From a bacterium (GTDB lineage: Bacteria > Deinococcota > Deinococci > Deinococcales > Deinococcaceae): a DNA stretch of 64,000 bases. The position numbers were made by a program, and so were the translations under genes. This document shows positions 1 to 64,000 of this stretch, piece after piece. The stretch is taken from the NCBI GenBank assembly GCA_021810505.1, contig JAJZIR010000013.1:1-64000 (forward strand), written 5' to 3'. Position 1 is the stretch's first letter. Each line of letters begins with the position of its first letter. The notes under the pieces are model-generated. The model saw only the letters and a program-made list of their open reading frames with translations, was not told the DNA's origin and did no database searches.

Positions 1-216
1 CAGGGTGGCATGTTCATCTGGGCGCAGCTCTCCTCCCAGGTGAACACCGCCGAGCTGCTGCCCAAAGCTGCCGCAGAGGGAGTCCTCTTCGTCCCCGGTC
101 GCCCCTTCTTCGCCACCCACCCCAAGGTCAACTACCTGCGCCTCAGCTTCGCCACCCAGACCCCAGAGGAGATCGAGGAGGGAGTGCGCCGCCTGGCTAG
201 GGCGATCGTGGACTGA
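1..216 (+). CDS. PLP-dependent aminotransferase, LysN-like (C-terminal fragment)
   Basis: The reading frame is open from base 1, so this is the 3' end of a gene that begins outside the window; 71 residues remain. It has the C-terminal small-domain signature of class I aminotransferases of the LysN/2-aminoadipate type: a GGMFIW start, then a V-F-V-P-G-x-P-F-F segment near residues 29-37, and an N-x-L-R-L-S-F-A-T strand followed by a helix E-E-G-V-x-R-L. In Thermus, LysN transaminates 2-oxoadipate to 2-aminoadipate in the lysine pathway, which fits the lys operon at 47.7-53.0 kb. From the C-terminus alone a broader MocR-like or aromatic aminotransferase cannot be excluded, so lysN is an inference. 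Confidence 0.7.
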   Translation, partial: QGGMFIWAQLSSQVNTAELLPKAAAEGVLFVPGRPFFATHPKVNYLRLSFATQTPEEIEEGVRRLARAIVD

Positions 217-279
217 GGTGTGGGATCCAGTACGGTTGGCTGTTGCGCCACCTTCTACCATTCATGAGGAGGTCGTACT

Positions 280-792
280 ATGCGTAGTGCAGTGAAGTGG
301 GGTACCCTTTGTCTCTTAGGAACTCTCGCCACCGGCGCTCTGGCGCAATCCAGCTCATCCATGGGCATGTCCCACATGATGGCCGGCCATACCATATTCT
401 TCGGCGGCTCCTTCTCTGGCTCTAACGAGAGCAAGCCGACCATGAGCTACGGCTCCGGCAAGGTAGAGGCTGCCCTCGAGGGTCACCTGATGATCATCGC
501 GGGTTATTACAAGGGTCTCGGCAGCAAGGTCGACGCCAAGATCCTCGGTGGCTCTCACGTGCACCTCGGCGCCAAGGGTGTGAGCGGCCCGATCGTCTTT
601 GTCCTGACCAATACGGGCGGGACCGCAGGGACTCTAGAGGGCACTTTCTACCTGACCAGTAAGCAGATCAAGGAATTGATGGCTGGGGACTTCTACGTTA
701 ACATTCACACTCTCAACAACCCCGCCGGAGCCATCCGCGCCCAGCTCGATCCGATGAAGTCGGGCATGGGGATGAGTAAGTCTGGAATGTAA
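280..792 (+). CDS. Secreted CHRD-domain protein with Met-rich ends
   Basis: This 170-residue protein has a clear signal peptide (residues 1-22, ending A-L-A before Q-S). The body (about 37-155) matches the CHRD fold: an H-V-H-L-G stretch, a G-P-I-V-F-x-L strand and a C-terminal block with F-Y-V-N-I-H-T and N-P-A-G-x-I-R-x-Q-L. CHRD domains occur in chordin and in many bacterial secreted proteins of unknown role. Both ends of the mature protein are Met/His-rich (S-M-G-M-S-H-M-M near 36-43 and a tail with M-x-x-G-M-G-M), which suggests soft-metal binding such as Cu(I); that is inference. A strong ribosome site GAGGAGG lies just upstream of the ATG. A class I cytochrome c starts 3 bp downstream and is probably co-transcribed. 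Confidence 0.85.
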   Translation: MRSAVKWGTLCLLGTLATGALAQSSSSMGMSHMMAGHTIFFGGSFSGSNESKPTMSYGSGKVEAALEGHLMIIAGYYKGLGSKVDAKILGGSHVHLGAKGVSGPIVFVLTNTGGTAGTLEGTFYLTSKQIKELMAGDFYVNIHTLNNPAGAIRAQLDPMKSGMGMSKSGM

Positions 793-795
793 GGC

Positions 796-1215
796 GTGCG
801 ACCGGTGCGCACGGCCATCGCGACGCTCCTGACGATGGGGACTGCCCTAGGGCAGTCCCCATCTGTCCCCGCCACTTTCACCTCGGCGCAGGTGGTGCGG
901 GGAGCCCAGCTCTTTCTGCAGCACTGCGCGGTCTGTCACGGGAAGGCCATGCAGGGAAAGATTGGCCCTGCCCTCAAGGGCCACCCCTTTCGGGCCACCT
1001 GGTTCAACGCTAGCTTCCAGTTCACCGGAAAGTCGCTCTACAAATTCGTCTCCCAGCAGATGCCCCTCACAGCCCCGGGTAGCCTGTCCAAGACCGATTA
1101 TCTGGACTTGGTGAGCTACATCCTCTCCCAGAACGGCATTCCGGCTGGAGCCCGGCCTGCTACTAGGTCGTCTCTGGCCCGCCTTGAGCTATGGAAAGCT
1201 AAGCCGCGCTCCTGA
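796..1215 (+). CDS. Class I c-type cytochrome, exported
   Basis: The protein has 139 residues and starts at GTG, 3 bp after the CHRD gene. A hydrophobic N-terminus (1-20) looks like a signal peptide. One haem-binding CAVCH motif is at residues 44-48 (Cys44, Cys47, His48), preceded by the usual R-G-A-x-L-F helix. Met89 in a Q-Q-M-P stretch is a plausible sixth haem ligand, and the C-terminal helix D-Y-L-D-L-V-S-Y-I-L is typical of cytochrome c. It probably carries electrons outside the cytoplasmic membrane. The partner oxidase or dehydrogenase is not in the window. Pairing with a Met-rich CHRD protein suggests a shared periplasmic or cell-surface function, perhaps with copper. Confidence 0.85.
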   Translation: MRPVRTAIATLLTMGTALGQSPSVPATFTSAQVVRGAQLFLQHCAVCHGKAMQGKIGPALKGHPFRATWFNASFQFTGKSLYKFVSQQMPLTAPGSLSKTDYLDLVSYILSQNGIPAGARPATRSSLARLELWKAKPRS

Positions 1216-1453
1216 GCCTTGCTGTAAGGAAGTGGGTGCCTACCCAGAGTCAAGCCGCAATACCTTCTCCTCGTCAGAGCGCAGCGGCTCTCGCGCCGTA
1301 CGCGCTCGCTCGGGTACCTGTCCGCTGCTGCAACCAACCGAGAATGCACTTCTGTGGGGTTAGGCTCTAGCGAGCCGTATCAGGGGCAGCGCCTCGCCTC
1401 GGCCCAGCGCCGCCTGTTCGGCCGCCGACTGATCCGAACTGGGGTTTCTGTAG

Positions 1454-3561
<2,108 letters not shown>

Positions 3562-3587
<26 letters not shown>

Positions 3588-4056
3588 GAATCCGCTCGCC
3601 CTCGCTGAGGATTTTGGTGTACCAACGCACCGCTGGCCCGCAGTCATTGGAGGGTCGGTAGCCCCGCCGCTCCCAGAAGTGCGCAGCCGGCCCGTTGCTC
3701 CCGTAGACGCTGGCCAGAATGCGCCGGGTCCCAGCCGGGGCGCGCTCTTCGAGCTGGCGGGCAGCCTGACTCCCCAGCCCCCTGCGCTGGTAGGGAGTAG
3801 CCACCAGCAGCAGGTTGACGGTCAAGTCACCGCTGCCCGGGTAATCTGTGGTCCAGTCCAGGTAGCCCACCAAGTCCTGGCCCTCGGAGAGCAGCTCGCA
3901 GTGCCGGCGGCGGTCCATCTCGGCGGCTACCAGCTCCTCGAACACTTCCTGATAGCTCGGGACGGTGGTGCCCAGCAGGTCGAAGTACTCTGGGGTGAGC
4001 AGATACAGGCCGTGCAACAAAGACGCCTCGGATGCCTTGATCGGAACGCAGCGCAT
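3562..4056 (-). CDS. GNAT family N-acetyltransferase
   Basis: The 164-residue protein has the GNAT acetyl-CoA core: a beta4 strand (D-L-T-V-N-L-L-L-V) and the pyrophosphate-binding loop Q-R-R-G-L-G-S at the start of helix 3, followed by the A-x-x-F-W-E-R-R-G-Y element of motif B. The substrate is unknown. Overlap with argB makes a role in arginine or lysine acylation attractive (an N-acetylglutamate synthase substitute, for example), but nothing in the sequence proves it. A GGGAGGGG ribosome site lies upstream of the ATG, and TATGCT (complement of 4087-4092) is a plausible -10 for a short leader. Confidence 0.85.
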
Positions 4057-4120
4057 GTGTCAACCCCTCCCGCCCTGTCTGCGCTCAGCATACAGCTACA
4101 GAGAATGACAAACTGGAGAA

Positions 4121-5116
4121 ATGGCTGCTACTGCCCACGGACGGCTAGTCACCTTCTCCCCTCCATCGGGCGCATCCTCTCTGATCGGTGATATGACCGA
4201 TTGGGAGCGGCGCAGGGCCATTCCGGCCCCCGGCCCCCTCACCCTGGAGTTCCCGGAAAACGCCTGGATCGAATACGCCTGGTTGGACGGGTCTGGCCAG
4301 CCTTTCGCCGACCCGGATAACCCGAAGCTCTCCAACAACCCCTGGTGGACCTATCCCAGGGCGGTCGAGACCGGAAGCTATCCGTTCCACCCCGACCTCG
4401 CTCCGGTGCCTTCTCTGTCCGGGAGTATCGAGCGCCTCTCTTGGCCTGGGGGGGTCTTCCCGGGTACCCGCAGGGCTTACCTGTACAGGCCTCCCGCAGC
4501 CCAAGATCCCCTGCCTATTTTCTACGTCCAGGATGGGATCGCCTTTTATCGGACCGGTAAGCTACAGGAAGTCTACGAAGCTCTGTGGCGTAAGGGTGCT
4601 CTCCTGCCCGCCGCCTTCGTGTTCATCGAACCAGCCGACCGCACCGAGGAATACTACCTGAACGACCGCTACCTCGACTTCCTGGTCAAAGAAGTCTTTC
4701 CCCGCGCCGAGGAGCGCCTGGGGGCTCCCCTCTGGCGGGGTCTCTGGGGGGCCAGCCTAGGGGGTCTGGCCTCGCTGTATCTAGCCTGGAAGCACGGCGA
4801 GCTGTTTCGTAGGGTCGTGACCCACTCGGCCGCGCTTCGGGCTGAACCGGGCGATCCTGACCGGGACGCGGTGCACGCCCCGGAGTGGTTACTCGGCCAG
4901 CTGACCGCTGAGCCCCCCACCCACCTGCGGATCTCTGCGGATGTCGGCCTGCTGGAGTGGCTGCTGCCGGCCAACCGCCGCTTGGCTGCGCTGCTCGCGG
5001 AAACCGAGGTAGCGCACCGCTACCTCGAGCAACCCAGCGGCCATAACTGGGTCACTTGGCGCAACGCCCTTCCGGCGGCGCTGCGCTTCCAGTTGGGGCG
5101 CGATCTGCCCGCCTGA
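4121..5116 (+). CDS. Putative esterase, enterochelin-esterase-like
   Basis: This 331-residue protein has an N-terminal immunoglobulin-like domain (about 1-85, with the D-x-x-x-W glycogen-binding-type pattern seen in Fes-like esterases). An alpha/beta-hydrolase domain of the putative-esterase family follows (about 105-320). The nucleophile elbow is G-A-S-L-G-G near residue 209, and S-G-H-N-W near the C-terminus supplies the catalytic His. No signal peptide is seen, so it is probably cytoplasmic. Substrate unknown; family members cleave siderophore esters, feruloyl esters or mycolyl-type acyl groups. It is divergent from the GNAT-argB pair, with 64 bp between start codons. Confidence 0.8.
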   Translation: MAATAHGRLVTFSPPSGASSLIGDMTDWERRRAIPAPGPLTLEFPENAWIEYAWLDGSGQPFADPDNPKLSNNPWWTYPRAVETGSYPFHPDLAPVPSLSGSIERLSWPGGVFPGTRRAYLYRPPAAQDPLPIFYVQDGIAFYRTGKLQEVYEALWRKGALLPAAFVFIEPADRTEEYYLNDRYLDFLVKEVFPRAEERLGAPLWRGLWGASLGGLASLYLAWKHGELFRRVVTHSAALRAEPGDPDRDAVHAPEWLLGQLTAEPPTHLRISADVGLLEWLLPANRRLAALLAETEVAHRYLEQPSGHNWVTWRNALPAALRFQLGRDLPA

Positions 5117-5126
5117 GGTGCGCTCC

Positions 5127-6023
5127 TCAGTCCAGCTCGGCCCGGACTGGGCTGCTCTGCCTGGGGGAGCGGGCTGCTCCGCTCAAGGTGGGCAGCTGGG
5201 AGAGCACCAGACTGGCCACCACCAGCGCACCGCCCAGGACTCCCCGTACCCCTAGGCTCTCCCCAGCCCACAGGAAAGCGAAGGCGCTGGCGAAGACTGG
5301 CTCTAAGGCGTAGATCAGCGCCGCCTGCAGCGCGCCCACCCAGCGCTGCGCCAGCGTCTGCATGGCGGTGTTGAGGCCAGTGGCGATGAGACCCAGGTAG
5401 AGCAGCTGCAGCCAGGCTGTTCCGGAGAGCTCTAGTTTTCCCCGGAGATCGGGGAGAGCCCACAGCCAGCCCAGTACGGTGACGGTCGCCACCTGGATGG
5501 CCGCTAGGGAGAGCGGCCGGATACCCGCTGGGTTCTCCCCGCGCAGGTCCAGGTAGAGAATATAGGCGGCGTAGCTGAGCGCGCAGCCGAACTCCCAGAG
5601 GTCGCCAATCCGCAGCGGCCCGCCTGACCAGGACAGCAGACCGATACCGACCATCGCCAGGGCGCTAGACCCCCACAGCAGGGCACCGATTCGCCTGCGC
5701 TGTAGGGTGGCCGCGAAGAGCGGCACCATCACCACGTTGAGGCCGGTGATGAAGGCGGCGCGGTCGGCGTTGGTCGTCTGCAGGCCGATGGTCTGGGTGG
5801 CGTAGCCGATGAACAGCAAGCCTCCTAGGATGAGCCCCCGCTGCCAAGTCCGCCAGTCAGCCCGCAGGAAAGGGAGTAAGGGGAGCACTCCCACGCTGAA
5901 GCGCAGCGCGATCACCAGGGCTGGCGGGTTGTGCGCGGTGAGCTGCTGCACCAGCGCGAAGGTGGTCCCCCAGATTGCGGTGACTGCGATCAGGGTGGGC
6001 AGGCTGAGGCGGCGTGCCAGCAT
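5127..6023 (-). CDS. EamA/DMT-family transporter
   Basis: The 298-residue protein contains about ten hydrophobic segments in two EamA repeats (roughly 5-135 and 145-285). The first begins with the A-x-x-W-G-T-T-F-A-L-V signature and the second ends with an A-L-x-Y-A-L-E-P-V-F-A motif near 235-245. Relatives export metabolites, often amino acids, or drugs across the cytoplasmic membrane; the substrate cannot be read from the sequence. The gene converges on the esterase (10 bp apart) and is divergent from pepF. A TAGGAT element lies 6 nt upstream of the ATG. Confidence 0.88.
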   Translation of the reverse strand: MLARRLSLPTLIAVTAIWGTTFALVQQLTAHNPPALVIALRFSVGVLPLLPFLRADWRTWQRGLILGGLLFIGYATQTIGLQTTNADRAAFITGLNVVMVPLFAATLQRRRIGALLWGSSALAMVGIGLLSWSGGPLRIGDLWEFGCALSYAAYILYLDLRGENPAGIRPLSLAAIQVATVTVLGWLWALPDLRGKLELSGTAWLQLLYLGLIATGLNTAMQTLAQRWVGALQAALIYALEPVFASAFAFLWAGESLGVRGVLGGALVVASLVLSQLPTLSGAARSPRQSSPVRAELD

Positions 6024-6029
6024 CCGGGC

Positions 6030-6035
6030 ATCCTA
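6030..6035 (-). promoter_or_regulatory. -10 element TAGGAT, leaderless start of EamA gene
   Basis: On the minus strand TAGGAT ends 6 nt before the ATG at 6023, so transcription should begin at or next to the start codon. No ribosome site is visible. Confidence 0.45.
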
Positions 6036-6091
6036 CCCCGTCCCAATACTGGAGGTTGTGTACCTAATCACCTGACGTGTTTGAATAGCGC

Positions 6092-7765
6092 ATGCAGATA
6101 TTCCCTCGATTCGCCGACCTGACTGCTCCCAGCGTGGACCGCTCTTGGCTAGAGGGCGCTTACGCCGATCTGGACGCTCTCCTCTCCGGCGGCCAGGTCG
6201 CGCAGGCGGCGCAGGCCTTCGATCACCTGCGGCGCCAGGTCGAGACCTGGTCGGCCTTGGCGGAGCTGCGCTTCTCCCAAGACACCACCGATCCTGCCGC
6301 CAAGCAGGCTCTGGAGCAGCGCGACCTCACTTTGCCGCTGGCCAAGAATTTCGAGACCGCCTTCCAGAGGCGGCTGCTGGCCGAGCAGGGCGCGCCCTTG
6401 CTCCCGCTGCTCGGCCCCCACGTGTTGGCCTTGTGGGAGCAGGGAGTTTCGACTTTCTCTCCGGAGATCGAGGCGGACCTAGCCGAGGAGGCTCGGCTGG
6501 GCGCGCGCTACACCGAGCTGACCGCAGCTGCTCAGATCGCCATCGACGGTAAGGTGGTCAACCTGGAGGGGCTCGCCCCTTACCGCGAGCACCTAGACCG
6601 CGCGCTACGCCACGAGGCTTACTTGGCCATGGACCGCTTCTTTGCCGAGCGCGGTGCCGAGTTGGACGATATCTACGGCCAGCTGATCCGGCTCCGGCAC
6701 GGCATGGCCCGTAAGCTGGGCTACCGCGACTTCACGGAATTGGCCTACCGCAGGATGCGCCGTTTGGACTACGGTCCCGCGGAGGTGGCCCGCTACCGCG
6801 AAGCCGTCCTGGAACAGGTGACGCCGCTGGTGGCCCAGCTGCTGGAGAGCAGGCGCCGCCAGTTCGGCTGGGACGCGGTCTACGCCTGGGATGAAGAGAT
6901 CGCCGATCCCTTGGGAAATCCCGGTCCGGTGGGAGGGGATGACGCCCTGATCGCCGCTGGCCAGCAGCTTTATGACCGCCTGCACCCTGAACTGGCCGAC
7001 CTCTACCGGGGGATGGAGGCGGGGGGATTCCTCGACCTGAAGAACCGCCCGGGCAAAGCTGGGGGTGGTTTCTGCACCGCTTTCCCGACGGCGGGTATGC
7101 CCTTCGTCTTCGCCAACTTCGCTGGTACCGCCGGGGACGTGGAGGTCCTCACCCACGAGATGGGCCACGCCTTGCAGTTCTGGTCCAGCCGCCAGCTCCC
7201 TTGGATCGACCAGCTCTGGCCCGCCAACGAGGCCGCTGAGATCCACTCCATGACCCTGGAGCTGCTGGCCCACCCCCAGGTCGGCCGGCTGGTGGGGGAG
7301 GAAGCGGCGGAGCGCTACCGCAGGCTCCACCTGATCCGGGCTGTCTCATCGCTTCCCCGGATGGCCTGGTTAGACCACTTCCAGCACGAGGTCTACGCCA
7401 ACCCCTCCTGGACTCCGGGCGAGCGCCACGCCTGCGCCGCGCGGCTGTCTAGGCGCTACTTTCCCTGGGAGAACTGGGGCGATTTGGAGTACTTCGCCTC
7501 CGGCAGCTCCTGGCAGCGGGTGCTGCACCTCTACCTGGTGCCCTTCTACATGATCGATTACGCCCTGGCCCAGTGCTGCGCCTTCCAGCTGTGGAGCCGC
7601 TCGCTGCTGGATTTTCCGGGGACGGTCCAGCAGTACGTAGAGCTCTGCCGCTTAGGGGGTTCCCTGCCTTTCTCTGGCTTGGTCCAGGCCGCCGGTCTGG
7701 CTTCGCCTTTCGGTTCCGGCTGCCTGGAGCGCTCTGTCTCCCAGATCGCGCAGGTTCTGCTCTGA
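6092..7765 (+). CDS. M3 family oligoendopeptidase F-like
   Basis: The 557-residue cytoplasmic metallopeptidase has H-E-M-G-H at residues 355-359 in the M3 context, preceded by a G-T-A-G-D-V-E-V-L-T strand. The third zinc ligand Glu lies about 25 residues downstream in N-E-A-A-E-I-H-S-M. A C-terminal helical part with F-A-S-G-S-S-W-Q matches the oligoendopeptidase F group. It degrades short peptides in the cytosol. Length is normal for the family. The start codon has no clear ribosome site and only a weak TTGAAT 5 nt upstream. Confidence 0.9.
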   Translation: MQIFPRFADLTAPSVDRSWLEGAYADLDALLSGGQVAQAAQAFDHLRRQVETWSALAELRFSQDTTDPAAKQALEQRDLTLPLAKNFETAFQRRLLAEQGAPLLPLLGPHVLALWEQGVSTFSPEIEADLAEEARLGARYTELTAAAQIAIDGKVVNLEGLAPYREHLDRALRHEAYLAMDRFFAERGAELDDIYGQLIRLRHGMARKLGYRDFTELAYRRMRRLDYGPAEVARYREAVLEQVTPLVAQLLESRRRQFGWDAVYAWDEEIADPLGNPGPVGGDDALIAAGQQLYDRLHPELADLYRGMEAGGFLDLKNRPGKAGGGFCTAFPTAGMPFVFANFAGTAGDVEVLTHEMGHALQFWSSRQLPWIDQLWPANEAAEIHSMTLELLAHPQVGRLVGEEAAERYRRLHLIRAVSSLPRMAWLDHFQHEVYANPSWTPGERHACAARLSRRYFPWENWGDLEYFASGSSWQRVLHLYLVPFYMIDYALAQCCAFQLWSRSLLDFPGTVQQYVELCRLGGSLPFSGLVQAAGLASPFGSGCLERSVSQIAQVLL

Positions 7766-7781
7766 GGGTTCCTCGGCTTCT

Positions 7782-7815
7782 AGCTGACCATACCGCTGGC
7801 GTGGTATGGTCAGCT
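7782..7815. promoter_or_regulatory. Perfect 13-bp inverted repeat upstream of exporter operon
   Basis: Arms AGCTGACCATACC (7782-7794) and its exact complement (7803-7815) flank an 8-nt centre. The repeat is not followed by a T-run, and a TATGGT -10-like hexamer (7805-7810) sits inside the right arm, so an operator is more likely than a terminator for pepF. The TetR-family gene at the end of this operon is the natural candidate to bind it, by analogy with QacR-type long palindromes. A terminator role is not excluded. Confidence 0.55.
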
Positions 7816-7870
7816 TCGGCCTTGGGGCCCTGAGGGCCCGCCGCTCTCCGAGCTCTGCTGAGGTATCCAC

Positions 7871-9721
7871 GTGAATCTGATGTCGTCGCTCTGGCCTTAC
7901 GTGCGCAACCACTTACGCCAGTATGTAGTCGGGATCGCTGCGGTGTGGCTGGCCAACATCGCGGTCTTGGTCGGCCCCTACATCATTGGCCGCGCGATCA
8001 ATGCCCTGCAGTTCCGCACCGCCACCCCTTTAGGCCTGGTCGGTTTGGCTCTAGCTCTCGTCGCCACCACCCTGCTCTCCGGCGGCCTGACCCTGCTGGT
8101 GCGGCGCCAGATCACTGTCGCCAGCCGCCAGATCGATTACGAGGTGCGCCGCGACATCTTCGTCAACCTGACCCACCTCAGCAAGAACTACTTCGACCGG
8201 GCTAGCACCGGCGACCTGATGAACCGTTTGACCGGCGACCTCACGGCCGTGCGCGAAATGTTGGGCTTCAGCTTCTGGCAGGTGGCCAACGTCCTCACCG
8301 TATTCCTCTCCACCTTCGTGGTGCTCTTCGCCATCAGCTGGCGGATGGCGCTGCTGGTGTTGATCATCCTGCCGATCATGGTCGTAGTGCTCTATTACCT
8401 GGCTAGGCAGATCGATCTGCGCTACGTCAAGGTCCAAGAGCAGAACTCAAGGATCAGCGCTAAGGCTCAGGAGAATTTTTCAGGGATCCGGGTGGTCAAG
8501 GGCTACGCCATCGAGGACCGCGAGGTGGCCGAGTACCAGACGATGAACGACGAGCTGATCCGCAGGAGCATGCACCTGGTACGGGTAGAGGGCCCGCTGG
8601 GCGCTTTCATGAGCCTACTGATGGGTCTAGCCTACGTGGTGATCCTGATCTACGGCGGTGGCTTGATCCTGGGCGTGCTGCCGGGACACCCCATCACCTT
8701 GGGCTCTTTCACCCAGTTCGCCCTCTCGCTGGAGCGGCTCAGCTGGCCGATGCTGGCCATCGGCCAAATCACCAACATCACCCAGCGCGGTTTTAGCTCC
8801 TGGGGCAGGCTGCTCGAGGTGCTCAGGGCCAAGCCACAGATTCACGATACCTCCCACACCGACCCCAGCTTGCATGACCTGGAGGGCCGTATCGAGCTCG
8901 CCGACGTCTCGGTGCACTACGGGCAGTACGAAGCCCTCTCGCATATACACCTTAAGGTCGAGCCGGGTCAGACCATCGGCATCACCGGACCTACCGGTAG
9001 CGGCAAGACCACCCTGGTTCAGCTGATCGCCCGCCTGATCGACCCCAGCTCCGGCAAGGTGCTTTTGGACGGCCACGACCTGCGGACCATCCCGCTCAAG
9101 ACCTTGCGGGAGCATATCGGCATGGTCCCCCAGGAGCCCTTTCTGTTCAGTGAGACGGTAGCCCAGAACATCGCTTTCGGAATGGGTGGGAAGGATCAGC
9201 CTGAGATTCTCCCGGGAATTTCGGTCTTGCACAGCCCGCCTCCTGCCAGCTTCGGGACGGAGATAGATCTGGACAAGGTCCGCCAGGCCGCCCAGATCGC
9301 CGGCTTGGCCGACGACATCGCGGCATTGCCTTTCGGGTACGACACCATGCTGGGTGAGCGCGGGGTGACCCTTTCAGGCGGGCAGCGCCAGCGCACCGCG
9401 CTGGCCAGGGCTCTGGCGCGCAACCCGCACATCCTGATCCTGGACGAGAGTATGAGCGCGGTCGATACCGAGACCGAAGCCAAGATCCTCTCCGGCCTGC
9501 GCAGCGTGATGGGAACCTGCACGGTGCTCCTGATCGGGCACCGAGTCTCCACCCTGCGCCACGCCGACCGCATTTTGGTGCTGGAGAGAGGCCGGCTGGT
9601 CGAGCAAGGAAGTCACGAGGAGCTGCTGGCGTTGGGTGGGCGCTACGCTGACCTGGAGCGCAAGCAGCGGATGGCTAGCTCGCTCGACCAGGAGGAAGAG
9701 GCCAGCGAGGTGCACTCGTGA
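7871..9721 (+). CDS. ABC exporter half-transporter, subunit A
   Basis: This 616-residue protein has an N-terminal six-helix ABC membrane domain (about 15-320) and a nucleotide-binding domain. Walker A is G-P-T-G-S-G-K-T-T, the signature is L-S-G-G-Q-R-Q-R, Walker B is I-L-I-L-D-E-S and the switch is G-H-R-V-S. An insertion of about 25 residues (around [10 protein letters not shown]) lies between the Q-loop and the signature. It starts at GTG and its stop overlaps the GTG of the next half-transporter by 4 bp, so the two presumably form a heterodimer, as in TmrAB or TM287/288. Such pumps export lipids, peptides or drugs. The TetR gene downstream points to inducible efflux. Confidence 0.9.
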
Positions 9722-11565
9722 CCCAGCTCCGCCCCGACGACGTCTTTTCCAAATCCTTTGACTGGAGCCTGACCAAGAGGGTCTTCGGTTACCTCAAGCC
9801 CTACCGCTGGATCGTCACCGTCACGCTGATCGCCGCCCTGCTGATCGCCGCCCTGCAACCGCTGTTCGGGCTGATCCAGCGCGCGGCCATCGACCGCTAT
9901 TTGGCCCCAGTGGGTAAAGTCACCCTCAGCAACCAGCAGCTCTACCACGGCTTGCTCGGCTTGGCGCTGCTCTTCGTCGTCCTCAAAGGTGCCGAGTTTA
10001 TCGTCCGCTTCGCCTTCAGCTACTCGCTGGAGTGGATCGGCCAGAAACTGCTCTACGACATCCGCAGCGATATCTTCGGCAAGTTGCAGCGGCTGCACCT
10101 GGCTTTCTTCGACCGCACCCCGGTCGGCCGCCTGATCACCCGGGTGACCAGCGACGTCGATGCTATCAACAACTTCATCACCAACGGCCTCTCCTCCCTA
10201 GTCACCTCGCTGTTCCTGATCGCGGCCTACGCGACCATCATGCTATCGCTGAACTGGCGGCTGGCGCTGCTCTCTTTCACGGTTTTGCCAGTGCTCTACC
10301 TGTCCACCACCTACTTCAGGAACCGGCTCAGAGATTCTTACCGGGAGACCCGCCTCAAGCAGGCGGTGGTCAATAGCCAACTCAACGAGAACATCACAGG
10401 GATGATGACCATCCAGCTGTTCAACCGCGAGGGCCGGAACCAGGTCAAATTCGACCTGGTCAACCGCGCGCTGATGGCGGCGATGCTCTCGACCACCAAG
10501 TGGTTCAGCCTGTTTCTGCCCACGGTCCAACTGCTCGCCCAGATCGCTACCGCGCTGGTGTTGTGGTACGCCGGAGAGGGGATCCTGCGCGGCAACGGCG
10601 TGACCCTAGGAACCCTGTTTGCCTTCATCGGCTGGATCGGACAGCTCTTTCAACCTATCCAGGACATTGCCAATGTGTTCAACAATCTGCAGGCTGCCAT
10701 GGCCAGCTCGGAGCGTATCTTCGGGGTTTTGGACACCGAGGAGCTGGTGCGCGATCCCGAACAACCGGTTCCGTTAGAGAGCTTCCGGGGCCAAGTAGAT
10801 TTTGAAGGAGTTTGGTTTTCCTACGACCCCGAGGTGGGGCCAGACACCCCGGAGCGCGACCCCCGCTGGACGCTGCGCGGGATCGACCTGCATATCCAGC
10901 CGGGCGAGAGCGTCGCCTTGGTCGGCGCTACTGGCGCGGGCAAGACCAGCGTGATCAGCCTGCTGTCCCGTTTCTATGACGTGCAGCGCGGCGCCGTCAA
11001 GGTTGATGGTACCGACGTGCGCTCTTACCGCCAGCGCGACCTGCGCAAGCGTATCGGCGTCGTCCTACAAGACGTGTTCATTTTCGCCGGGACCATCGAG
11101 AGCAACCTGCGGCTAGGGAACGCCGAGATCCCTCTGGAGCGCCTGGTCCAGATCTGCAAGTACGTGGGGGCCCATGACTTCATCATGCAGCTCGAGGACG
11201 GTTATCAAACCGAGGTGCATGAGCGCGGCGCCATGCTGTCGACCGGCCAGAAGCAACTGCTGGCCTTCGCCAGAGCCCTGGTCCAGAACCCCGACATCCT
11301 GCTGGTCCTGGACGAGGCGACGTCCAACGTCGATACCGAGACCGAGCTACAGATCCAGGATGCTTTGGCCAAGGTGATGCATGGCCGTACCAGTCTGGTG
11401 ATCGCACACCGCCTTTCCACCATCGAGCACTGTGACCGGATCGTGGTGATGCGCAAGGGCAAGGTTCTCGAGCAGGGGAACCACCAGGACCTGCTGGCCA
11501 GAGGTGGCTATTACGCCAAGCTGTACCATCTGCAGTACGAGAGCGGGGCGCTAGTCGGTGATTGA
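9718..11565 (+). CDS. ABC exporter half-transporter, subunit B
   Basis: The 615-residue partner of the preceding gene (GTGA overlap) carries six membrane helices (about 20-330) and a nucleotide-binding domain with Walker [10 protein letters not shown], Walker [10 protein letters not shown] and switch A-H-R-L-S. Its ABC signature reads L-S-T-G-Q, not L-S-G-G-Q. Asymmetric signatures are common in heterodimeric exporters and imply two non-equivalent ATP sites. An insert rich in Asp/Pro ([12 protein letters not shown]) precedes Walker A. The gene ends 8 bp inside the TetR coding region, so the operon continues. Confidence 0.9.
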
Positions 11566-12160
11566 GGAGGTGACGTATCGCCAGCAGCGCCACCGTGCCA
11601 TCTTCGCGGTAGCTATGCAGCTCTTCCGCACCCAGGGCTTCGAGGCGACCACCACTTCCGAGATCGCCCGGGCGGCCCGGGTCTCCAGGAGCACTTTTTT
11701 CAACCACTTCCCGTATAAAGAGGCTATCTTGCTAGAGTTCGGTGCCCAGTGGATCTCTGGACTGCAACGCTCTATCCTGGCTGGGCTGGAGCGAGGCGAG
11801 GATCCTGTGTCGCTTCTGCGGAGGACTTTCCAAGGCCTGGCCACCGAGCTGAGCCACCACCCCGACCTGGTCCCACCGCTGGTCCAGGAGCTGCTCCACC
11901 GAGATCCGCTGCGCGCCCGAAGCGCCCGGCAAGCTCTGCCGTTGGACCAGCTGTTCCGCCGTTTGCTGGAGACCCTGGCGGGGTTGGGCCGCCTGCGGGC
12001 GGGCTGGACCCCGCTCGCCCTCTCCCAGGCCCTTTCGGACAGCTGCTTGCTGACCTGCCTGCGCTGGAGCCTGGCGGGGTCGGCGGGAAGTTTGGAACAG
12101 GAGTTGGCGGGTCGCCTGGAGCTGCTCTTCTACGGGATGCTGGAGCGCTGTAGTGCGTGA
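11558..12160 (+). CDS. TetR/AcrR family transcriptional regulator
   Basis: This protein has about 200 residues. The N-terminal helix-turn-helix (about 20-60) reads [22 protein letters not shown], a standard TetR DNA-binding unit ending in Y-K-E-A-I-L. The C-terminal ligand domain is Leu/Ala-rich and unassigned. The given start is GTG overlapping the exporter gene; a GTG four codons later is also possible. Position inside the exporter operon suggests a local repressor that senses an exported compound and binds the 34-bp palindrome at 7782-7815. The downstream 2-phosphoglycerate kinase gene overlaps it by 8 bp. Confidence 0.88.
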
Positions 12161-13580
12161 GATCTTTTTGCAGAATGGCGCTTTCCGCCGGCCTTTCTCT
12201 AAGGGTCTGGTGGTCGAGTCCCTGCTGAACGCCGGCGTAGAAGCCGACACCGGGGCGGCCATCGCCCGAAGCGTCGAGCAGGACCTGCTCGATCACGGCC
12301 AGACTCTCATCGCCCCCGAGGAGCTCTGGGACTTGGTGTCCGGCCGAGCCGGGCAGCTCTACGGCGACGGGCTGGCCGGGCAACTCCGCGCCCAGGTCCC
12401 CACCTTCTCGGATATCATCATCTTGGACGAGCCCACCCCCCGGCCTTTCAGCAAGGGTATCCTGGCCCGCAGCTTGGAGAACACCGGGTTGCCCAGCCGA
12501 GAAGCTTATCAGCTGGCCAAGGAAGTCGACCGCGCCCTGCGCCTAGGGGGAGAGCGCACGGTGAGCCGTAGAGCCCTGGAGGCGCAGGTCGAACGGATCC
12601 TGGAGCGTCAGCTGGGGGAGGTGGCCAGGCGAGCCTACCACGAGCGGGCGGATCGGATCGGCCTGTTGGTGGTCGAAGAGGAGCGCTCTGGGTTCAGCTT
12701 CCCCTTCAGCAAGGGGATCTTGGCCCAGTCCCTGCTGAGCTGCGGTCTCAGCCCGACCTTGGCCCACAAATTGGCCAGGGAGACCGAGAGCGTGCTGCTG
12801 GACCGCGGTGTCCGGGTACTGCCCCGCCCAGAGCTCCGCGCGGTCGTCGCCGACCTGCTCCGCAAGGAGGTCGGCGAAGAGCCGGCCCAGCGCTACCTCC
12901 TGCTGCGAGCCATTCGCCGCCCTCCTAAACCCCTGGTGATCCTGATCGGCGGTGTCAGCGGAACTGGCAAGAGCCACCTGGCTTCGGAGATCGCGTACCG
13001 GCTGGGGATCAACCGGGTGGTTTCCAGCGACTCGGTCCGCGCGGTGATGCGCAAAATGGTCAGCGCTGAGCTGTTACCCGCCCTCCACGCCTCGACCTTC
13101 GAGGCCTGGCAGGCGCTGTTGGCGCCGGGCGAGCAGTGCGATCGTCCCAGCGCAGACCTGCTGCTGCGCGGCTTCCGGGAACAGGTACAGCAGGTCAGTG
13201 TCGGCCTACAGGCCAACATCGACCGCTCGGTCGAGGAGCGTGCCAGCTTGCTCTTAGAAGGCGTCCATATTGTTCCTGGGCCGCTTACTCGCCCCAGAGA
13301 AGACGCCATCGTGGTGCCGCTCCTCGTGGTCGTTCCGGACGCCGAGCAGCACCGCAACCACTTTTACGCCCGCGAGCGCGACACCGGACACCAGCGCTCC
13401 AAGGAGCGCTACCTGGGCTACTTCCGCGAGATCCGGACCCTACAGGACTACCTGCAGGATCAAGCTGCTACCTTTGAGGTTGCAGTGATTGACGGCGAAG
13501 CTCTCGACCGCGCCGCCGATCAGGCCACCGAAGAGGTCACGCGCCGGGTCTTGATGGCCCTTCAGCCCAGCCTGGAGTGA
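12153..13580 (+). CDS. 2-phosphoglycerate kinase with three ATP-cone-like repeats
   Basis: The 475-residue protein has two parts. Residues 1-255 hold three repeats, each opening with P-F-S-K-G (14-18, 98-102, 184-188) and continuing through a helix S-L-x-x-x-G-L, resembling ATP-cone nucleotide-sensing domains. Residues 260-475 form a P-loop kinase domain with Walker [10 protein letters not shown] (266-274), followed by V-V-S-S-D-S-V-R. This matches archaeal 2-phosphoglycerate kinases, which make 2,3-bisphosphoglycerate on the way to cyclic 2,3-diphosphoglycerate. Family members usually show fewer cone repeats. It is the last gene of the exporter-TetR operon (8-bp overlap) and converges on the YpdA-like gene with a 19-bp overlap. 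Function in this organism is inferred. Confidence 0.8.
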
Positions 13581-14533
13581 GCCAGGTGGCGGACTGCCTT
13601 CAGGGCGTGCTCACGCCCGTTCTCGATGAACACCTGGTTGGTTCGCCTCCCGAAGCCGGCTGAGCCGCAGATGTAGAGGCCGTCGACGTTGCTCTGGAAG
13701 TTCTCGTCCAGTTTGGCCTTGAGTTCATCGTCCAGATCGACTCCGGCACTCTGTAGCAGCGCCACGTCGGGGAGATAGCCAGTCAGCGCGAAGGTAAAGT
13801 CGGTCGCCAGGTCGACGGTGCCGTGGGGTGTTGCGACGATGACGATGCCGTCTCGGATTTCGCGCACCTCGCTGCGGAAGTGCGCGGCGATGCCCCCCTC
13901 GGCGATACGGTTCTCCAAGTCGGGCTTGACCCAGTACTTGATGCTGGGGCGCAGAGCCTCGCTGCGCACCACCAGGGTCACGTTGGCTCCGTGCCGGTAG
14001 AGGTCGAGCGCCGCGTCCGCTGCGCTGTTCCCGGCACCGACCACGGTCACGTTGTGGTCGAAGAAGGGGTGCGCCTCGGTGTAGTAGTGAGAGACGTTCG
14101 GCCCGTCCTCGCCGGGGATTCCGAGCGGATTGGGGTGGTCGTAGTAACCGGTCGCCACCAGCACGGCCCGGCCCTGTATCTGGCCCAAGCGGCAATCCCT
14201 TCCCTGCAGCCGTAGGGTGAAGTGGTTTTCGGAGCGCTCGATCGCCGTCACCTCACAGTACTGCTGGACGCGCAGCTGCTCCCGCTGGGCCACCATCCGG
14301 TAATAGCTCAGCGCCTCCTTGCGGTCGGGTTTCTCGCGCGAGGAGACGAGGGGGTGTCCGCCGATTTCCAGGAGCTCGCTGCTGGTGAAGAAGGTCATGT
14401 AGGTGGGGTACTCGAAGATCGCACTGACCACGCAGCCCTTCTCGACCACTAGGTAATCGAGGTGTTGCCGGGAGGCTTCGATGGCGGCGGCGAGGCCGAC
14501 GGGGCCAGCGCCGACGATGATCAGGTCATGCAT
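13562..14533 (-). CDS. YpdA-like FAD/NAD(P)-dependent oxidoreductase
   Basis: The start is taken at ATG 14533, giving 323 residues that begin [15 protein letters not shown], the FAD dinucleotide fold. A second [13 protein letters not shown] motif near residue 160 binds NAD(P)H, and a C-terminal [10 protein letters not shown] closes the FAD site. The length and the [12 protein letters not shown] stretch fit YpdA, the bacillithiol-disulfide reductase of Firmicutes and Deinococcota. No CxxC redox pair is present, as expected for YpdA. No bacillithiol synthesis gene lies nearby. TAGGCT ends 7 nt upstream of the start, so the mRNA is probably leaderless. Confidence 0.82.
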
Positions 14534-14540
14534 GTGGATC

Positions 14541-14546
14541 AGCCTA
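14541..14546 (-). promoter_or_regulatory. -10 element TAGGCT, leaderless start of ypdA-like gene
   Basis: TAGGCT on the minus strand ends 7 nt before the ATG at 14533; the same hexamer stands before the genes at 1490 and 53182. Confidence 0.5.
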
Positions 14547-15144
14547 ACATGTAGCCTGTTCGCGCGAACTGGGCGGGGACTTGTGCCCGAGATGCGCCGA
14601 GTCTGCTGTGCCGGGGACAGAGACCTGCTGATCTCTAGGGGCCGAGCGGGGTGCCTTGCGGTGCCTATCCCTCGTGACTCCTGGCGCTGCGGGTTGGCGC
14701 CGATCCTGAGCGCCCGGCTTCCAACCCACGAGCTTGTACGGATGGCCTTCAAGTCTGCGCTACAGCGCAGCGCTCCCCGGATGGCCACCGCCTTTTTCAC
14801 AGGGGGAGTACTCAAGCTAATAAAGGCGAAGCGAGGCTGCTCTTTGGCCCCAGAGGGCTGCCACCGACATCGTCCTCGGGAGAACTAGCCCCCGGTCCTA
14901 GCGTCTCCGCGCCGCCAAGTTCGGCTGGCTCCTCGGAAGGTGGTGGCTCCTCGCGCTCGGAACTGCTGCGCGCCATGGAAGCACAGCGTCCCCGCTTCAG
15001 GGCCTGGCCGCGTTGTCGCCGAGATAGGGACGCAGGGTTACCCGCTGCGCACTTTGGGGAGCTCCTGGAGACTCCCCGTGCCTAAGGGTCTCCATCCGCC
15101 GCTAGGCCGTGTCCGGCGCTGTATTGAGGCCGGTACCGGCTGGA
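14547..15144. other. Gene-free stretch
   Basis: About 600 bp lie between the ypdA-like promoter and the 3' end of pilC. No open frame here has a credible start or family similarity, and I saw no tRNA, tmRNA, SRP or RNase P signature. A 6-bp hairpin (GGAGAC ... GTCTCC, about 15070-15095) without a T-run is the only local structure noted. It may hold a decayed gene or an unrecognised RNA. Confidence 0.5.
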
Positions 15145-16371
15145 TCAGCCGCCTTTGCTGAGTTGGCCGATGATCGCGAACATGGGCAGGAACATCCCGG
15201 CTACGATCAACCCGACGACTACCCCCAGGAAGATGATCATGATCGGTTCGATGGCCGCCGTGAGCCCCTCGACGGCCTCATCGACCTCGCGCTCGTAAAA
15301 GTCGGCTACTTTGGCTAGCATGGCGTCCAGAGCGCCGGTCTCTTCGCCGATGGCGATCATCGAGATGACCATAGGCGGGAATAGCTTGGAGCTGACCAGT
15401 GAGTTGGACATCTGATCGCCCCCCATCACCGCATATTTGGTGTTCTCGATCGTCTCCTCGACGATGGCGTTGTTGGCGCTCCCCCGGGTGATATCCAAGC
15501 TCTCGATCACGTTCACGCCGCTGGTCAGCAGCAGGGAAAAGGTCCTGGCGAAGGTGGCGATGGCGGTGCGCTTGAGCAGTGAGCCGAAGAGCGGGATACG
15601 CAGCTTGAAGGCATCGATCACGTGCCGGCCCTGCGGGGTGCGGTAGTACAGGGTGTAGGCCACCACCAGCGCGGCTATGATCAGGACCAGGAGCAACAGC
15701 TCGTGGCGCAAAAAGTTGGACACCGCGATCAGGCCCAGGGTCAGCGCGGGGAGGCTGGCTCCCAGCTGGGTGAGGATGTTGGCGAACTGCGGAACGATGG
15801 TGGTGAGCAGGAAATAGGTGATAGCGATGGCGAAGACGAAGACGATGACCGGATAGGTCATGGCGCTGCGGATTTTCCCTCGCAGGGCCAGCTCCTTTTC
15901 CAGAAAGGTGCTGATCCGGTCCAGAACCGAGTCCAAGTTCCCCGAGGCCTCGCCGGCCCGGACCAGGTTCAGGTAGAGGCGATTGAACACCTTGGGATGT
16001 TTGGCCAAGGCTTCGGAAAAGCTCTGACCGCTCTCCACCTGCCCGCGCACGTCTTTGAGGATATTGGCGAGACCGCTGTGGTCGACCTGGCGCTGCATGA
16101 CCGCGAGCGACTGGACCAGAGGGACGCCGGCATTCACCATGGTGGCCATCTGCCTGGAGAAGATGGACAGGTTCTTGAGGCCGGGTTTGCCGCTGTCCAG
16201 GCCTGGGATTTTGATGTCTGCCCGAAGCCCGCGGGCGGGCGGGCGGATATCCACGATGAACAGGTTGCGCTGCCAAAGGGCGTCGCGAACCTGGGCGATG
16301 CTGTCGGCCTCGATGGAGGAACTGATCACCTTCCCGTTGCGATCGCGCACCCGGTACTGAAAGAGCGGCAT
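15145..16371 (-). CDS. pilC: Type IV pilus / type II secretion inner-membrane platform protein PilC
   Basis: The 408-residue protein has the two GspF domains typical of PilC (about 70-195 and 275-395). Each contains the F-x-R-x-x-x-x-L-L-x-x-G-V family signature (F-S-R-Q-M-A-T-M-V-N-A-G-V and F-A-R-T-F-S-L-L-L-T-S-G-V). Three hydrophobic segments lie near 175-195, 220-245 and 375-400. PilC recruits the PilB/PilT ATPases and anchors pilin polymerisation in the inner membrane. No other pilus gene is in the window, so it is an isolated member. Its ATG is 20 nt from the proposed start of the divergent tsaC gene, and TATAGT lies 5 nt upstream. Confidence 0.92.
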   Translation of the reverse strand: MPLFQYRVRDRNGKVISSSIEADSIAQVRDALWQRNLFIVDIRPPARGLRADIKIPGLDSGKPGLKNLSIFSRQMATMVNAGVPLVQSLAVMQRQVDHSGLANILKDVRGQVESGQSFSEALAKHPKVFNRLYLNLVRAGEASGNLDSVLDRISTFLEKELALRGKIRSAMTYPVIVFVFAIAITYFLLTTIVPQFANILTQLGASLPALTLGLIAVSNFLRHELLLLVLIIAALVVAYTLYYRTPQGRHVIDAFKLRIPLFGSLLKRTAIATFARTFSLLLTSGVNVIESLDITRGSANNAIVEETIENTKYAVMGGDQMSNSLVSSKLFPPMVISMIAIGEETGALDAMLAKVADFYEREVDEAVEGLTAAIEPIMIIFLGVVVGLIVAGMFLPMFAIIGQLSKGG

Positions 16372-16376
16372 GCTCC

Positions 16377-16384
16377 ACTATAAT
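16377..16384. promoter_or_regulatory. Overlapping divergent -10 boxes (bidirectional promoter)
   Basis: The 8-bp stretch ACTATAAT reads TATAAT on the plus strand (16379-16384) and TATAGT on the minus strand (complement of 16377-16382). The plus-strand box is 7 nt before GTG 16392 and the minus-strand box is 5 nt before ATG 16371, so both genes are probably transcribed as leaderless mRNAs from one shared element. Confidence 0.6.
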
Positions 16385-16391
16385 GGAAAAC

Positions 16392-17012
16392 GTGTCAGGG
16401 GCTCTGCGGTTCGCGGGTAACCCGAGCGGTTTGGCAGAGGCTTGCCGCCTTCTGGAAGAGGGGGGGCTGCTGGCCGTGGCCACCGAGACAGTCTGGGGGA
16501 TCGCCTGCGACGCCGCGCTGGAGGCCTCGGTCGCTCGCATCTACCAAGTCAAGGGGCGCTCCTTTACCAAACCCCTGCAGTGCTTGTGCCCTGATCTGGA
16601 GAGCGCTGCTGCCCTGGCGGACTTTAGGGACGCTGGCTTGCAGGAGAATTTTCTCAGCTTGGCTCGCTTCTGGCCCGGACCGCTGACCCTGGTGGTCCCT
16701 GCGCGCAGCTCGGTTTCGCCCTGGATGGCCCCCGGTGGCCAGATAGGCCTGCGCGTTCCCGGGCTGTCGGCGGTAGCGGAGCTGCTGGCTGCTTACCGGC
16801 GGCCGCTGGCGGCGACCAGCCTGAACCTCAGCGGCGCCCCCGCCGCCCTGACCCTGGAGGAGGTTCTAGCTGTCCCGGGTCTGTACGACGGCTACTTACC
16901 TGGCCAGGCCGGGATCGGTCTGGCCAGTACGGTATTTGATCTGCGGCGAGCTGCGCTGCTGCGTGAGGGCCCCATCTCTCGAGAAGAGCTCCTGGCATGC
17001 ATGAGGCCCTGA
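16392..17012 (+). CDS. tsaC: L-threonylcarbamoyladenylate synthase (Sua5/YrdC family)
   Basis: The protein has 206 residues from GTG 16392. An ATG at 16383 is also in frame, but it overlaps the TATAAT box, so the GTG is preferred. The YrdC-fold motifs are T-E-T-V-W-G-I-A-C-D, Y-Q-V-K-G-R-S-F-T-K-P-L (the KxR ATP/threonine site) and A-T-S-L-N-L-S-G (the SxN site). It makes threonylcarbamoyl-AMP from Thr, bicarbonate and ATP for the t6A37 modification of ANN-decoding tRNAs. Length matches the short TsaC form without the Sua5 C-terminal domain. It overlaps scpB by 16 bp and leads a tsaC-scpB-DUF4388 operon. Confidence 0.9.
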   Translation: MSGALRFAGNPSGLAEACRLLEEGGLLAVATETVWGIACDAALEASVARIYQVKGRSFTKPLQCLCPDLESAAALADFRDAGLQENFLSLARFWPGPLTLVVPARSSVSPWMAPGGQIGLRVPGLSAVAELLAAYRRPLAATSLNLSGAPAALTLEEVLAVPGLYDGYLPGQAGIGLASTVFDLRRAALLREGPISREELLACMRP

Positions 17013-17521
17013 TCGGCGCAGCCCTGCTCCTGACCGACCGGCCGCTGACCGCTGGCGAGCTCGCTGGGTTGCTCGAAGTCCGGCCAGATGAGATTCCTGC
17101 TCGCATGGAGGCCTTTGCCCGGCATCTCCAGAGCAACCGCATCGGCGTGCTGCTCGAGCAGGTTGCCGGAGGGTACCGTCTGGTGGTGGATCCGCAGCTG
17201 GTCCCCAAACTTTCAGCTCTGCTGCGGTCCAGGCCGCTTCCCCGCCTTTCCCCGGCTGCCCTGGAAGTCCTCGCCCTGGTAGCCTACCGTCAGCCGATCA
17301 CCAGGGCCGAGATCGAGGTGCTGCGGGGTGGTCCTGCAGCAGCCCTGGATACCCTGCTGGATAGGGAGCTGGTCGAGGTGGTAGGCCGCCGCGCTGCCCT
17401 GGGAAGACCGCAACTCTTCGGGACCACCGAGCGCTTCCTGGTCGACTTCGGGCTGCGCTCCCTGGAGGATCTCCCCGAGCCTGAGCCCGCTCCGGAGTTC
17501 TCCGAGATCTTGCGGGGCTGA
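16997..17521 (+). CDS. scpB: Segregation and condensation protein B
   Basis: The 174-residue protein carries two winged-helix domains typical of ScpB. The second contains L-S-P-A-A-L-E-V-L-A-L-V-A-Y-R-Q-P-I-T-R-A-E-I-E-V-L-R, the family hallmark, followed by L-x-x-R-E-L-V-E-V-V-G-R and G-R-P-x-L-F-G-T-T-E-R-F-L. ScpB dimers bind the kleisin ScpA and the Smc heads in chromosome condensation. ScpA is often adjacent but is not seen here. The gene overlaps tsaC and is followed after 1 bp by the DUF4388 gene. Confidence 0.92.
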   Translation: MHEALIGAALLLTDRPLTAGELAGLLEVRPDEIPARMEAFARHLQSNRIGVLLEQVAGGYRLVVDPQLVPKLSALLRSRPLPRLSPAALEVLALVAYRQPITRAEIEVLRGGPAAALDTLLDRELVEVVGRRAALGRPQLFGTTERFLVDFGLRSLEDLPEPEPAPEFSEILRG

Positions 17522-17522
17522 G

Positions 17523-18323
17523 GTGCGGGGTGTCCTGGGACTGTTCAGCCTGCCCGAACTCCTCCAGCTATTGGCGGCAGGTAGCCCCCCCGGGGTGCTG
17601 ATCGTCCAGCACCCCGGGCTGGGAGAGGCTCGGATCTACCTATCGTCTGGCCGAATCGTGCGCGCCCTCTTCGCCGCCCAGGAAGACCTGGAAGCCTTGG
17701 TCGCCCTGATGTCCGACCCCAGGGGTAGCTTCGAGTTTCAGCCCGGCAAGGCGCCCACCCGCCCCACCATGGCGGATTCCCTGGACTACACGCTGCTGCA
17801 GGTTATCCGCAGGCTTCCCAGCGACCGCCTGCCCACCCATTCCGGCTTCTCTGCCGAGGACCGACCCAGGAGGCGCGCTGGCGGCGAACCGGGCCCAGGG
17901 GCGGCCGGCTCGGAAGATGCGCTGTTCGCGAGGATCGACGGCTCCCTGAGCGTAGCCGAGCTGGAGCAGCTCTTCCCGGGCCTCTCGGTCGGTGCGGCGC
18001 TCTCGCGTTGGCTGGCCAGCGACCTGATTGAGCTGCAGCCAGCCAGCCAGCTGCTCTTGGCTACCTTGGAGCGAGGCGCTGCCGTACCCGCCGCTGCCCT
18101 GGCGATCGACCTGCGCAGGCTGGCTTCCTGGGAGGCCCACTTGGGGCGCCCGGTGGAGAGGTTGTTGCTGCGCCGCGGGGGGTTGGAGCTGGAATTCAGC
18201 GCCTTGGCCAAGCCCGACTTAGGGCCTAGAGTGCAGCTGGCGACCGAAACCCTGCTCTTCCACCAGCTACGGATCGGGGACCAGGTCGAGGTCAGGCCCA
18301 AGCCGCGCGCCAAGGAGGGGTGA
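17523..18323 (+). CDS. DUF4388 (PATAN-like) domain protein
   Basis: This 266-residue protein starts at GTG immediately after scpB. The first 90 residues (L-F-S-L-P-E-L-L-Q-L-L, then G-x-L-x-V-Q followed by A-R-I-Y-L-S-S-G-R-I-V-R-A) match DUF4388, a domain of bacterial signalling proteins often linked to roadblock/MglA-type GTPase circuits or gliding. A Gly/Pro/Arg-rich linker (about 115-130) leads to a helical second half of unknown function. The stop codon lies in the loop of a 17-bp stem shared with the convergent rplT terminator. Confidence 0.72.
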   Translation: MRGVLGLFSLPELLQLLAAGSPPGVLIVQHPGLGEARIYLSSGRIVRALFAAQEDLEALVALMSDPRGSFEFQPGKAPTRPTMADSLDYTLLQVIRRLPSDRLPTHSGFSAEDRPRRRAGGEPGPGAAGSEDALFARIDGSLSVAELEQLFPGLSVGAALSRWLASDLIELQPASQLLLATLERGAAVPAAALAIDLRRLASWEAHLGRPVERLLLRRGGLELEFSALAKPDLGPRVQLATETLLFHQLRIGDQVEVRPKPRAKEG

Positions 18324-18346
18324 GCCCTCCACCCCTCCTTGGCGCG
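18306..18346. terminator. Bidirectional stem-loop terminator (17-bp perfect stem)
   Basis: Arms 18306-18322 and 18330-18346 are exactly complementary around a 7-nt loop. The stem spans the stop codon of the DUF4388 gene and precedes the 3' end of rplT on the other strand. There is no T-run, so it is an I-shaped hairpin, possibly serving both convergent operons. Confidence 0.7.
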
Positions 18347-18361
18347 TTGGACGGCCTACTG

Positions 18362-18727
18362 CTAGAGATCAGGCTGGCGCGCGGTTCTGGCTCGCTCCAC
18401 CAACTTGGCGAAGACTTGGGGCTCGCGCGCTGCCAGATCGGCCAGCGCCTTGCGGTCGAGCTGGACCCCTGCCTCCTTGAGCCCGTGGATGAAAGCCGAG
18501 TAGCTGAGGCCGTACAGCCTCGCCCCGGCGTTGATGCGCTGGATCCACAGCCTCCGGAAATCCCGTTTGCGGTTGCGCCGGTCCCGGTACTCGTAGGTGG
18601 CTGAGTTGAGCAGGGTCTGAAAGGCATTGCGGTACTGCCTGGAACGTGCACCCCAGAAACCCTTGGCGCGCTTGAGTATCTTTTTGTGCCGCTGGCGGCG
18701 GATGATCCCGGTCTTGGCCCTGGGCAT
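18362..18727 (-). CDS. rplT: 50S ribosomal protein L20
   Basis: The 121-residue protein starts M-P-R-A-K-T-G and has the L20 pattern [10 protein letters not shown]-x-A-K-G-F, [16 protein letters not shown]-x-R-I-N-A, with a compact C-terminal domain (I-H-G-L-K-x-A-G-V-x-L-D-R-K-x-L). L20 is an early 23S rRNA assembly protein. Its ATG overlaps the rpmI stop by one base (TGATG), giving the classic infC-rpmI-rplT order. No autoregulatory site was identified. Confidence 0.97.
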
Positions 18728-18924
18728 CAGCCTTCACCGACCAGTTTCTTGAGCCTAGCCCATTCCGTTTTGGCCAGGACGAACCCCCGCCCCTTGCCGC
18801 GGATCTCCGAACCCGACTTGCCCACGTTGAGGTGGCGCTTGCCTGCCCGGAAGGCCATCACCTTGCCGCCTCCGGTGACTTTGACCCGGTCCCTGGCCGA
18901 CCTGTGTGACTTCTGCTTTGCCAT
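18727..18924 (-). CDS. rpmI: 50S ribosomal protein L35
   Basis: Starting at ATG 18924 the protein is 65 residues, [13 protein letters not shown], the expected size and N-terminus for L35. The open frame extends 20 codons further upstream without similarity. The basic core [13 protein letters not shown] is present. It lies between infC and rplT, and the upstream GGAGGGAGC is a good ribosome site. Confidence 0.95.
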
Positions 18925-19049
18925 GCTCCCTCCGAAGGAGGCGCTCCCGCGCTCCCGGGGATCAGGTCGCGTCGCGTTAGGCACCCGATCCCACTTGCCG
19001 CGCCAGTCTAGCGGAGTCGGGCGCTCAAGTCAAAGATTGGGGTTGGGTT

Positions 19050-19616
19050 TCAGGCCCCAGCTTCCGCGACCGCCCCCTGGCTCTCTTCCAGGGAATGGGG
19101 CCGCCCTTGGCTGCCGGGAGCGATGATCATGTTCATGTCCATCCCGGCGATGCTGGGCGCGCCTTCTGGCTGGCCGATGTCGCGCAGGGTCTCGGCAACG
19201 CGCTGCAGGATCCGCTCCCCCAATTCCGGGTGGGTCCTCTCGCGCCCGCGGAACATGATGGTGACCTTGACCTTGTGGCCCTCGTCCAGGAAGCGGCGGA
19301 CGTGGTTGGTCTTGGTCTTAAAGTCATTTTCGTCGATCTTGACCCGGAACTTGATCGACTTGACTTCCTGAGAGCGGACCCGCTTGCGGTTCTCCTTTTC
19401 GTTCTGCTGCTGCTCGAATCGAAACCTACCGTAGTCGAGCAGCCGGCAGACCGGCGGGACCGCATTGGGGCTGACCATGACTAGGTCGAGGCTCAGCTCC
19501 CTGGCCCGGGCCAGAGCGTCTTTGGTGTCGACGATCCCCACCTGACCGCCCTCCTCGTCGATCAGGCGAATCTGCCGGACGCGGATCTGCTCGTTGATCT
19601 TGTGTTCTTTGGCTAT
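19050..19616 (-). CDS. infC: Translation initiation factor IF-3, ATA start codon
   Basis: The conserved N-terminus A-K-E-H-K-I-N-E-Q-I-R-V is only included if translation starts at the ATA at 19616, which is 7 nt after a GGAGGT ribosome site; no ATG, GTG or TTG serves this N-terminus. infC genes commonly use rare start codons (AUU in E. coli) because IF-3 discriminates against them, giving autoregulation. The resulting 188 residues hold the N-domain (Y-G-R-F-R-F-E), the basic linker and the C-domain (V-K-V-T-I-M-F-R-G-R-E and G-M-D-M-N-M-I-I-A-P). The last 20 residues are an extra tail. TAGAAT (complement of 19691-19696) is a likely -10, leaving a leader of about 70 nt. Confidence 0.93.
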   Translation of the reverse strand: MAKEHKINEQIRVRQIRLIDEEGGQVGIVDTKDALARARELSLDLVMVSPNAVPPVCRLLDYGRFRFEQQQNEKENRKRVRSQEVKSIKFRVKIDENDFKTKTNHVRRFLDEGHKVKVTIMFRGRERTHPELGERILQRVAETLRDIGQPEGAPSIAGMDMNMIIAPGSQGRPHSLEESQGAVAEAGA

Positions 19617-19690
19617 CTAGACCACCTCCAGCGCGCCTGCGATCTCTGCCGGCGCGTCTTGAAAAATCCCGCTTTGCTGCATCTACGCCC

Positions 19691-19696
19691 ATTCTA
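19691..19696 (-). promoter_or_regulatory. -10 element TAGAAT of the infC-rpmI-rplT operon
   Basis: It lies about 75 nt upstream of the infC start on the minus strand; no convincing -35 was seen. The TATGAT box of the divergent gene is about 40 bp away. Confidence 0.4.
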
Positions 19697-19735
19697 GCAC
19701 AACTCTGAGCGGACCGCCTGCGCCCTAGGCTTCTC

Positions 19736-19741
19736 TATGAT
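19736..19741 (+). promoter_or_regulatory. -10 element TATGAT, leaderless start of debranching-enzyme gene
   Basis: TATGAT ends 6 nt before ATG 19748, with no ribosome site between them. Confidence 0.5.
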
Positions 19742-19747
19742 GGTGCT

Positions 19748-21718
19748 ATGTGGCCGATTTGGAGCCAGGGCCCGTCGATCGCCAGCGACCTGTCCAGGGA
19801 ATTCCTGCTCACCGATGGCCGGGGGGGTTACTACCTACACAGCCTCTGCACCCAGCCTACTCGCAAGTACCACGGGCGGGTGTTCAGTTGGGAACCGCCG
19901 CTCGGCCGGCTGCTGGACTGGATCCAACCTCTAGAGACCCTGGTAGTCGGCGCGCACCGCTGCCGGCTCTACCGGATAGAGTCTTCCCCGGGTCGGCTAG
20001 AAGGTGAGCTGGGTTGCCTGCAGCGCGCCGGGACCGAGGGGCTATTGCCCTTCTGGGACTACCTGGCCGCTGGGGCTTGGCTGGGCCGGAGCCTGGCCAT
20101 GGACCGCTCTGGTCGGCTGGTCTACTCCTACCAGCTCCAGACCGACTGCCCGGTCCGCTTGGAGCTGGAGGCTCTGATCACCCGCCGGGACCCGCATCAG
20201 GTGCTCGCCTCTCCCCCGCAGCTGGTCTCCTCGGGGGCCGGGGAAGATCTGACCGTGCTGGGAGTTGGGCTGGGCTTGCACTGGACCCTGCCGCCGGGAG
20301 TGTACCTGCGCCCGCCGGTCCGGCCAGCTCGACCTCAGCTGCTCTACCTGCGCCGTGAGGCCGAGAGAGGAGAGCCTTCCAGGGACCTAGTCGGCCGCTT
20401 GGACCTGGGTAGCGCCGAGTTTCCTGCCGGCCAGCATCGCTTCTTCCTAACCGTCGGAGCGGCCGAGGCGGATCCGGCTCTTCCGGAGGAGTTGGTGGAG
20501 GCCGAGGTAGCCAGGAGGAGATCGCTGCTGCAGCGGGCTGCTCCTCTGGCCCCTTGCCGGGACGATAGCTGGGCACACCTGGTCCTGATGGCGGACAACT
20601 TCCTCGCCCGGAGGGGAGGGGAGCAGCACACCATCCTGGCCGGCTTCCCTTGGTTTGCCGATTGGGGGCGCGACGCGATGCTCGCCCTCCCCGGCCTGCT
20701 GCTAGAGACTGGCCGCGCGGCTCTGGCTCGCTCGGTTCTCTCCAGCTACGCCACCCATCTGCGCAACGGCCTGCTGCCCAATCACTTTCTGGACGATGGC
20801 TCGGGGGCCAGCTACCACAGCGCCGACGCTGCGCTGTGGATGGTGCAGGCGGTTTGGGCCTGTTGGGAGGCCGACCGCGACCGGCCGTGGCTGGAGGAGA
20901 TGCTGCCTACCCTCTCGGCGGCCATGGACCGGCACGCGGCCGGTACCGACTACGGTATCGCGGCCGACCCAGCCGATGGCCTGCTGCGCGCGGGGGCAAC
21001 CGGCTGGCAGCTGACCTGGATGGACGTCAAGGTCGCCGACTGGGTGGTAACCCCCCGACGCGGCAAGCCGGTGGAGATCTGTGGGTTGTGGATCTCGGCC
21101 CTGCGCGCGCTCGGCCGCATGCAAGGCGTTCTGGGTCAGCCCCAGCACCTGGCCGAGTTGGCCGATCTGGCGGCCCACTCCTTCGCGCGCTTCTGGAACC
21201 CGGAACGCCGTTATCTCTTCGACGTCCTGCCGGGCTCCGAGCCCGGTGTGCCGGATGGCCGAGTTCGCCCTAACGCCATCGTAGCTCTGTCCCTCCCCGG
21301 CGTCCCGCTGGACCGGAGCCTCCGCGCGGCCTGCCTCTACACCGCTGCGCGCGAGCTGCTCACCCCTTTGGGACTGCGCACTTTGTCGCCGCTCGACTCG
21401 GGCTATCAAGCCCATTACCAGGGCCCGCGGGTCCGGCGCGACCTAGCCTACCACCAGGGAACGGTCTGGCCTTGGCTGATCGGCCCCCTGGTCTCCTTGG
21501 CACTGGACTTGGGAGAGGTGAGCCTGGCCAGGAACGCCTTGACCGGCTTGGAGGCCCACCTCGGAGACGCCGGTGTGGGGGGTGTCTCCGAGGTGGGTTC
21601 GGCCGCCGATCTCCGCCCAGACGGTTGCCCCTTCCAGGCTTGGAGCGTGGCAGAACTGCTGCGCGCCAAGAACCGGCTGGGCCGGTTTGACGCTGCTAGG
21701 GCGGTCCGGCTAGAGTGA
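19748..21718 (+). CDS. Glycogen debranching enzyme (amylo-alpha-1,6-glucosidase)
   Basis: The 656-residue protein has the archaeal/bacterial GDE two-domain layout. The N-terminal beta-rich domain (about 15-250) begins with S-R-E-F-L-L-T-D-G-R-G-G-Y. The C-terminal (alpha/alpha)6 GH133-like domain (about 275-640) contains A-G-F-P-W-F-A-D-W-G-R-D-A-M, L-T-W-M-D-V-K and Y-H-Q-G-T-V-W-P-W-L, where the acidic residues act as acid and base. It removes alpha-1,6 branches of glycogen or trehalose-linked glucans in the cytoplasm. No other glycogen gene is nearby. The stop overlaps the next gene (NrtR-like) by 4 bp. Confidence 0.93.
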   Translation: MWPIWSQGPSIASDLSREFLLTDGRGGYYLHSLCTQPTRKYHGRVFSWEPPLGRLLDWIQPLETLVVGAHRCRLYRIESSPGRLEGELGCLQRAGTEGLLPFWDYLAAGAWLGRSLAMDRSGRLVYSYQLQTDCPVRLELEALITRRDPHQVLASPPQLVSSGAGEDLTVLGVGLGLHWTLPPGVYLRPPVRPARPQLLYLRREAERGEPSRDLVGRLDLGSAEFPAGQHRFFLTVGAAEADPALPEELVEAEVARRRSLLQRAAPLAPCRDDSWAHLVLMADNFLARRGGEQHTILAGFPWFADWGRDAMLALPGLLLETGRAALARSVLSSYATHLRNGLLPNHFLDDGSGASYHSADAALWMVQAVWACWEADRDRPWLEEMLPTLSAAMDRHAAGTDYGIAADPADGLLRAGATGWQLTWMDVKVADWVVTPRRGKPVEICGLWISALRALGRMQGVLGQPQHLAELADLAAHSFARFWNPERRYLFDVLPGSEPGVPDGRVRPNAIVALSLPGVPLDRSLRAACLYTAARELLTPLGLRTLSPLDSGYQAHYQGPRVRRDLAYHQGTVWPWLIGPLVSLALDLGEVSLARNALTGLEAHLGDAGVGGVSEVGSAADLRPDGCPFQAWSVAELLRAKNRLGRFDAARAVRLE

Positions 21719-22395
21719 GGGCCGTGGACGTCTTGACCCTACCGGGCCGGGCCGTTCGGGTTGGTCTAGCCGTGGACGTGGCAGCCTTCGCGATCGGCAG
21801 CGGGCGGCTCAAGATCCTGCTGGTGCGCCGCGGCGTGGCTCCTCACTTCGATGCCTGGGCTCTGCCCGGCGGCTTCGTCCGAGCCGAGGAGACCTTGGAG
21901 CAAGCCGCTCTCCGGGAACTGCGCTCAGAGACGGCGATGGATCTGGGCTCCAGCCACCTGGAGCAGCTGCGCGCTTTCGATGACCCCGGCCGCGATCCCA
22001 GGGGGCGGGTGATCAGCGTGGCGCACCTGGCGGTGCTAGCCGGCGGTCTGCCGGCGGTGCACGGCGGGGACGCAGTGACCCAGGCGATCTGGCACGATGC
22101 CCACGCCCTGCCGCCGCTGGCTTTCGACCACTTGCGCATCGCCGAACACGCCCTGCACCGCCTGCGCATCCGCCTGGAGTACGCTCAGCTGGCTTTCGAA
22201 TTCCTACCCCCTAGCTTCACCCTGCCTGAGCTGCAGGCGGTGTATGAGGCGGTGCTCAACCGCCCCTTGGACAAGCGCAACTTCCGCAAGCGGCTGCTCG
22301 GTCAGAGCTTTCTGGAGCCGTTGGCTGAGCGGCGCAGCGGTCCCGGCCGGCCGGCTCGGCTCTACCGGCCGGCCGGCCAACCCCCCGACCTCTGA
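21715..22395 (+). CDS. NUDIX-fold transcriptional regulator, NrtR-like
   Basis: This 226-residue protein starts at GTG. Residues 15-145 form a NUDIX domain. The box from Gly53 keeps G-x5-E-x7-R-E, but has Ser71 in place of the first catalytic Glu and Ala74 in place of the Gly, so hydrolysis is probably lost. Residues 150-226 form a winged helix with L-P-E-L-Q-A-V-Y-E-A-V-L and D-K-R-N-F-R-K-R-L, the NrtR DNA-binding signature. NrtR proteins sense ADP-ribose and repress NAD synthesis genes. No NAD gene lies next to it; it overlaps the debranching enzyme, so here it may control sugar or pentose use. Confidence 0.78.
   Translation: MRAVDVLTLPGRAVRVGLAVDVAAFAIGSGRLKILLVRRGVAPHFDAWALPGGFVRAEETLEQAALRELRSETAMDLGSSHLEQLRAFDDPGRDPRGRVISVAHLAVLAGGLPAVHGGDAVTQAIWHDAHALPPLAFDHLRIAEHALHRLRIRLEYAQLAFEFLPPSFTLPELQAVYEAVLNRPLDKRNFRKRLLGQSFLEPLAERRSGPGRPARLYRPAGQPPDL
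22343..22376. repeat. Two identical 12-bp CCGGCC-type palindromes in the nrtR 3' end
   Basis: CCGGCCGGCCGG occurs at 22343-22354 and 22365-22376, separated by 10 nt. Each copy is self-complementary, so they can also pair as a long stem at the end of the coding sequence. They encode Gly/Pro/Arg/Ala residues; a regulatory role is unproven. Confidence 0.5.
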
Positions 22396-22730
22396 TGGCC
22401 GACCCTCAGTTCGAGGCGGTCCAGCTGCAGGTCGTGGTGCGTTCCGGGCAGCTGCAGAACGCTAGCGTCCTGCTCAGAGCCGGCTCGGGCGAGCTGGCTC
22501 TGCTGGAACTGACTCGCCGCGGAGTGGTGCTCAGGGGGACAGAGCCCTCGTTGCCTCTGGCCCTGAACGCCCTGGCCTTCGTGACCGACGTAGCGACCCG
22601 GTTGGAGGAGCCCGCCCCCGGCGCGGTCCAGCTGCAGGTGGACGGCCGGCTGCAGCGGAGGTTGACTCGCTACGGGCCCACCCTGAAGCGGGTTCAGGAA
22701 TGGCTGGACCGCTACGCTGAGGGCCTCTGA
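22395..22730 (+). CDS. Conserved-looking hypothetical protein, 111 aa
   Basis: I do not recognise this protein. The ATG overlaps the nrtR stop by one base, so it is probably translated with it. The sequence looks like an alternating beta/alpha domain: V-Q-L-Q-V-V-V-R and A-S-V-L-L-R strands, an L-A-L-L-E-L-T-R-R-G-V-V-L-R segment, then an amphipathic helix near the C-terminus (L-K-R-V-Q-E-W-L-D-R-Y-A). No signal peptide or membrane segment is present. Codon use matches its neighbours. Position between nrtR and ebfC gives no functional hint. Confidence 0.6.
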   Translation: MADPQFEAVQLQVVVRSGQLQNASVLLRAGSGELALLELTRRGVVLRGTEPSLPLALNALAFVTDVATRLEEPAPGAVQLQVDGRLQRRLTRYGPTLKRVQEWLDRYAEGL

Positions 22731-22750
22731 GCGCTAAACTGGGGGGACCT

Positions 22751-23050
22751 ATGGACATGAAAAAATTGATGAAGCAGATGCAGCGCGCTCAGACGGCGGC
22801 AGCCGAGGTCCAGGACCGCCTAGCCCAGCTATCGGTCGAAGGGCAGGCCAGCGGCCTGGTCCGGGTGACCATGAGCGGCCAGGGCAAGATCGTGTCGCTC
22901 TCCATCGACCCTGCGGCGGTGGATCCCTCGGACCCGGAGACCCTGGAGGACCTGCTCTTGGTGGCCATCCGCGAAGCCGAAGCGAAGGCTGAAGCCCTGC
23001 AGCAGCAGGAGACTCAGCGCAGCCTGGGCTCGCTGACCGGCCTGATCTGA
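22751..23050 (+). CDS. YbaB/EbfC nucleoid-associated protein
   Basis: The 99-residue protein starts M-D-M-K-K-L-M-K-Q-M-Q-R-A-Q and has the tweezer-like YbaB/EbfC fold: a long first helix, a strand G-L-V-R-V-T-M-S-G-Q-G-K-I-V-S-L-S-I-D-P, and a final helix over E-D-L-L-L-V-A-I-R-E-A. It binds DNA as a dimer. A GGGGGGA ribosome site lies upstream, and TAAACT (22735-22740) is a plausible -10 for a very short leader. recR follows after 3 bp, the common ebfC-recR pair. Confidence 0.92.
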   Translation: MDMKKLMKQMQRAQTAAAEVQDRLAQLSVEGQASGLVRVTMSGQGKIVSLSIDPAAVDPSDPETLEDLLLVAIREAEAKAEALQQQETQRSLGSLTGLI

Positions 23051-23053
23051 GCC

Positions 23054-23647
23054 GTGGGGACTCCGTCCAGCCTGGCCCAACTGATCCGCGAGCTCTCCCG
23101 GCTCCCGGGGATCGGACCCAAATCGGCGCAGCGCCTGGCCTACTATCTCTTCGGTCAGCCCGAACAGGAGGTGGCTCGCTTGGCCGAGGTGTTGCTGGCG
23201 GCCAAGCGGGACCTGCACGACTGCCCGCGCTGCTTCGGGGTGACCGACCGGGAGCTGTGCGAGATCTGCTCTGACCCGCAGCGCGACGCTGCCCAGATCT
23301 GCGTGGTCGAGGAACCCGGGGACGTTCTGGCCATCGAGCGCTCCGGGGAATATCGCGGGCTCTACCACGTCTTGCGCGGGGTGATCAGCCCGATGCGCGG
23401 TGTGGGGCCCGGCTCGCTGCGCATCGCCGCCCTACTCGAGCGGGTCGTTCCGGGGGTGGAGGTGATCTTGGCCACGAGCACCACGGTCGAGGGGGAGGCG
23501 ACCAGCTTGTACCTGCAGCAGGAGCTGGTCCCCCTGGGGGCCCGGGTCTCTAGGATCGCCTACGGCCTGCCCGTGGGCGGGGCGCTGGAGTACGCTGACG
23601 AGGTGACCCTAGGCCGGGCCCTGGCTGGGCGCCAGGTGGTGAGCTGA
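23054..23647 (+). CDS. recR: Recombination protein RecR
   Basis: The 197-residue protein (GTG start) has a helix-hairpin-helix L-P-G-I-G-P-K-S-A-Q-R near 18-28. A four-Cys zinc finger follows, C-x2-C-x8-C-x2-C (C-P-R-C ... C-E-I-C). A Toprim domain (I-C-V-V-E-E-P-G-D-V-L-A-I-E) and a Walker-B-like end (G-L-P-V-G-G-A-L-E-Y-A-D) complete it. RecR forms a clamp with RecO/RecF to load RecA at ssDNA gaps. Its stop overlaps the ATG of the first roadblock gene by one base. Confidence 0.97.
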   Translation: MGTPSSLAQLIRELSRLPGIGPKSAQRLAYYLFGQPEQEVARLAEVLLAAKRDLHDCPRCFGVTDRELCEICSDPQRDAAQICVVEEPGDVLAIERSGEYRGLYHVLRGVISPMRGVGPGSLRIAALLERVVPGVEVILATSTTVEGEATSLYLQQELVPLGARVSRIAYGLPVGGALEYADEVTLGRALAGRQVVS

Positions 23648-23994
23648 TGGATCAGATCCTCTCGGAGCTGCTGGCCCGGGTCGACGGCGCCAGAGCGGCT
23701 GCAGTCGGTAGCAGGGATGGCCTGCTGGTCGAGCAGTGGCCTCAGGGGGGCGACCTCGCTGCCCTGGTAGCCGAGCAGGCCGGCCTGCTGCAGGCGGCCG
23801 GCGCGGCCAGGCACCGCCTGGGCGGGGAACTCACCGAGCTGATCCTCCAAGACGCTGCCCAGGTCACTTTCCTGAGGCCGATCGGCGCCCAGCTCTTCTT
23901 GCTGGTCTTGCTGGGCCTACCCGGCAATTTGGGGCAACTGCGCTGGTTCGCTCCCCGGGCCGCCGAACGGCTGGCCCAGCTGGTACAGCTTTGA
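23647..23994 (+). CDS. Roadblock/LC7-like protein 1
   Basis: This 115-residue protein starts at the ATG overlapping recR. The pattern is a helix (I-L-S-E-L-L-A-R-V), a strand with A-A-V-G-S-R-D-G-L-L-V-E, a long helix, then V-T-F-L-R-P-I and L-F-L-L-V-L-L strands. This is the roadblock/LC7 layout seen in MglB-type regulators of small GTPases. It is the first of three similar small genes in tandem. No cognate GTPase (MglA) is in the window. Assignment is from fold pattern, not strong motifs. Confidence 0.65.
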   Translation: MDQILSELLARVDGARAAAVGSRDGLLVEQWPQGGDLAALVAEQAGLLQAAGAARHRLGGELTELILQDAAQVTFLRPIGAQLFLLVLLGLPGNLGQLRWFAPRAAERLAQLVQL

Positions 23995-24359
23995 AAGCGG
24001 CCCTGGAGGCCCTGGCCGCCTTGCCCGGCGCTGGGGGAGTGGTCCTGGTCTCCGACGAGGGCCTGATCCTGGGATCAGCCTCTAAGAGCCCAGAAGGGGC
24101 GGCCGGCCTCGAGCTGGTGGCGGCCGAGCTGGCAGCGCTCAGCTGCCGCTTGTCCCCCTTGCTCTCCGAGTTGGGCGAGGAGCCGCTGCTGCGTTACACT
24201 GCCGGCAGCCGCAGCCACGAGCTGCTGGCCCTGCGCCTCGCGGGAGCCACCCTGGTTCTATGGGTGGAGCGCGGCCGGGACGAGCGCCTGGCTCAGATCG
24301 AGCTGGCCCGGCGCGCCGATGATGTGGAACGCTGGCTGGCTCAGCTGGCCGAGAGCTGA
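23991..24359 (+). CDS. Roadblock/LC7-like protein 2 (TTG start)
   Basis: A TTG at 23991 overlaps the stop of the preceding gene and opens a 122-residue frame; the long open frame upstream of it is antiparallel coding noise from recR and gene 1. The sequence begins K-A-A-L-E-A-L-A-A-L-P-G-A-G-G-V-V-L-V-S-D-E-G-L-I-L-G, a clear roadblock first helix and strand pair. It ends in an amphipathic helix (D-E-R-L-A-Q-I-E-L-A-R-R). It probably pairs with its neighbours as a heteromeric GTPase regulator; this is inference. Confidence 0.68.
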   Translation: MKAALEALAALPGAGGVVLVSDEGLILGSASKSPEGAAGLELVAAELAALSCRLSPLLSELGEEPLLRYTAGSRSHELLALRLAGATLVLWVERGRDERLAQIELARRADDVERWLAQLAES

Positions 24360-24379
24360 GGCGAGCGAATGGGGGAGAC

Positions 24380-24739
24380 GTGGATCTGAGAGACCTGTTG
24401 CGGGAGATCCTGGAGATCAAAGGGATCGTGGCTTTGGCCCTGTTCGGCCGTGACGGGAAGCTGGCCGAGTCATTGGGCCAGCCCGGCGCGATCGATCTGG
24501 GTTTCGTCGGCAGCACCGTGGTCTCGAGCGTGCTCGCCGCCGAGTCGCTGCTGGCTACCCTGGGGCAGGGTCGGCTGAGCCATATGCTGCTGGATTACGA
24601 ACAGGGACCGCTGCTGCTCTCGGCGCTAGGTTCCTATGTGCTGGTCACCGCGCTCGACTCCGACCAGTCGCTCGGCCGGGTGCGCTTTCAGATCCGCAGG
24701 TACTTGCCCCAGCTGCAGGCCGCTCTGCCCCAAGGCTGA
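24380..24739 (+). CDS. Roadblock/LC7-like protein 3
   Basis: This 119-residue protein starts at GTG after a GGGGGAGA ribosome site, 20 bp downstream of the second copy. It has the best roadblock pattern of the three: L-R-E-I-L-E-I-K-G-I-V-A-L-A-L-F-G-R-D-G-K-L-A-E-S, a central helix, L-L-D-Y-E-Q-G-P-L-L-L-S-A-L and Y-V-L-V-T-A-L-D. The three proteins differ clearly from each other, so the array is old, not a recent duplication. Confidence 0.7.
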   Translation: MDLRDLLREILEIKGIVALALFGRDGKLAESLGQPGAIDLGFVGSTVVSSVLAAESLLATLGQGRLSHMLLDYEQGPLLLSALGSYVLVTALDSDQSLGRVRFQIRRYLPQLQAALPQG

Positions 24740-24754
24740 ACTGAAGCGCGCAGC

Positions 24755-25450
24755 TCAGGGCTCGAAGCTATCTTGGAAGGCGTAGCGGTCGCTGCGGACC
24801 CAATAGTTAGCGTAGGAGAGCCGCACCTCTCCCAGGTAGGTGGTGCGCCGGAGCAGGAAGGCGGCAGTGCCCAGGGGTACCCTGAGCAGCTCGGATTCCT
24901 CGCCGCGCAGGTTGACCGCCTCCAGGCTCTGATCCACCCTGGTCGGGCTGAGCCCCATCTTCTCGACGAGCACCTCGTGGATCGACTCAGCTCCTAGGTC
25001 TTGGTGGAGCAGCCCACCAGCCAGCTCGAAGTGCAGGTAGCGCTTCTCGATCAGCAGGGGCTCGCTGTCGGCTATCCGCAGCCGGTGCAGGAACAGCGTG
25101 GGGGTGCCTGGCCTGCTCTGCATCACGATGGCGATCTCCGGGGTAGCGTCGATGACCCGGGCCTGCAGGATGCGATTCTGGGTCTCGCTGGCCCTGGTCC
25201 ACTCCCGGAACGGCCGGACTTTGAAGTTTCCCTGGCGAAAGCGCTTGCCGGTGGGAAAAGTTCCGGCCCCCTGGATACGGTAGACGTACCCCTCCCGCTC
25301 CAGCTCGTCGATTGCTCGCCGGGCGGTCATCCGCGAGACCTCAAATTCGCGGGCCAACTGCGGCTCGCTAGGGAGGGGCAGCCCTTCTGGGTAATGGCTG
25401 CTGAGCAGGCGCTCCTTGAGCGTGGACTTGATCAGCGGGTACTTGGCCAC
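24755..25450 (-). CDS. GntR family regulator, HutC/UTRA type
   Basis: The 231-residue protein (GTG start after a GGAGG site) has an N-terminal winged helix (about 5-65: L-P-S-E-P-Q-L-A-R-E-F-E-V-S-R-M-T-A-R-R-A-I-D-E-L-E-R-E-G). A UTRA ligand-binding domain (about 90-225) follows, with E-P-L-L-I-E-K-R-Y-L-H and L-L-R-R-T-T-Y. UTRA regulators sense small metabolites such as urocanate or sugar phosphates. No catabolic operon is adjacent, so the target is unknown. A palindrome at 25487-25503 in its own upstream region suggests autoregulation. Confidence 0.9.
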   Translation of the reverse strand: MAKYPLIKSTLKERLLSSHYPEGLPLPSEPQLAREFEVSRMTARRAIDELEREGYVYRIQGAGTFPTGKRFRQGNFKVRPFREWTRASETQNRILQARVIDATPEIAIVMQSRPGTPTLFLHRLRIADSEPLLIEKRYLHFELAGGLLHQDLGAESIHEVLVEKMGLSPTRVDQSLEAVNLRGEESELLRVPLGTAAFLLRRTTYLGEVRLSYANYWVRSDRYAFQDSFEP

Positions 25451-25486
25451 GGGGTCCTCCAGGGCTCCAACCAGGTGCGGCTACTT

Positions 25487-25503
25487 AGTGTGATGTAGAC
25501 ACT
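25487..25503. promoter_or_regulatory. Inverted repeat AGTGT-n7-ACACT, candidate GntR operator
   Basis: Perfect 5-bp arms with a 7-nt centre lie 37 bp upstream of the gntR start. An outer CTT/AAG pair offset by 2 nt extends the symmetry. GntR/HutC proteins often bind short palindromes of this size in their own promoters. Confidence 0.45.
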
Positions 25504-25539
25504 CTAAGCAGTTGGATTCTACACCCGCTGCGCCCAGGG

Positions 25540-26562
25540 TCACCCCCCGATGTGGGACATCTCGACTTTAGGCTCCCTGCCGGCCTGCTCACCGCGCAGC
25601 TCGGAGTAACGGTCGGCGCGGCCCTGCCAGATCTCCTGGATCCGTTTCCGCAACGCTCCGTCCTCCCAGCCATCCCGCAGCGGGCCGCGCAGGTCCTGCC
25701 CCGCCGCCGCGAACAGGCAAGTGTAGAGCTCGCCGGCAGCCGACAGCCTAGCCCGGTTGCAGCTCCCGCAGAAAGGCTGGGTGACCGAGCTGATCAGGCC
25801 GATCTCCACCCCATCCGGCGAGCGGTAGCGGGTGGCCACCTCTCCGGGCTGCGCCGGAGGTATCTCCTGGAGCGGTAGCAGCCGTTTCAGCCGCGCGAGG
25901 AGTTCCGCCGAGGGCACCACCGCCTCCATGTTCCAGCCGTTGCTGTTGCCGACGTCCATGAACTCGATGAAGCGCAGGGAGTGGCGGCCGCCGAAGCGGG
26001 CCAGCAACGGCTCGATCTGATCCTCGTTGACGCCGCGCTGCACCACTACGTTGATCTTGATCGGAAGTCCGACCGCTTCAGCGGCCGCGATGCCCTCCAG
26101 AACCGCCTCCGGCCCCAAGCCCAGCCCGTTCATTCGCCCGAAGACCTGGGGATTCAGGGCGTCCAGGCTCACCGTGACCCGCTTGAGACCGGCGGCTCGC
26201 AGCGCTTCAGCCTGGCGGCTCAGCAGCAACCCGTTGGTGGTCATCGCGATATCCTCGATGCCCGGCGTCGCGCTCAGCAGCGCGACCAGCTTGGGCAGTT
26301 GCCGCCTCAGCAAGGGCTCCCCCCCGGTCAGCCGCAGCTTTCTGACCCCCAGAGAGGCGAAGATACCGGCCAAGCGGGCGATCTCCTCGAAGCTGAGGAG
26401 TTCGGCCTGGGGCAGGAAGGGGAAGTCGGCACCGAAGACCTCCCTGGGCATGCAGTAGGTGCAGCGCAGGTTGCAGCGGTCAGTCACCGAAATCCGCAGG
26501 TCACGGATTCCCCGCCCGAGCAGATCTTCGGGGCCTAGGCGCTGCCTTGGGGTCTGCGCCAC
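25540..26562 (-). CDS. moaA: GTP 3',8-cyclase MoaA
   Basis: The 340-residue radical-SAM enzyme has C-N-L-R-C-T-Y-C-M (Cys30, Cys34, Cys37) for the SAM cluster and a C-terminal C-G-S-C-N-R-A-R-L-S...C site for the second 4Fe-4S cluster. A G-G-E-P-L-L-R-R segment lies between them. It catalyses the first step of molybdopterin synthesis (GTP to cyclic 3',8-dihydro-GTP). The start is GTG, one base after the stop of a 76-aa gene of unknown function, suggesting co-translation. The frame ends in a tail without the usual C-terminal double glycine. No other moa gene is in the window. Confidence 0.94.
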   Translation of the reverse strand: MAQTPRQRLGPEDLLGRGIRDLRISVTDRCNLRCTYCMPREVFGADFPFLPQAELLSFEEIARLAGIFASLGVRKLRLTGGEPLLRRQLPKLVALLSATPGIEDIAMTTNGLLLSRQAEALRAAGLKRVTVSLDALNPQVFGRMNGLGLGPEAVLEGIAAAEAVGLPIKINVVVQRGVNEDQIEPLLARFGGRHSLRFIEFMDVGNSNGWNMEAVVPSAELLARLKRLLPLQEIPPAQPGEVATRYRSPDGVEIGLISSVTQPFCGSCNRARLSAAGELYTCLFAAAGQDLRGPLRDGWEDGALRKRIQEIWQGRADRYSELRGEQAGREPKVEMSHIGG

Positions 26563-26563
26563 C

Positions 26564-26794
26564 TCAGGCGCGGGCCGTCGGGACCGGCCAGTCGGGTTCC
26601 TCGGAAGCGGCCTGCCCGGCCTGCGCGCCGAACAGCCAGGCGAGTTTGAGCATGAACAGCAGCTGCGCGGTGTCCCGCTCGTCCATGGCCTTGGCGACGT
26701 GTTCGGCGAGGCCTTCCGGCAGATAGAAATTTTCCAGCTGATCCCAGTACTGCTCGCGCAGCCGGTGCATCAGCGCTTCAAAATCGCCGTTCAT
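26564..26794 (-). CDS. Small hypothetical protein upstream of moaA, 76 aa
   Basis: I do not recognise this protein. It is predicted as a small helical, acidic protein: D-F-E-A-L-M-H-R-L-R-E-Q-Y-W-D-Q-L-E-N-F, then L-P-E-G-L-A-E-H-V-A-K-A-M-D-E and L-L-F-M-L-K-L-A-W-L-F-G, followed by a disordered tail. It has no signal peptide or cysteine. TAGAAT ends 6 nt before the ATG, so the transcript is probably leaderless and continues into moaA one base later. The tight spacing makes a link with molybdenum cofactor synthesis or its regulation plausible but unproven. Confidence 0.6.
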   Translation of the reverse strand: MNGDFEALMHRLREQYWDQLENFYLPEGLAEHVAKAMDERDTAQLLFMLKLAWLFGAQAGQAASEEPDWPVPTARA

Positions 26795-26807
26795 CTAGAA
26801 ATTCTAG
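26795..26807 (-). promoter_or_regulatory. Palindrome CTAGAA-a-TTCTAG containing the TAGAAT -10 box
   Basis: The 13-bp near-perfect palindrome spans 26795-26807. On the minus strand TAGAAT (complement of 26801-26806) ends 6 nt before ATG 26794. It may be only a promoter, or an operator as well. Confidence 0.45.
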
Positions 26808-26812
26808 CACGC

Positions 26813-27874
26813 TCAGGCGAGCTCGACCACACTGGCATCGGAGAGGGTCAGGCGGTGCGCCCGGGGCAACCGGTTGCCCCCTAGAACCTGAGCCCGCAGC
26901 CCGATCAGGCACTCTTGCAGCCGCATCCCGATGTCGCGGATCTCCACCTGCTCGTCGATCACGCTGTACTCGATTTCGATATTCTGGAGCTGGCTGCCCC
27001 GGCCGATGCTGGTGAAGGGACCGATGTAACAGCCCGAGACCGAGACGTCTGGCCCGATCAAGGCTGGTCCCATGATCACGCTGTCCCTGACCACCGCGCC
27101 GCGGTCGATGGCTACCCGGCCGGTCAGCCGCGATGCGCTGACCTCGCCTTGCACGCTGGGCTCCAGGGTTTCTAGCAGAAGCCGGTTGGCGTCGATCAGG
27201 TCCAGCGGCCTTCCGGTGTCTTTCCACCAACCCTGCACGCGCTGACCGATGACCTCATGCCCGGAGCGGATCAGCTCGGTGATGGCGCCGGTGATCTCGT
27301 ATTCTCCCCTGGGGCTGAGCGGTGTCTCGGTGAGCAGATCGAAGAAGCTGGGCCGGAAGCAGTAGATCCCGGCGATGGCCAGGTTGCTGGGCGGGTCGGT
27401 CGGCTTCTCCACCAGCTGGGTGATCTGCCCCGCCGCGCCCAGGACCGCTACCCCGAAGGCGCTGGGGTGATCGACCTCTACCAGTGCCAGGACCGCCTCC
27501 GCCTCGGAGTGGAGGAAGCGCTCGACGTAGGGGCGGATGCCCCCGCCGAACAGATTGTCGCCCAGATAGACGCAGAAGTCATCGTTGCCCACCCAGCTGC
27601 GGGCGGTCAGCACAGCGTGGCCCAGCCCTAGGGTCTCGTTCTGATCGATGTAGCAGATCGCCGCCCCCTGCACCCCGTTGATCGCCTGCTCGATCGAGCT
27701 GCGGGTCAGGTCGGAGACGACCAGGGCGATCTCGCGGATGCCGGCCTCGATCAGGTTATCTAGGGCGAACTGGATGATCGGACGGTTGGCGACCTTGAGG
27801 ACCGCCTTGGGTCGGGTGTAGGTCAGGGGCCTGAGCCGAGTGCCCAGCCCGGCTACCGGGACGATGGCTTTCAT
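26813..27874 (-). CDS. Sugar-1-phosphate nucleotidyltransferase (RmlA-long/GlmU-like)
   Basis: The 353-residue protein starts [18 protein letters not shown], the nucleotidyltransferase signature with the G-x-G-T-R-L-R-P phosphate loop; V-E-K-P near residue 135 contacts the sugar phosphate. Residues 240-340 form a left-handed beta-helix with I-x-x-x-V repeats ([18 protein letters not shown]). This matches the long glucose-1-phosphate thymidylyltransferase type that makes dTDP- or UDP-sugars for envelope glycans. TAGACT ends 8 nt before the start codon. Confidence 0.9.
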
Positions 27875-27882
27875 TACCAGCC

Positions 27883-27888
27883 AGTCTA
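27883..27888 (-). promoter_or_regulatory. -10 element TAGACT, leaderless start of nucleotidyltransferase gene
   Basis: TAGACT on the minus strand ends 8 nt before ATG 27874; no ribosome site lies between. Confidence 0.4.
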
Positions 27889-27910
27889 CCCCGCCTGCTG
27901 GCAGTCAGGC

Positions 27911-28669
27911 TCAGCGGCCTAAGCCCTGCGCGCGCAGGAAGGATTCCAGGGGACCGTCCCGCTGCTCCATGGTCCCGCCCGGCGCGAAATAGCGGGCCAG
28001 GGTGCGCCCCCAGTCCCCGCGGCGGCTGATTGGGGCCATCTCGGAGAGGGCCCAGTCCAGCTCCTCCGGAGTGGGCTTGTGGTAGCGGTCTTGATGGATC
28101 AGGAGCTCGGGTGCCAGGCGCGGCCGCTGGGTGGGTTGCTCGGCCGGCCGGCCCAGGGTTAGGCCAGCGAAAGGGAAGACCCGTTCAGGTAGCTCCAGCA
28201 GCGCGCTGATCTCCGAGACGGCGTTCAACACCCCTCCCACCCAACAGCCCTGATAGCCCAGCAGCTCGGCGCTGAGCAGCAGGGTCTGCCCGGCTAACAC
28301 CGCGTCACCGATAGCGAAGTGGATGCCGGCGTGAGGGTAATGGCCGACTGGGTGGCCGGTGTGGGCGAGGAGCCTGGCTACCCTCCAGAGATCCCCGCAC
28401 ACGATGAATGCCTCCGGGGCGCCGGCTAGGTGCGGGTTACCGCTGAGCTCAGCGACCTGCTCCCGCAGGTTCTTGTCGACTAGGCGGATCAGGCTGTAGA
28501 GCTGGGCGGTCGCGTCGGTGGGCGCCCTCCGGGCGGCGTAGAGGATGGCCTCTAAGTCCTCTCCGGGGATAGGGGTGTCCTGGTAGATCCGTACGGTGCG
28601 GTGCTGGTCGGTAAAGGCTCTCAGCTGCTCGGCGGTCAGGAAGGGTCGGGTGCTCTGTTCCGGGTTCAC
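27911..28669 (-). CDS. Nitroreductase family protein
   Basis: Starting at GTG 28669 the protein has 252 residues. A longer frame to 28825 is open, but the TACACT box 7 nt upstream of this GTG decides the start. The FMN site is R-T-V-R-I-Y-Q-D-T-P-I followed by A-A-R-R-A-P-T-D-A-T-A-Q-L-Y-S, and the second cofactor region is G-Y-Q-G-C-W-V-G-G-V-L-N. The long tail with D-R-Y-H resembles NfsA/FRP-type NADPH oxidoreductases. It reduces nitroaromatics, quinones or flavins in vitro in the family; physiological role unknown. Confidence 0.85.
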   Translation of the reverse strand: MNPEQSTRPFLTAEQLRAFTDQHRTVRIYQDTPIPGEDLEAILYAARRAPTDATAQLYSLIRLVDKNLREQVAELSGNPHLAGAPEAFIVCGDLWRVARLLAHTGHPVGHYPHAGIHFAIGDAVLAGQTLLLSAELLGYQGCWVGGVLNAVSEISALLELPERVFPFAGLTLGRPAEQPTQRPRLAPELLIHQDRYHKPTPEELDWALSEMAPISRRGDWGRTLARYFAPGGTMEQRDGPLESFLRAQGLGR

Positions 28670-28676
28670 GCAGCGG

Positions 28677-28682
28677 AGTGTA
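28677..28682 (-). promoter_or_regulatory. -10 element TACACT, leaderless start of nitroreductase gene
   Basis: TACACT on the minus strand ends 7 nt before GTG 28669. It is divergent from a TACCCT box about 45 bp away. Confidence 0.5.
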
Positions 28683-28725
28683 CCCGGAAGCTCCCGGTTT
28701 GCTGGGAGCAGCGGCACAATCGTGC

Positions 28726-28731
28726 TACCCT
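28726..28731 (+). promoter_or_regulatory. -10 element TACCCT, leaderless start of DUF1697 gene
   Basis: TACCCT ends 7 nt before ATG 28739. A hairpin GCTCCC ... GGGAGC lies 22-40 bp upstream. Confidence 0.45.
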
Positions 28732-28738
28732 GACGGGC

Positions 28739-29257
28739 ATGGTTGCCTACGCTGCCCTGCTCCGGGCAGTTAACGTCGGTGGGACTGGGAAGCTGCGCAT
28801 GGCTGAGCTGTTGGCTATCTGCCAACAGCTGGGCCTGGACTCTCCGCGGAGCTACCTCGCCAGCGGAAACCTGGTGTTCCGGTCCCTGCAGACCGAAACC
28901 TGGTTGCGCGAGCAGCTGGAGGGAAACCTCCGAACCCGCTTCGGCCGGCAGATCGCGGTGCTGATTCGGTCGGCCGACCAGCTAGCGGCGGTGCTGGACG
29001 CGAACCCCTTCCCGGACGCCCCTCCTGACCGGCTGATGGTGATCTTCCTGGGCGCACCCACCTCGCCGATCACCCTAGAGGGTCTCAGCGGTAAGGCCCC
29101 AGACGAGCAGCTAGCCTTAGGGTTTCGGGAAATCTACGTCTGGTACGGGAGCGGCATGGGTCGCTCCCGGCTGCGCATCCCAGCCGCCCTGCGGGGGACC
29201 GCCCGCAACCTCAACACGGTGCGCCGCCTGGCTGCCCTGGCCGCTTCAGGGTCCTGA
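28739..29257 (+). CDS. DUF1697 family protein
   Basis: The 172-residue protein opens Y-A-A-L-L-R-A-V-N-V-G-G-T-G-K-L-R-M-A-E-L and continues with Y-L-A-S-G-N-L-V-F-R-S, both hallmarks of DUF1697. The family is widespread, cytoplasmic and of unknown function. A basic tail with G-T-A-R-N-L-N-T-V-R-R-L ends the protein. The start is fixed by the leaderless promoter; an in-frame upstream extension to 28601 lies inside the nitroreductase region. SpoIIM-like protein follows on the same strand. Confidence 0.88.
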   Translation: MVAYAALLRAVNVGGTGKLRMAELLAICQQLGLDSPRSYLASGNLVFRSLQTETWLREQLEGNLRTRFGRQIAVLIRSADQLAAVLDANPFPDAPPDRLMVIFLGAPTSPITLEGLSGKAPDEQLALGFREIYVWYGSGMGRSRLRIPAALRGTARNLNTVRRLAALAASGS

Positions 29258-29276
29258 CCTGCCCCAGTACGGCCGA

Positions 29277-30416
29277 TTGTGGCCGGATGTGGTTGACCGG
29301 CCGCTGCAGCCGTGGAAAGATGCCGCCGTGCTCCTCGCTCGCGCCTGCCGCGTCGCCCCCATCTTGCCGGCCCTCTTGGCGGCGGTCATCGCCTGCTGGG
29401 CCCTCGCCTCGGCCCCTGCCTCGCGCTCCTTCGCTGTGGCCGACCAGGGCCTGCGCAGCTGGCTGCAGGGTGCCGATGCGGGCGCGAGCGGCGAGCTGAC
29501 CCCCGAGGGGCTGGGCCGCAGCCTGAGCCGCCTGACCCGCTTCGCCCCAGTTCCAGCCGGCGCAGCGGTGCTCTGGTCCAGCCAGCGGTTGCTGACCCGC
29601 CGGAATGGCTTGGCCGTCTTCCGCTACCACCTGCAGGTCGGCTTACGGGTCCAGCCGATAGACGTTCTGCTCAGGCGGAAGGGGAGGGTCTGGAAGGTCC
29701 GGCGGATCCGCTTCGTGCACCGCCAGCCGATCGGCCTGCAGCTTCCCACCATCATCACTCAGCCCTGGGCTGGCTGGGTCTTCGCCGGGCTCAGCCTGCT
29801 GCTGCTGTTCGGGCTCCGCCCCGGTGGCCGCTGGAGGAAGCTCTGCGCGGAGGGCTTGCAGGTCGCCATGGAGACCAAGACGGTCTTCTGGCTGACCAAC
29901 GCCCTGCTCTACGGCGTGTTCATCCTGGGGATGCTGGCGGCTTACGCCCAGCCGGCTCTGGCCCTGCAGCTGCAGCGCTACGTCGGCAGCCTGCTCGGTG
30001 GCGTGGGCCTGAACGGCTTGATCCAGGGTACGGTCCCCCAGACTGCCCTAGGGATCTTTCTCTGGAACTTCTCGGTGGGGTCTTTGCTGACCACCTTCCT
30101 GCCCGGCCTGCTGTTCGGTGTCCCGGCGCTGCTGATCAACCTGTTTCGCTTGCTGATCTTGGGGGTGGCCCTGTCTCCTAGGTTGATTCCCTTGGCGGTC
30201 TTCTTGGTCCATATCCCGACCATGCTGGTCGAGCTGGAGGGGTACTTCTTTGTGGTCGCCCTCGGCATGGGCCTGCTCTGGAGGCTACCTCGGGTGGGTG
30301 CGGGGCGCGCCTTCGCGGGCTACCTGAGGGCCATCCCGGTCTCCTTGACCCTGCTGCTCTGCGCGGCCTGGTACGAGGCTTTCGAAGTACTGGTGCTGAT
30401 TCCCCGGCTGCGCTGA
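29277..30416 (+). CDS. SpoIIM-like (DUF95) membrane protein
   Basis: The protein has up to 379 residues; a GTG at 29328 giving 362 residues is at least as likely, because it puts the first hydrophobic segment (L-P-A-L-L-A-A-V-I-A-C-W-A-L-A) at the N-terminus. Residues 35-160 form a soluble outer region with a basic beta-rich part. Residues 200-375 hold about five membrane helices with the SpoIIM pattern N-x-x-V-G-x-L and T-F-L-P-G-L-L-F-G. The DUF95 family includes the B. subtilis engulfment protein but is common in non-sporulating bacteria, often as a transporter-associated membrane protein. No sporulation context is present here. Confidence 0.65.
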   Translation: MWPDVVDRPLQPWKDAAVLLARACRVAPILPALLAAVIACWALASAPASRSFAVADQGLRSWLQGADAGASGELTPEGLGRSLSRLTRFAPVPAGAAVLWSSQRLLTRRNGLAVFRYHLQVGLRVQPIDVLLRRKGRVWKVRRIRFVHRQPIGLQLPTIITQPWAGWVFAGLSLLLLFGLRPGGRWRKLCAEGLQVAMETKTVFWLTNALLYGVFILGMLAAYAQPALALQLQRYVGSLLGGVGLNGLIQGTVPQTALGIFLWNFSVGSLLTTFLPGLLFGVPALLINLFRLLILGVALSPRLIPLAVFLVHIPTMLVELEGYFFVVALGMGLLWRLPRVGAGRAFAGYLRAIPVSLTLLLCAAWYEAFEVLVLIPRLR

Positions 30417-30419
30417 AGG

Positions 30420-31982
30420 TTAGAGCGGCTCGTTGCCGTGCTTGCGGTAAGGCCGCTCCTCATGTTTGCCGGCCAGCATAGCGAAGCCGCGGATCAACAC
30501 CGACCGGCTCCGCTCGGGCGGGATGACATCGTCGATGTACCCGCGCGCGGCGGCCAGGTAAGGGTGATCGAACTCGGCTCGGTACTCGGCGATCCGCCGT
30601 TCCCGGGTCGCTTCCGGATCCGGGCTGCTGGCGATCTCTCTGCGGTAGATGATATTCGCCGCCCCCTCGGCCCCCATCACCGCCACGCTGGCCGTGGGCC
30701 AGGCGTAGACCAGGTCGGCTCCCATGTCGGCGCTGTTCATAGCCAGGTAAGCTCCGCCGTAGCCCTTGCGCAGGATCAGGGTGATCTTGGGGACAGTGGC
30801 CTCGGCGTAGGCGTAGAGCATCTTGGCCCCGTGGCGGATGATCCCGCCGTGTTCCTGGGCTACCCCGGGGAGGAAGCCGCTCACGTCGACCAGAGTCAGC
30901 AGCGGGATGTTGAAGGCGTCGCAGGTCCGTACGAAGCGGGCCGCTTTGTCCGAGGCGTCGATGTCGAGCGTGCCAGCTAGGACGGCGGGATTGTTGGCGA
31001 CGATCCCCACGGCCTCGCCGCCCAGGCGCCCGAAGCCGATCAGCAGGTTACGGGCCCAGCCAGGCTGGATCTCGAAGAAGTGGTGGTCATCCAGCAGGTT
31101 ATGGAGGACTTGGTGCATGGCGTAGGGGCGCCGGGGATCCGCAGAGACCAGATCCAGCAGCTGGTCACAGCTGCGCTCGGCGGGATCCTCGCTCTCCTTC
31201 CGGGGGGTCCGATCCCTGGCGTTCTGGGGCAGGAAGCTCAGCAGCTCGCGGATCATACCCAGGACCGCCGCGTCCCCCTCGGCCTCCAGGTGCGCTACCC
31301 CGCTCCGGCGGCTGTGCACGTCGGCCCCACCCAATGCATCGAAGCTGACCTCCTCGCGGGTGACGCTGCGGATGACTTCGGGGCCGGTGATGAACATGTA
31401 GCTGGTTCCTCGGGCCATCAGCACGAAGTCGGTCAGCGCCGGGCTGTAGACCGCCCCGCCAGCACAGGGTCCTAGGATCGCACTGATCTGAGGGATCGCG
31501 CCGGAGTAGATGGCGTTGCGATAGAACACCTCTCCATAGCCGGAGAGGCTGTCGACCCCCTCCTGGATCCGCGCTCCCGCCGAGTCGTTGAGACCGATCA
31601 CCGGTGCTCCACTCCTAGCTGCCAGGTCCATCAGCTTGACGATCTTGCGGGCGTGCATCTTGCCCAGAGATCCACCCAGAACAGTGAAATCTTGGCTGAA
31701 CACGAAGACTCGGCGGCCACCGATCTCTCCCTGGCCAGTGACTACCCCCTCCCCAGGCGCCTCGACGCCGCGCATCAGCGAGACGTCTTGGTGCTCGACC
31801 AAGGTGCCGATCTCCTGGAAGGAGCCGGAATCGAGCAGCAAGTCGATCCGCTCCCTGGCGGTCAGCCTCTGTTGGAGGTGCTGGGCGCGCACTCGCTCGG
31901 GGCCGCCGCCTGCCAGCACCTTGGCTCGCCGGCGCTCCATCTCGGCGATCCGCTCTTGCAGCAACGCCCGGGGGTCAGGCAT
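30420..31982 (-). CDS. Acyl-CoA carboxylase beta subunit (propionyl/methylmalonyl-CoA type)
   Basis: The 520-residue carboxyltransferase starts at ATG 31982. Family motifs are the G-L-N-D-S-A-G-A-R-I-Q-E-G-V-D-S-L-S-G-Y-G oxyanion region, G-P-C-A-G-G-A-V-Y-S-P-A-L-T-D-F-V-L-M, V-G-I-V-A-N-N-P-A-V-L-A-G-T-L-D-I-D-A-S-D-K-A-A-R and the D-V-S-G-F-L-P-G-V-A-Q-E acyl-CoA site. It transfers carboxyl from biotin to propionyl- or acetyl-CoA, or acts in methylmalonyl-CoA decarboxylase. The alpha and biotin-carrier subunits are elsewhere. It is the last gene of the HD-fni-membrane protein-pccB run. Confidence 0.9.
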   Translation of the reverse strand: MPDPRALLQERIAEMERRRAKVLAGGGPERVRAQHLQQRLTARERIDLLLDSGSFQEIGTLVEHQDVSLMRGVEAPGEGVVTGQGEIGGRRVFVFSQDFTVLGGSLGKMHARKIVKLMDLAARSGAPVIGLNDSAGARIQEGVDSLSGYGEVFYRNAIYSGAIPQISAILGPCAGGAVYSPALTDFVLMARGTSYMFITGPEVIRSVTREEVSFDALGGADVHSRRSGVAHLEAEGDAAVLGMIRELLSFLPQNARDRTPRKESEDPAERSCDQLLDLVSADPRRPYAMHQVLHNLLDDHHFFEIQPGWARNLLIGFGRLGGEAVGIVANNPAVLAGTLDIDASDKAARFVRTCDAFNIPLLTLVDVSGFLPGVAQEHGGIIRHGAKMLYAYAEATVPKITLILRKGYGGAYLAMNSADMGADLVYAWPTASVAVMGAEGAANIIYRREIASSPDPEATRERRIAEYRAEFDHPYLAAARGYIDDVIPPERSRSVLIRGFAMLAGKHEERPYRKHGNEPL

Positions 31983-32011
31983 GGCTGAGCTCTGGGCGCT
32001 CCGGCGCTGCG

Positions 32012-32395
32012 CTAATGCTCGCTCCCCTGGCGCTCCGACCACCAGGTGATGGGCAGCAGGGCGAAAGCACCCAGGGCCAGGACCAACAGGGCTAGGCCGC
32101 GCCGGCTGCGCGGATCCTGCCGGCGCTCGGTCTCAAAGGTGTGCAGCGCGGCCAGAGTGGACAGCGCCGAGACATCCAGCAGCAGCGTGCGGGTCAGGTG
32201 GCTGCGCCACAGCGCCGCCAGGGGCCGCAGCGCGCTGGCTCCCTGGCGGCGCTCCAAAGCCCTGGAGAGCAGCAGGCCGATCAGCAGGGCTACCCATATC
32301 CGGATCAGCAGGCCGTTGCGGGCTGGCCCGGGGCGGGCCCAACTCAGGATGGTGTCGTTCAGGTCCGGCAGGGCCGGGGCGGTGGATTTGGTCAT
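32012..32395 (-). CDS. Hypothetical membrane protein, 127 aa
   Basis: I do not recognise this protein. It has about three hydrophobic segments (L-I-R-I-W-V-A-L-L-I-G-L-L-L; L-L-L-D-V-S-A-L-S-T-L-A-A-L; L-A-L-L-V-L-A-L-G-A-F-A-L-L). A charged loop (F-E-T-E-R-R-Q-D-P-R-S-R-R-G) separates the second and third. The ATG overlaps the fni stop by 4 bp, and the stop is 29 bp before the carboxylase start, so it belongs to that operon. No other evidence of function. Confidence 0.6.
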   Translation of the reverse strand: MTKSTAPALPDLNDTILSWARPGPARNGLLIRIWVALLIGLLLSRALERRQGASALRPLAALWRSHLTRTLLLDVSALSTLAALHTFETERRQDPRSRRGLALLVLALGAFALLPITWWSERQGSEH

Positions 32396-33438
32396 CGTTC
32401 CTCCACGTCTCCTCGATGATACGCCAGAGCTTCCCCGCTGGCCCGCTCCCTGAGCTCGGCCACCGAGCTCAGGCCGGCTACGAACAGCGCGATCCGCAGC
32501 TCGTCCAGGTAGTTCCTGAGGACCCCTTCAACTGCCAGGGCGCTCTCCAATGCCGCCGCCAGCAGCGGCCGGGCCACGGCGCAGACCTCGGCGCCCAGCC
32601 AGAGCGCTTTGGCGAGATCTAGGCCGCTGCGCAGGCCGCCCGAGGCGATCCGCGGCAGCTGCGGTGCGGCGGCGCCGACCTCGATCAAGGCCTGCGCAGT
32701 GGGGATGCCGATCTCGCAGAGTTCTGGGTGGCGCACCTCTCCGTAGCGAACCAGCTCTTCAACCCTGGCCCAGCAAGTACCCCCCGCCCCGGCGACATCG
32801 ATGGCGGCCAGGCCCAGGGGAGCTAAGCTGGCTGCCACCCGCCCCGAGATGCCGTGTCCGACTTCCTTGACCAGCAAGGGGTGGCGGACTTTCTCCACTA
32901 GCCGGGCCAGGGCGTCCAGACCGCCCTGAAAATGGGGTTCGCCGCCCCGCTGCAGCGCTTCCTGCAGCGGGTTGCAGTGGATCGCCAACGCGTCGGCTTC
33001 CACCACCTCGGCAGCCTCTTCGATCTCCGCGGCGCCGAAGCCCGAGGTGAGTTGGGCTAGACCCAGGTTCCCGATCAGCAGCAGGTCACCCCCGAAACGG
33101 CGCACCGCGTAGCTGGGCCGCATCTCCGGGTGGATCAGCATCGCTCGCTGCGAGCCGAGCATCATTCCCAGGCCGAGCGCTGCCGCCGCTTCGGCCAGGT
33201 GGCGGTTGACCCGCCCAGAGAACTCCGGCCCTCCCGTCATGGCTCCGATCAGCAGGGGGGCCTGCAGCTGGTGGCCCAGAAAGCTGCAGCGCAGGTCCAC
33301 CTGCGCCAAGTCCAGTTCGGGCAGGGCCGCGTAGGGCCAGCGGTAGCGGGAAAGTCCGCTTCGGACGCCCTGATACTCCGCCTCCGCCTGCAGGCAAGCC
33401 TCGATGTGGCGCAGCTTCCTGCCGGCGAGGTCGCTCAC
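32392..33438 (-). CDS. fni: Type 2 isopentenyl-diphosphate delta-isomerase
   Basis: The 348-residue FMN enzyme begins R-K-L-R-H-I-E-A-C-L, with the substrate-binding R-K-x-x-H motif. Inside is a TIM barrel with P-L-L-I-G-A-M-T-G-G, L-G-S-Q-R-A-M, H-C-N-P-L-Q-E-A-L-Q-R-G-G, V-K-E-V-G-H-G-I-S and I-A-S-G-G-L-R-S-G-L-D. It isomerises IPP and DMAPP for isoprenoid synthesis. The upstream HD gene overlaps it by 4 bp. It is normal in length for the family. Confidence 0.95.
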   Translation of the reverse strand: MSDLAGRKLRHIEACLQAEAEYQGVRSGLSRYRWPYAALPELDLAQVDLRCSFLGHQLQAPLLIGAMTGGPEFSGRVNRHLAEAAAALGLGMMLGSQRAMLIHPEMRPSYAVRRFGGDLLLIGNLGLAQLTSGFGAAEIEEAAEVVEADALAIHCNPLQEALQRGGEPHFQGGLDALARLVEKVRHPLLVKEVGHGISGRVAASLAPLGLAAIDVAGAGGTCWARVEELVRYGEVRHPELCEIGIPTAQALIEVGAAAPQLPRIASGGLRSGLDLAKALWLGAEVCAVARPLLAAALESALAVEGVLRNYLDELRIALFVAGLSSVAELRERASGEALAYHRGDVEER

Positions 33439-33968
33439 GCAGCGCTTTGCATGAACTGCAAGACCTTGGCGATGTGGATTTCTAAGTCGATCCCCAGCTC
33501 CCTGGCCCCCTGCTCGACTTCCTCCCGGTTTACCCCGGCGGCGAAGTTCTTGGAGCGGTACTTTTTCAGCAGGCTGGGCAGCTCGAGGGCTCGGATGTCC
33601 CGGTCGGGCCTGACTAGGACCGCTGCCTGGATCAGCCCGGTCAGCTCGTCGACTGCGAACAGGGTCTTGGCCAGGCAGGAATTCCTAGGGGTATGGGTGT
33701 ACCGGGCATGACCCATGATGGCCTCCAGGACGCTCTCTGGGAGATCGCTGTGCGCGCGGAGATAGTTGACCCCGAAGCTGGGGTGCTCCTCCGGGTGGCG
33801 CTCGTAGTCCAGGTCATGCAGCAATCCGGTCACCGCGTAGAGGGCCTCGTCTTCCCCCCACAGCCGCCCGTAGCCCACCATGGCCGTCTCGACGTTGAGC
33901 ATGTGGCGCTGCAGGCTGGGAGAGTCGACCCAGCTGGTCATGAGCTCGTAGGCCTCTTGACGGGTCAT
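33435..33968 (-). CDS. HD domain phosphohydrolase
   Basis: The 177-residue protein has the HD metal motif: H-M-L-N (His22), then L-L-H-D-L-D-Y-E (His/Asp near 51-52) and the G-H-A-R-Y-T helix, with a later D residue. The P-E-E-H-P-S-F-G-V-N-Y-L-R pattern is common to COG2316-type HD hydrolases. It acts on phosphoesters of unknown identity. It is the first gene of the run with fni and overlaps it by 4 bp; TAAAGT ends 5 nt before the start. Confidence 0.88.
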   Translation of the reverse strand: MTRQEAYELMTSWVDSPSLQRHMLNVETAMVGYGRLWGEDEALYAVTGLLHDLDYERHPEEHPSFGVNYLRAHSDLPESVLEAIMGHARYTHTPRNSCLAKTLFAVDELTGLIQAAVLVRPDRDIRALELPSLLKKYRSKNFAAGVNREEVEQGARELGIDLEIHIAKVLQFMQSAA

Positions 33969-33973
33969 GCTTC

Positions 33974-33979
33974 ACTTTA
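33974..33979 (-). promoter_or_regulatory. -10 element TAAAGT upstream of the HD-fni operon
   Basis: TAAAGT on the minus strand ends 5 nt before ATG 33968, consistent with a leaderless or near-leaderless mRNA. Confidence 0.35.
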
Positions 33980-34325
33980 CCTGGCCGCGGCCGCCTAAAC
34001 CTCAGCGCGGGCGGTGTGCAGCGGAAAGTCTGCCCGCCTCCGCAGCGAGTTGCGAAGGGTGGTGGCGCCACCAGCCACCGCCCTGCAAGAAGGACCGGCG
34101 TCAGGTTCTGCGCCGCCGCGCGGTAGCGCGCTGGGCGCCCAGAGACCGCTCGGCTCTGGGTCCAGCGCGGTGGTGTCTGCGGACTCGCTGGCGACGTCGG
34201 CCGGTACCGCCACGCACTCCAACTGCGGCGCCGAGCCCGGCTCCCAGGCGGACGTCTTCTGCCGGGTGGCTGCCGGCTTCTCGCGGATCCGACCCTGGGC
34301 GCGGGGCGCGCTGCGCACGGTCCCC
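33980..34325. other. Gene-free stretch with a 14-bp palindrome
   Basis: About 345 bp lie between two minus-strand genes. No credible gene is seen. The perfect palindrome TGGTGGCGCCACCA occupies 34060-34073 inside a larger GC-rich fold; it could be a terminator or operator. There is no T-run. Confidence 0.5.
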
Positions 34326-35075
34326 TCAGCTGCGGCGCAGCAGGTAGCTGGGCTCCTCGCCCAGATCCCAGACGGTGTAGCCCGAGGCCAGATAGTGGAC
34401 CATGGCCGCCCGGAGGGCCGACTGCCAGATCTCCAGCCGGGGGAGATCCTCTGCCCGCAGCTCCTCTAGGTCCCCGGGAAGCGCGAGCTTCAGCAGAGCT
34501 GCGCTGAGCCCCAGGTCAGGTCGCGGTGGCCAGCTTTCGTCCCAGACCGGTATTGCTTGCAGTTCGGCCCGCTCTCGGGGTTCGCCGGGCCTCCACTCCA
34601 CCCACAGGCGGTCTGAGGGAATGCCCGAGTTGATGCCGCCCATCTCCCCGTAGAAATCGGGGAGGTAGGCCGTCCCGATAGCGCCCAGCTGGTGCAGGTT
34701 GAGCTTGGCGTTAGCTAGCCTGAGCGGGTCGAAAGTCCAGCTGATTTTGGTGATTCCTCGGGCCAGGCACCACGCGGCTTGGTAGCGCTTGAGCGCCAAG
34801 CCGACCCCCTGGCGGCGCCGATCTGGGCGGACGCCGAGCATGTGGGAATGCTGGTGCTTGCTGTCCGTAGTCGGCAATCCCAGGACGAAACCGATCGGCT
34901 CAGCGCCCTCGGAGGCGGTGGCGATCAGCGCCCCTACCCTCTGCAGGGCGATCATCAGATCAGCTGGGACGACCTCGCGGTCCGGATACTGCCAGACTGC
35001 GATCTGCAGCTCTTCCAGGGAGCGCAGCTCCTTGGCGGTCAGCTCGCTGTGGATCTGCAGGTCGCTTCTGTTCAA
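34326..35075 (-). CDS. GNAT-like acyltransferase of the racemase-associated COG3375 type
   Basis: The 249-residue protein starts at TTG 35075, which overlaps the stop of the racemase gene (TTGA). The much longer open frame continuing to 35861 is antisense noise within the racemase. Features are [18 protein letters not shown], the acetyl-CoA loop, then [14 protein letters not shown] and Y-G-x-M-G-G-I-N. COG3375 proteins lie next to N-acylamino-acid racemases and are believed to N-acylate amino acids. Function follows from context. Confidence 0.78.
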
Positions 35076-36181
35076 GCCGGCTTCCAGGTCCAGCGGGCCT
35101 GGGTCACCTTGGCCAGGAAATCCCGGTTGAGGGTGACCCCGATGCCGGGTCCCTCCGGCAACGGCATCAAGCCGTTCTGAGCCTCCAGGGGCTGCTCGAC
35201 TAGGTCGGTGGTGAAGTAGCGGCTGGCTGAGCTGGTGTCGCCGGGCTTGCTGAAGCCCGGTAGGGTGGAGAGCTGCAGGTTGTGGGCGCGGCCCACCCCG
35301 GTCTCCAGCATCCCGCCGCACCACACCGGAATCCCGAAGGCCTGGGCGATGTCGTGGACCCGCCGCGCCTGCAGGTGGCCGCCGACCCGCCCCACCTTGA
35401 TGTTGATCACTCGTCCGGCGTCCAGTTGCAGCGCCTTGCGGGCGTCGGCGGGGGAGAGGACCGATTCGTCCAGGCAGATCGAGGTGCTGAGCTGCCCTTG
35501 CAGCTTGGCGTGGTCGACCAAATCGTCGTAGGCCAGCGGCTGCTCGATGTAGTCCAGGCCGAGCTGGTCGATACGCTGGAACAGCTGCAGATCGCTGACT
35601 TGATAGCTGGAATTGGCGTCCGCAGTGAGCACGGCTTCCGGGTGAGCGCCCCGCACCGCCTCGAGCACCTTGAGATCCCAGCCGGGCTTGATCTTGAGTT
35701 TGATCCGCCGGTAACCGAGCTCCAGGTGTCTGCCGACTATCTCCAGCGTCTGCGCGATGCTGCCCTGTATCCCCAGGGATACACCGACCGGGATATCTCT
35801 CCTGGTCCCTCCCAGCAGCTGCCAGAGCGGCAAGTCCAGCTGCCTGGCCCGTAAGTCCCACCAGGCCATCTCCACCATCGCCTTGGCCATGTGGTTGCCC
35901 CGGAAAGGGCGCAGGCAGGCTTGCAGGTCCTCCGGGCTCTCCAGGTCGCGCCCGGAGATGGCTGGCAGCAGCTGGTCACGCAGCAGTTGCAGGCTACCTT
36001 CGGTCCACTCCTCGCGGTAGACCGGCGAGGGTTCCATCACTCCCTCGCTGTAGCCTTCCACCCCCTCCGAGCGCAGGATCAGCAGGGGGGCCCACTTCTC
36101 CTGGCTGACTCCAAAGGAGGTCTCGAAGCGGAAGCGTAGCGGTAGTTTGGCCAGCAGGATCTCAGCTTCTTCGATGATCAT
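35072..36181 (-). CDS. N-acylamino-acid racemase / o-succinylbenzoate synthase (enolase superfamily)
   Basis: The 369-residue protein is an MLE-subgroup enolase. It has a capping domain, then K-L-K-I-K-P-G with the two catalytic-side Lys, the metal ligands D-A-N-S-S (Asp near 190), I-E-Q-P-L and C-L-D-E-S, and the second Lys in [14 protein letters not shown] and N-succinylamino-acid racemase activities occur in the same family and cannot be separated by sequence. The adjoining GNAT gene favours the racemase pathway for D- to L-amino acids. No other menaquinone gene is nearby. RBS GGGAG precedes the ATG. Confidence 0.85.
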
Positions 36182-36203
36182 CGCTCTCCCGTCCGTCCAG
36201 GCC

Positions 36204-36803
36204 TCAGCCGTTGTGGTCTTTCCAGTGACGGCCCAGGACGCTCGACGCCAGCATAACCGCTACCCTGGCCCCGTCCCCTGCGCTGACCACGGCGTGACCG
36301 GGTACCACCTTGGCGGCGACACCGCAGGCCCAGACCCTCGGGTGGCTGGTCCTCCCTTCGGCGCCGACTGCTAGGAAAGGACCGTCTTGCTCCAAGGCGA
36401 GCTGGCGGTAGAGCGGGCTGCCCTTGTGCGCAGCCATCACCAGGTGCTCTGCGACCACTTCCCTCCCCGCAGAGAGCTCCAGGGAGAAGCGGTCCCCCAG
36501 GTCCCTGGCTCGCTCGACGGTGGCCTCTAGGTAGAGTGCTCCGTGGGCGCTGGCCTGCCGGCGCATCCCGGCCAGCAGCTCGGCGCCGGTGATCCGCTCG
36601 ATCCCGGGGTAGTTGATGAGCCCCTGAACCTGGGCCAGCCGGGAGCCGCCGGCGTCGATCACCAGAGGGGATAGGCCGGCCCTAGCCAGGAAGAGGGCGC
36701 AGCCCAGGCCGGCAGGGCCAGCGCCGATGACGCAGACCTGGGTTACCTGGGCAGCTAGGCTGCGCGCACCGGAGGGGGGCAGGTTTTCGGGGTCCTGAGG
36801 CAT
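36204..36803 (-). CDS. Minimal FAD protein, thioredoxin-reductase-like without NADPH domain
   Basis: The start is ATG 36803 (TAGCAT ends 7 nt upstream), giving 199 residues. [12 protein letters not shown] (23-34) is the FAD fold and D-x-G-G near 51-53 continues it. The C-terminal block [10 protein letters not shown] and A-G-D-G-A-R-V-A (155-182) is the matching second FAD half. The middle region where TrxR has its NADPH domain and CxxC is missing: about 110 residues shorter than normal, with no redox cysteine pair. It is 22 bp upstream of the racemase on the same strand. Reaction unknown. Confidence 0.7.
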
Positions 36804-36810
36804 GGCCAGC

Positions 36811-36816
36811 ATGCTA
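36811..36816 (-). promoter_or_regulatory. -10 element TAGCAT, leaderless start of FAD protein gene
   Basis: TAGCAT on the minus strand ends 7 nt before ATG 36803. Confidence 0.45.
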
Positions 36817-36897
36817 GCACCCGCGGATGCCCGCTCTGGCCGCTCCCACCCTGGGTCAGCTCCCGGAGCACCGGGCAGGGTGACTGGCAACACTATG

Positions 36898-36922
36898 ATT
36901 ATCAGGAATGATTCCTGATAAT
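36898..36922. promoter_or_regulatory. Perfect 25-bp palindrome over the start of the VIT1-like gene
   Basis: Arms of 12 bp (left arm ATTATCAGGAAT) surround a single central G at 36910. The palindrome covers the ATG at 36908, overlaps the last two bases of TATGAT (36894-36899) and precedes a second ATG at 36929. Such long symmetric AT-rich sites near metal-transport genes are typical of Fur/DtxR/MntR-type regulators, but the sequence does not match a known consensus exactly. Confidence 0.7.
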
Positions 36923-37450
36923 AGGAGCATGACCGTACCTCTGACGGCGGAGCAGCAGGAACAGAAATTCATCTTGCAGATCGTTCAGCCCGCGCTGCTC
37001 GGCCTGATGGATGGCTCGGTATCGACCCTGGCGCCGCTCTTTGCGGCCGCTACCCTGACCGGTGTCCCGCACGATGCCTTCTTGGTCGGTTTGGCTGCCG
37101 CCCTAGGGGCCGGAATCAGCATGGGTTTGGCTGAGGCGCTCTCAGATGACGGCGTGGTCAGCGGGCGCGGCCACCCCTGGCTACGCGGCGCGATCACCGG
37201 GGGAGCTACGGTGCTCGGGGGCATGCTGCACACTCTGCCCTTCTTGATCCCCCGCCTCTCGGTGGCCTTGTCCCTCGCTTACGTGGTGGTGGCGTTCGAG
37301 CTGCTCGGCATCGCCTACATCCGCTACCACTTCATGCACACGCCGCTCGGAAAGACCGTGTTGCAGGTGATCGTCGGCGGAGGGATCGTCTTCGTCACCG
37401 GTATTTTGCTGGGCCGCCTGGGTATCACCCATCCTTTAGCTGGGGGTTGA
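36908..37450 (+). CDS. VIT1/MbfA-like metal transporter domain protein
   Basis: The protein has 180 residues from ATG 36908, 8 nt after TATGAT; an ATG at 36929 with AGGAG one base upstream is less likely. Three to five hydrophobic segments contain [30 protein letters not shown] and [10 protein letters not shown]. These match the C-terminal VIT1 (vacuolar iron transporter-like) part of MbfA. MbfA normally also has an N-terminal ferritin-like domain, which is missing here. It probably moves Fe2+ or Mn2+ out of the cytoplasm. The perfect 25-bp palindrome at its start points to metal-responsive repression. Confidence 0.78.
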
Positions 37451-37534
37451 GCGCTCTCCTCATCGGCAGCGAATGCCGCGCGTGTTACCATGAGGCGCTG
37501 TGTTCCCGGACACAACGCCACCTGGGGGACAACA

Positions 37535-38575
37535 TTGAGATTTGCTGACGATATCGGAATCGACCTGGGAACGGCCACGTTCCTGATCTACATCAAGGGG
37601 CGCGGCTTGGTCCTGCAGGAACCGAGCGTGATCGCCATGGCCAGGGACACCAAGGAGGTCATGGCGGTCGGCGAGGAGGCCTACCGCATGCTCGGGCGCA
37701 CCCCGGGCAATATCGTGGCGGTGCGCCCGATCAAAGACGGGGTGATCGCCGACGACGCTCTGACCGAACAGATGATCACCCGATTCCTCAAAAAGGTGCA
37801 GACCGGCTATAACCGGCTGTTCGGGCTGCGGCCGCAGCTGATGATCGGTGTCCCCAGCGGGGTGACCGACGTGGAGCGCCGGGCAGTCCTGAGGGCAGCG
37901 ATCAACGCGTCGGCCAGGCGGGCTTACCTGATCGAAGAGCCGCTGGCTGCCGCTATCGGTGCCGGTCTGGCCATCGCTGAGCCGGTCGGCAGCATGGTCG
38001 TTGACGTAGGCGGGGGGTCTTCCGACATCGCCGTAATCAGCCTGGGAGGGATCGTGGTTTCCGAGTCGCTGAAGATCGCCGGAAACGAGTTCGACGAGGC
38101 GATCATCCGCTACGTTCGGCGCAAAGAGAACTTGATGATCGGGGACCGCACCGCCGAGGAGATCAAAATCAAGATCGGCGCTGCCTTGGTGCACCGCGAG
38201 GGGGATCAGCGCGTCGCCGAGATCCGGGGCCGGGATCTGATCAACGGCCTCCCCAAGACCATCGAGCTCACCACCGAGGACATCGTGGAGGCGCTGCAGG
38301 AACCGCTCAGCCGCATCGTCGAAGCGGTCAAGCGGGTCTTGGAGACCACTCCCCCTGAGCTGGTCAGCGACATCATCGATCGGGGTATCGTGATGACCGG
38401 GGGTGGGTCGCTGTTGCTCAACTTCGACGAGCTGGTCCGCCGCGCCACCGGGATCCCGGTGGCGGTCGCCGAAAACGCTGTCGAGGCGGTGGCGGTGGGG
38501 ACTGGGATGGCCCTGGAGATGATCCCGATCCTCAGGCACGGCTTGATCTCTAGCGACAACTACCTCAGGCGCTGA
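37535..38575 (+). CDS. mreB: Rod-shape-determining actin homologue MreB
   Basis: Translation most likely starts at TTG 37535 (346 residues, usual length). The ribosome site is CTGGGGGA 7-13 nt upstream, and the 15-residue extension to ATG 37490 is unlike MreB. Motifs are the phosphate 1 loop G-I-D-L-G-T-A-T, V-V-D-V-G-G-G-S-S-D-I-A-V (phosphate 2) and M-T-G-G-G-S-L-L-L-N-F (adenosine). TACCAT at 37486-37491 is a likely -10 with a leader of about 35 nt. It leads the operon mreB-fabZ-lptF/G-glycosyltransferase-deacetylase. mreC and mreD are absent. Confidence 0.94.
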   Translation: MRFADDIGIDLGTATFLIYIKGRGLVLQEPSVIAMARDTKEVMAVGEEAYRMLGRTPGNIVAVRPIKDGVIADDALTEQMITRFLKKVQTGYNRLFGLRPQLMIGVPSGVTDVERRAVLRAAINASARRAYLIEEPLAAAIGAGLAIAEPVGSMVVDVGGGSSDIAVISLGGIVVSESLKIAGNEFDEAIIRYVRRKENLMIGDRTAEEIKIKIGAALVHREGDQRVAEIRGRDLINGLPKTIELTTEDIVEALQEPLSRIVEAVKRVLETTPPELVSDIIDRGIVMTGGGSLLLNFDELVRRATGIPVAVAENAVEAVAVGTGMALEMIPILRHGLISSDNYLRR

Positions 38576-39006
38576 TGGAGGGAGTCCGCGATATCCGCCG
38601 CGTCCTGGACCAGCTGCCGCACCGCTACCCTTTCCTGCTGGTCGACCGGGTCATCTCCAACGACCAGGGGAAGGTGTGGGCGATCAAGAACGTCACCTTC
38701 AACGAACCTTTCTTCCACGGTCACTTTCCCGGCCAGCCGGTCATGCCCGGCGTCCTGATCCTGGAGGCGCTGGCGCAGGCCAGCATCTTCTTGCTCCAGG
38801 ACCAGATCAACCCCGGCCAGGTGGTCTATCTGGCCGGAATCGAACACGCCCGTTTCCGCAGGCAGGTGGTCCCTGGTGACCGCCTGGACCTGCACGCTGA
38901 GATGGTCTACTTCCGGCGAGGGGTTGGCCGCGGCAGCGCCTTCGCGGAGGTCGACGGGGAGCGGGCTGCTGAGGCAGACATCCTCTTTTCGGTGGGGCAT
39001 GAATGA
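38575..39006 (+). CDS. fabZ: (3R)-hydroxyacyl-ACP dehydratase FabZ
   Basis: The 143-residue hot-dog protein starts at an ATG sharing its A with the mreB stop. It has L-P-H-R-Y-P-F-L-L-V-D-R-V and the active-site F-F-H-G-H-F-P-G-Q-P-V-M-P-G-V-L-I-L-E-A-L-A-Q, with the catalytic His and Glu. It dehydrates beta-hydroxyacyl-ACP in fatty acid elongation. Normal length. The stop overlaps the next gene by 8 bp. Confidence 0.96.
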   Translation: MEGVRDIRRVLDQLPHRYPFLLVDRVISNDQGKVWAIKNVTFNEPFFHGHFPGQPVMPGVLILEALAQASIFLLQDQINPGQVVYLAGIEHARFRRQVVPGDRLDLHAEMVYFRRGVGRGSAFAEVDGERAAEADILFSVGHE

Positions 39007-40198
39007 AACCTCTGCCCGGGGGCGCCTGAGGGCTGGCCTGGAGGTCAGGCTGCTCTTCCGCCGCCTGACCGGGTACATCATCAGGGAGATCTTGCCCCCA
39101 TTCCTGCTGGGGATCGTGCTCTACGCAGCGGTGATCCTGTTCGGCTACTTCTACGTCAGCAGCCGCTATCTGACCAAGGTGCCCATCGCTTTGGTGGCTG
39201 AGTGGCTGCTCTACCAGGTCCCTGGGACGCTGATCAAGGTCTTCCCGATGGCGGTGGTGCTGATGGTGGTGGTCAGCTTCGGGCGCTTGGCAGTCCAGCA
39301 GGAGACCGTCGCCATCCAGTCCGGTGGGATCTCGTTGCTCCGGGCGGCCCGGCCAGTTCTGTGGTTGGCGGCCCTGATCTCGGTCGTCGCCCTGCTGCTC
39401 ACCCAGTACGTGGTGCCCTACAGCAACGTGGAGACCCGCAGCCTCTACTGGGATCAGCTCACCACCAACCACGCCGGCCTCTACCGCCTTGCCGACAGCG
39501 TGGTCTCCTTGGGACACGGTCTCGACCTGTACTTCCAGAAGTACGACTTCAAGACCAACCAGATGGAGAACGTCCGCATCCAGCAGTTCCAGGGGCCAGT
39601 GGAGACCCTGGTGCTGGCCCGGCGGGGCAGTTACCAGGGCAATACCTTGACCCTGCTGGGCTACCAGATCTACCAGATGGACGATTCCAAGATCGTCGCC
39701 CTGCAGAACTTGCCGGCCTCGGCCTCGGCCTCCGAGATCCGAGAGGCGCTCAGAAAGGTTTTCCTGGGAGCTAGCTTAGCCCCCAGCTCCTCTGCCCCCC
39801 TCAACATCCAGGTGCAGATGTCCAGAGCCCAGGCGTTAGCCACCTACGCCGACCCCATCGCCGCCAACACCAGCTCGATCGGCCACTCCTTCCGGCGGAT
39901 GTACGACGCCCGCCTCTCCAGGCTCCAGCGGCTGCAGGCCAGGGTCGACTTCAATAGCCAGTTGGCCCTGCCGCTGGCCAACCTGGTCCTGGTCCTAGTC
40001 AGCCTCCCCTTCGCTCTGCGCTACGGCCGGTCGACCGGCCTCTCTTTGGGGATCTCGGTGATCCTGGCTGTGGGATACTATCTGCTGTACTTTCTAGGCC
40101 AGTCCCTGGCTGGCCTAGGGGTGGTTCCGGCGGCGGTAGGCGTGTGGGCAGCGGACGCCGTCTTCGCCGCGGTCGGTCTGCGGATGCTGAGGAGCTGA
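38999..40198 (+). CDS. LptF/LptG-family (YjgP/YjgQ) export permease
   Basis: The 399-residue protein starts at ATG 38999 inside fabZ. It has about six membrane helices (two near 20-75, one near 100-125, three near 310-395), separated by a large extracytoplasmic domain (about 130-300), the LptF/G arrangement. Conserved parts include L-T-G-Y-I-I-R-E-I-L, Q-E-T-V-A-I-Q-S-G-G-I-S-L-L-R and the C-terminal L-P-L-A-N-L-V-L-V-L. In LPS-bearing bacteria LptFG with LptB extracts LPS; in Deinococcota the substrate is unknown. Next to a lipid glycosyltransferase it may export a glycolipid. Confidence 0.85.
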   Translation: MNETSARGRLRAGLEVRLLFRRLTGYIIREILPPFLLGIVLYAAVILFGYFYVSSRYLTKVPIALVAEWLLYQVPGTLIKVFPMAVVLMVVVSFGRLAVQQETVAIQSGGISLLRAARPVLWLAALISVVALLLTQYVVPYSNVETRSLYWDQLTTNHAGLYRLADSVVSLGHGLDLYFQKYDFKTNQMENVRIQQFQGPVETLVLARRGSYQGNTLTLLGYQIYQMDDSKIVALQNLPASASASEIREALRKVFLGASLAPSSSAPLNIQVQMSRAQALATYADPIAANTSSIGHSFRRMYDARLSRLQRLQARVDFNSQLALPLANLVLVLVSLPFALRYGRSTGLSLGISVILAVGYYLLYFLGQSLAGLGVVPAAVGVWAADAVFAAVGLRMLRS

Positions 40199-40204
40199 TC
40201 GTCG

Positions 40205-41368
40205 TTGATTCGAGCGCTTATGTTGTCGGCTTCCTTGGGTGGGGGGCATGCCATGGCCAACGAAGCCCTGGCCGCGGCCCTCAAGGCGGCCGATCCCCAG
40301 GCTGAGGTGCACTTCAGCGACTACCTCGCCTACCTCAACTGGATCCAACGGGGAGTGGTGCAGTGGCCTTATCTGGCCTGGTTGCGCTGGTATCCTTCGG
40401 GGTACCGCTGGTTTTACCGCTGGACCAACCGTCCAGGGGAGCCCCAGGTGATCACCAACTCCTTCTCCTGGGCCGGCGCCGCCCGGATGGAGCGCGATCT
40501 CGCTCGCCTGCGCCCCAACCTGGTGGTGAGCTCCTTCATCGCTCCAGTCTCCCTGGCCGGAGCGGTGCGCGAGCGCCGCAGCAAGAGTTTTTTCAATGCC
40601 CTGATCGTGACCGACTACGAGGCGCATCGCCACTGGGCTAGGCCAGAAGCCGATCTCTTCCTGGTCGCCACCGATCAGGTGAAGAGCGAGCTGGTCGCCC
40701 TGGGTATGGACGCGGCCAAGATCGCGGTGACTGGGATCCCGATCAGCCCTCGCTACGCCGATCTGGCCCAGCACAAGGAGACCAAGGCCGAGCTGAGGCT
40801 CCGGCTCGGCCTGGAGCCGGATATCCCGGTTATCCTGCTGTCCGCTGGCGCCAAGGGGATCTATCACTCGTATGACCGGGTGGTGGACCTGCTCAGCCAT
40901 TTGCCGCTCCCCGTCCAGGTGCTGCTGCTGGCCGGGAGCGAGGCCAGCGCCGGCCCGGTGCAGACCGGGCCGGTTCGGCTACACCGCTACGGCTTCACCG
41001 AGCTGTTTCCCGAATTCCTAGCGGCAAGCGACCTGGTGCTGGGCAAGGCTGGGGGTCTCACCGTCTCTGAGGCCTGCTCGCTGGGGATTCCCATGCTGAT
41101 CTACGATCCGATTCCCGGTCAGGAAGAGGGGAACGCCGCGTTCCTGGAAAAGGTGGGGGCGGCGATCTGGCCCAGGAACCTCCCCACGCTCAGGGCCCAA
41201 CTGCTGGCCCTGTTGGGTTCGCCGGAGCGTTTGGCCCAGATGGCTGAGGCGGCGCGTTCCCTGGGGCGGCCCCAGGCGGCTAGCGAGGCAGCTAAGCTCC
41301 TGGTGGTCGCTGTGGAGGGACTTTCCAGCCAGAAGACCCCGCAGCGCATCCTGGAAGGAGGTGTCTGA
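40205..41368 (+). CDS. GT28 glycosyltransferase, MGDG-synthase-like
   Basis: This 387-residue protein begins with TTG 40205. The N-terminus R-A-L-M-L-S-A-S-L-G-G-G-H-A-M-A-N-E-A-L matches MGDG synthase/processive diacylglycerol glycosyltransferase (GT28). The D-Y-E-A-H-R-H-W stretch, and the C-terminal donor-site G-K-A-G-G-L-T-V-S-E-A with Y-D-P-I-P-G-Q-E-E-G-N, support this. It uses UDP-glucose or UDP-galactose with diacylglycerol or a similar lipid at the inner membrane face. The next gene's ATG overlaps its stop by one base. Confidence 0.9.
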   Translation: MIRALMLSASLGGGHAMANEALAAALKAADPQAEVHFSDYLAYLNWIQRGVVQWPYLAWLRWYPSGYRWFYRWTNRPGEPQVITNSFSWAGAARMERDLARLRPNLVVSSFIAPVSLAGAVRERRSKSFFNALIVTDYEAHRHWARPEADLFLVATDQVKSELVALGMDAAKIAVTGIPISPRYADLAQHKETKAELRLRLGLEPDIPVILLSAGAKGIYHSYDRVVDLLSHLPLPVQVLLLAGSEASAGPVQTGPVRLHRYGFTELFPEFLAASDLVLGKAGGLTVSEACSLGIPMLIYDPIPGQEEGNAAFLEKVGAAIWPRNLPTLRAQLLALLGSPERLAQMAEAARSLGRPQAASEAAKLLVVAVEGLSSQKTPQRILEGGV

Positions 41369-42636
41369 TGAAGCGGAACTGGAGGTGGCTGGGTATAGGG
41401 GCGGCCGGCGGGTTGGCGGTCTACTACTTGGTCCCCTATCTAGGCATGCAGCTGGCCAACTTCGGAGTGGTGCGGCAATCCAGCGGCGCCTTGCCTGAGA
41501 TGGGCCTGACCTTTGACGACGGCCCGGATCCAGCCTGCACGCCGGCTATCCTGGATGCCCTGAGGGCCCACGGAGCCCATGCCACCTTCTTCGTGGTGGG
41601 GGAGCGGGCTTTGGCTTACCCCGAGCTGATCGCCAGGATTCAGAGAGAAGGTCACGAGCTGGCCAGCCACGGTATGCACCACCGCCACGCTTGGCTTCGG
41701 TCCCCTTGGGCGGTAGCCGCTGACCTGAGGGCCAGCGTGGCGACCTTGCAGCGGCTAGCCAGCCTGCGCCCTACCTTTTTCCGCCCTCCGCACGGGGGCT
41801 ACACTGCGGCGACTTGGTGGGTGCTGCGCAGGGAGCGGTTGACCGCCGCGCACTGGAGCCTGGAGGCCCACGATTGGCACAGGGAATTTCTCCCTGAAGA
41901 CGTGGTGGAGCGGGTGCTCTACCACGCTGAGCCTGGCCGGGTAGTGGTGATGCACGACGGCGGGCCCGGAGGACCGGTTACCGCCAAGATCCTGCCCCAG
42001 CTCTTAGAGGAGCTCTCGGGCCGCGGCTACCAGATCAAGCCCCTGGGGCAACTCCACGGTCTTCAAGCTTCCAGTCCCCGGGGTGTGCTCCGGCGGATCT
42101 GGGAGCTGATCGTCGACGATACCTTCGATCGGATCAACGACGTAGACTTCCTGACCGAGCCGGCCTATGGGATGTTTCGCTTGGCCAGGTCCCGCTTCAG
42201 CGGGCCGGCGGTGACGCTGAGCGACGGCAGGGTGGTGCGCCCCGGAGACTCGGTCGCCGAGCTACACGTTCACAGCCGCAGGCTGGTCGCGGCGGTTAGG
42301 CACAACCCGGTGCGGGCCTTCCGGATGGTCCGGCAATCCATCACCGACGTCGCGAGGATGATGCGGGACAACCCCAAGTACCGCGACGCCCCGCTGCTCT
42401 TCGCGGTGACTCCCTTCCACGACCTGGTCGACCTCTTGGGTTTCCAGGTCAGGGACTTGGATAGCCGGGTCTTCTACTTGCGCATGCAGGCCTTTACCGT
42501 CTACCTGCGTTGGCTCTATGCCTCGCCCGCTTCCCGGAAGCCGACCCATCCCAAGATGATCTACATCGAGCGGGACCAGCTGCTCAGCCGCTATTTATCG
42601 GCAGAGGTCCCCGAGGCAGTGACCAGCGGCAACTAG
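41368..42636 (+). CDS. NodB polysaccharide deacetylase with C-terminal extension
   Basis: The 422-residue protein has an N-terminal membrane anchor (about 8-28), then a NodB domain (about 45-230). Motifs are L-T-F-D-D-G-P-D-P (metal Asp), S-H-G-M-H-H-R-H (metal His pair), R-P-P-H-G and M-H-D-G-G. Residues 240-415 form a separate domain with F-D-R-I-N-D-V-D-F and Y-L-R-W-L-Y-A-S. This part resembles the YkoP-type family by position and content, but the assignment is tentative. It probably deacetylates an envelope glycan or glycolipid made with the adjacent glycosyltransferase. Confidence 0.82.
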   Translation: MKRNWRWLGIGAAGGLAVYYLVPYLGMQLANFGVVRQSSGALPEMGLTFDDGPDPACTPAILDALRAHGAHATFFVVGERALAYPELIARIQREGHELASHGMHHRHAWLRSPWAVAADLRASVATLQRLASLRPTFFRPPHGGYTAATWWVLRRERLTAAHWSLEAHDWHREFLPEDVVERVLYHAEPGRVVVMHDGGPGGPVTAKILPQLLEELSGRGYQIKPLGQLHGLQASSPRGVLRRIWELIVDDTFDRINDVDFLTEPAYGMFRLARSRFSGPAVTLSDGRVVRPGDSVAELHVHSRRLVAAVRHNPVRAFRMVRQSITDVARMMRDNPKYRDAPLLFAVTPFHDLVDLLGFQVRDLDSRVFYLRMQAFTVYLRWLYASPASRKPTHPKMIYIERDQLLSRYLSAEVPEAVTSGN

Positions 42637-42642
42637 CTCGGT

Positions 42643-43425
42643 TCAATCCAGCCGCAAGGTTCCCTCCAAGACGGTGCAGGCCTGTCCGGAGAGCAGGACC
42701 CGGTCCCCTTGCAGCTCACAGCCCACCTCGCCGCCACGCCGGGAGGCCTGGAAACCCTTGAGAGCGGTTTTGCCTAATCTAGCCGCCCAGTAGGGGGCTA
42801 GCTGGCAGTGCGCGGAGCCGGTGACCGGGTCTTCGGGAACCCCCAACTTGGGTGCGAAGAAACGGCTGATGAAGTCGGTCTCTTCTCCCGGGGCGGTGAC
42901 GCAGACACCGCGGTAGCCCAGGCTGGCCAGCTTGGATAGGTCGGGTACCAGCGCGCGCACCGAGGGCGCGTCGGGGAAGACCGCCAGGTAATCGCTGGCT
43001 ACCAGGACCTCATCGGGGAGGCGCCCGAGTCCCTGGAGCAGAGCTTCGGGTGGGGCGCAGGGCTTAGGCAGCTCCGCTGGGAAATCCATGACCAAGAGCT
43101 CCCCGCGCAACACCACCCCTAGCCTGCCGCTGCGGGTCTGGAATTCCACTGCCCCCGCTACCAGCTGCAGCTCCCTGAGGAGGACGTGGGCGGTCGCCAG
43201 CGTGGCGTGGCCGCACAGGTCCACCTCGGCGACCGGCGTGAACCAGCGCAGCTCGAAGCCTTGCCCGGACTGGACGAAGAACGCTGTTTCCGCCAGATTG
43301 TTCTCTTCGGCGATGGCCTGGAGGGTGAAGTCCGGGAGCCAGCTGTCCAGCCAGCAGACAGCGGCAGGGTTACCTGAGAAAGGCTGGCACGCGAAGGCGT
43401 CGACTTGATACCAGGGAATTCGCAC
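42643..43425 (-). CDS. PhzF family isomerase
   Basis: The 260-residue protein starts at GTG after a GAAGGAG site. It shows the PhzF two-fold fold: Q-V-D-A-F-A-C-Q-P-F-S-G-N-P-A-A-V, N-N-L-A-E-T-A-F-F (catalytic Glu), D-L-C-G-H-A-T-L-A-T-A and P-E-D-P-V-T-G-S-A-H. Family members isomerise small acids; the substrate is not known. The gene converges on the deacetylase. No phenazine or related cluster is present. Confidence 0.9.
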   Translation of the reverse strand: MRIPWYQVDAFACQPFSGNPAAVCWLDSWLPDFTLQAIAEENNLAETAFFVQSGQGFELRWFTPVAEVDLCGHATLATAHVLLRELQLVAGAVEFQTRSGRLGVVLRGELLVMDFPAELPKPCAPPEALLQGLGRLPDEVLVASDYLAVFPDAPSVRALVPDLSKLASLGYRGVCVTAPGEETDFISRFFAPKLGVPEDPVTGSAHCQLAPYWAARLGKTALKGFQASRRGGEVGCELQGDRVLLSGQACTVLEGTLRLD

Positions 43426-43489
43426 AGTTCTCCTTCCGGGAAGGCTGCGGCTTCCGGTGGGCCCACCGGGCAGCCCGAAGGGCCGTCTG

Positions 43490-44482
43490 CTAGCGCAGCT
43501 CGCCCGGGTAGCGCAGGCCCCACTGCGCCCGCAGCGCGTCCATGGTCTCCATGATCGCTACCGTCTCGGAGAGCGGCATGATTTCTGATTCCAGCCGCCC
43601 CGCCCGGATGCAGCGCATGGTCTCCATGGCCTGGAACTGATCGCCACCGCCCTGGTAGGGGAGGTGGATCTGCTCGGTTTCCTGGCCGCGGTGGACCACC
43701 AGGGTGCCCCCGTAGAACCAGCCTCTGGGCATCTCGATGTAGCCGGAGCTGCCGTAGAGGCAGGCGCTGACGTCGCTGTGGGCCAAGAAGCTGTCCAGTA
43801 CCGTAGCGAAACGGCCCTGACCGTGGTCCAGCAGGATGGTCTCCTGCAGGTCGACGCCGGTCGGCCCCATCCACACCTGGCTGGACATCTGCAGCGGCTT
43901 GCCCCAGATCATGGAGATGAAGGAGAGCGGGTAGATCCCGATGTCCAGGAGCGCCCCGCCCGCCAGTTCAGGGTTGACCAGCCGGTGCTCGGGGCCGACC
44001 TCGGCCTTGAAACCCATGTTGGCTCGGATCAGATACAGTTCCCCGATGGCCCGCTCGGCGAGCAACTCGCGCAGCCGGACCATGTGCGGTAGGAAGCGCG
44101 ACCACATCGCCTCCATCAGGAAGAGCCCCTTGGCCTTGGCCTTCTCGACCATGCGCCTAGCCTCGAGCGCGTTGTGGCAGAAAGCTTTCTCGCACAGGAC
44201 GTGTTTGCCGTGGTCTAGCGCGAGCTCGGTGTGCACCAGGTGGTGGCTGTGCGGTGAGGCCACGTAGATGACGTCGACGTCTGGGTCGGCGGCCAGCTCC
44301 TCGTAGCTGCCGTAGCACCTGGGGATGGCGTACTCCTGGCCGAAAGCCTCGGCGGCTGCTCTGCTGCGCGACCCGACCGCCAGCAGCTCGGCCCCCTCTA
44401 GGTTGCCCAGCGTCTTGGCCAGCCTGGAGGCGATCTTTCCCGTCGACAGGATTCCCCAGCGGATCTTCTCTGAATTCGGCAT
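43490..44482 (-). CDS. Gfo/Idh/MocA family oxidoreductase
   Basis: The 330-residue protein has an N-terminal Rossmann fold (W-G-I-L-S-T-G-K-I-A-S-R; V-D-V-I-Y-V-A-S-P-H-S-H-H) and the E-K motif H-V-L-C-E-K-A-F-C, with a C-terminal beta-sheet substrate domain. The M-E-A-M-W-S-R-F-L-P segment resembles dimeric dihydrodiol dehydrogenases. It acts on sugars or diols with NAD(P). RBS GGAGGG precedes the ATG. Confidence 0.9.
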   Translation of the reverse strand: MPNSEKIRWGILSTGKIASRLAKTLGNLEGAELLAVGSRSRAAAEAFGQEYAIPRCYGSYEELAADPDVDVIYVASPHSHHLVHTELALDHGKHVLCEKAFCHNALEARRMVEKAKAKGLFLMEAMWSRFLPHMVRLRELLAERAIGELYLIRANMGFKAEVGPEHRLVNPELAGGALLDIGIYPLSFISMIWGKPLQMSSQVWMGPTGVDLQETILLDHGQGRFATVLDSFLAHSDVSACLYGSSGYIEMPRGWFYGGTLVVHRGQETEQIHLPYQGGGDQFQAMETMRCIRAGRLESEIMPLSETVAIMETMDALRAQWGLRYPGELR

Positions 44483-44586
44483 GCTGCCCTCCGGGGTTAG
44501 TCTGACACGTTGGCCCCTCGGCTGAGCGCGGTGGGCTGGTCTACTGCGCCCGCCGAGGTGGTACCATCTGGCCGGGAGATGCGGCG

Positions 44587-45702
44587 ATGTGGCGCGTGCG
44601 GCGGCGAGGTTGGATCCCGGTTCTTAATCTGATCTACCTTTACGTCTTGGTGCTTGGACTCCTGGAGCAGCCCCGGTCTTTGCTGCCGGTTCTGCTCTCC
44701 CTCATCCCCTTCCTCTGGGTGTACTGGCTGTTCTGGTACGCGGATAGGCCGGAGCGGCGTTGGCGCTGGGCGCTGGCGCTCTGGGGTCTGGGGATGCTCG
44801 GGATCTCGGTCAATCTGGGTGCTGGGGTCTACTTGGTCTACGCGGCGGCGATGGCCGGTGCCCTGTTGGCTACCGCCCCCCCTTGGCAGGGGCGGATGGT
44901 GGCTTGGCTCTGCGCCTTGGGTGCTCCCCTGGCCTACCTGGCAGCGCCGGGGCCGTACGGCGAGCGTTGGGGCTGGGGCTTGGCCGTGCCCAGCGTCAGC
45001 CTGCTGGTGGGTGCTCAGGTCTACCTCGGCCACCGGAAGGAGCAGGCTTACCGGAGGCAGCAGCGCAGGGACCTGGAGCTGGCCCGGCTGGCCGAGCGCG
45101 AGCGGATCGCGCGCGATCTCCATGATCTGCTGGGACACAGCCTCTCGGTGGTGACCCTCAAGGCCGAGCTGGCCGGAAAGCTGCTCTCCGCTAGCCCAAC
45201 CGGGGTGGCTAAGGAGCTCGCCGAGATCGAACGGGTGTCCAGGGAGGCTCTGGCCCAGGTCCGCCAGGCTGTATCCGGGATGGCCATCCCTGGCCTGGAG
45301 GTGGAGCTCGGGCAGCTCGAGCTGCTGCTCGCCAGCGCCGGTATCCGCCTGGAGTGGCAGCTGACCGCTGCAGCTAGGACGCCCCAGCAGGAGCAGGTGC
45401 TCAGCTTGGGTGTCCGTGAGGCTGTCACCAACGTCTTGCGCCACTCCCGAGCCAGCCGCGTGCAGGTGCGGCTCAGCGAGAGCTTCAGGGCTGGCGGCCG
45501 CGAGCTGCGGCTGGAAATCTCCGACGACGGCAGGGGTGGTTCCCTGCAACCGGGAAACGGCCTGCGCAGCATGCAGGCCAGGCTGGCCGAGCTGGGTGGC
45601 TGCCTGGAATTAACAGGTGGACCGCGCGGCGCGCACCTGGCCCTCATCCTCCCAACTGAGCTCGGTGGCCAGGCGGCGCTGCCCGAATGGGCGGTTACGT
45701 GA
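44587..45702 (+). CDS. Sensor histidine kinase, DesK/NarX type
   Basis: The 371-residue membrane kinase has about five hydrophobic segments in residues 10-145, a coiled linker, then the HisKA_3 box A-R-D-L-H-D-L-L-G-H-S-L-S (phospho-His near 180). A HATPase domain follows with V-R-E-A-V-T-N-V-L-R-H-S, L-E-I-S-D-D-G-R-G-G and G-L-R-S-M-Q-A-R-L. It pairs with the response regulator that overlaps its stop. DesK senses membrane fluidity in Bacillus, but no desaturase is nearby. TACCAT at 44562-44567 is a candidate -10. Confidence 0.92.
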   Translation: MWRVRRRGWIPVLNLIYLYVLVLGLLEQPRSLLPVLLSLIPFLWVYWLFWYADRPERRWRWALALWGLGMLGISVNLGAGVYLVYAAAMAGALLATAPPWQGRMVAWLCALGAPLAYLAAPGPYGERWGWGLAVPSVSLLVGAQVYLGHRKEQAYRRQQRRDLELARLAERERIARDLHDLLGHSLSVVTLKAELAGKLLSASPTGVAKELAEIERVSREALAQVRQAVSGMAIPGLEVELGQLELLLASAGIRLEWQLTAAARTPQQEQVLSLGVREAVTNVLRHSRASRVQVRLSESFRAGGRELRLEISDDGRGGSLQPGNGLRSMQARLAELGGCLELTGGPRGAHLALILPTELGGQAALPEWAVT

Positions 45703-46301
45703 TCCGGGTCCTGATCGCTGAGGATCAGGGGATGGTCCTCGGCGCTTTGGCGGCGCTGCTCACCCTGGAGCCCGATCTCCAAGTGGTGGGCTGCGCGGCG
45801 GACGGTCAGGTTGCCAGGGAGCAAGCGCTCCGCCTGCGCCCGGACGTGCTGGTTGCTGACATCGAGATGCCCGGACTGGACGGTCTCAGCCTGGCGGCGC
45901 AGCTGCGCAGGGAATTACCGGGGCTCAAGGTGGTTATCCTCACCACCTTCGCCCGGTCGGGCTACCTGCGCCGCGCCCTGGAGGCTGGAGTCCAGGGTTA
46001 TCTGCTCAAGGACGCTCCGTCGGCAGAGCTGGCCGCGGCCATTCGGAGAGCGCATCTGGGGGAAAGGGTGATCGCTCCGGATCTGGCGGTGGCGGCCTGG
46101 TGTGAGCCCGATCCGCTGACCCCCAAGGAGCGCGAGTTGCTCCAGCTGGCGGCGACCGGCTTGCGCAGCGCGCAGATCGCCGCTGCCCTACACCTCTCCG
46201 AGGGGACGGTGCGCAATTACCTGTCGGCCATCATCGCCAAGCTGGGCGCCAGTAATCGCCTGGAGGCGGTCCGGCGTGCCCAGGAAAAGGGTTGGCTTTA
46301 A
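45699..46301 (+). CDS. NarL/LuxR-family response regulator
   Basis: The preferred start is GTG 45699, overlapping the kinase stop (GTGA); ATG 45687 gives four more residues. The receiver domain (1-120) has E-D-Q, the phospho-Asp in L-V-A-D-I-E-M-P-G, I-L-T-T-F and the Lys in L-L-K-D. The C-terminal LuxR helix-turn-helix is L-T-P-K-E-R-E-L-L-Q-L-A, then S-E-G-T-V-R-N-Y-L-S-A-I-I-A-K-L. It presumably acts as the DNA-binding partner of the kinase. Target genes unknown. Confidence 0.93.
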   Translation: MIRVLIAEDQGMVLGALAALLTLEPDLQVVGCAADGQVAREQALRLRPDVLVADIEMPGLDGLSLAAQLRRELPGLKVVILTTFARSGYLRRALEAGVQGYLLKDAPSAELAAAIRRAHLGERVIAPDLAVAAWCEPDPLTPKERELLQLAATGLRSAQIAAALHLSEGTVRNYLSAIIAKLGASNRLEAVRRAQEKGWL

Positions 46302-46594
46302 GGCCCGCTGGGCTTGGGTCGCCTCCAATCTTGGCCTGCCGGATCCCTGGAGCTCGGAAGCGCGGAGCTACGCCGGCCTCTAGGCCCTCAGGTCAACGGT
46401 AAACCAGATAAAGAGCTGGACACGAACCCGGTCGAGCGCAGAGCATCCCATGGAGCGCGGCATACCTGCCAGCTCTTTCCTTCAAGACCGCGCCCCGTCT
46501 GCTCTGCGCTCTCCTACCCGAGCTCAGCCGCCGGCTGCCCGCGTAGCGGGGTGGCGGTCGGTTCCAGAGAATCGTGATGTGCTCCCGGTACCTA

Positions 46595-47365
46595 TCACCA
46601 CGGGATCGGCCCGTTCTCGTCCGAGAAAGTGCCTGTTGGGCCATCTGGACCGAGGAGTGCTAGCCGTACAGGCTCGCGGGCAGCCTCTTCGGCTGGGCGT
46701 CTCCCTTCAAAGTTGTTCATGGCTGTCACCGTAAAGCCCGGCGCCGCCGCGTTGACTTTGATACCTGACGACTCGAGGTCTAACGCGAACGCGACCGTCA
46801 CTGCGTGGAGAGCTGCTCTCGGCGCAGTGTACGTGACGCCAAACATCTCACGGCGGCGTGATTCGGTCGGGTCTGAAGCCAAGGTGAGCGACGCTCTGCC
46901 GCTAGATACGTTGACGATGCGCCCAGCAGGTGCCTGGCGAAGCAGCGGCAGCATCGCCTGCGTGACGGCGATAACACCCAACACATTAGTCTCGAATACC
47001 GCGCGTACCTCATCGAGCGGTGCGACGCTCGCGCGGCTTGCCTCGACGATTTCTGCAAGCGACCGACCCCGCTTACCCGCGTGAGCGATACCGGCGTTAT
47101 TGACCAGTACGTCCAGGCGACCAAGTTCGCTGCGAATGCGGTCGGCCGCGGAAGCGATGGATCCTTGATCGGTCACATCGAGCTGAATCGCGTGGCCATC
47201 ACCTTCGGTGGTCCTGGCCGCCTCTTCGCCGCGCTGGAGATTGCGCGAGCCGACGAGCACGGTGAACCCGTGCGCTGCAAGACTCTTCGCGATCTGCAGG
47301 CCGATTCCCTGATTGGCCCCGGTAATTAACGCAACGGGTTGGCTGAACTTTTTCACCGAGCGCAT
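46595..47365 (-). CDS. Short-chain dehydrogenase/reductase, probably acquired
   Basis: The 256-residue SDR has the cofactor loop T-G-A-N-Q-G-I-G and the N-N-A-G motif (L-V-N-N-A-G-I-A). The S-S-G-R strand follows. The catalytic Y-x-x-x-K reads Y-T-A-P-R: Lys is replaced by Arg. The N-terminal K-K-F-S-Q-P-V-A-L-I resembles plant/bacterial carbonyl reductases. Base composition and codon choice (many CGA/CGT/GCA/ACG, few CTGG/CTAG) differ from its neighbours, suggesting horizontal transfer. The altered catalytic residue could mean weak activity or a different role. Confidence 0.8.
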   Translation of the reverse strand: MRSVKKFSQPVALITGANQGIGLQIAKSLAAHGFTVLVGSRNLQRGEEAARTTEGDGHAIQLDVTDQGSIASAADRIRSELGRLDVLVNNAGIAHAGKRGRSLAEIVEASRASVAPLDEVRAVFETNVLGVIAVTQAMLPLLRQAPAGRIVNVSSGRASLTLASDPTESRRREMFGVTYTAPRAALHAVTVAFALDLESSGIKVNAAAPGFTVTAMNNFEGRRPAEEAAREPVRLALLGPDGPTGTFSDENGPIPW

Positions 47366-47440
47366 AACGCCCGGGCTAAGCGGCGGCCGCAGGCGAGCGC
47401 TAGCGCAACCGACCCCCGACCATACCGCTCGAGCGTACAG

Positions 47441-47661
47441 CTAGGGTGACACTTCGGCAAGTCTGCGCAGCGCACGCTCGTAGCGAGCGATGAACTCGCC
47501 AGTGTTTGCTTCTGCGCTATAGAACATCTCTGAGCCCGCGTCCTTCTCGCTGAGGCCGCGTTGTCCGCGAATAGACTTGAGGGCTTTGCGGCCAACTTCT
47601 TGCCCTGGGGTGGGTAAGGGGATGCGAGCCAGGCGCTCTTTTTTGCAAAGGGACGCCTCCA
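47441..47661 (-). pseudogene. Possible gene remnant or small hypothetical protein
   Basis: A frame of about 73 codons from a GTG at about 47659 ends at TAG 47441. It encodes a basic helical tail with L-P-T-P-G-Q-E-V-G-R-K-A-L-K and Y-E-R-A-L-R-R-L-A-E. It looks like the C-terminus of a larger protein cut off near the end of lysY. Composition resembles the neighbouring SDR gene, so both may be parts of one acquired segment. I do not recognise the parent family. Confidence 0.3.
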
Positions 47662-47691
47662 CTCCATCAGGATCCGTGCGCAGCGGCCTGC

Positions 47692-49567
<1,876 letters not shown>

Positions 49568-49571
<4 letters not shown>

Positions 49572-49732
49572 TCGCCCCAGTCCTCGGCTTCCTTGGGGGC
49601 GAGCTCCAAGCGCGGCGGATCCTGGCCCACCACTTCCAACTCCGCCCCGCAGTCTGGGCAGAGAATCAGCTCTCCTAGTTCAGTTCCTTCCATCGCGATC
49701 TTGGCGGCGCACTCCGGGCATTCTGCGTGCAT
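49568..49732 (-). CDS. lysW: Amino-group carrier protein LysW
   Basis: The 54-residue protein has two Cys pairs, C-P-E-C (5-8) and C-P-D-C (25-28), forming a zinc ribbon, and an acidic tail ending in E-D-W-G-E. The C-terminal Glu (residue 54) is the attachment point for 2-aminoadipate. The sequence matches Thermus LysW closely. An AAGGAAGG ribosome site precedes the ATG, and the stop overlaps lysX by 4 bp. It works with lysX, lysY, a LysZ-type kinase, LysJ and LysK. Confidence 0.97.
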
Positions 49733-49747
49733 GCGGATACCTTCCTT

Positions 49748-50107
49748 TCACATCAGGTCGCGCTGGGGACCTGTGTCCCCGCCGGCCTCGCCTTGGTCCT
49801 CTTGGTCTTCATCTGGATCTTCCTGATCCAGCTCCAGCTCTTCTCCACAGTTCGGGCAGCGGACTCGCCCTGCCTCGGCAGCGTCCTCGTCGACGGCCAC
49901 CTCAGCCCCGCAATAAGGGCAGCTCAGGAGTAGGCCCAGCAGCTGGGCCTCGAAGTGGTCGGGATCGGGATCTAAGACTTCCAGTTCGGCGCCGCAAGAC
50001 CCGCAGACCAGGCGGTCTCCCGCTTCCAGGCGGCTCAGGTCTTCTCCGGCTAGCTCGACGTCGTCTCCGCACAGCGGGCACTCGAGGTGGAAGGGTTCGG
50101 CGGACAT
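49748..50107 (-). CDS. Double zinc-ribbon LysW paralogue without carrier tail
   Basis: The 119-residue protein has two LysW-like ribbons. Ribbon 1 holds C-P-L-C and C-G-S-C and ends G-A-E-L-E-V-L-D-P-D-P, as LysW does. Ribbon 2 holds C-P-Y-C and C-P-N-C and ends E-E-L-E-L-D. The tail is very acidic (D-P-D-E-D-Q-E-D) and ends D-L-M, so the E-D-W-G-E terminus and its acceptor Glu are missing. It lies between lysU and lysW. The start is ATG 50107; TAAACT ends 7 nt upstream, suggesting an internal leaderless promoter. Function unknown: scaffold, decoy or regulator of the carrier pathway. Confidence 0.8.
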   Translation of the reverse strand: MSAEPFHLECPLCGDDVELAGEDLSRLEAGDRLVCGSCGAELEVLDPDPDHFEAQLLGLLLSCPYCGAEVAVDEDAAEAGRVRCPNCGEELELDQEDPDEDQEDQGEAGGDTGPQRDLM

Positions 50108-50114
50108 AGACCCC

Positions 50115-50120
50115 AGTTTA
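50115..50120 (-). promoter_or_regulatory. Possible internal -10 element TAAACT in the lysine operon
   Basis: It includes the lysU stop codon and ends 7 nt before the start of the double zinc-ribbon gene; similar to the TAAACT before ebfC. May be fortuitous. Confidence 0.3.
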
Positions 50121-50601
50121 GGCCTCACCGGGGAACTTCTGGTAGCGGCGGTAGTAGGCGAGGATGCTCCCCTCCTTGAGGGCCTCCCGAAGGAATTCCG
50201 GGACTGGGTGGAAATGGAAGATCTCCTCACCTCGCTGCAGCGTGCCGGCTTCCAGGTCGAGCGTGACCTGATCGCCGTCTCGTAGGCTGGCGGCGATCTC
50301 CGGCTCGTCTAGGGCGGGCAGGCCTAAGTTGAGCAGGTTGCGGTAGTGGATGCGGGCGAAGCTGACTGCCACGATGGCGGCGACGCCCAGGCGCTTGAGT
50401 GCCTGCGGAGCGTACTCCCGGCTGGAGCCCAGGCCCCAATTGCGACCGCCGGCCAGGATGTCCCCGGGTCGGACCTGCTCGGCGAATTCCGGCCGCAGGT
50501 GGTGAAAGGCGTAGCGGTGGAAGTCGTCGCCCACCATGAAGGGGGCGTACTTGCCAGGCAGGATGTCATCGGTGTTGATGGCGTCAGGGAACTTCCAGAC
50601 T

Positions 50602-50609
<8 letters not shown>
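50118..50609 (-). CDS. lysU: Homoaconitase small subunit
   Basis: The 163-residue LeuD-like swivel protein has the start A-R-V-W-K-F-P-D-A-I-N-T-D-D-I-L-P-G-K-Y and the conserved G-G-R-N-W-G-L-G-S-S-R-E-Y-A-P loop that reaches the active site. It pairs with LysT to convert homocitrate to homoisocitrate. Overlaps lysT by 8 bp. Isopropylmalate isomerase is excluded mainly by the lysine context. Confidence 0.92.
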
Positions 50610-53108
<2,499 letters not shown>

Positions 53109-53169
53109 GATCTTTGGCCGGGTGAGCTCCCCTACCCCGCTGTGTCACGTTACCCACATTGCTCGGCGC

Positions 53170-53175
53170 TAGGCT
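53170..53175 (+). promoter_or_regulatory. -10 element TAGGCT, leaderless start of hydrolase gene
   Basis: TAGGCT ends 6 nt before ATG 53182; same hexamer as at 1477 and 14541. Confidence 0.5.
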
Positions 53176-53181
53176 TGGACC

Positions 53182-54840
53182 ATGCACCGGCTGATGCGCC
53201 GTCTATTCGGGCGCTGCGTGACCCTTCTCTGCTGCCTGGCCGCCGTCCCAGCCTCAGCAGCCAACCTCAGCCTCCACTACCAGCTGCTGCAGGGGAGTTC
53301 GGTGATCGGCCGGGCTACCATCCAGCACACCGGTCCGGGCCATTGGAGCGGGAGCACCTCCATCCCAGGTCTGCTTTCCTTCCAGGACAGCCTGGCGGTG
53401 GGCCGAAGCGGCCGCCCCCTTCGCTACCAGCTGAGCGGCCAGGTTCGGGGAGCCGAGCTGGCGATCCACCTGAGCTTGCGGGGAACCTCGGCGGAGCTGC
53501 AGGTGGTCCAAGCCGGGAGCAAGCAGCGGCTCAGCCTGACCGTTCCCGCAGGGCTTCCCGCCTTCCTCACCGACAACAACGTCTTCGATGGCTGGCAAAT
53601 TCTGCTGCGCCACCTGGGGAGTCCCGGACACTGGACCGCCCGGGCTACCGGGCTGGTTCCGCAAGCCGGCGCCACCTTGTCCCTGCGGATCGAGGTGGGC
53701 GGGCTCCGAGACGCCCCCGCCCCCCACGCGGCCCTGCTGGCCAGGCCGGTGACTGTCCTGATCCACGCTGCTGGCCGGGTCGTCCGCCTGACCCTGTGGC
53801 GGCAGCGGGGAACCCATACCCTCTTGGAGCTAGACCAAGGCCCGCTGCGGGTGGTCCTGGGCTCTGCGCGGCCCGTGGCCGCGGCGGCGCGGGCCCAGCT
53901 CCCGCTCCCCAGCTGCCTGCGGCAACAGCCGGTGACGGTGGCCTCAGCGGGTGCCAAGCTGTTCGGCGAGCTGACCCTGCCGCTGGGCCCCGGACCTTTT
54001 CCGGCGTTGCTGCTCATTCCCGGCTCGGGCCCGGTCGACCTCAACGGCAACGCTCCCGGCCTCCTCGACGATGACATCTACGCCCGGCTAGCCGACCAGC
54101 TGTCTTGCCACGGCTACGCTGTTCTGCGCTACGACAAGTACGGCCTGGCCCCGAGCAGTGGGTCCGGCAACGACATCACCCTGGGAACTTACGTCCAGAA
54201 CGTCGCCGACTTGGTGCGCTTCCTGCGCAGCGACCTGAGCATCGCGCCGCACCGCGTGGCCCTGTTGGGCCACTCTGAGGGTGGCCTGATCGCTCTGGCT
54301 GCGGCCCAGTCGGTTCCTGTCTCCGCCGTGGTCCTGCTGGAGGCTCCCGGGGAACCGCTGAGCCAGGTACTGCTTGCACAAACTCTCGCGCAGGCCCGGC
54401 TGCGCGGCGAGAGCCCAGCCCGGCAGCGGCAGCTGGCCTCCCAAGTTCAAGCCGCCTTGGGAGCGATTCGGGCCAGCCACGGTTTTCAGCTCCAGCTCAG
54501 CGGCCAGCTGGCGGCCAATCCCTTCGCCAGGCTGTTCGCTCCAGCGGCCGGCTTGCTGCGCAGCGAGCTAGCGGTCGAGCCGACCCGCCTGATCGCCGGC
54601 TTGCACCTCCCTGTGCTGATCGTCCAGGGTGGGGAGGATATCCAGGTGCTTCCGGCCAACGGCTCAGCCCTCGAGGGCGCCGACCCTGCCGCGCAGCTGC
54701 TCGAGCTGCCCAGGATGGGGCACGACCTGGTACGGGCCGGTGCCAGCCCCCTGGCTTTGCCCAGCCCCGGGCAACCTTTAGACCCGGCGCTGATCCGCGG
54801 CCTGCTGGCCTGGCTGCGCGCTCACTTGGGTGGAGCTTGA
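53182..54840 (+). CDS. Exported alpha/beta hydrolase
   Basis: The 552-residue protein has a signal peptide (about 1-27, ending A-S-A). An N-terminal beta-rich region (30-240) is of DUF3108-like appearance. The C-terminal alpha/beta-hydrolase domain has P-G-S-G-P-V-D-L-N-G-N (oxyanion region), the nucleophile elbow G-H-S-E-G-G and a closing M-G-H-D-L. It resembles secreted acyl esterases or peptidases (COG1073 type). Substrate unknown. It is divergent from the lysine operon. Confidence 0.82.
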   Translation: MHRLMRRLFGRCVTLLCCLAAVPASAANLSLHYQLLQGSSVIGRATIQHTGPGHWSGSTSIPGLLSFQDSLAVGRSGRPLRYQLSGQVRGAELAIHLSLRGTSAELQVVQAGSKQRLSLTVPAGLPAFLTDNNVFDGWQILLRHLGSPGHWTARATGLVPQAGATLSLRIEVGGLRDAPAPHAALLARPVTVLIHAAGRVVRLTLWRQRGTHTLLELDQGPLRVVLGSARPVAAAARAQLPLPSCLRQQPVTVASAGAKLFGELTLPLGPGPFPALLLIPGSGPVDLNGNAPGLLDDDIYARLADQLSCHGYAVLRYDKYGLAPSSGSGNDITLGTYVQNVADLVRFLRSDLSIAPHRVALLGHSEGGLIALAAAQSVPVSAVVLLEAPGEPLSQVLLAQTLAQARLRGESPARQRQLASQVQAALGAIRASHGFQLQLSGQLAANPFARLFAPAAGLLRSELAVEPTRLIAGLHLPVLIVQGGEDIQVLPANGSALEGADPAAQLLELPRMGHDLVRAGASPLALPSPGQPLDPALIRGLLAWLRAHLGGA

Positions 54841-54849
54841 GGCTTCCCC

Positions 54850-55764
54850 TCAGCCGACGCCGATGTGGGGAGCTGATCTGGCCGGCAGAGTCCCTGCGCG
54901 GCTCTCCGGATCCCCAGACGTAGAGGCGCCCTGGCCCCGAGCGGACAGCTCGGGGGCCCGGGGGAGCAGTACCATCCAGGTCAGCAGCAGGTAGAGCGGC
55001 ATGGAGTTAGGGTCTGTGGCGGTCCCGGTGGGGATACCGCCTAGACCTTGACCGAACAGCCAGATCAGGCCACACAGCGCAGCGCTGAACCACAGCGTGG
55101 CCCTGGGAGCCCAATTGCCGAGCAGCAGGGTAGCCAGGGCTGCCAGCAGCAGGCTCAGCCCACCCGCTCCCAGCGGCCCCAGGGGCAGCTGCCGGCCCCC
55201 CCAGGAGATCAGCGCAGCCAGTGCTCCGGGTTGTCCGGAGGCGTTGGCAAGTACCAGTTGGCGCAACCCGTTGTGAACCGCAGGTTGCCAGAGCAGGCCG
55301 GCGCTGGTGAGCCAGAGTGCGGCCAAGAGGATCCTGGCGCTCCCCGCCCGCAGCAACGGCTTAGGCCAGAGCAGTAGGCTGATGATCAGGTAGAGCGGCA
55401 TGGAATTGAGGTCGGTGGCCTGACCGCTGAAGAGCGGTGCAGGGTTACCCAGACCCTGTCCGAAGATCCAGATGGCGGCGGAGAGCAGCAAGCTAGCTGT
55501 GAGCGCAGCCTTGAGCGGCCTGCCCAGGAAAATACCCAATCCGATCAGCAGCTCGGCGGCTCCGAGCAGGTCGTTCCAGAGGAGGGGGTGCGGGAGGAAC
55601 AGCGCTCCCCCCAGATGGATCAGCGCCCGCAGAGGCAGCGGAGCGCCCTGACCCGCCCCCCTCAGCAGGCCGGCGAAGCTCGCGGCGGTGCCCGGAAGCC
55701 ACTCCAAGACCGCGTCAGCGATCCAGATCGATCCGAATAGCCTGCGTGCCAAGGTTCTGTCCAT
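54850..55764 (-). CDS. DoxX-like membrane protein with internal duplication
   Basis: Starting at ATG 55764 the protein has 304 residues and about eight hydrophobic segments. Two repeats share F-G-Q-G-L-G, then T-A/D-L/P-N-S-M-P-L-Y-L and L-L-x-x (about 100-132 and 240-275). The first half looks like DoxX/DUF2834-like quinone-associated membrane proteins. A polar tail ends the sequence. Function unknown; the two halves probably pack as a pseudo-dimer. Confidence 0.65.
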   Translation of the reverse strand: MDRTLARRLFGSIWIADAVLEWLPGTAASFAGLLRGAGQGAPLPLRALIHLGGALFLPHPLLWNDLLGAAELLIGLGIFLGRPLKAALTASLLLSAAIWIFGQGLGNPAPLFSGQATDLNSMPLYLIISLLLWPKPLLRAGSARILLAALWLTSAGLLWQPAVHNGLRQLVLANASGQPGALAALISWGGRQLPLGPLGAGGLSLLLAALATLLLGNWAPRATLWFSAALCGLIWLFGQGLGGIPTGTATDPNSMPLYLLLTWMVLLPRAPELSARGQGASTSGDPESRAGTLPARSAPHIGVG

Positions 55765-55853
55765 CGCACCCCCTGCTTGGCAGATACACCGGCTGCGCGG
55801 ATTTGGATGTGACTCCGCGCAGCCGGGAACCAGAGCCGCGCAGAGCCTCGGCG

Positions 55854-57017
55854 CTAGTCGGCCGGGGCCAGAAGCCCCCCCACCACCCCTCCGGAGCGCC
55901 ACAGGGCCACGCCGGCACAAACCCAGAACAGTTCAGCCATGCCGATGCTGGGCACGGCGGTCAGCACGTCGACGGTGCTCATGGCCAGGAACCCCCAGAA
56001 GATGGCGGCCAGGAAAGGATCTCTCGATCTCCAGACCGCCAAGGCGACCAAGACGAACAGCGCGGCTAGGCCAACGGTTCCCACCACCCCGCTCTCGCCC
56101 AGACTCTGCAATAAGACGTCGTGAGCGATCAGCCAGGCCCCCCGGAAGTGTTGCAGCAGGGGAGGGCAGCCGACGTGGTTGGCGGCCATGAGCGGGGTGA
56201 GCATGCAGCCGTTACGGTAGAGGTAGGGGAGGTAGGGACCCAGCTGATAAGGACCGACGCCGCCCACCGGATGCGCCGCGAAAGCCCTGAGAGCCTCGTT
56301 CCAGACATGGTTGCGACCGGTTAGGCCGGTGGTGCCCAGCCGCTCGAACGGCGAGTGGTTGTGCAGGATGCCCAGCCCCAGAGCGGCCAGCCCCAGAGCG
56401 GCCAGGGTAGCGATGGGGATCAGGTAGCGCCGTCCTCCTCTGAGCAGAGCGGCCAGCGAGCCGAAACCCATGGCCAGCAAGGGGCCTCGGCTGCCGGCTG
56501 CGACCAGCGTGGCCAGAGCCAGCAGGGCAGCCAGGAGCTTCCAGAAACGCCAGCCACCTTTCCAGGCGATCACCATCCAAAAACCGATCACGGCGTAGAG
56601 TCCCAGCGAAACGATGTAGACGTAGGGGTGTCCCAGCCGCACGTGCAGCAAGTCGTTGCGGTAGGTATAGGCGCTGCTGACCCAGGCAGTCAGGTAGACC
56701 AGGATCAGCCCCCATAGAGCGGGGAGCAGTCGCCGGCTGGATCCCAGGTATACCCCCGCCCCCAACAGTGCCAGCATGAACAGGCAGCGCAGCGCGGCCA
56801 GGACCAGGGAATCGGCGGGGTAGGGGGTGAAGAGCGCTGCGACCAGCTGGCAGACCACGAACAGGGCCAGTACCCACTTGACCGGTCGAGTGAAGCGGCC
56901 GAGCTGGTTCAGCCCGCCGAAGGCGACGAAGTAGAGGGGGGGGATAACCGGGACCAGCGCGATCAGCCAGCTGAGCCAGCGTGGGGTGGTCTCATCAGCG
57001 CTCAGCGTCCTGGGCAC
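55854..57017 (-). CDS. O-antigen ligase-like polytopic membrane protein
   Basis: The 387-residue protein starts at GTG 57017. It has about ten membrane helices and the Wzy_C/WaaL domain with a periplasmic loop holding G-L-T-G-R-N-H-V-W and H-P-V-G-G-V-G-P-Y. N-x-C segments and A-H-D-V-L-L-Q-S-L-G-E follow. It probably joins or polymerises glycan chains outside the cytoplasmic membrane. TATACT ends 7 nt upstream, suggesting a leaderless transcript. Confidence 0.85.
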   Translation of the reverse strand: MPRTLSADETTPRWLSWLIALVPVIPPLYFVAFGGLNQLGRFTRPVKWVLALFVVCQLVAALFTPYPADSLVLAALRCLFMLALLGAGVYLGSSRRLLPALWGLILVYLTAWVSSAYTYRNDLLHVRLGHPYVYIVSLGLYAVIGFWMVIAWKGGWRFWKLLAALLALATLVAAGSRGPLLAMGFGSLAALLRGGRRYLIPIATLAALGLAALGLGILHNHSPFERLGTTGLTGRNHVWNEALRAFAAHPVGGVGPYQLGPYLPYLYRNGCMLTPLMAANHVGCPPLLQHFRGAWLIAHDVLLQSLGESGVVGTVGLAALFVLVALAVWRSRDPFLAAIFWGFLAMSTVDVLTAVPSIGMAELFWVCAGVALWRSGGVVGGLLAPAD

Positions 57018-57024
57018 GAGCCGG

Positions 57025-57030
57025 AGTATA
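57025..57030 (-). promoter_or_regulatory. -10 element TATACT, leaderless start of O-antigen-ligase-like gene
   Basis: TATACT on the minus strand ends 7 nt before GTG 57017. Confidence 0.5.
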
Positions 57031-57069
57031 CCCAGTCCAGGTGAGAAGCTGCTCGATCCTTCAAAAGTT

Positions 57070-57144
57070 TGGTGACCCCAACGGGATTTGAACCCGTATT
57101 TCTACCTTGAAAGGGTGGCGTCCTAACCCTTAGACGATGGGGCC
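57070..57144 (-). tRNA. tRNA-Glu (anticodon UUC)
   Basis: A complete cloverleaf with an encoded CCA end. Acceptor stem GGCCCCA pairs with TGGGGTC (G2-U71 wobble). The anticodon loop CTTTCAA gives UUC. T arm ACGGG-TTCAAAT-CCCGT is perfect. The anticodon stem has one mismatch, C28-A42. The GGDEF gene ends 31 bp upstream on the same strand. Confidence 0.95.
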
Positions 57145-57174
57145 CGCCGCTGCTCTACTATACCGCAACCGCCT

Positions 57175-59262
57175 TCAGGCCGGCCCAGGCGGCGAGATGG
57201 AGATGCCCGCCCGCTTGTTGGCATACATCCGCTGGTCGGCTAGCCGCAGCAGCGTCTCCGGCGACAGGGAGTCCAGGGGACTGCCGGCCAAGCCGATGTT
57301 GACGTCCAGGTGGTGCGCTCCCCTGCCCAGCTTCCGGATCGCCGAGATGTAGCGCCCAGCTAAGACCATGGCGTCCCGGACGTTGGTATGCGGTAGCAGT
57401 GCGGCGAACTCGTCCCCACCCCAACGGAACAGCAGGTCTTCCTTGCGGCTGCAGCGCAGCAGGGACTGAGCGGCTTCCTGCAGCAGCAGGTCACCGGTCG
57501 GATGGCCCAGAGCGTCGTTCACCCGCTTGAAGCCCTGGAGATCCATCAGCAGCAACGACAGCGGTAACCCGTGGCGCTCGGCTCTGGCCAGCTCACAGGT
57601 CAGGTGCCGGTCGAAGGCGCGGCGGTTCCCCAGACCGGAGAGGCCGTCGGTCAGCGCAGCTTGCTCCAGGCGATTCCTGTCGTCGAGCTCGTGGAAGATG
57701 GTGGCCAGCTGGACCGAGAAGAGCTCGGCGGCGGCCAGGGAGTCGGCGGCGAAAGCCGCCGGATTGTGCTGGTTGTCCAGGTTGAGGACCCCCAGCGGGT
57801 TGTCCCCCTGGAAGACCGGCAGGCAGAGGTTCACCGCACCGGCCTCCGCCCGGATACGGGCTCGCTTCTCCCTCCAGCTGGCCTCGCCGTGCCAGTTAGC
57901 TATCTCCTCCAGGCTGGCGGCCTCACCTGCGCCCGGTCTGGGGCCGCCGGCCATCCTGCGGAAGACCTGCCGGTTGGGCTGCCAGACCAGCAGCTCGCCG
58001 CTCTCGGCTCCAGGGACGGCCGCGATGGCTGCTTCCAGCGCCAGGCGGTAGAGCTCCTCGGCGTCGCGCAGCGGCAGATTTCTCTGCAGATCTAGCAGCC
58101 GCCGCAGCTGCTCCTGCCCCTCCTGCTGCTTGAGGTGGTTTTCCAAGGTCTGCCCCAGGGCTCTGAGCAGCCAGCTCTTACCTTCGCTCCAGCTGCTCTC
58201 CGCTCCCCAGATCGATAAGGACCAACGCGCGGGTACCTGCCCCTGGGGTAGCCCGCAGAGCGCCAGCTCCTGCGGGGCCGGCGGGACTTCTAGCAGCACA
58301 CCCCGCAGGAACACCGGATCCGCTCGGGCCTGCTGTTGGACCAGACCCGGAGCGCCCGCCCCGCCGGCTAGCTGCGCCAGCTCCGCCGGCCCGAGTTGGC
58401 GGCTGGCGGCCAGCAGGCGGGGGCCACCGGCTTCCAGGCGGAACAGCGCCGCGCTTCTCAGGCCCAAGGCCTGGCAACCGAGCTGCAGGGCTTGCTTTAG
58501 GGGTTGGTCCTCCTGTTGGAGGGCCGAGAAGATCTGGACCAGGAAGCGGCTGCCGTTCCTCTCCCGGAAGCCGGCGAGGACTTTACTGATGGCTCCGGAG
58601 ATCTTGTGCAGCGCCAGGCGCTCTGCTGGATCCAGAGCCCGCTCCCGCTCTACGCTGAGCACCGCCAGGCGCTCCTCTCCGGCGGTCAGCCGCGTGGCCC
58701 AGATGTCGCCGGAGGCACCCCGGCGGTAGATGGGCGCCTCCGAGTTCCAGGCGCAGGCCAGCAGCGAGGTCGGGATCGCGCTCTCCCCGCTGCTCAGCGC
58801 CGAGAACTCCGAAGCGCCCGGTACCCAGACCCGGACCTGGCTTCCCTCCGGCCGCCGGATCAGGTCGGGCAATTCCTGCAGGACGGCCTGAGCGTCTCCC
58901 AGGCCAGCCAGGCGCCCGAAGGCCTCGATCAGCTGATCTAGGCGGCGCTCGGTCTGGACCCACCGGAGCTGGACCGATCTGCGCAGGTAGTGCGCTCCCA
59001 GAGCGGCGGCCAGTTGGGCCCCCAGCAGCCAGGCTAGATGGGCTGGGCTGGGCTGGGAGACCACCGAGAGCGCCACGAAGGCGGCGGTGAGAACTGCAGC
59101 CGGTAGCGCCGAGACCAGAGCGGCGGTGGCGGCCAGCGCCGAGACCGAGAGCGCCCCCCAGAGGAGGCTATCTCCGCGCCAGACCCAAGACAGCAGAGCC
59201 AGGGCGATCGAGCCGAAAAGCACTCCGGAGGTGGCGGCGCGTCGGTCCTCGCTGAGCTTCAT
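57175..59262 (-). CDS. Diguanylate cyclase with membrane and GAF-like domains
   Basis: The 695-residue protein has N-terminal hydrophobic segments (about 12-95), one or two GAF-like sensor regions (about 120-490) and a C-terminal GGDEF domain with the active-site W-G-G-D-E-F and L-T-G-L/D-G-L-S-G-L-G-N-R-R-A-F. No I-site RxxD is obvious before the motif. It should synthesise c-di-GMP from GTP in response to an intracellular or redox signal. TACACT ends 11 nt before the ATG. The tRNA-Glu gene follows it. Confidence 0.9.
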   Translation of the reverse strand: MKLSEDRRAATSGVLFGSIALALLSWVWRGDSLLWGALSVSALAATAALVSALPAAVLTAAFVALSVVSQPSPAHLAWLLGAQLAAALGAHYLRRSVQLRWVQTERRLDQLIEAFGRLAGLGDAQAVLQELPDLIRRPEGSQVRVWVPGASEFSALSSGESAIPTSLLACAWNSEAPIYRRGASGDIWATRLTAGEERLAVLSVERERALDPAERLALHKISGAISKVLAGFRERNGSRFLVQIFSALQQEDQPLKQALQLGCQALGLRSAALFRLEAGGPRLLAASRQLGPAELAQLAGGAGAPGLVQQQARADPVFLRGVLLEVPPAPQELALCGLPQGQVPARWSLSIWGAESSWSEGKSWLLRALGQTLENHLKQQEGQEQLRRLLDLQRNLPLRDAEELYRLALEAAIAAVPGAESGELLVWQPNRQVFRRMAGGPRPGAGEAASLEEIANWHGEASWREKRARIRAEAGAVNLCLPVFQGDNPLGVLNLDNQHNPAAFAADSLAAAELFSVQLATIFHELDDRNRLEQAALTDGLSGLGNRRAFDRHLTCELARAERHGLPLSLLLMDLQGFKRVNDALGHPTGDLLLQEAAQSLLRCSRKEDLLFRWGGDEFAALLPHTNVRDAMVLAGRYISAIRKLGRGAHHLDVNIGLAGSPLDSLSPETLLRLADQRMYANKRAGISISPPGPA

Positions 59263-59321
59263 CTTTAGCCGTCAGTGTAACACGCCTGAACTGGCCTGTG
59301 GCAGCTCATCTAGCCCCCGGA

Positions 59322-59327
59322 TACAGT
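59322..59327 (+). promoter_or_regulatory. -10 element TACAGT, leaderless start of dedA-like gene
   Basis: TACAGT ends 6 nt before GTG 59334. Confidence 0.45.
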
Positions 59328-59333
59328 GATTAG

Positions 59334-59933
59334 GTGTTCTCTACCTCGCAGCTGCTGCTGTCTTTGTCCTACCTGGGAGTTTTTTTGATCGTCTTCGCTG
59401 AGACTGGCCTGCTGGTGGGGTTTTTCCTGCCAGCTGACAGCCTGCTGATCACGGCGGGGGTCCTGGCCGCTGCCGGAAAGATCTCGCTCCCCGCGGTGAT
59501 GGTGGCCAGCCTGATCGGCGGGACTTTGGGCAACGCCTTGGGCTACCTGATCGGCCGCCAGCTGGGTCCGGCGGTGTTCAGCCGGCCGAGGAGCCGCTGG
59601 TTCAAGCCCGAATACGTCGAGCGGGCGCACGCCTATTTCGAGCGCTTTGGCTCCTACACCCTGCTGATCGCCCGCTTCGTCCCGGTGGTCCGGACTTTCG
59701 CCCCCACCATGGCCGGGGTAGGTAAGATGCGCTGGTCCACTTTCACCCAGGTCAATGTGATCGGATCGGTGCTCTGGAGCGTCCTGGTGTCCCTGGTCGG
59801 CTTCTTCCTGGGCCGCGTGGTGCCCCATGTGGATCACTACATTCTGCTGGTGATCGGAGCGGTGATCGTCCTCTCGCTGATCCCTGTCGCTCTGGAGCTG
59901 CGCCACGCCCGCTTGCGCAGCCGGGCACCCTGA
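59334..59933 (+). CDS. DedA family (SNARE-associated) membrane protein
   Basis: The 199-residue protein (GTG start) has four or five membrane helices with the DedA signatures F-A-E-T-G-L-L-V-G-F-F-L-P-A-D, G-x-x-x-G-x-x-x-G-Y-L-I-G-R and R-F-V-P-V-V-R-T-F-A-P-x-x-A-G. DedA proteins recycle or flip polyprenyl phosphate and phospholipids. The 63-aa membrane protein and ychF follow on the same strand. Confidence 0.92.
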   Translation: MFSTSQLLLSLSYLGVFLIVFAETGLLVGFFLPADSLLITAGVLAAAGKISLPAVMVASLIGGTLGNALGYLIGRQLGPAVFSRPRSRWFKPEYVERAHAYFERFGSYTLLIARFVPVVRTFAPTMAGVGKMRWSTFTQVNVIGSVLWSVLVSLVGFFLGRVVPHVDHYILLVIGAVIVLSLIPVALELRHARLRSRAP

Positions 59934-59959
59934 GCGCAAAATTGGGGCAGGAGGCATTG

Positions 59960-60151
59960 ATGCGCATCATCCTGATCGTGGTCGGCATCCTGCTGCTGTT
60001 GATCGGCGAGGTGTGGATCCTGCAGGGCCTGGGCGTGATCGGCGGCAGCTTCATGTCCGGCTCGCCTATCTGGGGCCTGATCGGGGACTTGCTGGTGCTG
60101 ATCGGCGCCGCTCTCCTGATCTGGCGGCCTAGGTCTCAGCCGCGCCGCTGA
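59960..60151 (+). CDS. Small integral membrane protein, 63 aa
   Basis: The start is ATG 59960 with AGGAGG 5 nt upstream; the longer frame from 59942 has no such site. Two hydrophobic helices (L-I-V-V-G-I-L-L-L-L-I-G and L-I-G-D-L-L-V-L-I-G-A-A-L-L-I) flank a turn W-I-L-Q-G-L-G-V-I-G-G-S-F-M. The type is common and of unknown function. Confidence 0.75.
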   Translation: MRIILIVVGILLLLIGEVWILQGLGVIGGSFMSGSPIWGLIGDLLVLIGAALLIWRPRSQPRR

Positions 60152-60193
60152 AACCGCCCTTCCCTGTCCCTGCTGTTTCCCGAGGAGGCACCT

Positions 60194-61288
60194 GTGGGTC
60201 TATCGCTCGGCATCGTTGGACTGCCGAATGTCGGCAAGTCGACGCTCTTTAACGCCATCACCCGGGCTGGAGCCCTAGCGGCCAACTTCCCCTTCGCGAC
60301 CATCGACAAGAACGTCGGCGTGGTGGCGGTGCCGGACCCCAGGCTGGACCGCTTAGCGCCGCTGTTCCGTAGGAGAGGGGAATTGCCCCCTCGCGTCCCC
60401 ACTTCGGTGCAATTTGTGGACATCGCCGGCCTGGTCCGCGGGGCACACCGGGGCGAGGGTCTAGGCAACCAGTTCCTGGCTCACATCCGCGAGGTCGACG
60501 CCATCGTCGAGGTGGTCCGCTGCTTCGAGGATCCCAACATCGTGCACATCGGCGGCAAGGTCGATCCCGACGACGACATGGAGATCATCGCCACCGAGCT
60601 GATCCTGGCCGACTTGGCCAGCCTGGAGCGGCGGGTGGACCGCCTGCGCAAGAGCGCGAAGGGCAGAGCCGAGGCAGCCGAGCTGCTCGGCGACGCCGAG
60701 CAGCTTTTAGCTGCTCTGGAGCAGGGCCGGCCGGCTCGAAGCGTGCAGCTGGAGGGCGGAATTCCTAGCGAGCTGGAGCTACTTACAGCCAAGCCAGTCA
60801 TCTACGCCGCCAACGTCTCCGAGGCCGACCTGGCGCCGGGGAGCGAGGCAGCGGCCCCCGTACGCCGGCGCGCCGAACGCGAGGGAGCCCGCTGGGTCGC
60901 AGTCAGCGCGCAGCTGGAGAGCGAGCTGGCCGAATTGCCTCCCGAAGAGGCAGCCAGCTTTCTAGCCGATTTCGGGGTTTCTGAGGGGGGGTTGCAGGCG
61001 CTGATCCGGGTCGGCTACGACACTTTAGGCCTGATCACTTTCCTGACCGCGGGCGAGAAGGAGGTCCGAGCCTGGACGGTGCGCCGAGGTGCCCTGGCCC
61101 CGCAGGCGGCCGGCGTGATCCACAGCGACTTCGAGCGCGGCTTCATCCGGGCCGAGGTGATCTCCTGGGAGAGGTTGCTGGAAGCCGGGAGCTACGCCGC
61201 GGCCAGGTCTCACGGCTGGCTGCGCATAGAGGGAAAGGAGTATCCCGTGCAGGACGGTGATGTGATGCACTTTCTGTTCAACGTCTGA
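60194..61288 (+). CDS. ychF: YchF/OLA1 family ATPase
   Basis: The 364-residue protein (GTG start after GAGGAGG) has the Obg-type P-loop [29 protein letters not shown] (switch 2), a coiled-coil insertion and the TGS-like end with A-W-T-V-R-R-G and E-Y[14 protein letters not shown]. YchF binds ATP rather than GTP and associates with ribosomes and stress responses. Its second base-specificity motif reads A-N-V-S-E. Confidence 0.96.
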
Positions 61289-61436
61289 AGCTTGCTCGGC
61301 CGGCTGAGTTTCCCCTGGGCTGTGCGCTGGGAGTTCGGCTCAGGGCCGGTGCGCGCCCACCTGTCCGCCTCTCGCCTCTTTGCGGGCGGGCGCTCCGGGT
61401 TGGGCCGCCGCCGGCTCTCCCAGCTGGATTTCCAGC

Positions 61437-62669
61437 TCACTCGCGGCGCAGAGCTTCTAGGGGGTCCTGCTGGCTGGCTAGCTGGGCCGGCCAGAACCCG
61501 AAGCCCAGACCCACTGCAGCGGAGAACAGGAAGGCTAGGGCGGGCGGACCTGGGGTGACTGTGGCCTGCAAGTGCAGTAGCCCACCTGCTGCGGGCGCGC
61601 CCAGCGTCCCCAGGAGCACGCCGAGCAGGCCCCCGATGGTTGCCAGAAAGGTCGCCTCGGCGAGGAACTGCAGCCGGATGTCCCGCGGCTTCGCCCCTAA
61701 CGCCAAGCGCACCCCGATCTCTGGGATTCGCTCGCTCACCGAGACCAGCATGATGTTCATGATCCCGATCCCCCCCACCACCAGGCTGATCGCGGCGACA
61801 CTGCCCAGCAGCAGGGTGAGCGTCCTGCTCACCGCGCCGAGCGTCTGCAGGAGCTGGGTTTGGTTGAAGATATTGAAGTCGGCCTGGCTGGGGGAATCCA
61901 GGTGGTGGGTGCGCAGCAGAGTTGTCTCCACCGCCCCCTGCGCAGCGGCTGCGACTCGGCTGCTGGCTGCCTGGACCAGGATGCTGCCCAAGTAGTGCCC
62001 GGACGCCCCGATAGGGCTTCCCAGGAAATCGAAATACGCCGAGATAGGGACGTAGACTTGAATGTCCTGCAGAGCCAAGCCGCCGGTTGGTCGCAGCACG
62101 CCCACGACCCGGAAGGGTACCCCGCGCAGGAAGACGCGCCGTCCCACTGGGTCAAAAGGGCCGAACAGATTCTGCGCGGTCACTGCCCCGAGCACGGTGT
62201 CCAGGGCGCCACCCTGCAGCTCCCTAAAAGTTAGAAAGTTGCCCAGAGCTAACTGAAAGCCCCTGGCCCTGAGATATCCGGGGACGGTTCCTATCACTGG
62301 AGCGTTGCTGTTCTGCGCCCCGGCAACGATCTGCATCCGCGCAGACACCACCGGGACCACCCGGCGTACCAGCTTTCTGGGGAGCTGGCTCAGCGCTCTC
62401 CAATCTGCCGTGGTCAGGGTCAGCTGTCCTCCGATCCCCGCGCGCACCAGACCGCCCACCCCGGCCACATTGGCCGAGGTGACGTTGAGCAGATTGGTCC
62501 CCAACCGGTCGATACGCCCGGTGACGGACTTTCTCGATCCCTGGCCGATCGCCACCAAGACGATCACCGCAGCGACGCCGATGATCATGCCCAAGGCGGT
62601 CAGGCCGCTGCGCAGCCGGTGTGCTGACAGGGAGTTCCAGGCCATTCGCAGCCCTTCGGTGGTTCTCAT
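61437..62669 (-). CDS. MacB-like ABC transporter permease
   Basis: This 410-residue permease has an N-terminal helix (about 20-45), a large extracytoplasmic MacB_PCD region (50-280), then three helices in the FtsX domain (about 285-405) with G-G-I-G-I-M-N-I-M-L-V-S-V-S-E-R-I-P-E-I-G-V-R. It works with the following ATPase and the HlyD/MacA-like protein. The ATP-binding subunit starts 4 bp upstream on the minus strand. Confidence 0.92.
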   Translation of the reverse strand: MRTTEGLRMAWNSLSAHRLRSGLTALGMIIGVAAVIVLVAIGQGSRKSVTGRIDRLGTNLLNVTSANVAGVGGLVRAGIGGQLTLTTADWRALSQLPRKLVRRVVPVVSARMQIVAGAQNSNAPVIGTVPGYLRARGFQLALGNFLTFRELQGGALDTVLGAVTAQNLFGPFDPVGRRVFLRGVPFRVVGVLRPTGGLALQDIQVYVPISAYFDFLGSPIGASGHYLGSILVQAASSRVAAAAQGAVETTLLRTHHLDSPSQADFNIFNQTQLLQTLGAVSRTLTLLLGSVAAISLVVGGIGIMNIMLVSVSERIPEIGVRLALGAKPRDIRLQFLAEATFLATIGGLLGVLLGTLGAPAAGGLLHLQATVTPGPPALAFLFSAAVGLGFGFWPAQLASQQDPLEALRRE

Positions 62670-63349
62670 ATCTCACCTTCGCGGAGCTCCCCGTCGCGGA
62701 TGGACAGGATCCGCTGGGCTCGACCGGCGATCTCCGGGTCGTGGGTGACGACCAGAGCGGTAAGGCCTGAAGCGTTGAGCGAGGCGATCAGATCCAGCAG
62801 CTCTCCGCCGGTCCTGCGGTCCAGGTTGCCGGTCGGCTCATCGGCCAGCAGGAGGCTGGGCCGGGCGACCAGCGCTCTGGCGATGGCGACCCGTTGGCGC
62901 TGTCCGCCGGAGAGCTGGCTGGGCCGGTGGGCAGCCCATTGCTCCAGTCCGAACCGCGCGAGCAGATCCAAGGCGCGCTCTCGCCGCTCTCGTGCCGGGG
63001 TTCCAGCGTAGACCAGGGGGAGCTGCACGTTTTCCAGGGCAGTGTGTTGGGGGAGCAGGTGAAACGACTGGAACACGAAGCCGATCTGGCGGTTTCTGAG
63101 CCCAGCCAGCCTATCTCGGTCTAAGAGGCAGACCTCCTGGCCGGCCAATCGGTATCGCCCCCGGCTGGGCCGGTCCATGCAGCCGAGGATGCCGAGCAGC
63201 GTGCTCTTGCCGGAACCCGAGGGGCCCACGATGGCTACGAACTGGCCGGCGGCGACTTGGAAACTGACCTCGCGCAGGGCCTGAACCCGTTCGCTGCCCA
63301 CCAGGTATTCTCTGGAGACGCCCTCGACCTCGATGACCGCTTCGCTCAC
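62666..63349 (-). CDS. MacB/LolD-type ABC transporter ATP-binding protein
   Basis: The 227-residue ATPase has [24 protein letters not shown] and L-L-L-A-D-E-P-T-G-N-L-D, the MacB/LolD family. It overlaps both neighbours by 4 bp, forming adaptor-ATPase-permease. Together they make a tripartite-type exporter; the substrate (macrolide, siderophore, toxin or lipoprotein) is open. Confidence 0.95.
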   Translation of the reverse strand: MSEAVIEVEGVSREYLVGSERVQALREVSFQVAAGQFVAIVGPSGSGKSTLLGILGCMDRPSRGRYRLAGQEVCLLDRDRLAGLRNRQIGFVFQSFHLLPQHTALENVQLPLVYAGTPARERRERALDLLARFGLEQWAAHRPSQLSGGQRQRVAIARALVARPSLLLADEPTGNLDRRTGGELLDLIASLNASGLTALVVTHDPEIAGRAQRILSIRDGELREGEI

Positions 63350-64000
63350 TTGCGGCCCCTAGCGGGCGCCAGGCGCAGGAGGCCGGCCGAAGGTCCGGTT
63401 GTCCGCCTGGGGGAATTTCGGTAGGTACTCGGCGGGACGACCTGCGCGGACGGGCTGAGGCCCTCGACCACGATCTGGCTGCCGTTGTTGGGGCCGACCG
63501 CAACGCGCTGCTTGCGTAGGTTCCCTCTCAGGTCCACGGTCAGGGTGCCGGTCTTCTTTCCGATACGGCGGAAGGCGCCGATAGGGAGCAGCAGGGCGTG
63601 TCTGACCCTGGCGATCTCAATCTGCGCGGCTCCGCTCATGCCTGGGTGGATTGCCCGGAGCTGGCTGGGGCTGCCTGCCAGCGAGAGCGTGACCGGGAAG
63701 TAGGCCACATTGTTCTGGTTCAGAGCGGCGGGGGAGAGCTCGAGCACCCTTCCTTTCAAAGTTCCTGGAATACCGCTGACGCTGATCTGCGCGCTTTGCC
63801 CCACCTGGACCTCGGCGATGTCGGACTCTGCGACCTGGGCGCTGAAACGAGCGACTTTTAGATTAGCGACCGTGAGGAGCGGTGCGCTCATGCCCACAAC
63901 GTCTCCGACCTGGTGGTCGACGGCGATCACGGTGCCGGCGATGGGGCTGGCCAACTCGGCCCGGTCGAGTGCGTCTTGGGCTGCTTGGACCTGGAGCTCT
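63346..64000 (-). CDS. MacA/HlyD-like membrane fusion protein (N-terminus outside window)
   Basis: The reading frame runs off the right edge; 217 residues are seen. It contains the biotinyl-lipoyl-like end of the hairpin (A-P-I-A-G-T-V-I-A-V and G-D-V-V), the beta-barrel (I-S-V-S-G-I-P-G-T-L-K-G-R-V) and the tail. It links the MacB-type permease to the outer membrane or surface. The gene starts outside the window. Confidence 0.9.
   Translation of the reverse strand, partial: ELQVQAAQDALDRAELASPIAGTVIAVDHQVGDVVGMSAPLLTVANLKVARFSAQVAESDIAEVQVGQSAQISVSGIPGTLKGRVLELSPAALNQNNVAYFPVTLSLAGSPSQLRAIHPGMSGAAQIEIARVRHALLLPIGAFRRIGKKTGTLTVDLRGNLRKQRVAVGPNNGSQIVVEGLSPSAQVVPPSTYRNSPRRTTGPSAGLLRLAPARGRK

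Follow-up and report, generated by a model that had tools for sequence, protein, structure and literature searches.

The 25-base palindrome that covers the start of a VIT1/MbfA-type transporter gene is a genuine operator-like site, and its motif recurs on iron genes within the order. Judged from sequence, a repressor that senses iron or peroxide very probably binds there. The window is the whole stretch of DNA analysed, 64,000 nucleotides long, and the features around the site are as follows.

36204..36803, strand -: short FAD/NAD(P) oxidoreductase gene, divergent, outside the palindrome
36894..36899, strand +: TATGAT, proposed -10 box (TANNNT type), from its sequence and the same layout at three relatives' genes
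36898..36922, no strand (.): perfect 12-1-12 palindrome ATTATCAGGAATgATTCCTGATAAT, proposed operator, from inverted-repeat analysis and the motif on relatives' iron genes
36908..36910, strand +: ATG at the palindrome centre, proposed leaderless start, first in-frame ATG of the 180-aa ORF
36908..37450, strand +: stand-alone VIT1-type transporter gene, MbfA membrane domain without the ferritin domain, 180 aa
36929..36931, strand +: second in-frame ATG (MTVPL), alternative start, aligned with the starts of the Meiothermus and Thermaceae orthologues

The palindrome at the gene start

The first-pass annotation had described a perfect 25-bp palindrome overlapping the TATGAT box and the first ATG. 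Both points were borne out, as the palindrome is exact at 36898-36922, begins inside the box and carries the ATG at its centre. Its arms, ATTATCAGGAAT and ATTCCTGATAAT, are 100% complementary and separated by a 1-nt spacer. Order-2 Markov copies of the window predict 0.07 inverted repeats per window when the arms have 12 or more bases and the spacer 0-8, and in 15 simulations no such repeat with a 1-nt spacer arose. Other long palindromes in the window are mostly GC-rich, whereas this one is AT-rich and lies at a gene start. Longer perfect inverted repeats of GC-rich sequence are found at 18306-18346 (17-base arms, 7-nt loop) and at 834-863 (15-base arms, no spacer).

The VIT1/MbfA-type gene and its neighbour

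The encoded protein matches positions 162-317 of the 318 positions of the NCBIfam model FeExpMbfA, which represent its C-terminal VIT1 part, with 219.7 bits (6e-65). This is below the model cut-off of 450 bits, which is set for the full-length protein; the match to PF01988 (VIT1) is over the cut-off. The N-terminal ferritin-like domain is absent from the window ORF, which has no room for it, and the initial description of the product as the transporter part of MbfA lacking the ferritin domain agrees with this. The ferritin-less form is normal for this subfamily and not unusual, because 67 of the 80 closest relatives are also stand-alone, the other 13 having an N-terminal extension. The protein is 58-75% identical to homologues in many phyla (Mucilaginibacter, Meiothermus, Methylobacterium, Gluconobacter and others), a wide spread which suggests horizontal transfer of the gene. 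In two Thermus genomes the VIT1-type gene (L089 in G053:C2 and L091 in G034:C1) contains in-frame stop codons and seems to be decaying.

At the divergent oxidoreductase gene a separate TAGCAT box stands 7 nt ahead of the ATG at 36803 (window 36801-36816, strand -), and this gene likewise looks leaderless. With its own box so near its start, control of this gene by the palindrome is unlikely.

The motif in related genomes

Pattern scans of 111 genomes of the phylum, after which the flanks of the matches were read, gave the consensus TTATTAGGAATNATTCCTAATAA in genomes of the same order, situated over or just upstream of iron and redox genes. Variation among the relatives' sites is symmetric. The motif was found at a VIT1 transporter with a long N-terminal extension and a full VIT1 domain (G015:C39), which has no match to the MbfA model at E 1e-10 and so is not a plain orthologue. 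It also occurs at two P1B metal ATPases (G001:C4 and G019:C7) with SPC and HEGGT motifs identified by eye, which resemble the iron-efflux class of DR1440 (PMC6091924). Further sites were found at ferritin (G011:C189, G007:C1), at sufC in six genomes (G011, G007, G019, G015, G001 and G002), at a peroxiredoxin (G058:C153), at a ZIP/multicopper-oxidase gene (G002:C78) and at rrf2 genes (G015:C58 and G106:C33), with related sites at rrf2 in G007, G011 and G019. In G001:C3, AACAGGAATTATTCCTGTT has a FecCD iron-uptake permease gene 156 bp downstream. From 1.9 to 1.5 kb before this FecCD site lies an ORF resembling a divergent Fur-family protein (L133), without a PF01475 search match.

In the two nearest families (f1 and f5), 14 sites were found at up to 2 mismatches, compared with 4 for a reversed control pattern, and 10 of the 14 precede iron or redox genes. 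The chance of this is about 1e-25 for a fixed set of 40 genes and about 1e-10 if 5% of sites are expected there; these figures are order-of-magnitude only, since gene classes were assigned from translations after the matches were seen and the gene number is assumed. The suf and ferritin sites of the two g7 genomes come from common descent, so this pair does not count as independent evidence. Some matches in AT-richer relatives fell within coding regions (rpoB in G041, sites in G092, secA in G011) and were discounted as chance.

A position weight matrix trained without the window's site scored that site at 27.2, and the next best place in the 64-kb window reached 2.4. The orthologue promoter of Meiothermus granaticius (L028), likewise left out of the training, contains TTATTGCGAATGATTACTATTAG and scored 22.3. 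Weaker sites were scored at the orthologue promoters of a Thermaceae bacterium (10.4) and a Gemmatimonadetes bacterium (14.1). These three are the only related sites among the 80 nearest orthologues across phyla, upstream of which the exact palindrome is generally absent outside the order.

The 2.31-Mb genome of the window itself gave no convincing second site at up to 3 mismatches, so the second copy near metal genes that the first-pass annotation had proposed as a test does not occur there. Two 3-mismatch matches lie inside a polyprenyl-synthase ORF and an ssb ORF, one further match is not at a metal gene, and all three were taken as chance. Several copies per genome on stress or iron genes are thus not seen in this genome, which has one site, while two or more sites each occur in the relatives G011, G007, G019 and G015. 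Lack of conservation in relatives, which had been named as a ground for dropping the operator, is clearly not what was found, as the motif stands on relatives' iron genes. The proposal of a metal-responsive operator is well supported by the comparison with relatives, although not by repetition within its own genome. The single copy is also what could speak for a chance palindrome without function. This explanation is extremely improbable, given the low expected number of such repeats, the fit of the site to a motif learned from iron genes of other genomes and a promoter geometry repeated at four genes, and the conservation in relatives already contradicts it.

Promoter and start codon geometry

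A TANNNT box stands 7-8 nt before a palindrome-centred ATG at four genes, namely the VIT1 genes of the window and of G015 and the ATPase genes of G001 and G019. The distance is 8 nt for TATGAT in the window and 7 nt at the three relatives' genes. A consensus promoter scan found no -35/-10 pair here, and no clear -35 box is seen upstream of TATGAT. All four ORFs of this leaderless type continue in frame as M-I-P. In G015 and G019 the palindrome-centred ATG is, by eye, the sole plausible start codon nearby. The G001 ATPase gene has an alternative GTG with a good AGGAGG downstream of the palindrome-centred ATG, and because of this GTG and of the second ATG at 36929 in the window, a leaderless start is likely but not proven at these two genes. 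As predicted from sequence, the operator centre and the start codon coincide in the leaderless promoters of both VIT1 genes and both ATPase genes. The central base of the coding strand is G, giving the ATG, at all four leaderless genes and C at most suf and ferritin sites, where it avoids a stray ATG.

In Deinococcus-Thermus it is common for genes to lack a leader and to have a TANNNT box 6-7 bp ahead of the start codon (PMC12340547). The present genes would fit this pattern, with a putative -10 box at 8 nt from the proposed start in the window and at 7 nt in the relatives, but differ from the known cases in that the window has a proposed operator palindrome centred on the start codon itself. 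The suf sites follow a -35/-10 pair and fall within the predicted leader, and all the site placements would suit a repressor.

A 25-bp palindrome alone defines no family, and another regulator, for instance of TetR or LysR type, might bind it, or the motif might act as RNA or as a bare promoter element. Only a slight chance is given to these readings. Against them, the targets are specific for iron and oxidative stress, the sites vary as DNA to either side of the start codon and in varied places relative to the transcript, and the sufC and ferritin sites are not at a coding start.

Candidate regulators

It is rather probable that a dimeric metalloregulator, most likely a PerR-like protein of the Fur family, uses the palindrome as its operator within an iron/oxidative-stress regulon of the order. 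Three features favour a PerR-like regulator: the AATNATT core, the kind of genes targeted and where the sites lie. The genome of the window also encodes a candidate. Within the 25 bases, CAGGAATgATTCCTG at 36903-36917 forms a 7-1-7 palindrome with this core, which is kept in most relatives' sites. Boxes of the Fur family classically have such a 7-1-7 frame around AATNATT. The genome of the window encodes two Fur-family proteins, one Zur-like (L084) and one PerR-like (L085, contig C3). L085 contains PF01475, its best PDB match is B. subtilis PerR (1.7e-14), and its best NCBIfam match is the Thermus Mn-dependent PerR model with 134.9 bits, below the equivalog cut-off of 200.

According to the proposed mechanism, the bound repressor would sit over the start codon and transcription start of the leaderless VIT1/MbfA-type exporter gene, as well as over the end of its -10 box, and transcription would be blocked. 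Iron excess, or peroxide oxidising the metal-loaded regulator, would release the repressor and the exporter would be made. We infer protein binding, repression, the iron or peroxide signal and the identity of the regulator with L085 alike. Several findings speak against the PerR-like reading. The genome of the window has a single site, Thermus genomes combine PerR-like genes with almost no matching sites, and no motif site was found before PerR-like or other Fur-type genes that would indicate autoregulation. In G002, which carries the motif at sufC, no Fur-family gene was found in a 640-contig, 91% complete draft, from which the Zur-like gene of its congener G003 is absent as well. The literature search gave nothing usable on a Thermus PerR site or a published regulon collection for Deinococcus-Thermus.

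The main rival, though an unlikely one, is a DtxR/MntR-family protein (own copy G000:C24, L097/L269) that would bind TTAGG/CCTAA half-sites with Fe or Mn. TTAGG...CCTAA is the outer half-site of DtxR/IdeR boxes, and several sites contain it. All 15 genomes tested have a gene of this family, among them G002, where the motif occurs without a Fur match. DR2539, the DtxR homologue of D. radiodurans, acts as a repressor of mntH in the presence of Mn or Fe, for which it requires an inverted repeat (PMC3327659). However, the half-site is variable: it is TCAGG/CCTGA in the window, TTAGG/CCTAA in several relatives, and TTGAG, TTAGT or TTGCG elsewhere, while GAATNATTC is constant across the sites, as in Fur-type boxes. 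The spacing also differs from that of the DtxR box, no motif site was found near any DtxR gene, and DtxR proteins usually repress uptake, whereas the present sites are placed so as to repress export, storage and Fe-S genes. The first-pass annotation had left the regulator unnamed; the choice can be narrowed to the Fur-family PerR-like candidate, with DtxR as the chief competitor.

An Rrf2/IscR-like protein, sensing Fe-S status and regulating its own gene, was also considered. Rrf2 sites are long palindromes, an rrf2 gene is present in every genome tested, and motif sites precede rrf2 in several relatives as well as sufC. The motif is found at rrf2 in several f5 genomes, but in the genome of the window and in Thermaceae it is absent there and another palindrome-like pattern is seen. 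By eye, a separate AATCCC...GGGATT pattern precedes rrf2 in G000, G001, G002, G007, G011, G019 and Meiothermus, and several of these promoters have no strong GAATNATTC site. An Rrf2 protein is improbable as the regulator because this pattern precedes rrf2 even where GAATNATTC is missing, and AATCCC...GGGATT is itself the better candidate for an Rrf2/IscR site. A form related to it is also seen at suf promoters (L129, L130, L164, L182); the rrf2 upstream regions are L225-L240.

Comparison with known systems

The Irr and PerR regulons are among the closest known systems. The genes mbfA and bfr are repressed by Irr and derepressed by iron or H2O2, and sufA is also repressed by Irr (PMC4902296). 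The 5' end of Rhodobacter mbfA maps inside the Irr box (PMC3413700), and the Irr targets of Brucella include a P-type ATPase and rirA of the Rrf2 family (PMC10374146). If a Fur-family repressor binds here, the present case would be like the Irr/ICE system of Bradyrhizobium, Rhodobacter and Brucella, where the site of a Fur-family repressor is found on an MbfA-type exporter and on iron storage. It is unlike it in belonging to a different phylum, in having the start codon inside the box and in its candidate, L085, which scores best with PerR models. The ICE consensus is TTTAGAANNNTTCTAAA, whereas the motif here is TTAGGAATNATTCCTAA, and the closest frame to that consensus, TCAGGAATGATTCCTGA, differs from it by eye at several arm positions.

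The AATNATT core and the 7-1-7 palindrome are shared with the PerR box of Firmicutes, and an iron-efflux P-type ATPase would be a target in both, but the flanks are AGG/CCT here and TTAT/ATAA there. The iron-efflux P-type ATPase PfeT is derepressed by peroxide through PerR (PMC9993123). A VIT1 exporter as target and a leaderless promoter distinguish the present case from the Firmicutes PerR regulon. Taken by analogy, the target set resembles both the PerR and the Irr regulons. DR2539 at D. radiodurans mntH is similar as a metal-dependent repressor with an inverted repeat in a metal-transporter promoter (PMC3327659), and differs in acting on an uptake gene instead of an export gene.

Biological meaning

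The regulation of the iron-efflux ATPase DR1440 was said by its authors to need further study (PMC6091924). The motif shared by iron exporters, ferritin, suf and peroxiredoxin offers a concrete and testable regulon. Bacteria of the Deinococcus-Thermus group are noted for their tolerance of oxidative damage, of which iron control forms a part. At a little short of even confidence, the sites may belong to a hitherto undescribed regulon for iron and peroxide in this Deinococcus-Thermus order, governed by a PerR-like or other repressor through a AGGAATNATTCCT box. At the exporters this box would surround the leaderless start codon, uniting operator, transcription start and initiation codon, an arrangement reached independently at VIT1 and the P1B ATPase. 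A start codon in the operator centre would be a very compact way to repress leaderless genes, and would constrain the evolution of such sites.

Follow-up and report, generated by a model that had tools for sequence, protein, structure and literature searches.

OrfE, a double zinc-ribbon protein resembling LysW, is encoded beside lysW in the lysine operon of most Deinococcota

In the analyzed window (64,000 nucleotides of a Deinococcaceae contig), the interval 49568–50107 of the minus strand was found to comprise two genes, namely, lysW and a gene for an acidic protein with two zinc ribbons, which, judging by its place in the operon and by its Thermus-like orthologs, is the ortholog of T. thermophilus TTHA1909. 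We take TTHA1909 to be the "orfE" of the 1999 work on the T. thermophilus lysine cluster, and this name is used below. In almost the entire phylum, orfE occupies this position, which argues for a genuine accessory protein of lysine synthesis and not for a new system. The genes of the operon, identified gene by gene with NCBIfam or Pfam models, were as follows:

51843..53018, minus strand: hcs, homocitrate synthase (TIGR02146, 481 bits)
50602..51858, minus strand: lysT, homoaconitase large subunit (TIGR01343, 553 bits)
50118..50609, minus strand: lysU, homoaconitase small subunit (NF010629, 263 bits)
50107-49748, minus strand: orfE, acidic protein of 119 aa; two C4 zinc ribbons are followed by an acidic tail that lacks EDWGE
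49732-49568, minus strand: lysW, 54-aa amino-group carrier with four Cys, ending in EDWGE (TIGR01206, 89.8 bits; cut-off 53.2)
48723..49571, minus strand: lysX, alpha-aminoadipate-LysW ligase (TIGR02144, 375.6 bits)
47692..48714, minus strand, start approximate: lysY, argC-type semialdehyde dehydrogenase (LysW-gamma-aminoadipyl phosphate reductase; TIGR01850, 358 bits)

Thus, the gene order was hcs-lysT-lysU-orfE-lysW-lysX-lysY, running from 53018 to 47692 on the minus strand, with gaps of 10 nt between lysU and orfE and 15 nt between orfE and lysW and an overlap of 4 nt between lysW and lysX. Other contigs of this genome encode a LysZ homologue (63% identity) and a LysK-family protein (TIGR01902, 304.8 bits), and the remaining lysine pathway looks to be present.

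The double ribbon with eight Cys in four CxxC pairs (C10/C13, C35/C38, C63/C66, and C84/C87), which the sequence-only reading had described between lysU and lysW, was confirmed. Ribbon 1 ends in CGAELEV, in agreement with the GAELEV end noticed earlier, and ribbon 2 in CGEELEL; the ribbons are connected by a short linker, and an acidic tail follows ribbon 2. The absence of the EDWGE tail was also borne out, since the window protein ends in QRDLM, though in a few relatives the last residues are EEWE or DDWE. OrfE contains 34 Asp/Glu versus 5 Lys/Arg, and its pI is close to that of LysW (4.05 vs. 4.08).

The top Pfam match of OrfE was PF21344, the globular domain of LysW (58.3 bits, cut-off 27), which covered both ribbons and also matched all 14 aligned OrfE orthologs. 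This family is broad and also covers ribbons of unrelated small proteins of Thermus and Meiothermus; therefore, likeness to LysW by itself is no proof of a role in lysine synthesis. With the LysW equivalog model TIGR01206, OrfE scored 37.2 bits, below the cut-off of 53.2. Profile–profile alignment of ribbon 1 with LysW gave a probability of 98.1. The structure model of OrfE (mean pLDDT of 79; confidence is low in the tail) had T. thermophilus LysW as its three top PDB folds (3wwl, 3wwn_B, and 5eio_C; Foldseek probability 1.00), the weak E-values of 0.04–0.07 being due to the small size of the domain. In a single-ribbon tree, based on few columns, ribbon 1 fell on the LysW side and ribbon 2 was separate. 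The earlier description of both ribbons as LysW-like thus held clearly for ribbon 1, according to its profile and predicted fold, while ribbon 2 appears more diverged and only more distantly related. Zinc ribbons often bind nucleic acids, and weak matches of OrfE to other zinc-ribbon families were also obtained; a nucleic-acid-binding regulator of the operon is nevertheless a highly improbable reading of a protein with this excess of acidic residues and this pI, whose best family and fold are those of LysW.

The search for ORFs between lysU and lysW that had been proposed for Deinococcota returned orthologs in 69 genomes. Among the 111 Deinococcota genomes surveyed, LysW was found in 101, and OrfE was present in all 69 LysW-bearing genomes outside the family designated f2; the three other genomes outside f2 contained neither OrfE nor LysW, and two of these assemblies are less than 90% complete. 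In the loci inspected, orfE adjoined lysW and directly followed lysU. The two genes overlap by a few nucleotides at the lysW start in Thermus and in genus g9, and they are separated by 50–140 nt in several other genomes, so tight coupling of orfE and lysW is not general. The window protein shared about 32–40% identity with its relatives. The eight Cys were kept in every OrfE examined; together with two Pro, they were invariant among the 14 aligned orthologs, in which D31, P85, and F91 were nearly invariant. The median dN/dS among Thermus-type orthologs was about 0.10, and by this measure OrfE is under purifying selection. A chance ORF is contradicted by this value, by the eight invariant Cys, and by the 69 genomes with an ortholog at this position. 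Diverged OrfE copies (62–69 bits vs. about 105–129) were observed in one genus of family f3 (g16; L044-L049), where they end in EWE or DWE, near the EDWGE of LysW.

According to published locus tags, Thermus, Meiothermus, and Oceanithermus have two tags between LysU and LysX (PMC3356886), and in Deinococcus the tags leave one gene between lysW and lysU (Dgeo_1153 and Deide_13450; PMC3356886, PMC2669436), which, judged by locus-tag numbers alone, suggests that Deinococcus species do have the gene. Truepera radiovictrix has only one locus tag between LysU (Trad_1390) and LysX (Trad_1392) (PMC3356886). Family f2 is probably Trueperaceae: one of its members (G106) and Truepera sp. bin119 have the same LysW, and the single tag of T. 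radiovictrix agrees with this assignment. In f2, OrfE was found in none of the 39 genomes, though LysW was present in 32; the weak f2 matches compared by place (G004, G058, and G104) coincided with LysW itself, and where lysU was in view, lysU-lysW-lysX were closed up with no orfE. In the LysX tree, f2 stood beside all other families together (support 92/74), a topology that fits both a loss in f2 and a gain in the rest.

Outside the phylum, OrfE was not found. A LysX search yielded 80 loci, most of them from Chloroflexota, archaea, and other phyla; LysW was seen in 73, and OrfE was missing from 78, the exceptions being Meiothermus rufus and Calidithermus chliarophilus, both Thermaceae. When whole genomes were searched for 34 of these loci, full-length OrfE was again confined to the same two species. 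No OrfE was detected in 301 Chloroflexota genomes, a group with no positive control inside it, and a plasmid search found nothing. Since neither f2 nor the other phyla examined have OrfE, the enzymes of the pathway do not need this protein. Its benefit would accordingly be conditional, as Trueperaceae-like genomes and the LysW systems examined outside the phylum run without it. The f2 genomes, having the same operon minus orfE, represent a natural control. They also bear on the doubtful reading of OrfE as a stabilizer or regulator of the homoaconitase LysT/LysU: the position of orfE directly after lysU, with the 10-nt gap in the window, would suit such a partner, but f2 keeps lysT-lysU in the same place without orfE, and the ribbons resemble LysW and no aconitase partner.

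Six genomes (G007, G015, G019, G059, G061, and G068; three of family f5 and three of f4) have an eight-Cys OrfE beside a LysW that has no Cys, which separates OrfE from the zinc of LysW. Of the four roles listed in the sequence-only reading (scaffold, zinc store, decoy, and regulator), the zinc store, taken as a loader of LysW, is the one that these genomes contradict. A metallochaperone or zinc store loading LysW was also considered here, prompted by f2 genomes that lack OrfE and mostly lack the Cys of LysW, and two zinc sites encoded next to the gene of a zinc protein would fit it. It was rejected on the f5 genomes and the three f4 genomes; furthermore, five f2 genomes, as well as loci of Chloroflexota and archaea, have a zinc-type LysW and no OrfE. 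On these comparisons, the loader reading is largely refuted and is very unlikely. Genomes with Cys-free LysW thereby make it possible to tell a zinc role apart from a role in protein binding.

Cys-free LysW, in which all four Cys are lost and LGE, ELEV/EFEV, and EDWGE are retained, was observed in L054-L056, L060, and most of L069-L092 (f2), in L039, L041, and L043 (f5), and in L051, L093, and L096 (f4). It occurs as two sequence types, TPYG...SDDGTELEV (f2) and FENPESGA...DDETGAEFEV (f5 and some f4). The two types suggest that the carrier lost its zinc at least twice or that the gene moved between families. Other LysW-like ribbons were also seen. Thermus-like genomes (L061, L062, L066, and L067) encode, elsewhere in the genome, a protein of about 165 aa whose N-terminal ribbon is close to OrfE ribbon 1 and whose C-terminal domain contains DEPN.EPDY...LLEFTLPSGS.YEF. 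In Meiothermus-like genomes (L063-L065), a LysW-like ribbon of about 60–70 aa that lacks EDWGE stands alone, outside the lysine operon and away from it. Chloroflexus-like loci (L111:5426-5842 and L118:5427-5842) carry lysW twice in tandem just upstream of lysX, and each of the two copies has the EDWGE end.

Taken together, these data lead us to regard OrfE, tentatively and with somewhat less than even confidence, as a dispensable, non-carrier paralogue of LysW that docks on LysW-handling enzymes or on LysW and acts as an adaptor or modulator. The LysW-like acidic surface of OrfE would dock on LysX, LysZ, LysY, possibly LysJ/LysK, or LysW itself, and the protein might tune the LysW-bound steps or keep them together, carrying no substrate itself. 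Counted for this reading were the PF21344 match, the match of ribbon 1, the fold, the presence in 69 of 69 genomes, the adjacency to lysW, the selection, and the acidity; counted against it were the absence from f2 and other phyla, the breadth of PF21344, and the weak Foldseek E-values, as well as the T. thermophilus orfE disruptant, which is said to be prototrophic: in the work of Nishida et al. of 1999, disruption of every gene of the cluster except orfE reportedly caused lysine auxotrophy. If so, the auxotrophy test of orfE proposed earlier has already been done, with a negative result. A gene that is present in all LysW-bearing genomes of four families, adjoins lysW at every locus inspected, and is nevertheless apparently dispensable points to an accessory step missing from the known scheme of lysine synthesis on a carrier protein.

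A sharper version of the docking paralogue is a decoy without the tail, in competition with LysW for its enzymes, that limits flux when lysine is plentiful. A LysW-like ribbon without the acceptor Glu and an acidic C-terminus, ending in EEW, EEWE, or DDWE in a few relatives, would suit a decoy, as would the prototrophy expected of an orfE mutant; however, the aromatic-acidic tail is absent from the window protein and from f5, and we consider a decoy of this kind unlikely. Only slightly less doubtful is the possibility that OrfE mimics a double LysW without the tail and is dedicated to binding the enzymes that handle LysW and to controlling carrier traffic; if true, amino-group-carrier biosynthesis would have its first regulatory protein, retained in most of Deinococcota. 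Many relatives carry an internal PDW[SG][ED] motif; its EDWGE-like forms PDWSE and PDWGD were considered as a pseudo-tail and rejected, as the motif immediately follows ribbon 2 and the window protein has lost it. The Glu that follows Trp at the end of some relatives (EEWE and DDWE) might indicate a second substrate carrier, but the C-terminal residue varies freely (W, L, A, S, N, D, E, or M) and EDWGE is absent from the orthologs examined, which leaves this reading scarcely credible.

With respect to known systems, OrfE is best compared with LysW and with TTHA1909. LysW (TIGR01206; PDB 3wwl, 5k2m, and 3vpb) and OrfE share the C4 ribbon, the CGAELEV and DP motifs, the acidity, and the fold; unlike LysW, OrfE has two ribbons, a longer loop in ribbon 1, and no EDWGE acceptor tail. 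The older PDB name of LysW, OrfF, fits the naming of its neighbor as orfE. In T. thermophilus, the gene order is lysT (TTHA1911), lysU (TTHA1910), TTHA1909, TTHA1908, and lysX (TTHA1907) (PMC7662524, PMC3356886). A transcription-factor study gives TTHA1909 of strain HB8 as the third gene of the lysT-lysU-1909-1908 operon (PMC7662524). The earlier remark that such an arrangement was not known to be characterized is correct only in part: the gene had already appeared in a published operon table, where it is labelled "hypothetical protein" (PMC7662524); a search of the literature on Thermus lysine biosynthesis found nothing relevant for orfE, LysV, or a zinc ribbon. By numbering, the counterpart in HB27 is TTC1545. 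The comparison with TTHA1909 was made through Thermus-like genomes of the same family, in which LysW is nearly identical to 3wwl. The window gene has the two C4 ribbons with eight Cys and the place between lysU and lysW that define this family; it agrees with TTHA1909 in operon place and, as seen in the Thermus-like orthologs, in architecture, and it differs from the Thermus-type orthologs in having neither the PDW[SG][ED] motif nor their Trp-ending tail.
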